Part shown: positions 1-37,457 of the stretch, piece by piece
How positions within the stretch are numbered: position 1 is the first letter of the stretch
Layout: the number at the start of each line of letters is the position of its first letter
Source of the DNA: Candidatus Gastranaerophilales bacterium
GTDB lineage: Bacteria; Cyanobacteriota; Vampirovibrionia; Gastranaerophilales; Gastranaerophilaceae
DNA: 37,457 nucleotides
Direction of reading: 5' to 3'
Assembly (NCBI GenBank): GCA_944323035.1
Contig: CALUQY010000017.1
Location: 1-37,457, forward strand
Made by a program: the position numbers and the translations under genes
The notes under the pieces: generated by a model
Told to the model about the DNA's origin: nothing
The model's input: only the letters and a program-made list of their open reading frames with translations
Databases searched by the model: none

Positions 1-77
1 CAATCTCTAACGAGCTTGATGCAGTAACGAAGGTTATTGAAAAGAACGTTGAATCCTCCTTCAAAACCTTCGGCTAA
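1..77 (+). CDS. 3' end of an unrecognised gene (partial)
   Basis: The frame starting at base 3 is open from the window edge to a TAA at 75-77 and encodes the last 24 residues, ending ...VIEKNVESSFKTFG. The tail is charged and probably helical. A terminator follows about 85 bases later, which supports a real gene end. Too little is present to name the family. The alternative that this is the end of a 23S rRNA was considered and set aside. Confidence 0.55.
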   Translation, partial: ISNELDAVTKVIEKNVESSFKTFG

Positions 78-160
78 GCTTAATACTGCCACACTAATGG
101 GTTGGCTATTAATGAATAAAATTTTACCTATAACTATATATATGTTTCCTTTTTTTACTT

Positions 161-195
161 AGGGCGCTTCTTTCTGCGCCCTTCTTTATTTCTTG
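161..195 (+). terminator. Intrinsic terminator after the partial first gene
   Basis: AGGGCGC at 161-167 pairs perfectly with GCGCCCT at 176-182 around an 8-base loop, followed by a T-rich run (TTCTTTATTTCTT). It separates the first gene from the dGTPase transcript. Confidence 0.8.
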
Positions 196-265
196 AATAA
201 GATTAATTTGTATTATATTATTATTTTGATACTGAATAAATTGTGAGTAGCAAAATAGCTGATTC

Positions 266-293
266 TTGTTATTTTACCTCCTTGTGTTATAAT
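266..293 (+). promoter_or_regulatory. Promoter of the dGTPase-like gene, apparently leaderless
   Basis: TTGTTA at 266-271, a 16-base spacer, then TATAAT at 288-293 preceded by TG plus one base (extended -10). The ATG at 300 is 6 bases downstream of the -10 box, where transcription would start, and there is no ribosome-binding site in front of it. Confidence 0.7.
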
Positions 294-299
294 TGTGGT

Positions 300-1334
300 A
301 TGAAACATAATATTGTTGACGACAGCATTAGACGAAGTATTGAAGATCGTGAAATAGAAACCCTTAGTGAGTTTGCAACGAAAAGTCGTTACACACGCGG
401 GCGTGTTAGAGCGGAGGTTGATTGCCCTTTTAGGACGAATTTCCAGCGTGATCGGGATAGAATTCTTCATTCAAAAGCGTTTCGTCGTCTGAAGCACAAA
501 ACGCAGGTATTTTTATCGCCTTATGATGATCATTTTAGAACCAGATTGACGCACACTCTGGAGGTTTCACAAATTGCCAGAACTATTTCCAGAGCTTTAC
601 GGTTAAATGAAGATTTGACAGAGGCGATAGCGCTGGGGCACGACTTGGGGCATACTCCGTTTGGTCATTGTGGTGAAGCTGTTCTTAACCGCTTATTGAA
701 AGACGGGTTTAAGCATAATGTGCAGAGTGTGCGTGTTGTTGAAATTTTAGAGGATTTAAATCTTTGTCAGGAAACTGTTGACGGGATTTTAACCCACTCA
801 TGGGGGTATAAACCTGAAACGCCCGAGGCGCAGGTTGTTCAGTTTGCTGATAAAATTGCATATATTAACCATGATATTCAGGACTCTATCAGAGCGGGAA
901 TTATCAGCGAAAGTGATTTGCCTAAAGATTGTATAAGATATTTTTCTTCAACGCCTTCAAAGCGTTTAAATCGTATGGTGTCTGATATTGTTTTCAATTC
1001 AATTGATAAGCCTAAAATTACAATGAGCGAAGAGGGGTGGAGTTATACAACACGTTTAAGGGAATGGATGTTTGAGAATGTTTATATTGATTCTCCGGCA
1101 AAGATGGAAGAGAAAAAGGCATCACGCTGTGTTGAGGAGTTGTTTAATTATTACAAAATGCTTCTGAAAAATGAGCTGCCGGAAGAAACTTTGGAAATGG
1201 TTATTTCAGATTATATATCGGGAATGACTGATCGTTACGCAATAGAGCGTTTCTCGGAAATCTTTATTCCTAAGGGGATACAGACCAATAAGGGTGATGA
1301 GTTCCTGTATAAATTAATAAAAAATCTTAAATAA
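300..1334 (+). CDS. dgt: Deoxyguanosinetriphosphate triphosphohydrolase-like HD protein
   Basis: Predicted to hydrolyse dNTPs to nucleosides and triphosphate, controlling dNTP pools in the cytoplasm. Numbering from the ATG at 300 (344 aa), the HD-domain metal ligands are visible: His85 in RLTHTLEVS, His114-Asp115 in GHDLGHTPFGH, and a later Asp in the FADKIAYINHD stretch. The length fits the short dGTPase-like family found in many bacteria rather than the roughly 500-aa E. coli Dgt. A GTG at 243 would add 19 residues, but these precede and overlap the promoter -10 box, so the ATG at 300 is preferred. The next gene has its own promoter. Substrate specificity within the family cannot be read from sequence. 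Confidence 0.88.
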   Translation: MKHNIVDDSIRRSIEDREIETLSEFATKSRYTRGRVRAEVDCPFRTNFQRDRDRILHSKAFRRLKHKTQVFLSPYDDHFRTRLTHTLEVSQIARTISRALRLNEDLTEAIALGHDLGHTPFGHCGEAVLNRLLKDGFKHNVQSVRVVEILEDLNLCQETVDGILTHSWGYKPETPEAQVVQFADKIAYINHDIQDSIRAGIISESDLPKDCIRYFSSTPSKRLNRMVSDIVFNSIDKPKITMSEEGWSYTTRLREWMFENVYIDSPAKMEEKKASRCVEELFNYYKMLLKNELPEETLEMVISDYISGMTDRYAIERFSEIFIPKGIQTNKGDEFLYKLIKNLK

Positions 1335-1337
1335 AGG

Positions 1338-1366
1338 TTTACCAAACAGGAAAAATGCTATATAAT
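1338..1366 (+). promoter_or_regulatory. Promoter of the WecG-like gene, apparently leaderless
   Basis: TTTACC at 1338-1343, a 17-base spacer, TATAAT at 1361-1366. The ATG at 1373 lies 6 bases after the box. No ribosome-binding site is visible before that ATG. The box overlaps the first codons of the longer reading frame that begins at 1355, arguing against the 1355 start. Confidence 0.7.
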
Positions 1367-1372
1367 AATTAT

Positions 1373-2089
1373 ATGGAACGTAAAACAGAGAGATTACAGG
1401 ATTTAGATATAGATACATTCGGGTTTGAGGATGCTTTGGAATACGGGTTTGCAAAACGCGGGCAGGTTGTTACTTTAAATCCTGAAATGGTTATGAATTC
1501 AAAAAAGAATATTGATCTGAAAAAAATTATCAATAACGCGGAACTTGTTATCCCTGACGGCGTTGGTATTGAAATTGGTCTGAAAATTCTCGGAAAAAAG
1601 GCACATCGGATTGCCGGTATTGAATACGCGAAAGCAATGATTAGAAAATACTGGGAGAATTCGCTTCCGATAGCGCTTGTTGGTGCTAGGCAAGAGGTTT
1701 TGGAACTTACCTGTGCAAATTTAAAGAAAGAATTTGCAGATATAAAAATTGTTTATGCACATAACGGATTTTTTGATAATGAAGATAATGTTAAGCTGGC
1801 ACTTCGCAAGTCCGGTGCAAAGCTCGCACTTATTGCTCTTGGTTCGCCAAAACAGGAACAATTTATTTATGATTTGAAAAAAAATATGCCGGATACGCTT
1901 TTTATTGGCGTCGGCGGAAGTTTTGACGTTTGGTCAAATAAGGTTGAGCGTGCACCTGAATTTTATCAAAAAGCCGGGCTGGAATGGCTTTATAGAACGG
2001 TGAAGGAACCGGCAAGATTTAGAAGAATTTTTCCGACCCTTCCGTTGTTTGTGTTGAGAGTGATTAAGGAAAGGATTTGTAAATGCTGA
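1373..2089 (+). CDS. wecG: WecG/TagA/CpsF family glycosyltransferase
   Basis: Family members transfer a sugar, classically N-acetylmannosamine(uronate), onto undecaprenyl-diphosphate-GlcNAc during wall polysaccharide or common-antigen synthesis at the inner membrane face. Seen here: the N-terminal VVTLNPEMVM segment, the PDGVGIEIG loop, the LIALGSPKQEQFI motif and the IGVGGSFDVWSNKVERAP motif of the family, then a basic C-terminal tail typical for membrane association. The length of 238 aa is normal. The start at 1373 follows the promoter evidence; a frame beginning at 1355 would add six residues. The gene overlaps the transketolase half by 7 bases, so the two are co-transcribed. The acceptor and donor sugar are not known. 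Confidence 0.85.
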   Translation: MERKTERLQDLDIDTFGFEDALEYGFAKRGQVVTLNPEMVMNSKKNIDLKKIINNAELVIPDGVGIEIGLKILGKKAHRIAGIEYAKAMIRKYWENSLPIALVGARQEVLELTCANLKKEFADIKIVYAHNGFFDNEDNVKLALRKSGAKLALIALGSPKQEQFIYDLKKNMPDTLFIGVGGSFDVWSNKVERAPEFYQKAGLEWLYRTVKEPARFRRIFPTLPLFVLRVIKERICKC

Positions 2090-2913
2090 ATGATACCGAT
2101 TTAAAACTGTTAAAGGATTTGTGCCTTGAATCCAGAAAAGAGATCCTTTCTATGATTTATAATGCCCAGTCCGGTCATATCGGCGGTGCTTTTTCTGCTG
2201 TTGAAATTATGACAGTTCTGTTTCATAAATGTATGAAAACCGCGGCATTATGGAAACAGGATGCTAATTTTGAATTCCGTGACAGATTTGTTCTTTCTAA
2301 AGGGCATGCGTCTGCTGTTTTGTATTCGGTACTGGCACAGCTTGCATATTTCCCGAAAAGTGAATTAATGTCTTTTAGAAAGCTTGGAACACGCCTGCAG
2401 GGGCATCCGACAAAATTGTGTCCGGGGATAGAAGTTCCGACGGGTTCTTTGGGACAAGGGCTATCAATGGCCTGCGGAATAGCGTTGGCTTTGAAACTCG
2501 ATAAAAAAGGAGAAAATGTATTTGTTCTTCTCGGTGACGGTGAATTGCAGGAAGGCAGCGTCTGGGAAGCCTTTATGCATATCGCGCACCTTAAACTTGA
2601 TAATATTGTTGCTATTATTGACAGAAATCGTTTACAAATAGACGGCGGCACGGAAAATATTAAGGCTCTGGATAATCTGGAAGCTAAAATCAAGGCATTT
2701 AACTGGGAAGTCCTTGTTATTGACGGACACGATTTGAATGAAATTTATGATGCAATTGAAAAGGCAAAAGCTATGGATAGACCTGTTGCTATAATCGCAA
2801 ATACGGTTAAAGGTAAAGGTGTTTCCTTTATGGAAAACAATGCCGGCTGGCACGGTAAAGCACCGGGAAAAGAAGATTATGAAAAAGCAATGGCTGAACT
2901 CAACGGAAATTAA
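2083..2913 (+). CDS. Transketolase, N-terminal (ThDP-binding) subunit
   Basis: At 276 aa this is only the first half of a transketolase: the thiamine-diphosphate binding domain. Visible motifs are SGHIGGAFS near the N-terminus, FVLSKGHASAVLYS, GSLGQGLSMACG, and the ThDP/Mg motif GDGELQEGSVWEA...IIDRN. Split transketolases pair this subunit with a separate C-terminal (pyrimidine-binding) subunit that is usually encoded next door. Here the next gene is a pseudopilin, and no C-terminal half lies elsewhere in the window. AGGA precedes the ATG. It could act in the pentose phosphate pathway or in a sugar-precursor pathway linked to the upstream glycosyltransferase. Confidence 0.88.
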   Translation: MLNDTDLKLLKDLCLESRKEILSMIYNAQSGHIGGAFSAVEIMTVLFHKCMKTAALWKQDANFEFRDRFVLSKGHASAVLYSVLAQLAYFPKSELMSFRKLGTRLQGHPTKLCPGIEVPTGSLGQGLSMACGIALALKLDKKGENVFVLLGDGELQEGSVWEAFMHIAHLKLDNIVAIIDRNRLQIDGGTENIKALDNLEAKIKAFNWEVLVIDGHDLNEIYDAIEKAKAMDRPVAIIANTVKGKGVSFMENNAGWHGKAPGKEDYEKAMAELNGN

Positions 2914-2928
2914 AAAGGAGCGGGTTGT

Positions 2929-3930
2929 ATGAATAAAAGACAAAAAGCGTTTACTTTAGCAGAACTTTTTATAGCGATGGTAATTCTCTCGGTACTGGTT
3001 TCTGTCAGTCTTGCGTTTTTCACACAAAGACACGACTATGAGCGGGAATATTTTTACTATACGGCTTATAGAAATCTTGTGAATGTTGTGGACTCCGCTC
3101 TTTTCAATGATGCGTATCTGAAAGGTGCTAACGCTCGTATTGAAGAAACAACCTGCGGCGAAGTTCTAGGAGCTATCAGTGAACTTAGAGAGTGTAGAGC
3201 CTTTAAAACAGGCACAACTGATGCTAATGGTCTTTGCAGTATATTTACGGATTACTTTAATACCGCTAAAATATATGATGCTTCAGGTACGGAAGTTCCA
3301 GCTTGCTCTACCGTGACGAATAACCCTCGTGCAGCATCGATACCAACCCTAAAACTTACCAACGGTATGGATATTTATTTTGAAAGTAATGCGACAACTA
3401 CGTTTACTGCAACTTCACATCCGTTGCTATTTGTGGGTAGCCTCTCGGATCCGGAACGTAGCGGATATCATATCTGGGTTGATATAAACGGACACGGTCA
3501 AGGCGAGGATAAAATGCATTATGATATCTTTGAATTTTATATAACCAGAGATGGAAGGGTGATACCTGTCTATGGTACAGTTGATCCAGGTATCCGCGGG
3601 TATGAATATCTCCCTGTGGACATGGATGGCGGCGGAAATGTTGACTTAGCTGCGTTTGATGTTATTTACAGCCCTGAGGATGATGGCGTTGCCCCGCCGG
3701 AAAATCATTATGTAGTTGTGAGTGATGATTATCGTTCTGTACCGTTCCCGCTGGCGGCTTGCGCTTCCGGTTACGTACATGCCGGTGCCGAATATTGCAC
3801 CGCTTTTAAATATTATAATAATGCAACTCCTCCGGCTGAGATAACCGGAGTTGGCAAGGCTGCAATTTGTAACAATGATTACGCAGATTGTAAAATAAGA
3901 CTTGTTAAAAAATTAAAAAGGATTAAATAA
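2929..3930 (+). CDS. Type IV pilin/pseudopilin-like protein
   Basis: The N-terminus MNKRQKAFTLAELFIAMV is a class III (prepilin) signal: a short basic leader, cleavage before Phe, Glu at mature position 5, then one hydrophobic helix to about residue 30. The -1 residue is Ala rather than the usual Gly. The remaining 300 residues form an exported domain with scattered Cys (ETTCGEV, RECRAF, GLCSIF, CNNDYADCK). Such proteins are assembled by type IV pilus or type II secretion machinery after PilD-like cleavage. A good ribosome-binding site (AAAAGGAG) precedes the ATG by 8 bases. It overlaps the next gene by one base. Its body differs from the three AFTMAEIL paralogues elsewhere in the window. Confidence 0.8.
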   Translation: MNKRQKAFTLAELFIAMVILSVLVSVSLAFFTQRHDYEREYFYYTAYRNLVNVVDSALFNDAYLKGANARIEETTCGEVLGAISELRECRAFKTGTTDANGLCSIFTDYFNTAKIYDASGTEVPACSTVTNNPRAASIPTLKLTNGMDIYFESNATTTFTATSHPLLFVGSLSDPERSGYHIWVDINGHGQGEDKMHYDIFEFYITRDGRVIPVYGTVDPGIRGYEYLPVDMDGGGNVDLAAFDVIYSPEDDGVAPPENHYVVVSDDYRSVPFPLAACASGYVHAGAEYCTAFKYYNNATPPAEITGVGKAAICNNDYADCKIRLVKKLKRIK

Positions 3931-4400
3931 TGATTTTTGATGATATAAAAAATATCAGAAACTATTCAGAAGTTGATGAGAAAATCGCGGATTTTATTCT
4001 TAATCTGACAGCCATGCAGGAGTGTGGAAAAGTTTTTCTCTCTGAGGACAGGCTTACTTATGCAAATGTTGATGAATACACAACTAAAACGCTGGAAAAT
4101 TGTAAACTAGAAGCGCATAAAAAATATATTGATATCCAGATTCTGCTGGATGGGGTTGAAGAATTGGATTATATCAATGTCGAAGGGTTAAAAGTCAAAG
4201 AAGCTTATATCCCTGAGCGTGATATTATGTTTTTTGATACTCCTGAAAAAGTTTTGAATAGAATTATTCTGGAAACCGGTAAATTTGTTCTGTTATATCC
4301 TCACGAGGCACATCAACCGCAAATGGCTTATAAAAATATTCCGTCAAAAGTGAAAAAAGTTGTTGTTAAGATCCCTGTATGTCATAGCGAGCCGGCGTAG
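3930..4400 (+). CDS. YhcH/YjgK/YiaL family protein
   Basis: A 156-aa cupin-like protein of the family that includes E. coli YhcH, YiaL and EbgC, linked to sugar (sialic acid, 2,3-diketogulonate, beta-galactoside) metabolism. Typical features are the HKKYIDIQILLDGVEELDY segment, MFFDTPE, and the KFVLLYPHEAHQP motif with conserved His and Glu, possibly metal-binding. The start codon overlaps the upstream pseudopilin stop (TAATGA), so it is translationally coupled. The final residues (CHSEPA) are encoded by a dispersed repeat that begins inside the gene, so the natural C-terminus may be slightly shorter. The physiological substrate is unknown. Confidence 0.85.
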   Translation: MIFDDIKNIRNYSEVDEKIADFILNLTAMQECGKVFLSEDRLTYANVDEYTTKTLENCKLEAHKKYIDIQILLDGVEELDYINVEGLKVKEAYIPERDIMFFDTPEKVLNRIILETGKFVLLYPHEAHQPQMAYKNIPSKVKKVVVKIPVCHSEPA

Positions 4401-4412
4401 ACGGCAATCCTC
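4378..4412 (+). repeat. Dispersed GTCAT-GCGAG-type repeat at a gene end
   Basis: The stretch beginning TGTCATAGCGAG and ending GGCAATCC matches in outline the repeat at 19681-19715 (GTCATTGCGAG ... GGCAATCC). It supplies the stop codon and the last residues of the YhcH-family gene. Similar intergenic repeats are widespread in bacterial genomes. Confidence 0.6.
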
Positions 4413-4434
4413 TTCAGTTATGCGGCGGCTTGTT

Positions 4435-4977
4435 TTATATAAAGTGCAACATTCCTGCAAGTACACCGTAAATCGCAGCGACACCAAGGTAAAACAGAGG
4501 ATTAAGCCTTTTTCTCAGACTTATAAAAATTAAAATCGTCAGAAATATTATATTATAAATATTTATATTTTTTGACAGAAAATCGTTTATGAACATATTT
4601 ACGCCGACAGCGCTCAATAAGCCGCAGCCTAACGGCTTTAATACATAAATAATTGATTTTACATAAATATTTTCTCTGAATTTTTTTAGCGCCTTAGAAA
4701 TTAAAACCGCAAAAATCAGTGACGGCAGAACAATAGAAACCGTTGCAATAATAGAACCCGTTAGACCGGAAGTTTTGAAGCCGGCGTATGTTGCCATGTT
4801 AATCCCTATCGGCCCCGGGGTTATTGAAGATACTGCAATCATATTGCTGAGTTCATCAAACGTATACCAGTTGTAGGTTTCGGAGATGTGGTATAAAAAC
4901 GGCAGTGTAGCATATCCGCCGCCAAATGCAAATATACCTATATTTAAAAAGTTCCAGAAAAGCTGCCAGAATATCAT
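4435..4977 (-). CDS. chrA: Chromate transporter, half-size (second of pair)
   Basis: A 180-aa integral membrane protein of the CHR family. The GGGYATLPF motif near residue 20 and SSITPGPIGINMATYAGF are family signatures; about five or six hydrophobic segments follow. Short CHR proteins are usually encoded as adjacent pairs that work together, and the upstream gene (4974-5531) is its partner, overlapping by 4 bases. Full-length ChrA proteins are fusions of the two halves and export chromate by proton exchange, but chromate export by this pair is inferred only from family. Confidence 0.85.
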   Translation of the reverse strand: MIFWQLFWNFLNIGIFAFGGGYATLPFLYHISETYNWYTFDELSNMIAVSSITPGPIGINMATYAGFKTSGLTGSIIATVSIVLPSLIFAVLISKALKKFRENIYVKSIIYVLKPLGCGLLSAVGVNMFINDFLSKNINIYNIIFLTILIFISLRKRLNPLFYLGVAAIYGVLAGMLHFI

Positions 4978-5531
4978 TTTTCAGCACCTCTCCGGCTTCT
5001 GATAAAACCTATTATAACTCCGAGTATAATCCCTGAAATTACGATATATATCGGGAAAACTTTGAATGCTATGAGAGCGGTGAACGAGGCCAGAAAAATT
5101 AAAAATGCTCCTTTATCCACAATGCTTTTTTTCCACATTTCGTTGACCGCCTGAAATAAAAGCGCTAAAACACCTATTCCGACACCGAGAAAAATGTTTT
5201 GTACAAATGGAACGTGAACGATTTGCGTTAAGAGGTTTGCAAGAAGAATTATACTAAGAAATGCCGGCGTAACCATTCCTGTAATCGCGGCAAGCGCCCC
5301 TTTTGTTCTTGCCAGCTTGTAGCCTACAAACACTGCCGTATTAATAGCAATTACCCCGGGTAAACTCTGGGAAATCGCATAATATTCACAAACATTATCA
5401 TCCGTGATGCAATCGTATTTTTCTGCGATTTCGGACTGTAAAAGCGGAAGAATTACATATCCTCCGCCTAACAGTAATGTTCCGATTCGGAAAAATCTTA
5501 TATAAATGTCTTTTAAGCTGATATTGGTCAT
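4974..5531 (-). CDS. chrA: Chromate transporter, half-size (first of pair)
   Basis: A 185-aa membrane protein with the CHR-family GGGYVILPLL motif near residue 20 and the SLPGVIAINTAVFVGYK signature, then four or so hydrophobic helices and a basic C-terminus (RSRRGAEK). AGGA lies 4 bases before the ATG. It overlaps its partner by 4 bases. It lies downstream of atpC on the same strand, separated by a terminator. No recognisable promoter was found in the 30 bases upstream, so some expression may come from read-through. The transported anion is not certain. Confidence 0.85.
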   Translation of the reverse strand: MTNISLKDIYIRFFRIGTLLLGGGYVILPLLQSEIAEKYDCITDDNVCEYYAISQSLPGVIAINTAVFVGYKLARTKGALAAITGMVTPAFLSIILLANLLTQIVHVPFVQNIFLGVGIGVLALLFQAVNEMWKKSIVDKGAFLIFLASFTALIAFKVFPIYIVISGIILGVIIGFIRSRRGAEK

Positions 5532-5558
5532 ATTTCCTGTTTGCCGGGCGCCCTTTTC

Positions 5559-5588
5559 TGAAAAACCGGAATAGTAAGACCGGTTTCA
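5559..5588 (-). terminator. Intrinsic terminator of the atpD-atpC operon
   Basis: Read on the minus strand, AAACCGG pairs with CCGGTTT (5580-5586 with 5563-5569) around a 10-base loop, followed by TTTTTC. It lies 15 bases past the atpC stop. Confidence 0.75.
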
Positions 5589-5601
5589 ATTAAGGAGCCG
5601 G

Positions 5602-5994
5602 TTACTGTTTCATACTGGCTTTGAGCCGTGCAAGTGCTCTGGCTTTTGCTGCTTCAGCACGTTTTGCATCGGCCTCTGCTTTTGCGTCAGCAAGCCGTTC
5701 TTCAGCCCTTGCAAGTGCAGATCTTGCTCTGTCACAGTCAATTTCATCACTGCATTCGGCAATATCTGTTAAAATTAAAGCTTCGTTGTCTTTGAACTGC
5801 AAAACCCCGCCCATTACAGTGAAAAGTTTGACTTCGCCGTTGAGGATAATTTTTGCAACACAAATATCCAGAACTTTCATGCAAGGTACGTGATTTTCTA
5901 ATATGCCGAATTCACCTTCTGTACTTTTTGCAATGATTTCATCGGCTTCGCCGTCAAATACAACTTTTTCGTGAGTAATAATTTTTACTTTCAT
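5602..5994 (-). CDS. atpC: ATP synthase F1 epsilon subunit
   Basis: 130 aa. The N-terminal beta-sandwich has the family's MKVKIITHEKVVFDGEA start, the GEFGILENHVP segment and VMGGVLQFKDNEALILTD. The C-terminal third is the Ala-rich two-helix hairpin (ARSALARAEERLADAKAE), the mobile inhibitory element of F1. AGGAG precedes the ATG, which lies 8 bases after the atpD stop. In cyanobacterial naming this gene is atpE and its partner atpB; a beta-epsilon pair split from the other subunits is the cyanobacterial and plastid arrangement. Confidence 0.95.
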   Translation of the reverse strand: MKVKIITHEKVVFDGEADEIIAKSTEGEFGILENHVPCMKVLDICVAKIILNGEVKLFTVMGGVLQFKDNEALILTDIAECSDEIDCDRARSALARAEERLADAKAEADAKRAEAAKARALARLKASMKQ

Positions 5995-6002
5995 TTTTAC
6001 TC

Positions 6003-7488
<1,486 letters not shown>

Positions 7489-7494
7489 ATAACT

Positions 7495-8196
7495 ATGAAT
7501 TTTCTTCAGAGAGTCATTTATATGTTGTTGAAGCTTCGGGAGCGTACGCTGGTGTTGCGGCTTGATAAGCATTTGCGCACTTCCGCAACGAATTCAACGT
7601 CTAAAAATGTGATTACCGGCAATTGTTCGCTGACTTTGAATACGGTTACAAATAAAAATGTTCAGCTCGTGCGGAAAAATATGTTTGATATCGTTAAAAA
7701 TTCAAATTTTACGTCGCAATTTCTGCTCGATTTGATAAAGAAAAAAGGGATTAAAGTTATTTATTTGAAGGGAGCGTATAAATTTCTTGCGCTTTTAAGT
7801 GAGGAGGAAGGTTTGATTCTTGAGCGCAAAGGTTTTACCGCGTTTATACTCAATCTGCTTGCGGGCAACGGCGTTTCATTTTCTTCCAAGCCCATGTTTT
7901 TGCTTGAAGAGGGGAATAAAGATTTTTATTTCCTGCTGTTTCATTTTTACAAACTGCACGGTTATTTTCAGCATTTACCGGGGTTTGATTATCATTCGCA
8001 GGAATTATTCAAACTTTACTCAAAAAATCCGGAAAAATGTGACCTGTCGCAACTAGGCTTGGAGGAGATTACAGCACTAAAAGAAGCTGTAGCACGTGAT
8101 AATGAGGCTAGCAGTTTTGTAATAGAGGTTTCAAAGAATAAAGACGGCGCGAAAAATGCGCTTGCCAAAATGAAAGACGGCGGTGCAAATCTATAA
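7495..8196 (+). CDS. Unknown protein, 233 aa
   Basis: I do not recognise the family. The N-terminal 25 residues are basic and amphipathic (FLQRVIYMLLKLRERTLVLRL), followed by an Asn/Thr-rich stretch and a mostly helical body rich in Lys, Phe and Leu (FYFLLFHFYKLHGYFQHLPGF). There is no signal peptide and no clear transmembrane helix. The C-terminal third (LGLEEITALKEAVARDNEAS) looks helical and charged. It has its own promoter, divergent from atpD, and the hairpin repeat begins directly after its stop codon. An ATG at 7522 gives a possible shorter form. Confidence 0.7.
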   Translation: MNFLQRVIYMLLKLRERTLVLRLDKHLRTSATNSTSKNVITGNCSLTLNTVTNKNVQLVRKNMFDIVKNSNFTSQFLLDLIKKKGIKVIYLKGAYKFLALLSEEEGLILERKGFTAFILNLLAGNGVSFSSKPMFLLEEGNKDFYFLLFHFYKLHGYFQHLPGFDYHSQELFKLYSKNPEKCDLSQLGLEEITALKEAVARDNEASSFVIEVSKNKDGAKNALAKMKDGGANL

Positions 8197-8197
8197 A

Positions 8198-8632
8198 TAA
8201 AGCAGTTCTCCGTCGCACCGCCTCGCTTCTTGCTTGACTCGCGCTTAACGGCATTCAGGCAAAAGCGCGGTTTTGTCTTGGAATGCCTCAGCTCACTCGC
8301 GCTGAATGCCTCAGCCGATGTTTGCAGTGTCGGCACACGGGAGTGTGACGAGCAGGCGAACATAATATCTCCGCCGTTTCTAATCTTTGATTTGACAGGC
8401 GGAAGAAACCGCGAGCTGCGTGCTTCCCTCTCGAAAAACAGTTCACTGGACTGTTTTTCTCGGCAGAGTGTTGTCTACCTCTCGCGAAACAATTCACTGG
8501 ATTGTTTCGCTTGGCAGAGTGCCACTCAAAAGACTCGGTCACTGAGTGGCTCCCCCATTTGGTTCATACGCTCTCGGTAGCGATTGATACAAGTATGGTT
8601 CCGGCTCAGCCGGGCGCGAGTCTTTCTCGGAC
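8198..8632 (+). repeat. Hairpin-rich GC repeat element, long copy
   Basis: No gene is credible in 8197-8666. One end reads AATAAAGCAGTTCTCC and the other CGCGAGTCTTTCTCGGAC. The last 150 bases are nearly identical, in inverted orientation, to 35969-36121. Internal hairpins include GAAAAACAG/CTGTTTTTC (8433-8459) and GCGAAACAA/TTGTTTCGC (8484-8510), both around the same loop TTCACTGGA. The GC content is far above that of neighbouring genes, pointing to a spread element. Confidence 0.75.
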
Positions 8633-8634
8633 AA

Positions 8635-8661
8635 TTAAAAAGCCCCGCCGGGGCTTTTTAA
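8635..8661. terminator. Bidirectional terminator
   Basis: AAAAAGCCCCG pairs with CGGGGCTTTTT around one base. It works on both strands: for the minus-strand prepilin gene (stop at 8667) and for anything leaving the repeat on the plus strand. Confidence 0.85.
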
Positions 8662-8666
8662 CTGTT

Positions 8667-9629
8667 TTATCTTTTTACGCACCAGACATGAACTGAGCTG
8701 CTATTTCTGTCCCATTCTGCTTTAACACCGTTATAAACCCCTACTACATACGCTTTGTCAGAAGAAATCAGATTTGAAGACCAGTAAATTGTATTTATCG
8801 CATCCCACTCAAATAAGTTTTTGTTGTAATAAATTGTTATAAGTTCTTCAACATTTGGCAGTCTATATTCACTATCCTGATTCCGGCAGGCTTTTCCGGC
8901 ATCGGCGTGTTTGGCGGTACCGGCTTCATTTACATTTGGAACAGGCATAACAACCTGACTATCACTTGAATATATTGCGCTCATAATACCAATATCCCGC
9001 CCGACAGTGTTTGGGCCTTTGCTGCCGTTCAAATCAAATACAAAATTTGCACATACCTGTTGCTTAATCATAGTGGCTTCGGCGTACGTATCAGTATAAG
9101 ATACTTCAACATTTGAAGCTGTACAGTCTTTGTTATAAAATACCAGAATGGATTCTCCGTTAGCAGTTTCAAATGCTGCCGCTTTTGTATCAGGAATACT
9201 TATTCCATGCATTGGCGCAATTATACCGGAGTTTAGTTCCCCTAATGTTTTAGGTAAACTTATGATATTGCCCTTTATTGTTGTAATTTTGCTGCTCAAT
9301 CCGCAATCTTCGATTTTAGCAGGCGAACAAATATTATTAATTTTCAGAACTTTACTCAAACCGCTGGTAATAAATGTTTCTGCTGCTGTATCGACTGCCG
9401 GCGCAGAAGATGTTGCCTCTGTTACCGTTCCATATCCGTTGAGGTTTGGCATAAGCGAAATTGCCTGTGACATACGGGCGTACAAAGCTTTTCTCTGTGT
9501 GTTCCATGTCCGCTCGTTGATGTTGCCGGTGAGGCTTGGAAGTGTTATCGCTGCAACTATACCGATTATTGTGAGAGATAACAGAATTTCTGCCATCGTA
9601 AACGCATTTTTTAAAACTCTTAAATCCAT
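8667..9629 (-). CDS. Prepilin-like protein with Lcl/DUF1566-like C-terminus
   Basis: 320 aa. The N-terminus MDLRVLKNAFTMAEILLS is a short-leader class III signal peptide: predicted cleavage before Phe, Glu at +5, then a hydrophobic helix (LLSLTIIGIVAAITLPSL). The C-terminal ~70 residues (CRNQDSEYRLPNVEEL ... YWSSNL ... HVWCVKR) resemble the Lcl_C/DUF1566 domain seen in surface and filament proteins. Two paralogues lie at 19982 and 23947, sharing an almost identical first ~55 mature residues and diverging later. This copy has a normal leader with an AAAGGA ribosome-binding site, its own promoter and a terminator. An operator-like palindrome overlaps its start of transcription. Confidence 0.82.
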   Translation of the reverse strand: MDLRVLKNAFTMAEILLSLTIIGIVAAITLPSLTGNINERTWNTQRKALYARMSQAISLMPNLNGYGTVTEATSSAPAVDTAAETFITSGLSKVLKINNICSPAKIEDCGLSSKITTIKGNIISLPKTLGELNSGIIAPMHGISIPDTKAAAFETANGESILVFYNKDCTASNVEVSYTDTYAEATMIKQQVCANFVFDLNGSKGPNTVGRDIGIMSAIYSSDSQVVMPVPNVNEAGTAKHADAGKACRNQDSEYRLPNVEELITIYYNKNLFEWDAINTIYWSSNLISSDKAYVVGVYNGVKAEWDRNSSSVHVWCVKR

Positions 9630-9655
9630 ACATTATCCTTTCTTTCACAAAAAAT

Positions 9656-9681
9656 GTAATATCAATCTTACATGATTTATA
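9656..9681 (-). promoter_or_regulatory. Prepilin promoter -10 box with an operator-like palindrome
   Basis: On the minus strand TGG-TATAAA (box at 9676-9681) is an extended -10. The 16-bp partial palindrome GTAATATCAATCTTAC at 9656-9671 covers the predicted start of transcription and matches two sites in front of the divergent XRE gene. Confidence 0.6.
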
Positions 9682-9741
9682 CCACAAAATAAATAGTATG
9701 TATCAAATTTTAAGTAATATTAAGCGTTTTGGACATATATT

Positions 9742-9774
9742 GTAATATTCATCTTACTGTAATATTTGTATTAC
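9742..9774 (+). promoter_or_regulatory. Two operator-like palindromes upstream of the XRE gene
   Basis: GTAATATTCATCTTAC (9742-9757) and GTAATATTTGTATTAC (9759-9774) are two 16-bp sites spaced one base apart. Together with 9656-9671 they fit GTAANAT-N2-AT/AN-TTAC-like symmetry. Their position suggests autoregulation by the XRE protein and joint control of the prepilin gene (inference). No convincing -35/-10 pair for the XRE gene was identified. Confidence 0.55.
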
Positions 9775-9790
9775 ATGCGAAACTTATTGT

Positions 9791-10003
9791 ATGGGTATTC
9801 GTAAATTAAGGAATTCTATAGGACGAAAAGTTAAAGCTTTACGTTTGGAAAAAGGTCTTTCGCAAGAAAAATTTGCAGAATGCGTTAATATGTCGCGTGA
9901 ACACATTTCCTGCATTGAACGCGGCAAAAACCTTGCCACCGTTGAAACGCTTTATAATATGGCTGAATTTTTTGGAATTGATATTAAATCTTTTTTTGAA
10001 TAG
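9791..10003 (+). CDS. Small XRE-family HTH regulator
   Basis: 70 aa, a single helix-turn-helix domain of the Cro/CI type: KVKALRLEKGLSQEKFAECVNMSREHISCIERGKN contains the first three helices, followed by LATVETLYNMAEFFGIDIKSFF. No effector domain, so it is probably a DNA-binding dimer. It is divergent from the prepilin gene, with three operator-like palindromes between them. The start codon lacks a clear ribosome-binding site. Stand-alone regulators of this size often control neighbouring accessory genes. Confidence 0.88.
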   Translation: MGIRKLRNSIGRKVKALRLEKGLSQEKFAECVNMSREHISCIERGKNLATVETLYNMAEFFGIDIKSFFE

Positions 10004-10004
10004 A

Positions 10005-10038
10005 ATGGCTGGTTTATCTGAACCAGCCATGTTTGTTG
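10005..10038 (+). terminator. Terminator of the XRE gene
   Basis: ATGGCTGGTT (10005-10014) pairs perfectly with AACCAGCCAT (10021-10030), followed by the moderately T-rich GTTTGTTGTT. Confidence 0.7.
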
Positions 10039-10422
10039 TTATGTCGTTGCGAATCCGAATTCTTCTTTCCAGGTCTTGAAACCGCCGTCAAGATGCATAC
10101 ACGGGTATCCGTAATCCGCAAGCTTCAGGCATGCTCTTGCACCAAGGTGGCATTGCTGGTTATAACAACAAATAACATTTGTTTCTTCCTTTGATAATTT
10201 ATCCGTATTCGCTTCTATTGTTTCGTAAGGCATTGAAATTGAACCCGGAATATGCGAAATTTCATAGTCCGCTTCATTTCTTACATCAATTATTTTTACT
10301 TTACCTTCATCCATAAGGTCTTTTAGTTCTACTGGCCCGAGCGTGTAAGCAATCTGTTTCATAAAATATTTTTTAGCTTTTTCGCTGTTGTTGCGTAGTT
10401 CTTTGATTTCTAAATTTGTCAT
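10039..10422 (-). CDS. Rhodanese-like domain protein
   Basis: 127 aa, a single rhodanese domain: KIIDVRNEADYEISHIPGSI is the CH2A-type motif, and VICCYNQQCHLGARA is the active-site loop. Catalytic Cys is either Cys91 (CHLGAR fits C-x4-R) or the Cys85/Cys86 pair; the sequence alone does not decide. The ending LDGGFKTWKEEF is typical. An N-terminal helical extension of about 25 residues precedes the domain. Possible roles are sulfur transfer or persulfide handling, conceivably for the nearby nifU-nifS genes, although these are on the opposite strand. GGAG precedes the ATG. Confidence 0.88.
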   Translation of the reverse strand: MTNLEIKELRNNSEKAKKYFMKQIAYTLGPVELKDLMDEGKVKIIDVRNEADYEISHIPGSISMPYETIEANTDKLSKEETNVICCYNQQCHLGARACLKLADYGYPCMHLDGGFKTWKEEFGFATT

Positions 10423-10471
10423 AAATTTCTCCTTTCAATAAATTTATAATTGAAATTAAGAAAATTTAAAT

Positions 10472-10676
10472 TGCCGGAATGTTTTAGCTAAGCCGTCCGA
10501 CACGATCTTCCCTTACTATTCGCCGTACTTTCGCCTGCGACAACGCGAGCACCGGCTGACGCTGACTCGTTCGCGATAAATGGCACCGTTCGCAATCGCA
10601 CCAAAGAGCGCGGTCTCTGGTGTCGATTGCTCAACTGTTCGGAATGCGTTGCATTCCTCCTGCCTCTGCTCACTCA
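10472..10676. repeat. GC-rich hairpin repeat mosaic
   Basis: A GC-rich block in AT-rich surroundings with several inverted repeats, for example GGAATGC/GCATTCC near 10640-10656, AGAG/CTCT around CGCGGT near 10604, and CAATCGCACC facing GGTGTCGATTG. It resembles in style the elements at 8198, 34361 and 35969 but has no long identical stretch with them. It has no credible gene. Confidence 0.5.
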
Positions 10677-10680
10677 TAAA

Positions 10681-11081
10681 AAAAATTACCTTATAGTTTT
10701 GGGGTAATCCTACTATGAGGTAATATCGGGTAAATGTATAGTTTATGTTTGTTATGCTAAACTAATATTTGGATTGTTTATTTTTTATTTTATTGGGGTT
10801 TGTATTCTAATACGTTAGGGTAAATGTATATATACTAAGTCTAATCTACATTCCATTACTTCCAGTTATTTCTTTAATATCGAGAGTCTGTTAATACACA
10901 AAATGTATATTTTTTAAACAAGTGTTTAAGCAACACTTCAATTTAGTGTATCTAATATAACCTAATCGAAAAAAAATGTCAAGCAAAATTTTTTAAAAAT
11001 TTTTATAAAAATTTACACTAATAATTTGGCGCTGTTCTAAAAACTTTTTTTGGGATAAAATGTGAGAAAGGGAGAAATTTT
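10681..11081. other. AT-rich non-coding region before nifU
   Basis: No gene found. It contains two copies of GGGTAAATGTATA about 90 bases apart (near 10729 and 10820), a short inverted repeat TAGTTTA/TAAACTA around 10738-10765, a hairpin AAGTGTT/AACACTT near 10919-10938, and oligo-A/T tracts (10967-11015). A TAAAAT just before nifU (near 11055) may be its -10 box. The repeated GGGTAAATGTATA could bind a regulator of the nifUS operon (inference). Confidence 0.4.
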
Positions 11082-11924
11082 ATGTGGGATTACTCAGAAA
11101 AAGTTATAGAACATTATAGAAATCCACGCAATGTCGGGAAAATTGATGACGCTGATGCTATCGGTGTTGCCGGTTCTCTGGCATGCGGTGACCAGTTGAA
11201 AATATATTTGAAAATAAAAAATAATACGGTTGTTGACGCCAAATTCCAAACTTTTGGCTGCGGCTCGGCTGTTGCAAGTTCAAGTATTTTGACCGAAATG
11301 ATTATCGGCAAAACGCTTGATGAGGTTAGAAAGATTACAAATAAAGATATTGCCGACCAGCTTGGAGGGCTGCCGCCTGAAAAAATGCACTGCTCGGTCA
11401 TGGGGCATGAAGCGCTGGAAGATGCTCTTAAAAATTATGACGATTATATGGATTTGGACGAGTTAAGGGCGGAGCCGGTTAAAGAAAAGATTATCTGCCA
11501 GTGCTTCGGGGTTACTGAAAACCAGATTTGGGAAGCAATTAAGGTTAACGGGTTAAAAACCGTTGAAGAGGTTACTAATTTTACCAAAGCCGGCGGCGCC
11601 TGCGGCAGATGCAAGGACGTAATTAAAGATATTATTGACACTTATTACAATAAGCTTGAAAAAGAAGAGCATGAAGCTTCAACGCTTTCTCCGGCACAGA
11701 AAATCCTTAAAATAAGTAAGGTTATTGAAACTCAAATCGCTGCCGAACTTCAAAAAGACGGCGGCGACATAACACTTGTTGATATTGACGGCTCAAAAGT
11801 GTATGTTAAGCTGCGCGGAAAATGTTCCGGTTGTAAAAATGCAATGATGACTCTTAAAGGTTTTGTTGAAAATACCTTGAGAGAAACTGTTGACAAAAAT
11901 ATTGAAGTTATAGAGGTTGAATAA
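11082..11924 (+). CDS. nifU: NifU-type Fe-S cluster scaffold protein
   Basis: 280 aa with the full three-domain NifU layout. The N-terminal IscU-like scaffold has Cys35 (with Asp37), Cys60 and Cys104. The central BFD-like [2Fe-2S] domain has Cys139, Cys141, Cys174 and Cys177. The C-terminal Nfu domain has the CSGC pair at 248/251. NifU builds [2Fe-2S] and [4Fe-4S] clusters from sulfur supplied by NifS and hands them to apo-proteins. GGGAG lies 7 bases before the ATG; nifS overlaps by one base. No nitrogenase genes are nearby, so this is probably the general cluster-assembly system, as in some other anaerobes that use NifUS for housekeeping. Confidence 0.96.
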   Translation: MWDYSEKVIEHYRNPRNVGKIDDADAIGVAGSLACGDQLKIYLKIKNNTVVDAKFQTFGCGSAVASSSILTEMIIGKTLDEVRKITNKDIADQLGGLPPEKMHCSVMGHEALEDALKNYDDYMDLDELRAEPVKEKIICQCFGVTENQIWEAIKVNGLKTVEEVTNFTKAGGACGRCKDVIKDIIDTYYNKLEKEEHEASTLSPAQKILKISKVIETQIAAELQKDGGDITLVDIDGSKVYVKLRGKCSGCKNAMMTLKGFVENTLRETVDKNIEVIEVE

Positions 11925-13117
11925 TGAATTTAGTATATTTAGATAACAATGCTACCACCAGAGTGGATGACAGCGTTTTAGAAGCTATGATGCCTTATTT
12001 TTCACAGGAATACGGTAATCCGTCGTCTATGTATGATTTTGCAAAAACAGCTGCGCATGCTATGCAAAACGCACGCGGACAGATGAAAGATTTTTTCAAT
12101 GCCGCTAATGAAAAGGATATAATTTTTACAGGCGGCGGCTCGGAAAGTGCTAACCTTGCCATACGCGGAGTTTTAAATATGAACAAAAATAAACGTCATA
12201 TTATCACTTCAAAAGTTGAACATCCCTGCGTTCTTAATCTTTATAATCAGCTTGAAAAAGAAGGCTACAAGGTTGATTATATTAACGTTAACTCTAATGG
12301 CGATTTAGATCTTGAAGAACTGAATGAAAAAGTAGATTTTGATACTGCCCTTGTTTCTGTTATGTTTGCAAACAATGAAACCGGCGTTATTTTCCCGATT
12401 GAAAAGGTCGTGGAAATTGTTAAATCAAAAAACAAAGAAACAAAAATTTTTGTTGATGCAGTTCAGGCTGCAGGTAAAATTGATATTAATGTTCAGGAGC
12501 TGGGCATTGATTTGCTCGGCGTTTCAGGACATAAATTCCATGCACCGAAAGGTGTCGGAGCGCTTTATGTTAACCCTAAAACCCTGATAACTCCGCTTAT
12601 CATAGGCGGTCATCAGGAAAGAGGTAAGCGCGCTGGTACAGAAAATGTTCCATATATTGTTGGTATGGGGCTTGCAGCATCGCTGGCAAAAGACGGGCTT
12701 AGATATGAAGCAACTGAGGTTAAGCGCCTTCGTGACAAGCTTGAAACTAACATATTGAAAAATATTTATAATGCAAGACTTAACACCGGCGTTGTTAACC
12801 GTGTTCCTAATACGACAAACATCGGGTTTGAATACATTGAAGGCGAACTTATACTTCTGCACCTGAGTGATGTCGGGATTTGTGCAAGTTCCGGCAGTGC
12901 ATGCACTTCAGGCTCTCTTGAACCAAGTCATGTCCTCAGAGCTATGAATGTCCCGTTTACTGCTGTTCACGGCAGTATCAGGTTCTCTTTGAGTAAATAT
13001 ACAACAGAAAAAGAAATTGATTATGTAATCGAAAAAATGCCGCCGATTATTGAAAAACTTATCGGAATTTCTCCATATCAGGAGGAACTTGCGGCAATTA
13101 AAAATTTAAAAACTTAG
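11924..13117 (+). CDS. nifS: Cysteine desulfurase NifS
   Basis: 397-aa PLP-dependent enzyme that removes sulfur from cysteine to supply NifU. The N-terminal YLDNNATT motif, the cofactor-binding Lys204 in SGHKFHAPKG and the persulfide-carrying Cys327 in SSGSACTSG are all present; the long, structured CTSGSLEPSHVL loop is of the NifS/IscS class. The start codon overlaps the nifU stop (TAATGA), giving translational coupling. A strong terminator follows at 13135. Confidence 0.95.
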   Translation: MNLVYLDNNATTRVDDSVLEAMMPYFSQEYGNPSSMYDFAKTAAHAMQNARGQMKDFFNAANEKDIIFTGGGSESANLAIRGVLNMNKNKRHIITSKVEHPCVLNLYNQLEKEGYKVDYINVNSNGDLDLEELNEKVDFDTALVSVMFANNETGVIFPIEKVVEIVKSKNKETKIFVDAVQAAGKIDINVQELGIDLLGVSGHKFHAPKGVGALYVNPKTLITPLIIGGHQERGKRAGTENVPYIVGMGLAASLAKDGLRYEATEVKRLRDKLETNILKNIYNARLNTGVVNRVPNTTNIGFEYIEGELILLHLSDVGICASSGSACTSGSLEPSHVLRAMNVPFTAVHGSIRFSLSKYTTEKEIDYVIEKMPPIIEKLIGISPYQEELAAIKNLKT

Positions 13118-13134
13118 TGTATAACGCTATATAT

Positions 13135-13172
13135 AAAAACAGGCTTTCCGAAACCGGAAAGCCTGTTTTTTT
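13135..13172. terminator. Bidirectional terminator between nifS and rplL
   Basis: AAAACAGGCTTTCC pairs with GGAAAGCCTGTTTT around GAAACC, with T runs on both strands. It ends the nifUS transcript and the rplJ-rplL transcript. Confidence 0.9.
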
Positions 13173-13184
13173 AGTTTTATAATA

Positions 13185-13559
13185 CTACTTAAGTTCAACA
13201 GATGCACCAGCAGCTTCAAGTTGTTTCTTGATAGCTTCAGCTTCTTCTTTCTTAACGTTTTCTTTAACAGGTTTTGGAGCTCCGTCTACTAAGTCTTTTG
13301 CTTCTTTCAAGCCTAAGCCTGTGATAGCACGAACTTCTTTTAATACAGCGATTTTGTTAGCACCAGCAGATGCCAATACAACTGTAACTTCATCAGAACC
13401 AGCTTCTTCTGCTGCTGCAGGAGCTGCTGCTACTGCTGCTACTGCTACAGGAGCTGCTGCAGATACGCCAAATTTTTCTTCCATAGCTTTTACTAATTCA
13501 GCTGCTTCTAATAATGTTAATGATGAAATTTCTTCTAAAATAGTTTCTACTTTACTCAT
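13185..13559 (-). CDS. rplL: Ribosomal protein bL12 (L7/L12)
   Basis: 124 aa. The N-terminal dimerisation part ([29 protein letters not shown]), an Ala-rich hinge (about residues 33-52), and the factor-binding C-terminal domain ([20 protein letters not shown] ... GAPKPVKE) are all standard. It forms the ribosomal stalk together with L10. AAGGAG stands before the ATG, 55 bases after rplJ. No rpoB follows, unlike the usual bacterial order, but split L12/rpoB is common in cyanobacteria. Confidence 0.97.
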
Positions 13560-13614
13560 TTTTAAATTCTCCTTTATATGTTTTTTAATGTTTTCTAATG
13601 TTACTTAGTAAGAA

Positions 13615-14136
13615 CTAAGCTGATTTTTGGTCACGTACAGCAGCCATAGCTCTTGTAAGTTGTGACATAACTGCTGAAAGTGAGTTTGCAATGCCTGATG
13701 CAGGTGAGTTGATTGAACCAAGAATTTTTGCATAAAGTTCTTCTTTTGAAGGAAGTTTTGATAATGCTTCTGCTTCTTTTGCGTTCAACAATTTACCGTC
13801 TAAGGCTCCGCCTAGCATTGCACCTTTTTTGCTGTCTTTGATGAATTGTGCTACAATTTTTGCTGGCGCAACTTGATCTTCATAACCAAATGCTATTGCG
13901 GTCGCGCCGGTCATCATTTCTGATAATACTTCGAATGCTGTATCTTTCAGAGCGATTTTTGCAAGCGTATTTTTCGTTACCATATAATCGCCGCCTTCTT
14001 TTTGAAGTGCTCGTCTTAAATTGGTAATTTCTTCTACGCTGTAGCCTTTGTATTCAGTCAAAATAGCAACTTGTGCTTTTTCAATCTTAGCTTTCATTGC
14101 TTCGATTTTTTCTGATTTGAATGCTTTTGTTGACAT
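13615..14136 (-). CDS. rplJ: Ribosomal protein uL10
   Basis: 173 aa. Typical N-terminal half with AILTEYKGYSVEEITNLRRAL and the YMVTKNTLAKIAL motif; the C-terminal helix (ANSLSAVMSQLTRAMAAVRDQ) is the stalk helix that binds L12 dimers. AGGAG lies before the ATG. The preceding 170 bases look like an L10-type autoregulatory leader. The rplK-rplA genes that often come first are absent here; a membrane-protein gene precedes instead. Confidence 0.97.
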   Translation of the reverse strand: MSTKAFKSEKIEAMKAKIEKAQVAILTEYKGYSVEEITNLRRALQKEGGDYMVTKNTLAKIALKDTAFEVLSEMMTGATAIAFGYEDQVAPAKIVAQFIKDSKKGAMLGGALDGKLLNAKEAEALSKLPSKEELYAKILGSINSPASGIANSLSAVMSQLTRAMAAVRDQKSA

Positions 14137-14186
14137 TTTCGGCTCCTTTTTATCATTTAATATATAGTTTTCGACCTGTTAATATT

Positions 14187-14305
14187 AAAAAAGACTTTAC
14201 AGTCTATAAACCGCAAAATCTTATACTTAGTCTTTAAATTTTAGTTTTAAAGCCTCGATTGGCGCTTGCGCATTAAAGAATTTTCTGCCAATTGTCTACG
14301 GTTTA
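14187..14305 (-). ncRNA. L10-type ribosomal protein leader with attenuator
   Basis: On the minus strand the transcript begins near CCGTAGAC (rc of 14294-14301); AATTGGC just after it pairs with GCCAAT further on, followed by CGAGG, the layout of the known L10 leader where L10(L12)4 binds. Downstream, AGACT-GTAA-AGTCT followed by TTTTTT (14187-14205) is an intrinsic terminator that could act as an attenuator. The hairpin GCGC-AA-GCGC is also visible. Assignment rests on motif layout, not on an alignment. Confidence 0.65.
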
Positions 14306-14309
14306 CATT

Positions 14310-14340
14310 ACTATACTAGCACAAACAAAATAAAACGCAA
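14310..14340 (-). promoter_or_regulatory. Promoter of rplJ-rplL
   Basis: On the minus strand TATAGT (14310-14315) lies about 8 bases before the leader; TTGCGT (14335-14340) is a possible -35 box with 19-base spacing. Confidence 0.5.
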
Positions 14341-14348
14341 CTAATCGG

Positions 14349-15251
14349 TTAATTTTTGTTAACGAGTTCGTAAATAATGTCTTCTGATTCGGTATATTCT
14401 CCGTTGCTGATTGCTTTAAAATTATTTTCTGGCACAAGATTAAGACATTCTGAAACAATCTGATAGCAAAGGATTTTTTTGTTAGCCTTCATTTCAATAA
14501 GCTCTTTTGCATCTGCAACCGCTTTCTCATTTGATTCTGTTGCAAGATAGGTCGTGACGGCCATATAGTAACCAAGCCCGTTTTTGACATATTTTTCTAC
14601 CTGACAGATGCTGCGGATAAAAAATAAAATTTTATTCAGATTTTCGGCTTTATCTATAAAAAGTGTAAGTACTTCCGGGTTTGAGTGTATCTGGCATTTT
14701 ACGCTCATTGTTATCATTGAAAATATTTCTTTTGCCATTTTTTGCGCCTGAAGCCGGAGTGCTTCTTCCATTTTTTCATCCTTGAATGCCTGTGTATTGT
14801 ACATAGGGTTTACTATGTTCAGTTTAAACATAACAACAAAGCGCATTGATGTACGCAGATGCATTTTGTATTTTTTCTGTATTTCCTGATTTATTCGTTC
14901 GTTTTCTTCTTCAAGTGCTTCTTCTTTGTTTTTTTCATACAATTTCAAAATGTCCCCGAGAATATCCGTAATTGTTTCGAAAATCAAGAGAAAGAATACT
15001 ATTGCTATTGCAATATACATTATGGCATTAAAGTTTTCGTCATCATCTTTTGTCGGCGTATAAAAGATATAGCTTATGTTTGTGAAAAAGTCGTTCAAAC
15101 TATCATAAAACGGTACATAAGATTCAATCTCAAATATTGAAACAAGCCAAGTAAATATAATTATACCCAAAAATATACACAGAACAATTTTAAAAAAAGC
15201 CATTAAACTATTTAAAAATTTGGACAGTTTAGCTTTCTTTTCGCTGATCAT
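14349..15251 (-). CDS. Unknown membrane protein, 300 aa
   Basis: Not recognised. Two hydrophobic helices are clear: residues ~15-38 (LMAFFKIVLCIFLGIIIFTWLV-like) and ~77-95 (IMYIAIAIVFFLLIFETI-like). The segment between them is about 40 residues. After the second helix comes a long charged, coiled-coil-like part (KNKEEALEEENERINQEIQK) and a helical cytoplasmic or periplasmic domain. AGAGGG lies before the ATG. It is 16 bases after panC on the same strand, so it is the last gene of the yvcK-panB-panC group, but nothing in the sequence links it to pantothenate. Confidence 0.75.
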   Translation of the reverse strand: MISEKKAKLSKFLNSLMAFFKIVLCIFLGIIIFTWLVSIFEIESYVPFYDSLNDFFTNISYIFYTPTKDDDENFNAIMYIAIAIVFFLLIFETITDILGDILKLYEKNKEEALEEENERINQEIQKKYKMHLRTSMRFVVMFKLNIVNPMYNTQAFKDEKMEEALRLQAQKMAKEIFSMITMSVKCQIHSNPEVLTLFIDKAENLNKILFFIRSICQVEKYVKNGLGYYMAVTTYLATESNEKAVADAKELIEMKANKKILCYQIVSECLNLVPENNFKAISNGEYTESEDIIYELVNKN

Positions 15252-15267
15252 AAGCCCTCTTTGCGTT

Positions 15268-16122
15268 TTAATCTTTCATTGATACGTTATCAATTAACCT
15301 GACATTACCTATTTTTACCGCGATAAACGCGATAGTCTTATCATCTATTATACTCTTTTCTTCCAGATTGTCCTCATCTCTAAAGTCGAGATATTCAAGA
15401 TTGTGGTGTGAATTAAGATAATTAAAAGCCGTTTCTTTCAACGCTGAGGCGTCAGTAATTCCTTGCTTATAGCATTTTTTGATATTAAAGAGCAGTTTGC
15501 TCAGGGCAAGAGCGTCTTCTTTTTGTTCCGGTGTAAGATAGGAATTTCTTGAACTCAGGGCAAGTCCGGAGTCCTCGCGGACAATCGGGCAGCCGATAAT
15601 TTCTACCGGAATATTTAAATCTTTTACCATTTTTCTGATAATTATAAGTTGTTGGCGGTCTTTTTCTCCGAAAAATGCAAAGTCCGGCTGAACTATATTA
15701 AAAAATTTGTTAACAACAGTACACACACCGTCAAAGTGCCCGATTCTGCTTTTACCGCATAGTTTATCCATATAAAAATACGGCGGAATTACGTAGGTTA
15801 AATAATCGTTTGAAAGCCTGAAACCTTCGCCGTACATTTCAGCAGGCGTCGGCGCAAAGATTAAATCAGCCTCTTTTGCGGTTTCGCAGTCTGCCTCAAG
15901 CGTGCGCGGGTATTTGTCTAAATCTTCATTCGGGCCGAATTGAATAGGGTTTACGAAAATCGAAACGACAGTCCGGTCGCATTTTTCAACTGACTTTTTT
16001 ATTAGGCTCAAATGGCCGGCATGGAGTGCTCCCATTGTTGGTACAAAACCAATTGTTAAGCCTTCTTTTTTCCACTGTTTAATTTGCTCTCTTACTTCCT
16101 GAATTTTATGTACTAATCTCAT
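15268..16122 (-). CDS. panC: Pantothenate synthetase
   Basis: 284 aa. Joins pantoate and beta-alanine with ATP to give pantothenate. The HIGH-type nucleotide motif is PTMGALHAGHLSLI (residues ~29-42); FVNPIQFGPNEDLDKYPR, KSRIGHFDGVCTVV, FFGEKDRQQL and the KMSKS-equivalent ALSSRN are all present. The length is standard. It starts 12 bases after the panB stop with AGAGG in front. Some insertion around residues 103-120 (LSNDYLTYVIPPYF) is a little unlike the common form. Confidence 0.95.
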   Translation of the reverse strand: MRLVHKIQEVREQIKQWKKEGLTIGFVPTMGALHAGHLSLIKKSVEKCDRTVVSIFVNPIQFGPNEDLDKYPRTLEADCETAKEADLIFAPTPAEMYGEGFRLSNDYLTYVIPPYFYMDKLCGKSRIGHFDGVCTVVNKFFNIVQPDFAFFGEKDRQQLIIIRKMVKDLNIPVEIIGCPIVREDSGLALSSRNSYLTPEQKEDALALSKLLFNIKKCYKQGITDASALKETAFNYLNSHHNLEYLDFRDEDNLEEKSIIDDKTIAFIAVKIGNVRLIDNVSMKD

Positions 16123-16134
16123 ACTCAGCCTCTT

Positions 16135-16980
16135 TTATTTATGATTTAATAACTGTCTGACTTCTCCTTCTTCAAGCCGGAAAACTTCATCGTCAGACGG
16201 AAAGTTTCCGGATTTAACATCTTTATCATACTGTGCTGCGCAATCGTAGATTAATTTGCGCATATCGCCGTAACGTCTTGCAAATTTAGGTTTAAATTCT
16301 CCGTATTTGCCAAAAACATCATCGCTTACAAGCACCTGTCCGTCACAGAACCTGCCGGCGCCGCAGGAAATTGTTGCGATATTGAGGTTTTCGCTAATGT
16401 ATTTTGCGCTTTCTTCCGGAACCATTTCCAGGACAATTGCGAAAGCACCGGCTTCTTCAAGTTTTTTTGCCTGTTCAAGCAATTCTAATGTTGTATTGTA
16501 GGTTTTGCCCTGAATATAATGCCCGCCGATTGCGTTAATTGCCTGAGGGGTAAAGCCGATATGCGCAATAACAGGAATTCCGAACTCGCTGCAGCGTTTT
16601 ATCAGCGAACAAATATATTCTCCGGAGCCCTCGATTTTAACGGCATTGGCACCTGCCTTAACAGCTTCTCCGATATTTGCAATAGCGCTTGCAATGTCGC
16701 AGTGGTAACTCATAAACGGCATATCGCAAACGACCATTGCGCGCGAAACCCCTCTGGCTACGGCTTTTGTGAAGATTTTCATCTCCTCAATTGAAATACT
16801 GTTTGTATTTTCATAACCCAGAGCCACCATAGCAAGGCTGTCGCCGACAAGAATTATGTCGATACCCGCTTCATCAAGGATTTTGGCTGTTGAATAATCG
16901 TATGCAGTCAGGGCTGAAAATTTCTTTTTTTCAAGTTTAAATTCACGAATATGTTTTGTATTAACTTTTTTCATTTTCAC
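16135..16980 (-). CDS. panB: 3-methyl-2-oxobutanoate hydroxymethyltransferase
   Basis: 281-aa TIM-barrel enzyme adding a hydroxymethyl group from methylene-tetrahydrofolate to ketoisovalerate to make ketopantoate. The signatures LTAYDYSTAKILDEAGID, VGDSLAMVALGY (Mg-binding Asp), VVCDMPFMSY, AVKIEGSGEY, and IAHIGFTPQ are present. Directly upstream of panC, 2 bases after yvcK. No panE or panD in the window, so ketopantoate reduction and beta-alanine supply come from elsewhere. An ATG two codons downstream is an alternative start. Confidence 0.95.
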   Translation of the reverse strand: MKMKKVNTKHIREFKLEKKKFSALTAYDYSTAKILDEAGIDIILVGDSLAMVALGYENTNSISIEEMKIFTKAVARGVSRAMVVCDMPFMSYHCDIASAIANIGEAVKAGANAVKIEGSGEYICSLIKRCSEFGIPVIAHIGFTPQAINAIGGHYIQGKTYNTTLELLEQAKKLEEAGAFAIVLEMVPEESAKYISENLNIATISCGAGRFCDGQVLVSDDVFGKYGEFKPKFARRYGDMRKLIYDCAAQYDKDVKSGNFPSDDEVFRLEEGEVRQLLNHK

Positions 16981-16982
16981 AC

Positions 16983-18335
16983 CTAATTATTGGCAGCCAG
17001 TGCTAAATCCTTCTTTTTGCTGTGATATCTTCTGCCGCGGAGCTGTCTTTTGAACCAGTAGTTAATCGCGCGTGCTACGCGGGTTGAACTATGGCGTACA
17101 AGCCCGTCTTTATTGTCTTCAATAAGTTTTTTGGTAAAGAGTTTTACTCCGAGCCGCTCAACGTTGTCTGTGTCAATAACAACAGGGAAAGAGCCTGCCT
17201 GCTGGTATTTTTGAGCCAGATTCGGCGGGATAAAGTCGTTCATTATTACAGTATCAATAATTTTATCGCTGCCGGCATGATTAAACAGTGCCTGAATATG
17301 ATCAGAAACAGCGTAGCCGTCTGTTTCACCCGGTTGTGTCATAATATTGCAGACATAAATCTTTTTTGCCTTTGAGCGTATGATTTCCTGTGAAATTCCT
17401 TCAATTAAAAGGTTTGGAATTACGCTTGTATAAAGGCTTCCCGGCCCGAGGATTATCAGGTCGGCTTCGCGGATTGCGTGGAGCACTTCAGGCAAAGCAC
17501 TGCATTTTTGAGGGTTTGTGTAAATCTTTCTTATTCTGCCGTGAGCTTCAGGAATATTGGATTCTCCGTAGATTACGCGTCCGTCCTCCATTGTTGCGAT
17601 AAGTTTCATATCATCGAGTGTTGAAGGCAGTACAACTCCGCGGATTGAAAGTACATTTGAAGATTCTTTTACCGCGCGAACCATATCGCCTGTGATTGCG
17701 CAAAGCGCTGATAAGAAGAGGTTGCCGAAACTGTGGCCTTCCAGTCCTTCTCCGTTTTTGAACCGGTATTGGAAAAGTTTTGTTACTAAATCCTCATCTT
17801 TTGCAAGTGCGGCAATACAGTTTCTGATATCGCCCGGCGGCAAAACCCCGAGTTCATTTCTCAGACGTCCGGAACTTCCGCCGTCGTCGCCAACAGTTAC
17901 AACCGCAGTTATGTTATTTGTAATATTTTTAATCCCTTTTAATAGCATTGAAAGCCCTGTTCCGCCGCCGATTGCAACGATTTTAGGCCCGTTGTTGAGT
18001 TTTCTTCTGCGATAAAGAGATTCTAAAAGGTCATAGTTTTCTGCATGATTAGCATCTAAAAGCGATACATTTGTTTTAAACCATGCAATACAAAACAATC
18101 CTGCTCCGACGATTACCATTGTAAGGGCAAGCCAGTTTGTCGGAACGACATCTGCGATATATTTGATAAATTCCATCATGTAATATACCGGCTTGAACCC
18201 GCAGATAATCAAAAATCCGAGGATTATAAGCGTTGCGCTGAAAAGGTACAGCAAGAGCCAGCGTTTTACCTGTAATCCCGGTATAAGCCATCTTGCTTTA
18301 TCTGCTAATCTTACTTCTTTATCTCTTATATTCAT
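16983..18335 (-). CDS. yvcK: YvcK/CofD-family protein with N-terminal membrane anchor
   Basis: 450 aa. Residues ~26-48 and ~68-86 are two membrane helices, absent from the shorter Bacillus YvcK. The soluble part begins with KIVAIGGGTGLSMLLKG and VGDDGGSSGRLR, the UDP-sugar/nucleotide-binding motifs of this family, followed by LPPGDIRNC and HSFGNLFL, ILGPGSLYTSVIPNLL and NIMTQPGETDGY. In Firmicutes YvcK (GlmR) controls carbon flow into cell-wall precursors and binds UDP-GlcNAc. The membrane-anchored layout is common in cyanobacteria. It is the first gene of the panB-panC group; the functional link is not obvious. AGGG before the ATG. Confidence 0.9.
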   Translation of the reverse strand: MNIRDKEVRLADKARWLIPGLQVKRWLLLYLFSATLIILGFLIICGFKPVYYMMEFIKYIADVVPTNWLALTMVIVGAGLFCIAWFKTNVSLLDANHAENYDLLESLYRRRKLNNGPKIVAIGGGTGLSMLLKGIKNITNNITAVVTVGDDGGSSGRLRNELGVLPPGDIRNCIAALAKDEDLVTKLFQYRFKNGEGLEGHSFGNLFLSALCAITGDMVRAVKESSNVLSIRGVVLPSTLDDMKLIATMEDGRVIYGESNIPEAHGRIRKIYTNPQKCSALPEVLHAIREADLIILGPGSLYTSVIPNLLIEGISQEIIRSKAKKIYVCNIMTQPGETDGYAVSDHIQALFNHAGSDKIIDTVIMNDFIPPNLAQKYQQAGSFPVVIDTDNVERLGVKLFTKKLIEDNKDGLVRHSSTRVARAINYWFKRQLRGRRYHSKKKDLALAANN

Positions 18336-18404
18336 TACTATATATCCCTATTATTTCTAACATTACGCCGCTGCAAGCCAAAATGCTAATCTACACAGCA
18401 GGTT

Positions 18405-19199
18405 TTAGTCGACCCAGCCTGAACTGCAAACATTTTTGTAGTTAATCGGAAGCGGAGTTATAATACTTCTTGCTTCACGTAATATGTCAGCAGCGTTAGG
18501 GGCTGAGCTTGAAAAGTGGATTGTGTCTGCATCCACGTAAGTTCTTCCGCCTTCGTTATTGTAAACCTGAGAAGATGCAAGCAGGTGTTTCAATCGGGTT
18601 ATTGACGTTTCTGTATTTACAATATCTTTTGCATTGTAGTCGATTGAACCGTCAGCATTATAGATTTTGTTCAAGAAAACTTCTTTTGCGACTTTTACGT
18701 TTAATTCACCGGCAATGCGGGTAATATTTTCGCCAGTGGCACCGTAATAAACGAGCCATTGTGAGCATTTTTTTATGGCTTTTGCAATATTGGCACTGAA
18801 TTCATAATCTTCTGCGGCCATTTTGTACATTGCACCGTGCGGGCGGACATGTTCAATTTCCATTTTAAAACTTTTTGCAAACGACATGATTGCGCCGACC
18901 TGATAGAGAACAACGGCTTCAATTTCTTCTGCAGAAAGCTTAACCGGACGGTTTCCGAATCCTTGAATATCATTAAATCCGATATGCGCGCCGACAACGA
19001 CATTGTGTTCTTTAGCAAGCATCAGCGCATTTTTTATAGCGACAGGATCGCCGGCGTGAAACCCGCAGGATACATTCACCGAACTTACGTATTGTAAAAG
19101 TTCTGCTTCTGATTCGTTTTTGTAAACCCCGAACATCTGGGCTAAATCGCAGTTGAAATCTATATTTTTGATAACTTTTCTATCAAGAGTGTTTTGCAT
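18405..19199 (-). CDS. pxpA: 5-oxoprolinase subunit A (LamB/YcsF family)
   Basis: 264 aa. The family motifs are IDFNCDLAQMFGVY, SVNVSCGFHAGDPVAI, VGAHIGFNDIQGFG and HVRPHGAMYK. PxpA works with PxpB and PxpC to open 5-oxoproline to glutamate using ATP; neither partner is in this window, so either they are elsewhere or this orphan does something else. A good ribosome-binding site (AAGGTGG) and a TATAAT at 19234-19239 (minus strand) precede it. GE in the usual NCDxGE motif reads AQ here (NCDLAQM), a deviation. Confidence 0.88.
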   Translation of the reverse strand: MQNTLDRKVIKNIDFNCDLAQMFGVYKNESEAELLQYVSSVNVSCGFHAGDPVAIKNALMLAKEHNVVVGAHIGFNDIQGFGNRPVKLSAEEIEAVVLYQVGAIMSFAKSFKMEIEHVRPHGAMYKMAAEDYEFSANIAKAIKKCSQWLVYYGATGENITRIAGELNVKVAKEVFLNKIYNADGSIDYNAKDIVNTETSITRLKHLLASSQVYNNEGGRTYVDADTIHFSSSAPNAADILREARSIITPLPINYKNVCSSGWVD

Positions 19200-19277
19200 A
19201 TAAAATCCACCTTAAAACTCTATTCACTACAAAATTATACACCCAACATGACAGAAAGGCTACATCTTTATATAATC

Positions 19278-19306
19278 TTGACAACTCTTAAAATATCGTA
19301 CATAAT
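19278..19306 (+). promoter_or_regulatory. Promoter of poly-G leader locus 1
   Basis: TTGACA (19278-19283), 17-base spacer, CATAAT (19301-19306), preceded by TA. The same arrangement, including the bases TACATAATG, occurs before the leaders at 23829 and 37348. Confidence 0.8.
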
Positions 19307-19312
19307 GAAAGA

Positions 19313-19506
19313 GGCAATAAGAGAATAAGGCAAAGAGTCATTATTGTCGAATGGACGATAAAAGTTAATAAGTTAATAGGTTAAAGAGTTAATAAGGAAT
19401 ATGACCGAAATTGAAGAAAATAATATAAAGGTCTTATTGCCCTACTGCCCTAATGACCTATTGCCTTATGATAAAAAGTCAAGTAGGTTGGGCTTGCTAG
19501 CCCAAC
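19313..19506 (+). repeat. Structured 5' leader of poly-G locus 1
   Basis: No gene is credible here. Inverted blocks GGCAATAAG/CTTATTGCC (19313/19433), ATAAGGCAA/TTGCCTTAT (19325/19461) and TCATTA/TAATGA lie on either side of tandem GTTAATA-type units (19366-19395). A perfect hairpin GTTGGGCT-TGCT-AGCCCAAC spans 19487-19506. The same elements recur in the 37.1-37.3 kb locus, so the untranslated region is duplicated together with the promoter. Confidence 0.6.
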
Positions 19507-19530
19507 GCAATAAAAGAAAGGATGGAAAGA

Positions 19531-19596
19531 ATGAAAAAACGAAGTGTAAGCATTTTATCAGGGGGGGGGGGGGCCTCTCTTAACAGGCACTATTGA
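19531..19596 (+). CDS. Poly-G leader peptide 1 (out of frame with prepilin)
   Basis: The ATG at 19531 follows AAAGGATGGAAAGA, a good ribosome-binding site. It reads MKKRSVSILSGGGG and, with the present 13 G, continues ASLNRHY and stops at 19596. A frame shift by one added G (or two lost) would instead continue PLLTGTIDES and stay open for 474 codons to the prepilin stop at 20995. The leader matches those at 23829 and 37348. Whether the short peptide itself has a role is unknown. Confidence 0.55.
   Translation: MKKRSVSILSGGGGASLNRHY
19561..19573 (+). repeat. Poly-G tract, 13 G
   Basis: Uninterrupted run of 13 G inside the leader reading frame at 19531. Such tracts change length by slipped-strand mispairing in other bacteria and switch translation. 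Confidence 0.85.
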
Positions 19597-19680
19597 CGAG
19601 TCGGCCGCTGAGCGGCATCCACAAAGCGACCCGAGTGGGAATTTAACGAAAGAAGTAAGCACGAAGGCCGTAAAGTATCC

Positions 19681-19715
19681 GTCATTGCGAGCGGTCGCAG
19701 ACCGCGCGGCAATCC
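19681..19715 (+). repeat. Dispersed GTCATTGCGAG repeat
   Basis: GTCATTGCGAG ... GGCAATCC with an internal hairpin GCGGTC-GCA-GACCGC (19691-19705). It lies inside the open frame connecting the poly-G leader to the prepilin body and is related to the repeat at 4378. Confidence 0.6.
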
Positions 19716-19981
19716 ATTCAACGTTGGTACTGCGCCTCGCGTTTTCTTGTTCGACTCGCGGAAAACGTGCCTACGTGCTTTCAGCACTCCGCACTCCGCT
19801 CGCTCACGCAAACGCTACCGCTCGCGCTTGCGGTCAAAAGCGTGCCGGCCAAGCCGGTCTTATAACGTCGCGTTCAGTCGCTACAACGTATTGTGGATGT
19901 GCCTCAGGCACGCCGCGTCGTGCGCTCGACTCTACACAAGGCAAGCCTTGTTCCGTGGCTCTGCTCGGCTTGACCTTTACC

Positions 19982-20995
19982 ATGACCGCCCGGCTGAGCC
20001 GGTTCCATAATGGGCTGGTCGGCTTACGGTCAGCGTTCACAATGGCAGAGATATTATTATCCCTGACGATAATTGGTGTGGTTGCGGCGATAACGCTTCC
20101 GTCACTTACGGGAAACATTAACGAACGCACGTGGAACACGCAGAGAAAAGCCCTTTATGCCCGTTTTAGTCAGGCAATTGCATTAATGCCTTCCCTCAAC
20201 GGCTATGGAACCTTACGGGAAAGTACTGATAGTGCGGGCTCAACATCAATAGAAGATACCGCCGCCGAAACCTTTGTTACAAGCGGGCTTTCTAAAGTCC
20301 TTAAAATCAACAATATTTGTGATAATGAGCACCTTGAAGATTGCGGGCTTCCTTCCAGAATTACGACGTTAGATGCAAGTCAAATCTCAACTCCAACAAA
20401 AATGTCTGAACTTAATTCTAAAATGACTTCTGTGAATGTTGCGGATTGGATCAGTTCAGGGGCTTATCTGACTTATGATACCATTGATACAAAGGCTGCA
20501 GCTTTTGAAACCGCGAATGGGGAAAGTATTCTGGTATTTTATAATCCTTCTTGTCAGGCAGATATGCAGGAAACAGGACGATATTATGTGCAAACTAAAC
20601 TTTGCGCGACATTTATTTATGATTTGAACGGAAATAAAGGCCCAAATACGGTGAATAAAGATGTCGGGATTATCAGTGTAATTTATCCGACGGATAGTGT
20701 TGTAGTTGCGCCATATCCGCATGCGCAAAATGCTTCTACAAGTGTTTCCTATGATGATTCAGCCGCGGCTTGTACAGCTCAGGATTCCGAATACCGCGTG
20801 CCAAATAAATATGAATTGATGTCAATGTTTTCTGCGCAAAAGTTATATGGGCTGAGTGCTTCTTCGGGGTATAATACCTCTTCGCTTGCTCAGATTCAGT
20901 ATAGTACGCTTGCATGGCGTATTGCCTTTGTCGCAGGGACTATGGAACCTCATCCCAAAACTCATGGTTATGCACTTCGCTGTGTTAAACGCTAG
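19982..20995 (+). CDS. Prepilin-like protein, body of poly-G locus 1
   Basis: From the ATG at 19982 this is 337 aa: a leader of about 20 residues, then SAFTMAEILLSLTIIGVV, the class III signal with Glu at +5, and an exported domain ending CVKR. It is a close paralogue of the proteins at 8667 and 23947. No ribosome-binding site precedes 19982, and the frame stays open upstream to the poly-G tract (19574) through repeat-derived sequence, so the true product may be a fusion made only when the tract length puts the MKK leader in frame. Compared with the ordinary paralogue at 8667, the original short leader has been replaced by GC-rich repeat sequence. A terminator follows. Confidence 0.7.
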   Translation: MTARLSRFHNGLVGLRSAFTMAEILLSLTIIGVVAAITLPSLTGNINERTWNTQRKALYARFSQAIALMPSLNGYGTLRESTDSAGSTSIEDTAAETFVTSGLSKVLKINNICDNEHLEDCGLPSRITTLDASQISTPTKMSELNSKMTSVNVADWISSGAYLTYDTIDTKAAAFETANGESILVFYNPSCQADMQETGRYYVQTKLCATFIYDLNGNKGPNTVNKDVGIISVIYPTDSVVVAPYPHAQNASTSVSYDDSAAACTAQDSEYRVPNKYELMSMFSAQKLYGLSASSGYNTSSLAQIQYSTLAWRIAFVAGTMEPHPKTHGYALRCVKR

Positions 20996-20996
20996 G

Positions 20997-21021
20997 TAAA
21001 AGGGCTCTTTTATGAGCCCTT
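20997..21021. terminator. Terminator after prepilin locus 1
   Basis: AAAGGGCTC pairs with GAGCCCTTT around TTTTAT. It overlaps the 3' end of the convergent gene at 21010 and can work in both directions. Confidence 0.75.
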
Positions 21022-21426
21022 TACATAATCCTCAAATGTTTTTATATTAACCTTATACCCGCAGCCGTCGTGAAGCTTCCCCGGATAACCTATCCATTTC
21101 GCAGGATATTTCCTGCACATCCGCGGGCGTTTTTTATAAACAGAACACTTTCCCTCTGGCGTCACAAGCTTGCACGCAAAAATTAAATTCCCCTCTTCAT
21201 CCCTGCCTTTTATATAAAATCTCCTGTAGGTCGGGAAGAAAAATTGCATTAGTTTAAATTCTTTTTCCGTATATGTATCATAACTGTACATATAATTACA
21301 GCATTTGCCGCACATGTTGCATTTACCGGTTATTTCGTAACGGATTTTTTCCGGTACGAACCAGGAGCGCATTTCATTAACCACTGTGGCTATTTTGTCA
21401 TAAATTTTTACTAATATATTTGCCAT
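21010..21426 (-). CDS. YkgJ-type cysteine-cluster protein
   Basis: 138 aa with the cluster signature CNMCGKCCNY (residues ~36-45), then CKLVTPEGKCSVYKKRPRMCRKYP and a final GCGY. The pattern CxxCxxCC ... C ... C ... RP..C ... GC is that of the YkgJ (UPF0153) family, thought to bind a zinc or iron-sulfur cluster; the function is unknown. A second member lies at 29215. The sequence before the ATG is AT-only with no ribosome-binding site, so it may be leaderless (GTATAAAAT lies just upstream). Divergent from the PBP1A gene with 42 bases between. Confidence 0.82.
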   Translation of the reverse strand: MANILVKIYDKIATVVNEMRSWFVPEKIRYEITGKCNMCGKCCNYMYSYDTYTEKEFKLMQFFFPTYRRFYIKGRDEEGNLIFACKLVTPEGKCSVYKKRPRMCRKYPAKWIGYPGKLHDGCGYKVNIKTFEDYVKGS

Positions 21427-21468
21427 ATTTTATATTTTATACTAAAATATCCGAAAGAGGTACGGTGT

Positions 21469-23706
21469 ATGGCAAGGAAAAAAAAGTACAGTTCCATGAA
21501 TAATAAGGGGCAAAACGGGTTTGTAAAAGCGCTTGGAGCTGCAAAGTTTGCTATTATTTTGACTGCAGCCGGAGTTTTGGCCGGATATACAGCGCTGACG
21601 GTTTGTCTTTCTTCCCAGCCGCCTATACCGAATTTAGCTAATTACGAACCTAATATCGTTACGCAATTTTATTCTTCTGACGGACAAATAATTAAAACCT
21701 TTGCGGCTTATTCCTATAAAAAAGTCGCTATTAAAGATGTTCCGAAAGATTTTATAAACGCTCTGCTGGCAACAGAGGACAAAAATTTTTATAAGCACCA
21801 CGGCTATGACATCTGGGGCATGGGGCGTTCTGTTGTTAGCAATGTCCTTGCAGGAAGAGTCGTTCAGGGCGCAAGCACTATTACCCAGCAGCTTGCACGC
21901 TTGTTGTTCCTCTCTAATGAAAAATCTTTAGACAGAAAAATTAAAGAACTTTTTGTTGCAGCAAGTATTGAAAACAGTATTTCCAAAGACAAAATTCTCG
22001 AACTTTACGTAAATAATATTTATTTAGGCTCCGGCGCGTACGGAATTCAGGCCGCGGCGCAGACATATTTTAATAAACCCTTAAAAGAACTTTCACTTCC
22101 GGAACTTGCTTTGATTGCCGGACTTCCGCAGGCCCCGTCGGTTTATTCGCCTTATAATAATATAAAACTCGCAGAAAAAAGACGTAATCAGGTTCTATGG
22201 CGTATGTATAAGATGCGCTATATTAATAAAAAACAGTTTGAAGCCGCGAAAAAATCTCCGATTGTACTGGGCACAATGCCTAAAAATATGACGACTAATA
22301 AAGCTCCTTATTTCTGTGATTATGTGCTTAAAGAGCTGGAAAAATTAGGATATTCGGAAGAAGAGATTACAAAAGGCGGCTATAAAGTCACAACTACTTT
22401 GAACTATAAAATGCAGCAGGCGGCTGCAGATGCTATTCCGAAAAGAATGAAAGAATTCGGACTTGTCGGCGCTAAATATCAGGCGGCATTCTTTGCCTAC
22501 GACCATTCCAACGGTAAAATTCTTTCTTACGTCGGCGGGAAAAATTATGTCCAAAGCCAGTATGACCGTGTAACGCAGGCAATCCGACCGCCGGGATCAG
22601 CGTTTAAACCTTTTGTTTATGCAGTTGCCTTAGAACAAGGATATTCTCCCAACGATATGGTTTCAGATATGCCTGTAACTATCGGTGATTGGTCGCCTAG
22701 AAACTACGGTAACAAATACCGCGGCGAAATACCTTTCTATACTGCGTTAATGGTTTCTTCCAACGTCTGCGCGGCAAGACTTATAGCAGATGTCGGCGTC
22801 CGTTCGGTAATCCAGCTTGTGCGTTCGCTCGGAATTGAAACTCCTATCGCTTATGACCATACTATTGCGCTCGGCTCAAACGGGGTGAAACTCTTTGAAT
22901 TTACCCGTGCATACAGCGCTTTTGCAAACGGCGGGTTCGTCACTCAGCCTTATTCTGTTGAAAAAATTGAATCGCCGAGAGGTAAAATTCTCTATGAAGC
23001 GCCAAAAACAAGAATGTATAGAGAATTAAACTATAGAACTGCCGCTCAAATGACTGCAATTATGAAAACAGTTATCACAAGCGGAACCGGACGCGCTGCA
23101 AATATCGGCGCCCCTGCGGCCGGTAAAACCGGTACCACCAATAATAATAAAGATGCTTACTTCGTTGGCTATACGCCTAACGTGGTTGCTGCGGTCTGGG
23201 TCGGTAATGATGATAACTCCGCTTCCTCAAGAGGTGTTGTCGGCGGAACAGTTCCTGCCAGAATCTGGCATGATGCAATGCTTCCGGCTGTACAAATTTT
23301 TGGTAAAGCAGATTTTCCGTATCCGCCGGTTTCTCTAATGGCGTTCAGTCTGCCAAAAGGCGCTGTTATTATTAATAACGGCGAACCGGAGCTTAAAGGC
23401 GAAGAGGTTGAGGACACCCCGACAACCGGAAATACTCCTGCGGCAGATGTGAAAACAATAAACTTCCAGCCAAAAGCCTTTACATCACCTTTAGATATAT
23501 TTAAGAATAACCAGAAAAATAATGAGTTAGAAAAGCTTAAAGAACAAATTAAACGTCAAAAGCAAGAAATTCAAGAACAGGAAAGGGCGCAGAAAGAACG
23601 TCTGGAAGCTGCTAAAATAAAACCGGCACCGCAGCCTTCCGGCTCTCAAACGTTTCCTAGCGGACTAGCCACCCCGCAATTGCCGCTTCCGACTGCAGTT
23701 GAGTAA
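21469..23706 (+). CDS. mrcA: Penicillin-binding protein 1A (bifunctional)
   Basis: 745 aa. A cytoplasmic basic start, one membrane helix (~25-46), then the GT51 glycosyltransferase domain with its catalytic Glu103 in ATEDKNFYKHHG and GASTITQQLARLL. The transpeptidase domain has the Ser377-x-x-Lys380 motif (GSAFK), SSN at 430-432 and KTG at 553-555. The C-terminus is a Pro/Gln/Lys-rich tail with a coiled coil (~690-720). It polymerises and cross-links peptidoglycan. AGAGGT lies before the ATG. The ending terminator is shared with the next promoter's -35 box. Confidence 0.95.
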   Translation: MARKKKYSSMNNKGQNGFVKALGAAKFAIILTAAGVLAGYTALTVCLSSQPPIPNLANYEPNIVTQFYSSDGQIIKTFAAYSYKKVAIKDVPKDFINALLATEDKNFYKHHGYDIWGMGRSVVSNVLAGRVVQGASTITQQLARLLFLSNEKSLDRKIKELFVAASIENSISKDKILELYVNNIYLGSGAYGIQAAAQTYFNKPLKELSLPELALIAGLPQAPSVYSPYNNIKLAEKRRNQVLWRMYKMRYINKKQFEAAKKSPIVLGTMPKNMTTNKAPYFCDYVLKELEKLGYSEEEITKGGYKVTTTLNYKMQQAAADAIPKRMKEFGLVGAKYQAAFFAYDHSNGKILSYVGGKNYVQSQYDRVTQAIRPPGSAFKPFVYAVALEQGYSPNDMVSDMPVTIGDWSPRNYGNKYRGEIPFYTALMVSSNVCAARLIADVGVRSVIQLVRSLGIETPIAYDHTIALGSNGVKLFEFTRAYSAFANGGFVTQPYSVEKIESPRGKILYEAPKTRMYRELNYRTAAQMTAIMKTVITSGTGRAANIGAPAAGKTGTTNNNKDAYFVGYTPNVVAAVWVGNDDNSASSRGVVGGTVPARIWHDAMLPAVQIFGKADFPYPPVSLMAFSLPKGAVIINNGEPELKGEEVEDTPTTGNTPAADVKTINFQPKAFTSPLDIFKNNQKNNELEKLKEQIKRQKQEIQEQERAQKERLEAAKIKPAPQPSGSQTFPSGLATPQLPLPTAVE

Positions 23707-23715
23707 AAAGTTTTA

Positions 23716-23750
23716 AAAAGGTCAAGTTCTGCACTTGACCTTTTTGTTAA
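23716..23750 (+). terminator. Terminator after PBP1A
   Basis: AAAAAGGTCAAG pairs with CTTGACCTTTTT around TTCTGCA, followed by GTT. Its 3' arm contains the TTGACC used as a -35 box by the next locus. Confidence 0.85.
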
Positions 23751-23763
23751 AATCGTACATAAT
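23735..23763 (+). promoter_or_regulatory. Promoter of poly-G leader locus 2
   Basis: TTGACC (23735-23740), 17-base spacer, CATAAT (23758-23763). Same pattern as locus 1 and 3. The -35 box lies in the descending arm of the PBP1A terminator. Short hairpins (GCCGC/GCGGC, CCGGG/CCCGG) follow in the leader. Confidence 0.75.
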
Positions 23764-23828
23764 GAAGAAGTGCCGCATAGCGGCATCCACAATAAGACCC
23801 GGGTAAATCCCGGAGAAAGGATAGAGAA

Positions 23829-23885
23829 ATGAAAAAACAGAGAAGTGTAAGTATTTGTACGGGGGGGGGGGGGGGGCCTTCTTAG
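23829..23885 (+). CDS. Poly-G leader peptide 2 (out of frame with prepilin)
   Basis: The ATG follows AAAGGATAGAGAA. It reads MKKQRSVSICTGGGGGPS and stops at 23885 with the present 16 G. With one G fewer (or two more) it would enter the frame LLSGCEAP..., which is open to the prepilin stop at 25044. The sequence right after the tract (LLSG in that frame) matches LLTG in loci 1 and 3, suggesting that this is the selected frame. Confidence 0.55.
   Translation: MKKQRSVSICTGGGGGPS
23861..23876 (+). repeat. Poly-G tract, 16 G
   Basis: Longest of five G runs of 12 or more in the window, all on the plus strand. Lies within the second leader reading frame. Confidence 0.85.
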
Positions 23886-23946
23886 CGGATGTGAAGCGCC
23901 GGCGCCGGTTCGCGTGAGCGAAACGGGCAGGGCGCGCAACTGGACG

Positions 23947-25044
23947 ATGCCGCCGTTGCGACTGGAGCGCGAGTGTAAGGAGCACTCTGCCGAACAAAAC
24001 GATTTATTATCGTTTTGTGAGAGGCGAAATTCTGCAACGATTGATAATCGTTGCGTAGAATTTGACAGGCAGGAGAACCAACGTTGCGCATTTACGATGG
24101 CGGAAATATTACTGTCATTGACAATCATTGGCGTGGTTGCTGCGATAACGCTCCCGTCATTGACCGGCAATATCAACGAACGAACATGGAATACGCAAAG
24201 AAAAGCACTTTATGCGCGGTTTTCACAGGCAATTTCCCTTATGCCGGCTTTGAATGGTTATGGAACTTTGACGGAAGATGAGAGCGGAAGTATTACCAAG
24301 GATACCGCCGCCGAAACCTTTGTCACTAACGGACTTGCAAAAGTCCTAAAAATTAATAACATTTGCGACAGTGATCACCTTGCGGATTGCGGCTTCCCTT
24401 CTAAGATTGTTAATTTGGCCGGCAGCAATATTTCACCTATTCCGCAATCATTAGTTAGCTTTAATAATATGTTTAACGGTTCGTATAGCAATCCGGACGG
24501 GCTATATATTTATTCTTATTCACAGGCAGATACAAAAGCTGCTGCATTTGAAACGCAAAATGGAGAGAGTATTTTAACATATTACAATCCGAACTGTGTG
24601 GCAAACTACAATGAAACCGGATTCTTTTATATTCAATCTAAGGTTTGTGCAAATTTTGTGTATGACCTGAATGGGGTAAAAGGGCCTAATACTGTTGGTA
24701 AGGATATAGGGTTTATAACAGTATTTTATCCATCGGATTCTGTCGTTGCCGCACCTTATCCTTCTATCCAGCGTGCTGCAACTGACAGAACATCACAGGC
24801 TGACGCCGGCAGAGCTTGTCTGGAGCAGGATTCAAATACACGTGTTCCTAATATGTATGAATTAGGTGCGATGTTTGTTAATAAAGAATTAATGAAATCC
24901 TCTATTATTGAAGAATTAGGTACAAACGGTGTCTGGTCAAGTTCTCGTTTGTCCGCTAATCGGGGATGGTACCTTAACTGGGAAGCAGGATTCTTTTATA
25001 ATGAAGCTGATTGGACGGCAAATGTCTGGTGTATTCAACGCTAA
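23947..25044 (+). CDS. Prepilin-like protein, body of poly-G locus 2
   Basis: 365 aa from the ATG at 23947 (a GTG at 23914 gives 376). About 48 residues of Arg/Glu/Asn-rich, repeat-derived sequence precede RCAFTMAEILLSLTIIG, the class III signal with Glu at +5. The rest is a paralogue of 8667 and 19982, ending YLNWEAGFFYNE ... VWCIQR, with Lcl/DUF1566-like features (WSSSRLS). No plausible start with a ribosome-binding site lies just before the signal; an AGGAGA at 24071 is followed by a start only in another frame. The frame is open back to the poly-G tract, so expression probably depends on the MKKQRSV leader. Confidence 0.7.
   Translation: MPPLRLERECKEHSAEQNDLLSFCERRNSATIDNRCVEFDRQENQRCAFTMAEILLSLTIIGVVAAITLPSLTGNINERTWNTQRKALYARFSQAISLMPALNGYGTLTEDESGSITKDTAAETFVTNGLAKVLKINNICDSDHLADCGFPSKIVNLAGSNISPIPQSLVSFNNMFNGSYSNPDGLYIYSYSQADTKAAAFETQNGESILTYYNPNCVANYNETGFFYIQSKVCANFVYDLNGVKGPNTVGKDIGFITVFYPSDSVVAAPYPSIQRAATDRTSQADAGRACLEQDSNTRVPNMYELGAMFVNKELMKSSIIEELGTNGVWSSSRLSANRGWYLNWEAGFFYNEADWTANVWCIQR
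23970..24075 (+). repeat. Hairpin repeat module within prepilin locus 2
   Basis: GCACTCTGCCGA, a hairpin ACAAAACGAT/ATCGTTTTGT (23994-24018), then GAGAGG is the same outer arrangement as in the repeats at 8484 and 36089, with a different stem and loop. A second hairpin GCAACGATT/AATCGTTGC follows near 24032-24052. The module lies inside the reading frame of the prepilin. Confidence 0.55.
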
Positions 25045-25074
25045 AACAAGGCTCCCTTTTTGGGGAGCCTTTGT
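25045..25074. terminator. Bidirectional terminator between prepilin 2 and clpC
   Basis: AAGGCTCCC (25048-25056) pairs with GGGAGCCTT (25063-25071). It lies between two convergent stop codons 32 bases apart and serves both. Confidence 0.8.
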
Positions 25075-25076
25075 TC

Positions 25077-27602
25077 TTATTCTTGTTCCGTTGTTTCGCT
25101 TACTCCGGCGGTTGTACTCGCTTTCGCTCTGCTTTTACGCTTTGGTGCTTTCTCAAAAGCAATTTTATCATCCACAAGCGTAATCTTTATTGTATCACCC
25201 GGTGCATATTTGCCGGAGAGAATTTCTTCCGCAAGCATATCTTCTATCTTGCGTTGTATTAACCTTCTTAGCGGTCTTGCACCGTAAGCTTCCGAATATC
25301 CGTCTTTTGCAAGGTAATCTTTAACTTCATCGGTTACTTCAACAGAAAGCTCTCTTTCTGCAAGGCGTTTAAACAGGTCTTTTAGCATCAAATCAACAAT
25401 CTGTCTGATTTCTTCTTTAGAAAGATGTGCAAAGACAATTGTTTCGTCAATACGGTTCAAGAATTCCGGTCTGAACGCTTTTTTCATCTCTTCGGTAACG
25501 GTTTCTTTGAGTTTTTCGTACTTATCCTTTGATTCATCAGAAGATGTTGAAAAACCGAGTCTTGATGTCGTTGTAATCATACTTGCCCCAACGTTTGAGG
25601 TCATAATGATTACGGTATTTTTGAAGTTGATATAGCGTCCTTTTGCATCAGTCAGACGTCCGTCATCAAGGATTTGGAGCATGATGTTGAATACATCAGG
25701 GTGTGCTTTTTCAATTTCATCGAAAAGGATTACGGAATAAGGTTTTTTACGAACCAATTCTGTTAAATGTCCGCCGTCATCGTAACCAACGTAGCCCGGA
25801 GGGGAGCCGATAAGTTTTGCGGTGGAATGTTTTTCCATAAATTCTGACATATCAACACGAATCATGTTGTCTTCTGAACCAAAAATGGCTTCTGCAAGTG
25901 CTTTTGCAAGTTCTGTTTTACCAACACCTGTAGGTCCGCAGAAGATAAAGCTTCCGATTGGTCTATTCGGGCTTTTTAAGCCGACGCGTGCTCTGCGGAT
26001 TGCTTTTGAAATCGCAACGACGGCGTCGTTTTGGCCGATAACTCTTGCGTGAAGCGTTTTTTCAAGGTTAAGAAGTCTTTCGCTTTCGCCTTCTGTAAGT
26101 TTGGTTACCGGAACGCCTGTCATTGTAGCGATAACAGAGGCAACATCTTCTTCTGTTACGGTTGGTTTATTTGCTTCGTGTTCCTCTTTATATTGTTGTG
26201 CCATTTCGCGAATTCGTTCTTTCATATCAGCTTCTTCATCGCGCAGCTGGGAAGCTTTTTCAAATTCCTGATTGCGAATAGCGTTTTCTTTTTCTTTAAT
26301 AAGTTCTTTTAATTCTTTTTCAAGTTCTTTGCCTTCCGGTGAAAGCGTTGAAACTTTAAGACGAACTTTAGAACTTGCTTCATCAATTACGTCGATTGCT
26401 TTATCCGGCAGAAATCTGTCGGTGATATATTTGCTTGAAAGTTTAACCGCAGCTTCAATCGCCGCATCTGAAATAATCAGATTGTGGTGTTCTTCGTATT
26501 TTGGTTTCAAGCCTTTAATAATTTCGATTGATTCAGCTTCGGACGGCTCTTCAATCATAACGGTTTGGAAGCGGCGTTCAAGAGCGGAATCTTTTTCAAC
26601 GTATTTTCTGTATTCATCGAGAGTTGTCGCACCGATAACCTGAATTTCGCCTCTGGAAAGAGCAGGTTTCAGAATATTTGCGGCATCAATCGCACCTTCT
26701 GCGGCGCCTGCGCCGATGAGGGTGTGCATTTCGTCAATAACAAGAATAATGTTTCCGGCCTGACGAATTTCGTCCATAATTTTTTTAAGTCTTTCTTCAA
26801 ATTCACCGCGGTATTTTGTACCTGCAACGAGCAGCCCCATATCGAGCTGGATAACTTTTTTGCCGTCTAGAATGTCCGGAACTTCGGAGTTAACAATTCT
26901 GGTTGCAAGACCTTCTGCAACGGCAGTTTTACCGACACCCGGTTCACCGATAAGAACAGGGTTGTTTTTAGTTCTTCTCGCAAGAATTTGGATAACACGT
27001 TCAATTTCTTTTTCTCTGCCTACAACCGGATCGAGTCTTAATTCCTGAGCGGCAAGAGTTAAGTCGCGTCCGAATTCATCAAGACTAGGAGTTTTTGCTT
27101 TGCTTGTAGAAGAGCTTGATGAAGAACTTGACGTTGATGTGGAAGAAGAACCGGCAGTTGTGGTTTTGGTTTCTCCCAGCATTTTAATTACGTTAGTACG
27201 GACTTTGTTCAAATCAACGTTGAGGTTTTCAAGAACTCTTGCGGCTACGCCTTCGCCTTCTCTGATTAAACCGAGAAGCAGGTGCTCTGTACCGATATAG
27301 TTGTGACCGAGTTGTCTTGCCTCATCCCATGAAAGTTCAAGAACTCTTTTCGCTCTTGGCGTAAACGGGATTTCTACCGCAACGAAGCCTGAACCTCTGC
27401 CGATAATTTTTTCGACTTCCGCTCTGGCATCTTTGAGGTTAACCCCCATTGATTTGAGTGCTTTTGCCGCGACTCCGGTGCCTTCACCGATTAAGCCTAA
27501 AAGAACCTGTTCTGTGCCGACAAAGTTGTGGCCAAGACGACGGGCTTCTTCCTGGGCAAGCATTATAACTTTTATTGCTTTCTCCGTAAAACGTTCAAAC
27601 AT
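25077..27602 (-). CDS. clpC: ATP-dependent chaperone ClpC
   Basis: 841 aa. Two Clp N-terminal repeats (1-65 and ~80-140; [18 protein letters not shown] and [18 protein letters not shown]), a Ser/Thr-rich linker (~147-168), first AAA+ domain with GEPGVGKT at 219-226, a coiled UVR-containing middle domain (~430-470, [14 protein letters not shown]), and second AAA+ domain with GPTGVGKT at 556-563. It unfolds substrates for ClpP. The sequence is of the cyanobacterial/plastid ClpC type. GGAG precedes the ATG and a good promoter lies upstream. ClpP is not in the window. Confidence 0.97.
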
Positions 27603-27633
27603 AGTTTGCTCCTATCTCTCCATATTTATCTTT

Positions 27634-27662
27634 ATAATACTAGGAAAATAAAAAACTTTCAA
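27634..27662 (-). promoter_or_regulatory. Promoter of clpC
   Basis: On the minus strand TTGAAA (27657-27662), a 17-base spacer, TATTAT (27634-27639), about 31 bases upstream of the ATG. Confidence 0.65.
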
Positions 27663-27738
27663 GTGGTTGAAATCTTTAATCCAACAAAAAGCGGAGCTTT
27701 TTTTGTTTGGGCTACGGTAAGTACGTATTAAAAAAAAC

Positions 27739-27750
27739 GGGGGGGGGGGG
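27739..27750 (+). repeat. Poly-G tract, 12 G, intergenic
   Basis: Run of 12 G preceded by eight A and followed by CTTTTT, between clpC and the terminator of the gene at 27837. I see no reading frame through it. Confidence 0.8.
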
Positions 27751-27788
27751 CTTTTTCCTGACTGTGTAAATCTGTGAATTTATTCAAC

Positions 27789-27814
27789 AAAAAAAGGGGG
27801 GCTTTTACCCCCGC
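27789..27814 (-). terminator. Terminator of the KEVPVEK-repeat protein gene
   Basis: On the minus strand GGGGG pairs with CCCCC around TAAAAG(C), followed by TTTTTTT. Confidence 0.8.
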
Positions 27815-27836
27815 TCTGATACTATGGTTTTTATTT

Positions 27837-29063
27837 CTAATTTTCTCCGTAGCTATTCGGATGTAATTCATCGAGGAATCTTTGAGAATTAATAAATTCA
27901 AGATCTTCTATTTTTTGTTCCCAGGATTGACCTTCAGCCAGCCCGTTGCGTTCTTTGACGTGTCCGTGTTCATCTCTGTAAAGATAACCCTGTTGGGTGT
28001 ATTGTCCGTCTGCACCCATAACATATTTACGAACACAGTTATTTGCTTCATCCGGTACAAAAATTATTTTTTGTGCATTGAAGGTATCCCAGTCACCGGC
28101 ATTCATTTTTGAGTATTCTGATTGTTCTTTACCTGCAAACGGTGAAACGATGTCACAGATAATTGCTTCCTGACCGTTGAAGGTTGTTTTGCCGATTTTC
28201 ATTTGTTTGACATAAGTCGTTGGATTTTTATCGTTTTCGTAATCAACTACGTGCAGCGCATAAGCCTGTTGCTTTTCGCTGGTATTTTGTGCGTCAAATC
28301 TGGCTTCGAGTGCGTGTTGCTCAAACATTTTAGCGCCCTTCATCTGTACTGTTGTCCCATTTGTATTTTCACCCGGTGTCAGAATATCAGTGATTCTATC
28401 CAGAACCGGTTCCGGTTCTCCCGTATATTCAGGGTTTGTCGGGACTTCAATTGTTTCGCCCGGAACTTCAATATATACAGGAACTTCTTTGATAATTTCT
28501 TTTTCAACGATTTTTTCGACAATAACCTCTACCGGTACTTCGACAATTACTTCTTTTTCTACAACCTTTTCAACAATCTTTTCAACAACGACTTCGACCG
28601 GTACTTCCTTGATGACTTCGACTTCCTTGATGACTTCTTTAATGACTTCAACCGGAACTTCGACTTCAACAATTTTTTCAACTTCTTTTATGACTTCAAC
28701 GATTTTTTCGACAGGCACCTCTTTTACGACTTCAACTTCGACAATTTTTTCAGGAATGTCACGTGACTCAAGGTTCATTTCAACGGTGTGTTTACCCGCT
28801 AACTCGTTATAATAATCATCTTCATTGCAGCTTGTTAGTCCCAGTGCTGCGGCGCCTACGGCTGTACCGGCTGCTGCCTTTTTAATATTCGGATTTGATA
28901 CTGCCTGTTGTAATTTAGGAGCAATATTAAATGAAAATGCCGGTTTTAAATTTTTTAATGTTTTTAAGCCTTTACCTTTTGTTGCAAGTGCAAGTATTCC
29001 CAAACCCGCAGCAGTCGCCACTGCACCAATAGTAATTGCTTCAGAATTCATTCCATTTCCCAT
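27837..29063 (-). CDS. Repeat-containing, probably exported protein
   Basis: 408 aa, function unknown. The N-terminal 80 residues contain small-residue hydrophobic stretches: IGAVATAAGLGILALA (~12-27) and AAAGTAVGAAALGLTSC (~63-79), the latter ending like a lipobox (LGLTSC) but far from the start. Residues ~105-215 are a long array of short Glu/Val/Lys/Ile units (KEVPVEKIVEV, VEVIKEV), expected to form an extended rod. A globular domain follows (~230-400; MKIGKTTFNGQEAIICDIV, YLYRDEHGHVKERNG). AGGGGA precedes the ATG. A 13-base poly-C (minus strand) lies ~50 bases upstream, in or near its promoter. Confidence 0.75.
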   Translation of the reverse strand: MGNGMNSEAITIGAVATAAGLGILALATKGKGLKTLKNLKPAFSFNIAPKLQQAVSNPNIKKAAAGTAVGAAALGLTSCNEDDYYNELAGKHTVEMNLESRDIPEKIVEVEVVKEVPVEKIVEVIKEVEKIVEVEVPVEVIKEVIKEVEVIKEVPVEVVVEKIVEKVVEKEVIVEVPVEVIVEKIVEKEIIKEVPVYIEVPGETIEVPTNPEYTGEPEPVLDRITDILTPGENTNGTTVQMKGAKMFEQHALEARFDAQNTSEKQQAYALHVVDYENDKNPTTYVKQMKIGKTTFNGQEAIICDIVSPFAGKEQSEYSKMNAGDWDTFNAQKIIFVPDEANNCVRKYVMGADGQYTQQGYLYRDEHGHVKERNGLAEGQSWEQKIEDLEFINSQRFLDELHPNSYGEN

Positions 29064-29110
29064 AATTAATTTCCCCTTGTTTAATATCCCTTATATACAT
29101 ATTAAGTAGC

Positions 29111-29123
29111 GGGGGGGGGGGGG
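29111..29123 (+). repeat. Poly-G tract, 13 G, upstream of the repeat-protein gene
   Basis: 13 G on the plus strand; poly-C in the promoter region of the minus-strand gene at 27837. The sequence after it, TTAACAGGC (29129-29137), also follows the tracts at 19561 and 37381 (CTTAACAGGC), so this site is related to the leader loci. Confidence 0.8.
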
Positions 29124-29146
29124 ATTGCTTAACAGGCTATAATTAT

Positions 29147-29197
29147 TAAAAAATGTAAAAATCGTAGATAAATGTTATATATTGTTTATCTACGATT
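29147..29197 (-). terminator. Terminator of the cysteine-cluster gene
   Basis: AATCGTAGATAAA (29160-29172) pairs perfectly with TTTATCTACGATT (29185-29197); on the minus strand it is followed by TTTACATTTTTT. It is 18 bases past the stop at 29215. Confidence 0.75.
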
Positions 29198-29214
29198 GAT
29201 ATCACTTTGTGCGC

Positions 29215-29769
29215 CTACCAGTCTAAGGAACCGTATTTTGCATAAGTATTAATATAATTATCAATGGAGGTAATGAGTTTGTTCAGCATAATTTTTTTAT
29301 TTTCGTCGCATCCTCTCAAAAGTGCCAGACGGTAAAGCTCGCGTTCTTTTTTCAGGTCTTGAACTTTTTTGACAATTTTTAATTTCTCATTTTCAATCCA
29401 TTCAGTAAAGCCGCAGCCGGGCGGTAAAATGACAAACGGGGTTGAAGGGCAGTGGCGGCAAAGCTCTTTTCTTGTGTCGTAGCGAGAACAGAGATTGTTT
29501 TTCTGTAAAAAACGGCACTTATAAAAGGTTGTATTTTCATCGTAGCCGATATGCTCAACCTGTTCACGGTCGACAAGCATTGCTTCTTCTACGGATTCAT
29601 AAGGTTCAAAAAGTTCCAGAAAATCAAGAGCGCCTTTGTCGCCTTCTGCGGCAAGCTTTTGAAGCTCTTCATAGCTTTTGGCAGTTGTTACTATACGGCA
29701 GCATTTCCCGCATTTTTTGCATAATTCCTGCGGGCGTCTGTCCCAGAGATAACCTTCATTTTCTGTCAT
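29215..29769 (-). CDS. YkgJ-type cysteine-cluster protein, longer form
   Basis: 184 aa. CKKCGKCCRI at residues ~17-26 begins the cluster, followed by a ~55-residue helical insertion, then CRFLQKNNLCSRYDTRKELCRHCP and PPGCGF. All cysteines of the YkgJ (UPF0153) pattern are present. The C-terminal ~50 residues are helical. The protein may bind zinc or an iron-sulfur cluster; the function of the family is not established. It is more distant from, but related to, the protein at 21010. GAGGTG precedes the ATG, and the gene stands alone with its own terminator. Confidence 0.82.
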   Translation of the reverse strand: MTENEGYLWDRRPQELCKKCGKCCRIVTTAKSYEELQKLAAEGDKGALDFLELFEPYESVEEAMLVDREQVEHIGYDENTTFYKCRFLQKNNLCSRYDTRKELCRHCPSTPFVILPPGCGFTEWIENEKLKIVKKVQDLKKERELYRLALLRGCDENKKIMLNKLITSIDNYINTYAKYGSLDW

Positions 29770-29857
29770 TTCGCACCTCGATTTTATTCTATCGGCTTAT
29801 ATTTTCTTAGTCAAGTTTATTAATATTTGGGGGAATGTTTTAATATATTGTTAATTT

Positions 29858-29863
29858 TATAAC
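29858..29863 (+). promoter_or_regulatory. -10 box of the GH13-like gene, apparently leaderless
   Basis: TATAAC at 29858-29863 lies 6 bases before the ATG at 29870, with no ribosome-binding site. No convincing -35 box was found. Confidence 0.5.
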
Positions 29864-29869
29864 TTTTGT

Positions 29870-31195
29870 ATGGAAAATTGTGTAAATAAATTTTTGAAAG
29901 CCCTTGGAGAAGATACTAATCTGGAGAGGGATGCTTTTTCTGAATATATTGCTTTTTACGGGCTTGGCGATACTTATTCAAAGCGCTGGCTTGCAAACAT
30001 AGTGCCGGCGGATGTTTTGAGGCTGTCGCTTAAAGAGGCGGTTAATATTATTGCGACACTCAGTGAAAGCGGGTATTTTTATAATAAATTCCCTGATTAT
30101 ATTTACCCTCCGGATTACGGGCACAACTGGGGGCGGCTTGCTAATTATATAGAAATTAATAACCGTGCGATTGCTTATATGGATAACGGCTGCACCTGCC
30201 GCGGCATTGAAAGCGCAATAAAACTTCTGCCGGCGATTCCTCCTTCTGCTAAAAGCTGGGCAAATTGTATTATTCTCTCTCAAATATGGCAGAATATTTT
30301 CGGTGATGCCTACGAAAAAGGGCCTTTTGAAGAAAATTCAATTTACGGAATCCGGCTGAATACCGCATACAGCGACAATATTATTAACTACTCGATTATT
30401 GATAAAATTACTCCGGAGGAGCAATTAAGGGCGTTTAACGACTTAGCGCATTTCCGCGGAATTAAAACGGGTTTCCGGCATGTAATCTCTGCGGATCAGA
30501 TTAAAATTGCAACGCCGGAGGGTGATGTAACTTTTCGCTGGGATAATCCCGAACATCAGGAAATTTATATCAATGAATGTGTTAAATTAATGACTCTGGG
30601 GTTTGAATGTATGTTTATTGATTCTGCCAAACATATCGGCGGATATGATATGCAAAATTATACCGGCGTCGGAGCCTTGCCGGGGTATGAGCAAATGCAG
30701 TATATCCTATATGAAATCAGACGCCGTTCGGGCAATCCTGCTATCTCTTTTGTCGGTGAAAAAAGTTCGGATGACTTTGAACGCTACAGACTTATGGGGC
30801 TTAATGCCGGAACAGATTATATTACGGGCGACGACTTTTACGCTGTGAGAGAACTCTCCGAACGCTTGAAATATAACAGAATTTATGCCCCCGGTGTTGA
30901 AGTTTCAAATGACAACAACGAGGGCGGAATGTCCTATGAACAGCGATTAAACAGGATTAATACATCACTGTTCGGGTTTTATCTTGGCAGTGATAAGCTG
31001 CCAAGCTTTATGCAGATGAATGACCTCTTCCCGCTGCGTTATGACACAAATACACACCATATTATGATGACAAACCCTTCTTATTCTACAGACGGAACCG
31101 CTCTCAGCCACTGGGAAAACCTTTTCGCCGGTGAGGACGGAAGATATTACAACTTTAAAGCGGGCGAACTCTTTGCCCACGCACTAAACTTATAA
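29870..31195 (+). CDS. GH13-like (alpha-amylase superfamily) protein
   Basis: 441 aa, cytoplasmic by lack of a signal peptide. Features suggest a TIM-barrel glycoside hydrolase of the alpha-amylase type: FECMFIDSAKHI resembles region II with the nucleophile Asp, ISFVGEKSSDD resembles region III with the acid Glu, and VSNDNNEGG could be region IV with the third Asp. Other segments (HFRGIKTGFRH, GYDMQNYTGVG) are unlike common amylases, so the identification is at superfamily level. It may be a divergent or non-catalytic member. It forms an operon with the ferritin-like gene 11 bases later. Confidence 0.6.
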   Translation: MENCVNKFLKALGEDTNLERDAFSEYIAFYGLGDTYSKRWLANIVPADVLRLSLKEAVNIIATLSESGYFYNKFPDYIYPPDYGHNWGRLANYIEINNRAIAYMDNGCTCRGIESAIKLLPAIPPSAKSWANCIILSQIWQNIFGDAYEKGPFEENSIYGIRLNTAYSDNIINYSIIDKITPEEQLRAFNDLAHFRGIKTGFRHVISADQIKIATPEGDVTFRWDNPEHQEIYINECVKLMTLGFECMFIDSAKHIGGYDMQNYTGVGALPGYEQMQYILYEIRRRSGNPAISFVGEKSSDDFERYRLMGLNAGTDYITGDDFYAVRELSERLKYNRIYAPGVEVSNDNNEGGMSYEQRLNRINTSLFGFYLGSDKLPSFMQMNDLFPLRYDTNTHHIMMTNPSYSTDGTALSHWENLFAGEDGRYYNFKAGELFAHALNL

Positions 31196-31206
31196 AGGAG
31201 AAATTT

Positions 31207-32511
31207 ATGACATTTAACCCACTGAAAGAAAAAGGCGTGCCTTTGGAAAAACAGCTTAGAAGCTGGCATGACATCGTTAAAAGACCGTTTGACAAGCATT
31301 CGATTGACTGCTATTCAAGGACAAGACAAATCCTTATGAACGGTATCGAAGTTGAAGCATGGAACTTTAAACATAATCTGGCAAGAATTTGTCCGGATCC
31401 TGAAGTAAAACGAATTCTGGCGCTTTCCCGCCGGATTGAAGATATGCACCAGACGACCGTAAACTGGCTTACACCGGCAGAACAAAGCGTTCTTGAAACA
31501 ACTCTGGGCTATGAACAGGTCGCTGTAGATTTGACCTCATGGCTTGCGCAAAACGAGCCGGATGATTATGTCAGAGAAACCTTCAATTTCGGTTTGTTAG
31601 AAGATTTTGACCACCTCTACAGATACAGCCAGTGGGCTTATATGGTTCACGGGATTAATCCGGACGATATATTGCAGGGCAGGACCGATGTTGTTATCGG
31701 TCGTCCGACCCAGAACCACCACAATTGCAATGGCGCGCGTTTGAGAAATCATTATGACAAAGATACAGCCTCTGTTCAGACAAAAGTTAATATTTTAACT
31801 CTTGTTTCCGGTGAACAGCAAACCCACAATTACTACGCCGAACACGGTATGATGTATGGTAATGACGATTTGAGAAGAATGTACGGCGAAATCTGTGACG
31901 TTGAAGAAGAACACGTTACTATGTATGAATCACTTATTGACCCGACAGAAAGCGTCTGGGAAAAACTTCTGCTTCACGAATTTACCGAAGTATGTACTTA
32001 CTATAACTGCTACAAAGATGAAGTTGATGAAAAGCTGAAAGCTGTATGGGAAGAATTTCTTGCCCATGAAATCGGGCATCTTCACGTGGCAGCCGAAATC
32101 TTTAAAAACAAAGAAAACCGTGATCCGGAAGAGGTTATCGGTACTGAAATCGTTCTTCCTTGCCATTTTGAGTCGCAAAAGACCTACGTTGCCGCTATCC
32201 TGAATAACGAAGTTGATAAGCGCCTTGACGGAACAGAAGAAAGAGGCTACACCGTAATTGATGAGCTTCCGCTTGATTGGCCGTCCTATAAGGTTCAAGG
32301 TATTGTTAACGCCGAAGGCGCCCCGACAGAACAATCTGTCAGACTCGTTTCCACATCTCTTGGCAGAGATGTTGTTATTGCGGATAAAAAACTTATTAAC
32401 AAAGAAACTGATCTTGTTGAAAGAGGGCTTCAACCGCGTCCGCAGGCGCCAAATACCGTTACTGTCGAAGAATACAAGCTTATGGCAGAAGTCAAACCCG
32501 CAGATTTGTAA
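31207..32511 (+). CDS. Ferritin-like protein with multiple ExxH motifs
   Basis: 434 aa, no signal peptide. It has a helical core with regularly placed carboxylate/His ligands: Glu103 (GYEQVAV), Glu132/His136 (LLEDFDHLYR), Glu228 and Glu233-His236 (VEEEHVTMYE), Glu258 (LLHEFTE), Glu288-His291 (AHEIGHLHVAAE). This order fits a di-metal four-helix bundle of the ferritin superfamily. HEIGH also equals the HExxH zinc-protease signature, a less likely reading given the other ligands. The C-terminal ~120 residues are a separate, non-helical domain. GGAG precedes the ATG, and it is co-transcribed with the GH13-like gene. Function unknown. Confidence 0.7.
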   Translation: MTFNPLKEKGVPLEKQLRSWHDIVKRPFDKHSIDCYSRTRQILMNGIEVEAWNFKHNLARICPDPEVKRILALSRRIEDMHQTTVNWLTPAEQSVLETTLGYEQVAVDLTSWLAQNEPDDYVRETFNFGLLEDFDHLYRYSQWAYMVHGINPDDILQGRTDVVIGRPTQNHHNCNGARLRNHYDKDTASVQTKVNILTLVSGEQQTHNYYAEHGMMYGNDDLRRMYGEICDVEEEHVTMYESLIDPTESVWEKLLLHEFTEVCTYYNCYKDEVDEKLKAVWEEFLAHEIGHLHVAAEIFKNKENRDPEEVIGTEIVLPCHFESQKTYVAAILNNEVDKRLDGTEERGYTVIDELPLDWPSYKVQGIVNAEGAPTEQSVRLVSTSLGRDVVIADKKLINKETDLVERGLQPRPQAPNTVTVEEYKLMAEVKPADL

Positions 32512-32520
32512 TACTACCCG

Positions 32521-32554
32521 AAAGGCTGATTTTTATCCAAAATCAGCCTTTTTT
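32521..32554 (+). terminator. Terminator of the 29870-32511 operon
   Basis: AAAGGCTGATTTT pairs with AAAATCAGCCTTT around TATCC, followed by TTTT. Confidence 0.85.
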
Positions 32555-32630
32555 GCTTTAAAATTCGTTACAAAACCGCAATTTTATTTTTCACCGTGTT
32601 TAATTAGGAAAAAGGAGTACAGGAGAACCA

Positions 32631-32903
32631 ATGGTAAACTTTGTTGACGCGGTAAAAAGTGTATCAATCAACGGACGCAGAAGAAAACTTAAAGGCAGAC
32701 CTAAAGAACAGGTCGTCAGAAGGGCGCTTTATAAATATGTGCCGCTTGAACCCGTCAATAAAATGAAAACTGAGCTTCAAGTCAATAATACAGGTTTAAA
32801 TAACAATATTAAAAATACAATTCTTGAACTAAAAACGAAGCTGGATTTCGTTGGTGAATGGGCTCCCTGGAGTAAAGTAGGACAGTTAATAAGTAAGAAG
32901 TAG
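32631..32903 (+). CDS. Small unknown basic protein, 90 aa
   Basis: Not recognised. Residues ~14-36 are strongly basic (NGRRRKLKGRPKEQVVRRAL), followed by an Asn-rich helical stretch and a Trp-containing end (VGEWAPWSKVGQLIS). No membrane segment or Cys. GGAG is 6 bases before the ATG, with another AAGGAG upstream. The next gene starts 7 bases after its stop, so the two form a pair. A nucleic acid-binding role would suit the charge, but this is only a guess. Confidence 0.65.
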   Translation: MVNFVDAVKSVSINGRRRKLKGRPKEQVVRRALYKYVPLEPVNKMKTELQVNNTGLNNNIKNTILELKTKLDFVGEWAPWSKVGQLISKK

Positions 32904-32910
32904 TTTTTGT

Positions 32911-33228
32911 ATGAAAAATTTCGTTTCACATGTAGGGATGAGTTTGAGAAATCTTTTTAGAGAAAAGATTAATCTCGTTATATTGTTGGAGTTGGTTATA
33001 ATAATTCTTTTGCTGCTCTTATTCTGGCTTGTTATTTATGTTTACCTCGAAATATCTGACAACCAGTACCATTTTTATATGAACAACAAAAAATCTATGG
33101 AATTAATTCATAATGTCAAAATCGACAAGTATGACGGCTCTTTCGTTAGAGATCTCACCACGGAAGAAGAATTAATTCGCAAACAGTACGAAAGGTTTCA
33201 TTTAAGAAACCTCTTTAAGGTTAGATAA
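32911..33228 (+). CDS. Small membrane protein, 105 aa
   Basis: Not recognised. A single long hydrophobic helix at about residues 20-46 (LVILLELVIIILLLLLFWLV) after a basic start, then a charged, possibly periplasmic domain of 60 residues (ISDNQYHFYMNNKKS ... RKQYERFHLRNLFKVR). It is 7 bases after the gene at 32631. Its 3' end overlaps by 8 bases the convergent HTH gene. Confidence 0.65.
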   Translation: MKNFVSHVGMSLRNLFREKINLVILLELVIIILLLLLFWLVIYVYLEISDNQYHFYMNNKKSMELIHNVKIDKYDGSFVRDLTTEEELIRKQYERFHLRNLFKVR

Positions 33229-33727
33229 GATTATTCCTTTTGGCCTTTTGCAGCACTTCAAGAATTTTTTGTTCTTCCGGAGTTAATTCCTCGCTATGAT
33301 CGTCGCCGTCTATTAACAAATCCAGTGATATGTGGAAAATTCCTTTAAGTTTTTTTGCGGTTTTTAAATCCGGCTCTATCTTATCCAGCCCGAGCTTTTC
33401 AATCGTGCTTTCAGCAATTCCGCTAAGCTCTGAAAGCTTTTCGACCGTTAAGTTGTTTTCCCCCATAAGATAGTTCAAACGCTCGCCAAATGTTTTATAT
33501 TGCGCCAGAGGATGCCTCCCTGCACCTTCATTATTCTTTACATAAATTTTAACCCCGAAATAATCCTGAACCTTCAATAGTTCACTAACCGTCACCTCGC
33601 TGTTATTAATAAATTTCTGGCTAATATTCGATTTAGAGGTATCAAGCGCTCTGGCAATATCCACCTGCCTTAATGTTCTATTCTTTATTAATTTTTGTAA
33701 ACTATTTAAAAGTTCGTTATAATTCAT
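33221..33727 (-). CDS. Regulator with two XRE-type HTH domains
   Basis: 168 aa. First HTH: residues ~10-60 (TLRQVDIARALDTSKSNISQKFINNSEVTVSELLKVQDYFGV). Second HTH: ~82-135 (ERLNYLMGENNLTVEKLSELSGIAESTIEKLG ... LDLLIDG). The acidic tail EELTPEEQKILEVLQKAKRN follows. Two tandem HTH domains in one chain suggest a monomer or dimer that recognises long or repeated sites. The gene is divergent from the promoter of the structured RNA at 33810; two GTTTAGAA repeats 22 bp apart lie in between. No strong ribosome-binding site precedes the ATG (AGG 6 bases away). Confidence 0.8.
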   Translation of the reverse strand: MNYNELLNSLQKLIKNRTLRQVDIARALDTSKSNISQKFINNSEVTVSELLKVQDYFGVKIYVKNNEGAGRHPLAQYKTFGERLNYLMGENNLTVEKLSELSGIAESTIEKLGLDKIEPDLKTAKKLKGIFHISLDLLIDGDDHSEELTPEEQKILEVLQKAKRNNLI

Positions 33728-33740
33728 CTTAGCCTATTTG

Positions 33741-33770
33741 GTTTAGAAACTCTTTACGAAAAGTTTAGAA
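33741..33770. promoter_or_regulatory. Direct repeats, likely operator of the double-HTH regulator
   Basis: GTTTAGAA at 33741-33748 and at 33763-33770, 22 bp (two helical turns) apart, between the HTH gene and the -35 box of the RNA promoter. Tandem sites suit a protein with two HTH domains (inference). Confidence 0.5.
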
Positions 33771-33774
33771 TTTC

Positions 33775-33803
33775 TTGACAAAATTGTTAGATTATGCTAT
33801 TGT
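33775..33803 (+). promoter_or_regulatory. Promoter of the structured non-coding RNA
   Basis: TTGACA (33775-33780), a 17-base spacer, TATTGT (33798-33803) preceded by TGC (extended -10). No coding region lies downstream for more than 700 bases. An inverted repeat ATTGTAATAT/ATATTACAAT (33799-33808/33840-33849) spans the start. Confidence 0.75.
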
Positions 33804-33809
33804 AATATT

Positions 33810-34206
33810 GAAAGTAATTTGGCAGATTTGCAGATTGCTATATTACAATGGCAAGTTTTGCTGGATTACATAAGTTGCTTGTACAAAATTCTTGAGCAGG
33901 CAAAACTTGGAAGCTGTAATCAGTACAACTTTGCATTATGAGTATATGAGAGCGCGTAGTTGGTTATATTAAAGCTCTTTTGTTACTTCATCTCAATATT
34001 ATCATGAATTAGTAACAGGCGCAAGCAGACAGAGGGTAATGTCTGTCGGTGCTTTTGTGCACAGACGTACTAGCCTCATGGTTATGTTAAGTTGTGGGTT
34101 CCGGCTAAAAAGGCTTGATGTTGAATGTTTTATATGCCAAAAGATAAAACTTCAATGTTATTCGCGGCGGGGCGTTAAATAGAAACTACCCTCCCCGCTT
34201 TTTCTT
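33810..34206 (+). ncRNA. Structured non-coding RNA of unknown family (~397 nt)
   Basis: No reading frame of note is present, but the stretch has a strong promoter and ends in a terminator (GCGGGG at 34167 pairs with CCCCGC at 34193, then TTTTTCTT). Hairpins seen: TGTTACT/AGTAACA (33981/34011), CAGACA/TGTCTG (34026/34040), GTGC/GCAC (34049/34058), TAGCC/GGCTA (34071/34103), and TTGAA-GTTTTAT with ATAAAAC-TTCAA (34121/34144). Near the 5' end three blocks recur as reverse complements in the same order: CAAGTTTTGC, GATTACA, AAGTTG. It lacks the conserved sequences of RNase P RNA, tmRNA and SRP RNA. Known large structured RNAs near tRNA genes (GOLLD, ROOL) come to mind, but no match could be shown. 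Confidence 0.6.
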
Positions 34207-34223
34207 AACACACATACATTTTC

Positions 34224-34252
34224 AAGAGGCTCTTTATTGCCTCTTTTTTATT
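34224..34252 (+). terminator. Second terminator after the structured RNA
   Basis: AGAGGC (34225-34230) pairs with GCCTCT (34239-34244), followed by TTTTTTATT. A backup terminator for the RNA transcript. A GTAGGTTGGGCTTGC repeat fragment, like that in the poly-G loci, follows at 34272. Confidence 0.7.
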
Positions 34253-34309
34253 GTCTATTGCGTATCAAATCCGTAGGTTGGGCTTGCAAGCAACCTGCTT
34301 GGCTCCAAT

Positions 34310-34340
34310 GAAATAAGGAGATAAGAAACCTTATCTCCTT
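34310..34340 (-). terminator. Hairpin behind a tRNA-Val 3' fragment
   Basis: AAGGAGATAAG (34315-34325) pairs with CTTATCTCCTT (34330-34340). On the minus strand a moderately T-rich tail follows. It sits just after a duplicated tRNA 3' end with encoded CCA (34343-34360), as if it were the tRNA gene's original terminator. Confidence 0.5.
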
Positions 34341-34345
34341 TATGG

Positions 34346-34538
34346 TGGGCGATACGTGACAGTCTTGCTCACTCGCGTGTAACGGCAATTCCGCATTTCG
34401 CCAACGTGCAATAGCACTTGCGAAATGTTCCAGCCTCAGCTCGTTCGCGCTCGAACACCGACAAAGCTCTGCTTTGTGTGTTCTCGTCCCGTATCAAAAA
34501 AGGGAGGTATTACCTCCCCTCATTGGGCGATACGTGAC
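34346..34538. mobile_element. Repeat element A inserted at the tRNA-Val 3' end
   Basis: The 15-bp sequence TGGGCGATACGTGAC occurs at 34346-34360 and 34524-34538 on either side of a 163-bp GC-rich, hairpin-bearing segment (CATTTCGC/GCGAAATG near 34394-34426). The right-hand copy is the 3' end of the intact tRNA-Val; the left-hand copy is followed on the minus strand by CCA. This is what an insertion with target duplication, or site-specific integration at a tRNA end, would leave. The internal sequence resembles the start of the repeat at 8198 (ACTCGCG..TAACGGCA). It encodes no protein. Confidence 0.6.
34496..34519 (-). terminator. Terminator now serving tRNA-Val
   Basis: GGGAGG pairs with CCTCCC around TATTA; on the minus strand TTTTTT follows. 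It lies within element A, 5 bases past the tRNA end. Confidence 0.75.
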
Positions 34539-34596
34539 TCGAACACGTGACCCCCACAATGTCGATGTGATGCGCTACCAACTGCGCCAATCGCCC
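34524..34596 (-). tRNA. tRNA-Val (anticodon GAC)
   Basis: 73 nt on the minus strand. Acceptor stem GGGCGAT/ATCGCCC, D-arm GCGC-AGTTGGTA-GCGC, anticodon arm TCACA-TCGACAT-TGTGG, T-arm ACGTG-TTCGAGT-CACGT, discriminator A. The anticodon is GAC, reading valine codons GUC/GUU. Position 33, nearly always U, is C. CCA is not encoded (ATG follows). Fragments of its 3' and 5' ends are duplicated on either side, separated by repeat elements. Confidence 0.88.
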
Positions 34597-34703
34597 GTAA
34601 TTAATCTAATCGGGAAACGGCTGTTTCCCTCGGCTGCGCTACCCCTCTCGCGAAACAATTCACCGGATTGTTTCGCTCGGCAGAGTGCCAATCGCCCGTA
34701 ATT
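34586..34703. mobile_element. Repeat element B inserted at the tRNA-Val 5' end
   Basis: The 17-bp sequence GCCAATCGCCCGTAATT occurs at 34586-34602 (5' end of the intact tRNA) and 34687-34703, flanking an 84-bp segment. It contains hairpins GGGAAAC-GGCT-GTTTCCC (34612-34629) and GCGAAACAA/TTGTTTCGC (34650-34676) with loop TTCACCGGA, the same family as at 8484 and 36089. The layout suggests insertion with duplication of the target. Confidence 0.6.
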
Positions 34704-34752
34704 TAATCAGGGAATAATCTCCCCCTTGACTAAACCGGCTGTTACATAAAAA

Positions 34753-34823
34753 AGGCGACACCCAGATTCGAACTGGGGGTAAAAGCTTTGCAGGCTTCTG
34801 CCTTACCACTTGGCCATGTCGCC
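34753..34823 (-). tRNA. tRNA-Cys (anticodon GCA)
   Basis: 71 nt on the minus strand: acceptor GGCGACA/TGTCGCC, anticodon loop CTGCAAA, T-arm CCCAG-TTCGAAT-CTGGG, and discriminator U, an identity element for cysteine. CCA is not encoded. A T run follows and may terminate transcription. Confidence 0.92.
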
Positions 34824-34876
34824 TTAATCAGCTATTCCATTCTACGTGAACCATAACCGAAAGTCAAGACTGTTTA

Positions 34877-35674
34877 TTAATATTGTACATATTTCTTAGG
34901 TAATATAAGTTCAATTGATTGATGATTCCCTGATTGACTGCGCTTCAGGCTGCCGTTATGCGCGGAAACGATTTCTTCAACCAACCCGAGTTCTAAGTTG
35001 GAACCTACTGAATTATAGTCTTCCTGACTGATATATACCCCGCTGCAAGTTAAACCGCTGTAACTGCTTGGTGTCTTTTCCTCAATATTAATAATTATAT
35101 TCGATTGCTGTTCGTTTTCTGATATTTCTATATCAATCGCCGAATCATTTGATGCCCTGTTTAGTGCGTATTTCATAAGCTTGTATAGTGCCCCGGATAA
35201 CTTCTCTATGTCGGCGTTTATGTTTATTTCTGCAGCGTCACTCTTGAATATTATATTGTTATTGTTTCCTTTTATCATATCTTTTAGTTTGTCTAAGTTA
35301 CTTTTTACCAGCTCGATAATGTTGTAACTGCTGCAAACAATAACGTTTTCCTGTTTTTTATATTTCAGGGTGTTGATTAAATTGTTTATAATATCGTATT
35401 GCTCTTGACAGGATTCAAGCGTCATGTTTAGCAAATCTCTTTGTTTTTCGCTCAGGCTTTCCCTATTTTCTGCCAGAAGATATTCTAATGCCCGCATTTG
35501 CGCAAGAGCAGGTGTTTTTATGTCATGATTCAGTACTGAAATGTATTTTTCTAACTGTCTTTCCAGCTCACATCTTAAATCGTGTTTTACAAGATAAATT
35601 TCATAACTGTTGTCTAATTTTGAGAATAATTCCTTTGTTGCGCAAGGAATTTGTGTTAATAATCCTTCTTCCAT
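34877..35674 (-). CDS. Orphan histidine kinase with degenerate ATP-binding part
   Basis: 265 aa, no membrane helix or sensor domain. The H-box is LNHDIKTPALAQM (His at about residue 50) in a dimerisation helix, followed by an HATPase-like domain. The N-box is divergent (KLMKYALNRASND), and the expected G1 (DxGxG) motif is not clear (INIEEKTPSSYSGL); the end VEEIVSAHNGSLKRSQSGNHQSIELILP resembles the G2 region. No response regulator is adjacent. Possibly a cytoplasmic kinase or phosphotransfer protein with reduced ATP binding. GGAG precedes the ATG and a TATAAT lies about 115 bases upstream, leaving a long 5' leader. Confidence 0.75.
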   Translation of the reverse strand: MEEGLLTQIPCATKELFSKLDNSYEIYLVKHDLRCELERQLEKYISVLNHDIKTPALAQMRALEYLLAENRESLSEKQRDLLNMTLESCQEQYDIINNLINTLKYKKQENVIVCSSYNIIELVKSNLDKLKDMIKGNNNNIIFKSDAAEININADIEKLSGALYKLMKYALNRASNDSAIDIEISENEQQSNIIINIEEKTPSSYSGLTCSGVYISQEDYNSVGSNLELGLVEEIVSAHNGSLKRSQSGNHQSIELILPKKYVQY

Positions 35675-35938
35675 TTATATTACTCCGCCTGTTATAATCT
35701 TTTTGTATTTGAACTTCCGGATTGCATATATCATAAACAAACACATATTCCGGGGTGTGATATTTTCATCCGTTTTCTGATGTAAGCATTATACTAGCAA
35801 TTTATTGCTGAAATAACCATTACCCACCTGTCTTATTTTTACAAAAAATAATAGGAAGCTTGACTAATTGTAAGCAAACGGTGTTTTACGTTAAATATAA
35901 TTAAATCTTTTTCATACTTCCAGCTATTCTTAATTCCA
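35675..35938. other. Non-coding region upstream of the histidine kinase
   Basis: On the minus strand TATAAT (35788-35793), preceded by TAG, is a likely promoter for the kinase gene, giving a leader of about 110 bases with a weak CCGGA/TCCGG hairpin. On the plus strand TATAAT at 35896-35901 lies 38 bases before the strong terminator at 35939, so a small RNA of about 60 nt is possible; its -35 box is not convincing. No reading frame is supported. Confidence 0.4.
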
Positions 35939-35968
35939 GGGGTCTGATAATCAGACCCTTTTTTTTGT
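35939..35968 (+). terminator. Strong terminator with no gene upstream on its strand
   Basis: GGGTCTGAT pairs with ATCAGACCC, followed by TTTTTTTT. No plus-strand gene lies upstream, so it either ends a small RNA or blocks antisense transcription. Confidence 0.8.
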
Positions 35969-36195
35969 CCGAGAAAGACTCGCGCCCGGCTGAGCCGGAG
36001 CCATACTTGTATCAATCGCTACCGAGAGCGTATGAGCCAAATGCGGAAGCCACTCAGTGGCCGAGTCTTTTGAGTGGCACTCTGCCGAGCAAAACAATCC
36101 AGTGAATTGTTTTGCGAGAGGTTGACAGCGTAGCCACGCGCGACCCGCGGTTCAGCGGGGCGCAAGTGGCGGAGAACTGCTTTATTATAGCTGAA
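35969..36195 (-). repeat. Hairpin-rich GC repeat element, short copy
   Basis: Inverted relative to the copy at 8198. It starts GTCCGAGAAAGACTCGCG and ends GGAGAACTGCTTTATT, matching both ends of the long copy. 150 bases (35969-36121) are almost identical to 8482-8632, with scattered changes. The hairpin GCAAAACAA/TTGTTTTGC (36089-36115) has the family loop (TCCAGTGAA, reverse complement of TTCACTGGA). Located right after the end of the PlsC-like gene. Confidence 0.75.
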
Positions 36196-36200
36196 AGGTT

Positions 36201-37010
36201 TTATTTATCAATGCGTTTTAATCTCTGTTCAATTTGCCGGTACCATTTGAGGTGTTGTTTGAAAAGACATTTATACCCGTCAAGATTACCTGTAGAAATA
36301 TTTTCTTCCTGATTAATGCAGGTTACTTCAAGCGCACGTTCAAGTCTGTGAGTTAATTCTTTTCTGTCCTGATTTGTGTCGGTAAGAGTTATAACTTCAC
36401 CGAGCATAACAATAACTTCCGGCCGGTTATCGCGCAGGAAAGTGTAATCTATTGCAACGGGGATAAGATTTACTCTGCCGTATTTTTTAACAGCGCTTTG
36501 CGCCATGTAGGCAAGCCCTGTCTGAAATTCTATAGGTCTGAAATGCGGCGGTCTTATTATTCCTTGAGGGAAAATCGCAAGCACATTAGAGAGTTTGCCC
36601 ATTTCCTGAACCGCATATTTCAGGGCTTTCATAGACGCTTGCGGGGATTTCTTGTTAACAGAAAACGCACCGCCGTGTCTTAACAGCGGGAATCTGTTTA
36701 ATTCTTCTACCATTAGACGGATTTCGCGGTTAAGAATTTTATTTGAAATATGGTACATAACAATTCCGTCCCACCAGTTGCAGTGCTGGGAGAAGATTAT
36801 TGTAGGTGTTTCAGGCCCGTCCGCTTTTTCGTAATTCTCCCTGCCGGTGTAGCGGAATGTACAAAATCTGTTTCTGAGCATGTTACAAAAGAACATATCT
36901 GCGACCCAGAGCCAGAATTTTGACGTTTGTGCTGCTTTAAATTTTTCCTCCTTACCCCTGACCATTGTTGGAGGAAGATCCGGATACAACTTTTCCTCGA
37001 CTTTTTCCAT
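36201..37010 (-). CDS. plsC: Lysophospholipid acyltransferase (PlsC family)
   Basis: 269 aa from the ATG at 37010. The acyltransferase motif I is HCNWWDG (His-x4-Asp), preceded by IIFSQ. The second block AFSVNKKSPQASMKALKYAV and the third LAIFPQGIIRPPHF (FPEG-like, with Gln in place of Glu) follow. These enzymes acylate 1-acylglycerol-phosphate or related lipids at the membrane. No clear transmembrane helix, only an amphipathic N-terminus, unlike E. coli PlsC. A TTG start at 37016 would add two residues. The transcript appears leaderless. The substrate is not certain. Confidence 0.82.
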   Translation of the reverse strand: MEKVEEKLYPDLPPTMVRGKEEKFKAAQTSKFWLWVADMFFCNMLRNRFCTFRYTGRENYEKADGPETPTIIFSQHCNWWDGIVMYHISNKILNREIRLMVEELNRFPLLRHGGAFSVNKKSPQASMKALKYAVQEMGKLSNVLAIFPQGIIRPPHFRPIEFQTGLAYMAQSAVKKYGRVNLIPVAIDYTFLRDNRPEVIVMLGEVITLTDTNQDRKELTHRLERALEVTCINQEENISTGNLDGYKCLFKQHLKWYRQIEQRLKRIDK

Positions 37011-37017
37011 ACACAAT

Positions 37018-37046
37018 ATAGTAGCGCGTTGAATATCTTTTGTGAA
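37018..37046 (-). promoter_or_regulatory. Promoter of the PlsC-like gene, apparently leaderless
   Basis: On the minus strand TTCACA (37041-37046), a 17-base spacer, TACTAT (37018-37023), 7 bases before the ATG; no ribosome-binding site. Confidence 0.55.
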
Positions 37047-37092
37047 TAGCTCTCGAGAATGTTTTTAATAAAATTTTACACTTTGGCTTTGC

Positions 37093-37121
37093 TTGACAAG
37101 CTCCAAAACATGGTACATAAT
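37093..37121 (+). promoter_or_regulatory. Promoter of poly-G leader locus 3
   Basis: TTGACA (37093-37098), a 17-base spacer, CATAAT (37116-37121) preceded by TA. Same as in locus 1 and 2; the downstream GGAAGAGGCAATAAGAGAA also matches locus 1. Confidence 0.8.
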
Positions 37122-37178
37122 GGAAGAGGCAATAAGAGAATAAGGCAATAAGTCGTTATGGCCAAATGGACAAGAAAA

Positions 37179-37323
37179 GTTAATAGGTTAATCAGTTAAT
37201 AAGTTAATAAGGAATATGACCGAATGGAAGAAAAATGAACCCGGGTAACAATTTATAACCCTAATTAACTTATTAACTGATTAACTCATTAACAAGAATG
37301 TAGGTTGGGCTTTCCAGCCCAAC
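37179..37323 (+). repeat. Long inverted repeat in the 5' leader of locus 3
   Basis: The segment 37179-37212 (tandem GTTAAT units) is complementary to 37259-37293 with three mismatches over about 34 positions, leaving a ~46-base loop. A perfect hairpin GTTGGGCT-TTCC-AGCCCAAC follows at 37304-37323. Locus 1 has the same elements with a shorter main stem. Confidence 0.75.
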
Positions 37324-37347
37324 GGAACAAAAAGAAAGGATGGAAAA

Positions 37348-37457
37348 ATGAAAAAACAGAGAAGTGTAATTACTTGCACAGGGGGGGGGGGGCCTCTCTT
37401 AACAGGCACTATTGAGGAGTCGCAAGCCTATAATTGTCATTCTGAACAGCGCGAGCG
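37348..37457 (+). CDS. Poly-G leader gene 3, in-frame state (partial)
   Basis: The ATG follows AAAGGATGGAAAA. It reads MKKQRSVITCTGGGGPLL and continues TGTIEESQAYNCHSEQRE to the window end without a stop. With 12 G here the leader is in the PLLTG frame, the one that leads to prepilin bodies in the two other loci, so this copy may be switched on. The last part is encoded by a dispersed TGTCATTCTGAAC repeat. Whether a prepilin follows lies beyond the window. Confidence 0.65.
   Translation, partial: MKKQRSVITCTGGGGPLLTGTIEESQAYNCHSEQRE
37381..37392 (+). repeat. Poly-G tract, 12 G
   Basis: Run of 12 G inside the leader reading frame at 37348, followed by CCTCTCTTAACAGGCAC as in locus 1. Confidence 0.85.

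Follow-up and report, generated by a model that had tools for sequence, protein, structure and literature searches.

A large family of putatively phase-variable, lectin-ended type IV pilin-like genes with poly-G tracts in a Gastranaerophilus-group genome

The poly-G loci analysed here are very probably members of one extensive family of type IV pilin-like genes subject to phase variation, and their sequences predict an ON/OFF pilin repertoire of very large size. The window, that is, the whole 37,457-nt stretch of DNA under study, is the entire contig C17 of a Gastranaerophilus-group (Melainabacteria) genome of 1.94 Mb, assembled in 41 contigs and 99.9% complete. Each unit has its own sigma-70-type promoter, a Shine-Dalgarno (SD) region and a short start peptide, with the poly-G tract lying within the prepilin leader. 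In the model that we propose, slipped-strand mispairing in living cells would alter the tract by one G, placing the pilin in or out of frame. When in frame, ribosomes would traverse a leader whose sequence is irrelevant, prepilin peptidase would cleave at the A/G^FTMAE site and the pilin would be displayed on the surface with a variable C-type-lectin-like end. When out of frame, translation would terminate once about 16-35 codons had been read. The pilins displayed by any one cell would then be a random selection from some 75-90, and recombination between loci, which exchanges 5′ units and pilin bodies, would renew the repertoire. A retroelement would diversify one member, L073 on contig C16, whose variants may have reached other copies. 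A previous, sequence-only reading of the window had missed what the unit would be for, namely to switch the frame of a type IV pilin-like protein.

That reading had described three poly-G loci starting at 19278, 23735 and 37093, all on the forward strand, and their promoters, AAAGGAT sites, starts and tracts of 13, 16 and 12 G lie where it placed them. In locus 1, the promoter (19278-19306) consists of TTGACA (19278-19283)-N17-CATAAT (19301-19306) and is followed by a 5′ leader of dispersed hairpin repeats (19307-19530) with AAAGGAT at its end (19517-19523), the start codons MKKRSVSILS (19531-19560) and a G13 tract (19561-19573); G12 is needed for the pilin frame, so the locus is OFF in the assembly. 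Downstream come a prepilin leader region made of shared repeats, in which the pilin frame alone is stop-free (19574-20035), and a mature pilin of 319 aa beginning with FTMAEILLSLT (20036-20995). Locus 2 has the promoter TTGACC (23735-23740)-N17-CATAAT (23758-23763; whole promoter 23735-23763), a short 5′ leader with two hairpins (23764-23828) and AAAGGAT at 23816-23822, the start codons MKKQRSVSIC (23829-23860), a G16 tract (23861-23876) that is OFF in the assembly because G15 is needed, leader repeats without stops in the pilin frame (23877-24090) and a mature pilin of 317 aa (24091-25044). Locus 3 comprises the promoter TTGACA (37093-37098)-N17-CATAAT (37116-37121; 37093-37121 overall), a 5′ leader with hairpins (37122-37347) and AAAGGAT at 37335-37341, the start codons MKKQRSVITCT (37348-37380) and a G12 tract (37381-37392), the in-frame length for its head/tail type; the contig ends 65 nt after the tract, leaving only the beginning of the leader repeats (37393-37457). 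The window also encodes, on the reverse strand, a pilin paralogue (8667-9629) that has no poly-G and an ordinary prepilin leader of 9 aa (MDLRVLKNA^FTMAE). It scores above the TIGR02532 cut-off (20.0 vs 16.3) and is the non-switching form. Two further tracts were seen in the window. The poly-G at 29111-29123 is followed by ATTGCTTAACAGGCT, a motif present at three genome sites (also L068 and L090), and lies upstream of a 408-aa gene (27837-29063, reverse strand) with many EVIKEVPVE-like repeats and no Pfam match. A G12 at 27739-27750 is intergenic, between a clpC-like gene (25077-27602, reverse strand) and the 408-aa gene, outside any cassette.

A family of three members, as first proposed, proved to be an undercount. 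The genome contains 87 tracts of at least 9 G (86 followed by another base and one ending a contig), and 77 of them carry the start unit, with an ATG about 30 nt upstream, a recognisable SD in nearly all and start peptides matching MK(K/N)(R/Q)x(S/N)V or MKNLEAENP. The unit layout is TTGACN-N17-CATAAT, AAAGGAT, a short MK(K/N)xR start and 10-16 G, with the promoter arrangement found in 62 of the 75 loci having enough upstream sequence. Chance does not account for these loci: the window holds 31 G8 words where 0.34 are expected, and the cassette pattern gives 64 matches in this genome whereas its reversed control gives 0 in every genome searched. The further copies that the sequence-only reading had proposed to look for also occur in related genomes, six of the seven in the genus having 25-64 units each by pattern search; these and the other genome-wide statements are based on pattern and protein searches and on individually retrieved stretches. 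Pilin N-termini number 99-125 in those six genomes and 18 in the seventh (G002), which has no unit and lends itself to comparison when asking whether the switch was gained or lost. The cassette pattern is rare outside the genus. Homopolymer tracts as a family-wide trait were rejected, the pattern occurring in 21 of 383 family genomes and 9 of 41 genera, mostly with 1-2 matches. Another genus of the family includes a genome (G047, which may be identical to L135, Cyanobacteria bacterium SIG30) with 16 poly-G starts bearing a different head (MNRFNL...CGGGG-like). Spread to Fusobacteria was discarded since the record "Fusobacterium sp. NALB_7963_5" (JAMPIJ01 contigs, with L128, L130, L134 and others) is the genus genome G003, with the same pilins. 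It is thus a Gastranaerophilus-group genome, and the public label looks wrong.

The 5′ leader varies between copies. Its length goes from 24 nt to over 300 nt across copies, it is nearly absent in several, and short (24-37 nt) and long (>200 nt) 5′-UTRs have both ends in common with hairpin repeats in between, one of which is also found outside cassettes. The suggestion that loci 1 and 3 share structured leaders holds to the extent that these two leaders show relatedness and a stronger fold than shuffled sequences (z -3.5 and -6.3); locus 2 has two different hairpins (z -4.3). These leaders are interchangeable hairpin repeats and not a conserved part of the unit, and a conserved structured leader or riboswitch was dismissed on the grounds of this length range and of swappable repeats, some found elsewhere in the genome.

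What frame does each locus need? Every locus was translated with its tract at n-1, n and n+1 G. Among loci with an uncut gene, 57 are fully open in exactly one register and three more contain the pilin in a broken frame (L018, L044 and L075). The open frame runs through a leader of 24-268 aa into FTMAEILLSLTIIGVVAAITLPSLTGNINERTWNTQRKALYARFSQAI and then about 270 residues more. The putative prepilin-peptidase site A/G^FTMAE is invariant (58/58), the residue preceding F being always A or G, which is the rule for type IV prepilin peptidase sites. Both a prepilin cleavage site and a hydrophobic N-terminal helix are present, as expected for type IV pilin-like proteins, and the genome has a peptidase A24 gene (PF01478 above cut-off, at G000:C6:41899). 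Along 5512 leader codons, the pilin frame has 0 stops compared with 289 and 321 in the other two frames, a zero that is partly by construction because the open frame was picked as the longest. Fairer versions of this count are that 0 of 49 leaders of at least 150 nt are open in another frame and that 3 of 60 loci have no open register.

Openness is the only property kept in these leaders. Words of 18 nt common to another leader cover 81% of leader nucleotides, 35 of the 426 common 18-mers occur in two or more reading frames, and 37 leaders have inverted pieces in common; prepilin leaders are thus tolerant sinks for repeats. Rickettsia palindromic elements are small repeats tolerated in frame within proteins, whereas the repeats described here accumulate in a presumably removed leader, in several frames and both orientations. 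Leaders of up to 268 aa far exceed known prepilin leaders, which counts against our preferred explanation. Copies in sister species include some whose leader is short (18-23 aa) and encloses the tract, an indication that leaders in the window species lengthened only later. In 13 leaders (for example window 19970-20040), FTM(A/T)ARLSR immediately precedes the true FTMAE, as would result if insertion of a small repeat had duplicated the cleavage site. Tracts of G10-G13 were also seen within prepilin leaders of unrelated genomes (L156, L159, L198 and L201, from Bacilli MAGs, a Planctomycetaceae MAG and a goat-gut MAG), and poly-G in the prepilin leader may have arisen several times.

Tract length sets the frame, with one open register per locus, and it varies between the same flanks. 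Identical start units are seen with 12 or 13 G, in and out of frame, and syntenic loci of the sister genome G004 differ from ours, L015/L240 having G13 in frame vs G14 out and L036/L239 having 13 vs 14 G. Of 58 loci in the assembly, 12 have the pilin in frame; at 45 the tract exceeds the required length by one G, and at one it falls short by one. This bias acts on frame, not on tract length: at 13 G, A-type heads are out and C-type heads are in (30:0 vs 0:4, p 2e-5). Over four genomes, 81 out-of-frame loci have one extra G and four are one short. The excess of +1 loci counts against the explanation that we favour, as free slippage should populate both states. Deletion-biased slippage of long G tracts has been reported for Campylobacter, as cited in PMC4085013, and under a bias of this kind +1 would be the OFF state from which the commonest event restores ON.

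That 46 of 58 loci are out of frame, that modules clearly move between loci and that some copies are broken might also be expected of a silent archive, in which most copies would be permanently out of frame and would merely donate 5′ units or lectin ends to a few expressed pilins, like Neisseria pilS. However, these copies differ from pilS in retaining a promoter and an SD together with a start and a single open register, none of which an archive needs, and identical heads occur both in and out of frame, so that we regard an archive as unlikely. The dominance of the +1 register whatever the length (13 in A-type heads, 14 in C-type, 12 in MKNLEAENP-type) could alternatively mean that one extra G is the normal state and that polymerase or ribosome slippage gives a low steady level of every pilin. 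We consider such correction at the RNA level quite unlikely, given that around one fifth of the loci are in frame as DNA, that syntenic loci differ in tract length and that the deletion bias cited in PMC4085013 fits the +1 excess as well. It is very unlikely that the tract lengths are assembly errors and the genes simply expressed. These are MAG assemblies whose contigs often stop at tracts, and in-frame loci are commoner in the assemblies G001 and G003 (8/16 vs 22/107, p 0.02), so assembled lengths of 12-16 G may be imperfect and technique may matter. But the other poly-G genes of the same assembly with 13-14 G are in frame in 5 of 5 cases vs 12 of 58 pilins (p 9e-4), which makes systematic over-calling unlikely, and tracts of 13 G leave one head type out of frame and another in. 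A loss of mismatch repair was rejected as the reason for tracts this long, since every one of the seven genus genomes has MutL; there is thus no sign of a mutator state, a point that weighs against our preferred explanation. Besides the pilins, three adjoining AlgX/SGNH acetyltransferase-like genes (L031, L032 and L033; G000:C1:39307, 42178 and 43993) have in-frame G13-G14 tracts and probably represent phase-variable acetylation of a surface polysaccharide.

Turning back to the pilin family, its copies exchange modules. Conservation is high in the promoter (0.78), SD (0.77) and pilin N-terminus (0.79), and falls to shuffled level in both outer flanks (0.40 vs 0.37 and 0.38 vs 0.37). The start codons are conserved in DNA (0.68 vs 0.42 shuffled), one of the outcomes on which the idea of a duplicated control unit had been made to depend. 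Loci with similar 5′ units do not tend to have similar C-termini (Mantel r = 0.01). L021 and L024 are 99.5% identical over 436 bp that reach from the promoter into the leader, beyond which identity drops to about 84%; L015 and L035 are 95% identical from the cleavage site through the stop codon with little shared upstream; and L047 and L124, from two species, keep flanks and pilin (96%) with a different start unit and leaders of 117 vs 20 aa. From these comparisons, the 5′ unit recombines independently of the pilin, most simply by gene conversion. The control unit is therefore repeated and exchanged as a cassette, as the sequence-only reading had supposed, but its description as mobile finds no counterpart in the family, for which neither shared ends in the flanks nor a linked mobility gene was found. 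A self-mobile cassette that transposes from promoter to tract and captures genes would account for near-identical 5′ units at unrelated sites, and it is highly improbable considering this lack of mobility marks, that copies followed by an intact gene control members of the same pilin family, and that the swaps between conserved flanks resemble gene conversion.

Variability within the pilin rises from 0.01 bits (residues 1-30) to 2.6 bits (residues 276-319). The mature protein has about 315 aa, with a predicted C-type-lectin-like domain at its C-terminal end through which it would bind ligands. The model of the locus 1 pilin (mean pLDDT 89, pTM 0.85) places at residues 206-319 a fold that matches the Legionella Lcl C-terminal domain (8q4e) over 92 residues (Z 10.4, rmsd 1.6, 20% identity, Foldseek E 5e-4), the next matches being a Bdellovibrio domain and C-type lectin folds. 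As modelled, the C-terminal fold is the same as that of the Lcl domain. Pfam Lcl_C (PF07603) was detected in 29 of 49 members; in locus 1 it lies below the gathering cut-off (E 3e-5, 24.6 vs 34.9 bits), and for this reason we term that domain Lcl_C-like only.

In the same genome, one member adjoins what its sequence identifies as a diversity-generating retroelement. The region G000:C16:7950-11358 (L289, L290) contains, downstream of cassette L073, the only reverse transcriptase found (C16:7950-9224, reverse strand; RVT_1 E 1e-16), a bAvd gene (C16:9620-9988; bAvd E 1e-11) and a template repeat of 138 bp (C16:9346-9209), together with a variable repeat that is the 3′ end of the L073 pilin (C16:11358-11221). 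Variable and template repeats match at 92%, and 9 of their 11 differences fall at template adenines (p 1e-4), so that reverse transcriptase, Avd and adenine-directed changes, as in such retroelements, come together at L073. The template has ten AAY (Asn) codons, and in 50 other pilins the columns aligned to them have an entropy of 3.59 vs 2.43 bits, an excess reached by 0 of 20000 permutations. The template matches L073 alone among all retrieved loci; no template repeat was found for the window pilins, nor one for other pilins near the sole reverse transcriptase. Either L073 variants were copied elsewhere, or both patterns follow ligand-facing positions of the fold. We tentatively envisage, as a possibility somewhat short of even, a three-layer system: the retroelement would write lectin ends at one locus, recombination would spread ends and 5′ units over 75-90 loci as an expressed library, and the tracts would select what is displayed, with one extra G as the default OFF state and one deletion leading to ON.

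How does this family relate to known systems? Phase-variable poly-G genes, opa- or vlhA-like families and DUF1566 retroelement targets are already known (PMC5953494, PMC6258824, PMC6642488). In Neisseria (pilC, lgtA) and Campylobacter, coding G tracts of 9-20 switch the frame of surface genes, pilC being a pilus gene (PMC5953494), and the tracts described here likewise lie inside coding sequence; theirs, however, are mostly in single- or few-copy unrelated genes, with about 15-19 tracts per genome, whereas here one family has 77. Neisseria opa genes are similarly dispersed, recombining adhesin genes with their own repeat near the coding 5′ end (PMC5953494), but they have up to 11-12 copies, a pentamer repeat and outer-membrane proteins, not pilins. 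Mycoplasma gallisepticum vlhA also comprises tens of paralogous adhesins with their own repeat and conserved repeat flanks (PMC6258824), but has a GAA promoter repeat, transcriptional control and clustered lipoprotein genes. DUF1566 is the commonest target domain of retroelements, pilin-like targets having been noted (PMC6642488). Such DUF1566/Lcl_C targets share with our pilins the lectin-fold C-terminus and with L073 the adenine-directed variation; here, in contrast, L073 alone has an adjoining template and reverse transcriptase, other cassettes having none nearby, and no phase switch is mentioned for those targets (PMC6642488). Lcl itself, whose C-terminal domain is the closest solved fold, is a collagen-like trimeric adhesin and not a pilin. 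In the open-access literature we found no prior description of a single pilin family on this scale whose prepilin leaders carry the tract, whose 5′ units are swapped and one of whose members is linked to a retroelement.

Most known examples of phase variation and antigenic repertoires come from pathogens. Here, in a non-photosynthetic cyanobacterial relative whose genomes come from animal guts, around 5% of the genome consists of lectin-ended pilin genes, most of them predicted to be switchable. The family would provide a natural setting for the joint action of homopolymer switching, modular recombination and retroelement mutagenesis on a single set of related genes, and makes it testable whether a commensal uses such a repertoire for host binding, phage evasion or immune evasion.

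Follow-up and report, generated by a model that had tools for sequence, protein, structure and literature searches.

In Neisseria, type IV pilin is both switched on and off and diversified by recombination, with one expressed pilE and silent donors, and the palindromic elements of Rickettsia place repeat DNA in frame within proteins. In Bifidobacterium breve, replication slippage at an intragenic G-tract switches the expression of sortase-dependent pili ON and OFF (PMC9187656, in its available excerpts), and Campylobacter carries poly-G contingency loci, with 1 to 22 variable tracts in each strain spread over genes of varied kinds (PMC539331, likewise in excerpt). Type IV pilus genes have been described in a termite-gut melainabacterium (PMC5877343) and DUF1566 domains with putative pilin structures are listed among retroelement targets (PMC6642488), as far as the accessible portions of both papers go. 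Within the open-licence literature, we found no poly-G switching of pilins in the lineage studied here and nothing joining Melainabacteria to a diversity-generating retroelement; for Melainabacteria and phase variation, the accessible portions of that literature gave flagellins only and no pili.

Here we describe a locus (locus 2) which is very probably one member of a very large pilin-adhesin family under slippage-driven phase variation. The window analyzed (37,457 nt) is the entire contig C17 of a Candidatus Gastranaerophilus genome (G000; 1.94 Mb, 41 contigs, 99.89% complete), and locus 2 occupies positions 23735-25044 of its + strand. A sigma-70-like promoter of its own, TTGACC-N17-CATAAT (23735..23763, a consensus match only), is followed by a Shine-Dalgarno-like AAAGGA (23816..23821) 7 nt 5' of the leader ATG, the leader start encoding MKKQRSVSIC plus two bases of the following codon (23829..23860), a tract of 16 G (23861..23876) proposed as the slippage switch, a 214-nt connector that contains two short palindromes and is stop-free only in the prepilin frame (23877..24090), and a mature pilin-like protein of 317 aa plus stop, FTMAEILLSL... 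(24091..25044), with an N-terminal pilin helix and a C-terminal C-type-lectin-like domain.

From the ATG at 23829 across 16 G, the leader frame reads MKKQRSVSICTGGGGGPS and is then closed by TAG (23883..23885), exactly where a first-pass annotation of this DNA had ended it. The prepilin stop is TAA 25042-25044; since 25042 − 23829 = 1213 = 3 × 404 + 1, the ATG joins the prepilin with one G less (15) or two extra (18), the same two lengths that the annotation had named. The joined product has 404 aa, of which 317 remain if it is cut at A|FTMAE, and the residues 3' of the tract in this frame are LLSG (codons 23878-23889). The annotation's description of the locus as currently off holds on the consensus sequence, where 16 G is one base out of step; all tract lengths given here are assembly consensus, without reads.

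We propose that the promoter and ribosome site, both sequence motifs, would start translation of the short leader, while slippage, itself inferred, would add or remove G in the tract. At 15 or 18 G ribosomes would continue through the connector into the pilin; at 16 G, the present state, they would stop two codons past the tract. Once in frame, the product would be cut at A|FTMAE by prepilin peptidase, discarding leader, glycines and connector, an inferred step that would explain why repeat debris is tolerated while the connector stays open. The exported product would then consist of an N-terminal pilin helix and a C-type-lectin-like tip, the fold resting on a model and binding being inferred. 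Such leaders, at 70-200 residues, are far longer than any prepilin leaders known to us, so cleavage is not assured.

Several properties of the encoded protein bear on this proposal. F1, T2, A4 and E5 of the cleavage/methylation motif, including the Glu at +5, are invariant in 60 paralogues, themselves chosen by a motif of the same kind. Residue −1 is A in 52 and G in 9 of the 61 open loci of this genome (A in locus 2), and the genome has a single prepilin peptidase match (PF01478 over cut-off, C6:41899-42261). Locus 2 scores over the cut-off for the TIGR02532 prepilin domain (17.6 bits against 16.3) and below it for Pfam N_methyl (18.4 against 21.2). The structure predicted from 60 paralogues of this genome (pLDDT 90.7, pTM 0.86) contains an N-terminal helix at 3-50 (block pLDDT 62-95) and a C-terminal domain that aligns with the C-terminal domain of Legionella Lcl (8q4e; Z 12.4, 110 aligned, 4.3 Å), with further fold matches to Bd2740 (Z 11.0), invasin (Z 10.0) and intimin (Z 9.4). 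Foldseek placed the same domain with the Lcl C-terminal/C-type-lectin-like fold (E 2.2e-4), and PF07603 matched 38/60 paralogues at E ≤ 0.01, with no match for locus 2 itself. As modeled, the mature product joins a type IV pilin helix to a tip resembling a C-type lectin; it is likely an adhesin, adhesion being inferred from the predicted fold without expression data.

The window holds further copies of this layout. Locus 1 (19531..20995, + strand) has its ATG at 19531 and 13 G at 19561-19573, one base over the in-frame length, and locus 3 (37348..37457, + strand) has a leader of the same type with its ATG at 37348 and 12 G at 37381-37392, a count that puts PLLTG in frame, the contig ending inside it before any prepilin. 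A prepilin paralogue (8667..9629, − strand) that has a short leader and lacks a poly-G tract provides a contrast. Locus 2 itself lies between an upstream penicillin-binding-protein gene (21469-23706), which is 98% identical to the copy in a Candidatus Gastranaerophilales assembly and 91% identical to that in Candidatus Gastranaerophilus phascolarctosicola, and a large minus-strand gene (25077-27602). Nine-G matches number 26 in the window against 0.03 expected, and the genome contains 87 tracts of at least 10 G; poly-G tracts are thus not a product of chance. Two lie in other settings: 12 G at 27739-27750 between two minus-strand genes with no prepilin downstream, and a tract at 29111-29123 that precedes the ATG of a minus-strand gene (27837-29063) by 47 nt and is poly-C in the orientation of that gene; its flank (G)nATTGCTTAACAGGCT is common to three places in the genome (the window, L077 and L097), and it is possibly a promoter-region switch.

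Across the genome, an FTMAE-type prepilin lies at most 1.5 kb downstream of 64/88 tracts (8 G or more, in fetched segments), and 61 of these 64 have a frame open back to the tract. A stricter first pass gave 90 matches to the prepilin motif, of which 63 lie downstream of a tract, and tblastn with the locus 2 pilin domain gave 102 matches, some of them fragments of one gene. The other 24/88 tracts have no prepilin downstream, some being at contig ends; where no tract is visible, the prepilin either sits at a contig end or carries a leader of another, often short, kind. Contig ends are frequent at tracts and connectors (e.g., window 37457, L099-L104), so the family is probably undercounted. Sigma-70-like promoters occur in the 300 nt preceding the ATG in 44/63 loci (background 0.029 per 300 nt) and a Shine-Dalgarno-like motif precedes it in 59/60, although this motif also served in picking leader ATGs and the latter count is not independent of selection. 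A second leader type, ENPC with a GGG run and 12 G (e.g., C9:78911, C11:55878), was also observed; all 9/9 copies with an open connector are in the +1 state.

The strongest evidence that the tract and the prepilin belong together comes from the connectors. Among those of at least 60 nt in this genome, the prepilin frame is stop-free in 57/60 and each other forward frame in 0/60, against a shuffle expectation of 2.4; in the sister species G004 the prepilin frame is open in 36/37 and the other forward frames in 0 and 0 (expectation 2.4). On the reverse strand, the three frames are open in 3, 16 and 5 of the 60 connectors, indicating that repeat composition alone opens some reverse frames but not the other forward ones. 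Alignments of connectors between loci, which overlap and are not independent, keep the same frame in 1433/1487 cases. The difference between 57/60 and 0/60 argues that the joined frame is maintained, and so the selection on this frame that the first-pass annotation had read from LLSG alone now rests on far stronger, family-wide evidence. The annotation had also held that relatives with stops in the connecting frame of otherwise intact prepilins would refute it. Such stops occur, though rarely: 3/64 loci of this genome carry one and in 2 of these 3 the prepilin is otherwise intact. These two cases count against the phase-variation reading.

What is kept appears to be the openness of the connector rather than its residues. 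Mismatches by codon position are nearly flat in shared connector modules (3461/3817/4416, from the same overlapping alignments) and strongly skewed in the control, the opening 120 nt of the pilin domain (5946/1196/40277), so that the residues of the connector hardly seem to matter; judged from these patterns, connector drift is apparently near-neutral and the pilin domain apparently under purifying drift across paralogues. Connectors are mosaics whose modules recur across loci, and 55/60 match places outside the masked leader regions, some of which are leader loci cut by contig ends. The last module often repeats FTMA shortly before the true FTMAE (e.g., window 19975-20040), as if an insertion had duplicated its target.

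Could locus 2 instead be a decaying pseudogene, or have its true start inside the connector? It is out of frame at 16 G, and GTG 23914, ATG 23947 and TTG 23956 all lie in the prepilin frame within its connector. None of the three is preceded by a Shine-Dalgarno-like motif, on which ground we rejected internal initiation here, and starts so preceded occur in only 7/60 connectors; the apparent purifying drift of the pilin domain across paralogues speaks against decay. We find this explanation scarcely credible beside slippage-driven phase variation. Gene callers will nonetheless place false internal starts in such genes, as at GTG 23914.

The LL[ST]G residues deserve separate mention. The annotation had likened LLSG of locus 2 to LLTG of loci 1 and 3, and PLLTG can indeed be read in both, in frame with 12 G; it took the match as a sign of selection and proposed a synonymous/non-synonymous-type comparison. 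The part concerning frame maintenance stands; the flatness of codon positions in connectors reveals no amino-acid selection, and selection on the LL[ST]G residues themselves is not supported. In G001 and G003, many compact leaders have LLTA, SLTG or LLTG directly before FTMAE, while others end differently (e.g., RAQQA, GKIA). The congener G002, which lacks tracts, has 15 pilin matches, the start being readable in 8, with 7 short leaders (e.g., MNNKLA, MKKFA) and 1 longer one. Because connector mismatches are flat and compact relatives carry LLTA or LLTG before FTMAE, LLTG/LLSG is best read as the old leader end after which connectors would have been inserted, an inference from sequence comparison. 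At one site, tips that are 98% identical follow a long connector in G000 and a compact SFLTG|F leader in G004, which fits a recent insertion or loss of the connector.

We then considered the switch states themselves, restricting the count to loci whose connector is open and whose leader is recognized. In-frame/+1/+2 counts were 13/45/2 in G000, so that 13/60 members are in frame and locus 2 shares its +1 offset with 45/60; 8/26/2 in G004 and 1/6/0 in G005; and 15/12/9 in G001, 14/9/6 in G003 and 2/3/3 in G006 (with 10 fetched loci for each of G005 and G006, and chosen stretches rather than whole genomes for G001, G003 and G004). There is thus a strong and so far unexplained +1 excess in G000, G004 and G005, unlike G001, G003 and G006. 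The states in the former three genomes are far from random and are not predicted by a simple random switch. A mutational equilibrium length is not favored as the sole cause, since the +1 state in G000 spans 12, 13, 14 and 16 G; shared descent of leaders could mimic +1 at several lengths. The excess may reflect selection that keeps genes off by default but a single slip away from on, or recoding, or shared descent; all three remain possible.

Recoding would make the tract a site at which slippage of RNA polymerase or of the ribosome over 13-16 G yields some pilin from the +1 state, making expression low rather than off. The +1 excess in three genomes of this comparison and in three other genera, together with its persistence at four lengths, is what such a site would lead one to expect; the mixed phases of G001, G003 and G006 include in-frame members that recoding would make needless, and the +1 frame meets a stop within 2-15 codons in 21/21 distinct post-tract modules of this genome. 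We regard it as unlikely. A further concern is that tract lengths are assembly artefacts, homopolymer miscounts hiding genes that are mostly in frame: these repeats interrupt the assemblies, with many contig ends close to tracts, and some tracts, in G001, contain N. Polymerase stutter, however, mostly loses bases, whereas the excess is +1; tracts of 12-16 G are well within short-read span, and connector openness is independent of exact G counts. Miscounting on this scale is, in our judgment, highly improbable.

Length differences between close copies are available at the family level only; none of the pairs that we found involves locus 2. C1:60250 in G000 has 13 G and is in frame, while its G004 counterpart, with identical leader and connector DNA, has 14 G and is out; a tandem pair in G001 with an identical leader has 13 G out of frame and 12 G in frame. 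The LLSG module occurs in four loci of G000, with 16 G (+1, locus 2), 8 G (+2), 12 G (in frame) and 13 G (+1), the 12-G sister, C6:69109, being in frame with a 396-aa ORF. Comparing tract length with the syntenic locus 2 gene in L115 was ruled out by its different leader and post-tract module and visibly different tip. Among 11 G000/G004 site pairs, 0 share identical leader DNA and 2 share the first 15 nt after the tract; of the 9 with long enough tips, 3 are 88-98% identical and 6 are 40-46% identical.

The phenomenon extends beyond these genomes. Tracts of at least 11 G number 0 to 108 across 60 genomes of the family, with at least 20 in 12/60, and correlate roughly with prepilin counts (Spearman 0.66; counts are first-look candidates in match-rich genomes and match counts elsewhere); G013 and G017 have many prepilins and almost no tracts. 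In the three other genera, whose leaders differ, a broader motif that may include false prepilins found a prepilin-like motif downstream of 21/30 tracts, open in 19/21, with in-frame/+1/+2 counts of 2/15/1 for open loci with a leader.

One family member in this genome is also associated with a diversity-generating retroelement. On contig C16 (L081:5951-10244), a poly-G-gated prepilin, the target, precedes an Avd-like gene (PF22296 over cut-off, NF033474 below cut-off) and a reverse transcriptase (PF00078). A 138-nt template repeat differs from the prepilin 3' end by 11 mismatches, 9 at template adenines; in G004 the template is identical and the variable repeat has 11 mismatches, 10 at adenines, and a G001 gene differs from the G000 template by 12, 10 at adenines. 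This pattern carries the signature of such an element with this one member as its target. No further targets were seen in the fetched segments of this genome, and PADLOC returned only reverse-transcriptase matches of other kinds.

Taken further, these observations are compatible with a genome-wide pilin lottery, a proposition that we hold to be evenly balanced: dozens of pilins with lectin tips, most of them off by default and a single G away from on, whose leaders, connectors and tips are shuffled between chromosomal sites, a diversity-generating retroelement rewriting at least one tip, and whose disposable leader, being cut off before export, is a tolerated landing zone for repeat DNA. The phase-variable set proposed here would be, to our knowledge, among the largest in which poly-G switches serve a single family, in non-photosynthetic gut relatives of cyanobacteria, and offers a testable account of surface-adhesin variation in uncultured gut commensals.

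Each known system shares part of this arrangement. As in Neisseria, these loci involve type IV pili and would combine on/off switching with diversification by recombination, but here the complete genes run to dozens, most of them preceded by their own promoter-like site. As with the Rickettsia palindromic elements, repeat DNA lies in frame inside coding sequence; here, however, it fills a leader that is probably cut off. Campylobacter, as far as the excerpted source describes it (PMC539331), likewise has many poly-G tracts with G on the coding strand giving polyglycine; there, length variation is seen in reads, whereas only consensus lengths exist for our loci, and most tracts of this genome belong to one paralogous pilin family. 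Closest in kind, on the available part of its description (PMC9187656), is the pilus G-tract switch of B. breve, also a gut commensal with intragenic G-tracts in pilus genes: its two clusters encode sortase pili, whereas this genome has 64 layouts of type-IV-type prepilins whose tracts lie within a probably discarded leader, followed by long repeat-built connectors.

Follow-up and report, generated by a model that had tools for sequence, protein, structure and literature searches.

The window analysed here, a stretch of 37,457 nucleotides, is a single contig of a 1.94-Mb draft genome (G000) from the Gastranaerophilales (Melainabacteria), which are non-photosynthetic relatives of Cyanobacteria. 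From the start of an HTH regulator gene at 33727 to position 34474, an ORF scan found no reading frame of at least 60 amino acids (aa), and this gap holds a predicted non-coding RNA. The features of the locus are as follows.

32631-32903, plus strand: gene for a 90-aa protein, present at loci L122 (genome G004) and L127 (G003) and not at L120, L121 or L123
32911-33228, plus strand: gene for a 105-aa membrane-type protein, with one hydrophobic stretch by eye; its 3' end overlaps the HTH gene
33221-33727, minus strand: gene for a 168-aa tandem-HTH regulator of the Xre/Cro-C1 type (Pfam HTH_3, E 3.5e-10)
33741-33757, no strand: operator-like site O1, a GTTTAGAA half and a degenerate half
33763-33779, no strand: operator-like site O2, with two mismatches to a palindrome, overlapping the -35 hexamer
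33775-33803, plus strand: sigma-70-type promoter TTGACA-17-TATTGT with a TG before the -10 (extended -10), from a promoter scan
33808-34253, plus strand: predicted non-coding RNA of about 445 nt, its start set by the promoter and its end by the terminator
34224-34252, plus strand: intrinsic terminator AAGAGGC...GCCTCTT followed by a T-run; the scan flagged 34224-34245, after which the T-run begins

Predicted transcript and its ends

The initial annotation had described, at 33810-34206, nearly 400 gene-free bases with a promoter and a terminator of their own, beside tRNA genes. The gene-free stretch is there, the promoter is as described, with -35 and -10 hexamers unchanged in G004, and two minus-strand tRNA genes (Val and Cys) do lie 3' of the RNA. 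The terminator has to be relocated: the GC-rich hairpin inside those coordinates (34167-34198), with its loop of 20 bases, went unflagged in the terminator scan, whereas a canonical terminator, of a form widespread in the family, is present at 34224-34252. The predicted RNA therefore extends over about 445 bases, and the 3' end first given falls some 45 bases short; the divergent HTH gene and the operator-like sites had also been overlooked. The sequence itself shows a promoter, a terminator and structure, and the operator-like sites are local. Promoter-like sites in the scan were near chance (12, against 8.2 in shuffles, sd 2.7) and terminator-like sites numbered six, against 2.5 (sd 1.4). 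It is conservation, and not the scan, that makes the case for an RNA gene.

The tRNA side of the locus has repeats of its own. The 3' end of tRNA-Val recurs as a 15-bp exact copy at a distance of 178 bp, in the gap that separates the RNA from the tRNA (34346-34360 and 34524-34538), and a 17-bp copy of the tRNA 5'-end sequence lies on the other side (34586-34602 and 34687-34703). Duplications of tRNA ends like these can be integration scars. A short dispersed element ending in CTCGGCAGAGTGC occurs in intergenic DNA of G000, G003 and G006 (window, about 34620-34690; L014, 1281-1293; L120, 4303-4315; L151, 2134-2197).

The neighbouring gene block

In G000, G003 and G004 the gene order is the same, running from a gene for a 434-aa protein through the 90-aa, 105-aa and HTH genes to the RNA and then the tRNAs; in G004 additional genes separate the RNA from the tRNAs. 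G002 and G006 lack all four elements (the 90-aa, 105-aa and HTH genes and the RNA) at this place, and a tRNA gene follows the 434-aa gene there within about 110 and about 60 bases, respectively. G005, which has no close histidine-kinase orthologue, was left out of this syntenic comparison. Strong palindromes of mutually unrelated sequence follow the 434-aa gene in G001 (L063, about 1697-1740), G002 (L121, about 4200-4240) and G006 (L120, about 4110-4150); they are probably bidirectional terminators. The 105-aa gene is patchy in the genus: among 39 genomes it was found in G000, G003 and G004 and, more weakly, in G007, G009 and G035. The arrangement seen in the window, with a convergent HTH gene opposite, recurs on contig C61 of G009 (L134, 1811-2627), where the 105-aa protein has an 85-aa relative; before it lie genes that we take, by the look of the sequence, to be rsmH- and ftsL-like.

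Could the RNA serve its own neighbours? It is conceivable that the block is a cis-acting or TA-like module in which the RNA uses pairing or sequestration to control the HTH protein or the proteins of 105 and 90 aa. The shared presence of all four elements in G000, G003 and G004, their joint absence from G002 and G006, and the recurrence of the 105-aa and HTH pair in G009 would fit such an arrangement. However, fewer than 200 bases separate the HTH gene of G009 from the next ORF, leaving no room for the RNA; the best duplex that the terminator loop forms with the start of the 105-aa gene (-11.3) lies inside the null distribution (mean best -12.2); and neither the 90-aa nor the 105-aa protein matches a phage or defence family. 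A module of this kind is distinctly improbable.

Folding and domain structure

The structure claimed for the RNA is backed by predicted folding. The sequence 33808-34253 folds at z -4.18, with none of 100 shuffles as good and 62% of positions paired in the full-length fold, and the shorter 33810-34206 folds at z -3.68 (equalled by 0 of 100 shuffles). The antisense strand reaches z -2.49 (one of 100 shuffles as good), the 3' part of the G000 RNA on its own -2.13, the diverged G004 homologue -5.06 and a short form in G001 -3.18. Four parts, and a hairpin within the last of them, can be distinguished, all on the plus strand.

33808-33900, plus strand: 5' domain, fast evolving; 7 of 93 positions differ from G003, with no confident alignment to G004
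33901-34026, plus strand: middle domain, with blocks identical to G004, namely the hairpin AGAGC...GCTCT and CAATATTATCATGAATTA
34027-34104, plus strand: variable region; 7 of 78 positions differ from G003, and it is partly absent from G004
34105-34253, plus strand: conserved 3' module, made up of a hairpin (34116-34160), a hairpin with a C-rich loop (34167-34198), a linker and the terminator
34167-34198, plus strand: the GC-rich hairpin, its 20-base loop ending in CUACCCU, kept in G000, G003, G004 and G001

A covariance model of the middle domain (R2), searched against eight loci, gave strong matches solely at those of G004 (L122) and G003 (L127). The 3' module is common to G004 and, shortened, to G001. 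Within it the string CUACCC(U)UCCCCG is unchanged in all four sequences, and CUACCCU is predicted to lie in a loop in the centroid folds of both G000 and G004. In the aligned module 99.0% of cells are paired, whereas slid controls reach 46.5-62.2%. Homologues could be collected, as the initial annotation had proposed. The covariation amounts to two compensatory pairs in only three sequences, a count that 58 of 500 shuffles match: in G004, one changes G-C/A-U in the hairpin 34167-34198 and the other A-U/C-G in the terminator. With so few sequences (three to four), covariation is not demonstrable. The 21 differences between G000 and G003 (one of them a gap), placed on the full-length fold, comprise 10 at unpaired positions, four that keep a pair and seven that break one, none compensated.

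Known RNA families

Scanned against Rfam at the gathering score, the whole window gave two tRNAs and a ribosomal protein L10 leader only. The leader (RF00557) precedes the L10 gene, at 14180-14319 on the minus strand. When the RNA locus was scanned permissively (4227 models, E up to 10), the result was five weak, irrelevant matches, and the homologous loci gave tRNAs and nothing else. Neither GOLLD nor ROOL was matched above the gathering score with the whole library, at the homologous loci as well; the SRP RNA models had no match at the RNA locus, and ARAGORN found no tmRNA in the window.

The size and the hairpins of the RNA might suggest a diverged housekeeping RNA (RNase P, tmRNA, 6S or SRP), but the source genome has an RNase P RNA, a tmRNA and a 6S-like RNA at other sites. 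RNase P RNA of class A (RF00010) is on contig C3 (233.8 bits), a one-piece tmRNA (RF00023) on C36 (141.4 bits), and the genome's single match to 6S RNA (RF00013) on C5, at 36.2 bits, below the gathering score of 46.4; none of the three is at the RNA locus, where no relevant Rfam match appears up to E 10. Furthermore, the locus is missing from most relatives, which argues against a housekeeping role, and this explanation retains next to no probability. A diverged tmRNA was briefly suspected on a separate ground, since alpha_tmRNA (RF01849) exceeded the cut-off in none of 25 genomes although all 25 carry smpB; the suspicion was dropped with the RF00023 find on C36.

The initial annotation had noted that the hallmarks of RNase P RNA, tmRNA and SRP RNA are lacking, and had offered a new RNA class or a highly diverged known one. 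The lack is confirmed by both the strict and the permissive covariance-model scans. Of the two suggestions, the diverged known RNA is not supported, with RNase P RNA, a 6S-like RNA and tmRNA found elsewhere in the genome, while a new class is a fair term inasmuch as the RNA is absent from Rfam, and only in the narrow sense of four genomes of one genus. That the locus holds a structured non-coding RNA gene without an Rfam entry is well supported.

Distribution among relatives

Full-length copies occur in three of the seven genomes of the genus (G000, G003 and G004). The homologue on contig C27 of G003 matches at 95% over the query and that on C2 of G004 at 81% over two pieces. A DNA search gave matches at E <=0.01 in 11 of 39 genomes, substantial ones in these three only. 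The weak matches in eight further genomes, and second ones in G003 (22-47 bases, E at least 3.4e-4), were treated as chance; two such loci that were read (L004 and L014) are unrelated sequence.

Covariance model R1, built on the 3' 149 nt of G000, G003 and G004, was run on 383 genomes of the family and matched 35 at E <=0.01: the three founders at 164-188 bits, G001 at 36.1 bits and the other 31 at no more than 33.1 bits. The matches beyond the genus (31 of the 35 genomes) were rejected, as 26 fetched loci, once aligned, share mainly a standard AAAGAGGC-type terminator, and no convincing homologue was found among the 376 family genomes outside the genus. Model R3, built from four sequences with G001 among them, gave no further convincing match in 37 relatives, six of which reached E <=0.01, with G008 and G032 at 28 bits. 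Searches of phages, plasmids and viral contigs were likewise all without a match, and a mobile or viral origin was set aside.

In G001 a short form of the 3' module occupies the syntenic position, within the roughly 250 bases between the 434-aa gene and tRNA-Val. This genome has neither the HTH gene nor the 5' part of the RNA; the short form has a promoter-like sequence of its own (one found, 1.0 expected). That G001 retains the 3' module alone, at the same site, points to the module as the functional core. The linker CTTAACNCACATACATT together with the terminator is also found in G308, which belongs to a genus other than that of the source, after a gene coding for 156 aa (L064, 1534-1550, minus strand), and it may therefore be a wider 3'-end element.

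Sequence constraint

A comparison of G000 with G003 shows a single change in the 149 sites of the 3' module. The rest of the RNA has 19 changes in 296 sites and the downstream spacer 20 in 260 (gaps take up 58 columns). Five neighbouring genes together have 62 changes at 352 fourfold sites. The module is slower than both the fourfold sites (Fisher p 1.6e-9) and the spacer (p 9e-4). The rest of the RNA is slower than the fourfold sites (p 1.4e-5) and no slower than the downstream spacer (p 0.62). By this measure the 3' module is under strong selection, and the 5' two-thirds evolves, between close relatives, as spacer DNA does.

It is possible that the 3' part alone works, as a processed or internally started small RNA of 100-150 nt, and that the 5' two-thirds is a functionless spacer or leader. 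Compared with G003, only the 3' 149 bases are significantly more constrained than spacer DNA, and the short form of G001, with its promoter-like sequence, points the same way. However, the middle domain shares long identical blocks with G004, and the entire G004 RNA, its 5' part diverged, folds at z -5.06. A short RNA is, on balance, unlikely, though it is the foremost of the alternatives.

Another alternative is that the transcript is the mRNA of a small protein, since G000 and G003 both have a 47-aa ORF preceded by a GAGG string, beginning at RNA positions 232 and 231, respectively. Codon changes speak against it: all four changed codons of this ORF are nonsynonymous, as are six of seven in a 40-aa ORF, whereas the HTH gene, used as a control, has 17 synonymous and 11 nonsynonymous changes. 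Both ORFs are missing from G004. Nearly all-nonsynonymous change and absence from G004 are evidence against a small-protein gene, which is scarcely credible here.

The HTH regulator and its operator-like sites

The divergently transcribed gene encodes a protein whose second half matches Cro/C1-type HTH families and whose first half is matched by several PHROGs too; PHROGs repressor families are among its matches. Some match at E <=0.001 exists in 19 of 39 genomes, yet orthologues (93% and 68% identical) are confined to G003 and G004, the next best being 41% identical over residues 1-112 (G007). Full-length RNA and full-length HTH orthologue (at least 68% identity) thus occur in the identical set G000, G003 and G004, a co-occurrence that rests on three genomes, two of them close (95%), and so represents at most two independent lineages.

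Two copies of GTTTAGAA lie between the HTH gene and the RNA in all three genomes. The counterpart of O1 in G004 is a perfect 17-bp palindrome, and the second copy extends into the -35 hexamer. Searched genome-wide with a relaxed pattern, each genome has its best match here, with 0, 1 and 0 mismatches in G000, G003 and G004, and O2 is the sole zero-mismatch match in G000. Overall counts of the pattern are not above a reversed-pattern control, and the best-match test is partly circular because the pattern was derived from these very sites. The HTH protein is presumed to repress both the RNA and itself.

Proposed function

The predicted RNA is uncatalogued, genus-restricted and structured, and its role is probably regulatory. 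How might it work? Transcription from 33775-33803 would run to 34224-34252 and yield about 445 nt of RNA. The tandem-HTH protein would bind palindromic sites between the two genes, one of them covering the -35 box, and would repress the RNA, and probably its own gene too, until a signal releases it; we infer this repression from the layout, in which an operator-like site lies over the -35 box. Once released, the RNA would act in trans, with base pairing as the most likely means. Two stretches of the 3' module predicted to be exposed would do the pairing: the CUACCCUCC loop, with its likeness to an anti-Shine-Dalgarno sequence, and the AC-rich linker, which is unpaired. Stability or specificity would be shaped by the 5' part, which is longer and changes fast. 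Action in trans is suggested by the constraint on the 3' module, the invariant CUACCC(U)UCCCCG and the lone persistence of the module in G001. Duplex energies with the 32 translation starts of the window were no better than those of shuffled segments.

We judge the chances as about even that this is a regulatory RNA specific to its lineage, which the neighbouring gene's product represses and which acts via the conserved 3' module. More tentatively, and with the balance tilted towards doubt, the RNA may represent a new family and form a two-component unit with a dedicated tandem-HTH repressor, being itself large and modular, with a constant 3' module and a rapidly renewed 5' domain. If true, the latter reading would reveal a regulatory switch built on RNA in these non-photosynthetic relatives of Cyanobacteria, with the module also used alone in G001, and an RNA made and repressed as proposed would offer a compact, testable repressor-RNA pair. 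The covariance model R3 can annotate the RNA in more genomes of this uncultured gut group. A literature search, judged by title and the start of the abstract, found no regulatory RNA of Gastranaerophilales or Melainabacteria.

Comparison with known systems

A survey of the human microbiome lists 3161 structured RNA candidates of 27-219 bp that are intergenic and absent from Rfam (PMC8040213). The RNA described here resembles them in being intergenic, structured, from a gut microbe and outside Rfam, and differs in its greater length; the main text of that paper, to which this statement applies, does not name Gastranaerophilales, Melainabacteria or Cyanobacteria, although the 3' module may coincide with one of its candidates.

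The large RNAs GOLLD and ROOL often lie close to tRNA islands, and GOLLD is conserved at its 3' end and less so at its 5' end (PMC12286853). Adjacent tRNA genes are a likeness to both, and a conserved 3' and variable 5' part a likeness to GOLLD (PMC12286853). It might thus be proposed that the RNA is an ornate scaffold working like GOLLD or ROOL, as a homo-oligomer or cage, and a possible loop-loop pairing of AGGGUA at 34033 with UACCCU at 34187 could be read in that sense. However, such a match arises in about 10% of shuffles, and AGGGUA is not conserved in G004, where GGGUA remains. GOLLD, moreover, often exceeds 800 nt and has a phage or prophage setting (PMC12286853), whereas the present RNA is smaller and matches no phage, plasmid, viral contig or Rfam family. 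A scaffold of this type is very improbable.

For the preferred reading, a repressed RNA acting in trans, a close parallel is RNAIII of Staphylococcus aureus, a molecule of 514-516 nt whose 3' domain has regulatory activity and whose C-rich motif pairs with ribosome binding sites (PMC2837412). The two differ in phylum and in type of regulator, and the Rfam scans gave no sequence match between them; here the motif is CUACCCUCC within a single terminator-like loop. What the RNA has in common with RNAIII, as described in PMC2837412, is its length, its many hairpins, a 3' domain, a C-rich motif predicted to be unpaired and, if the proposed repression holds, expression under a regulator.
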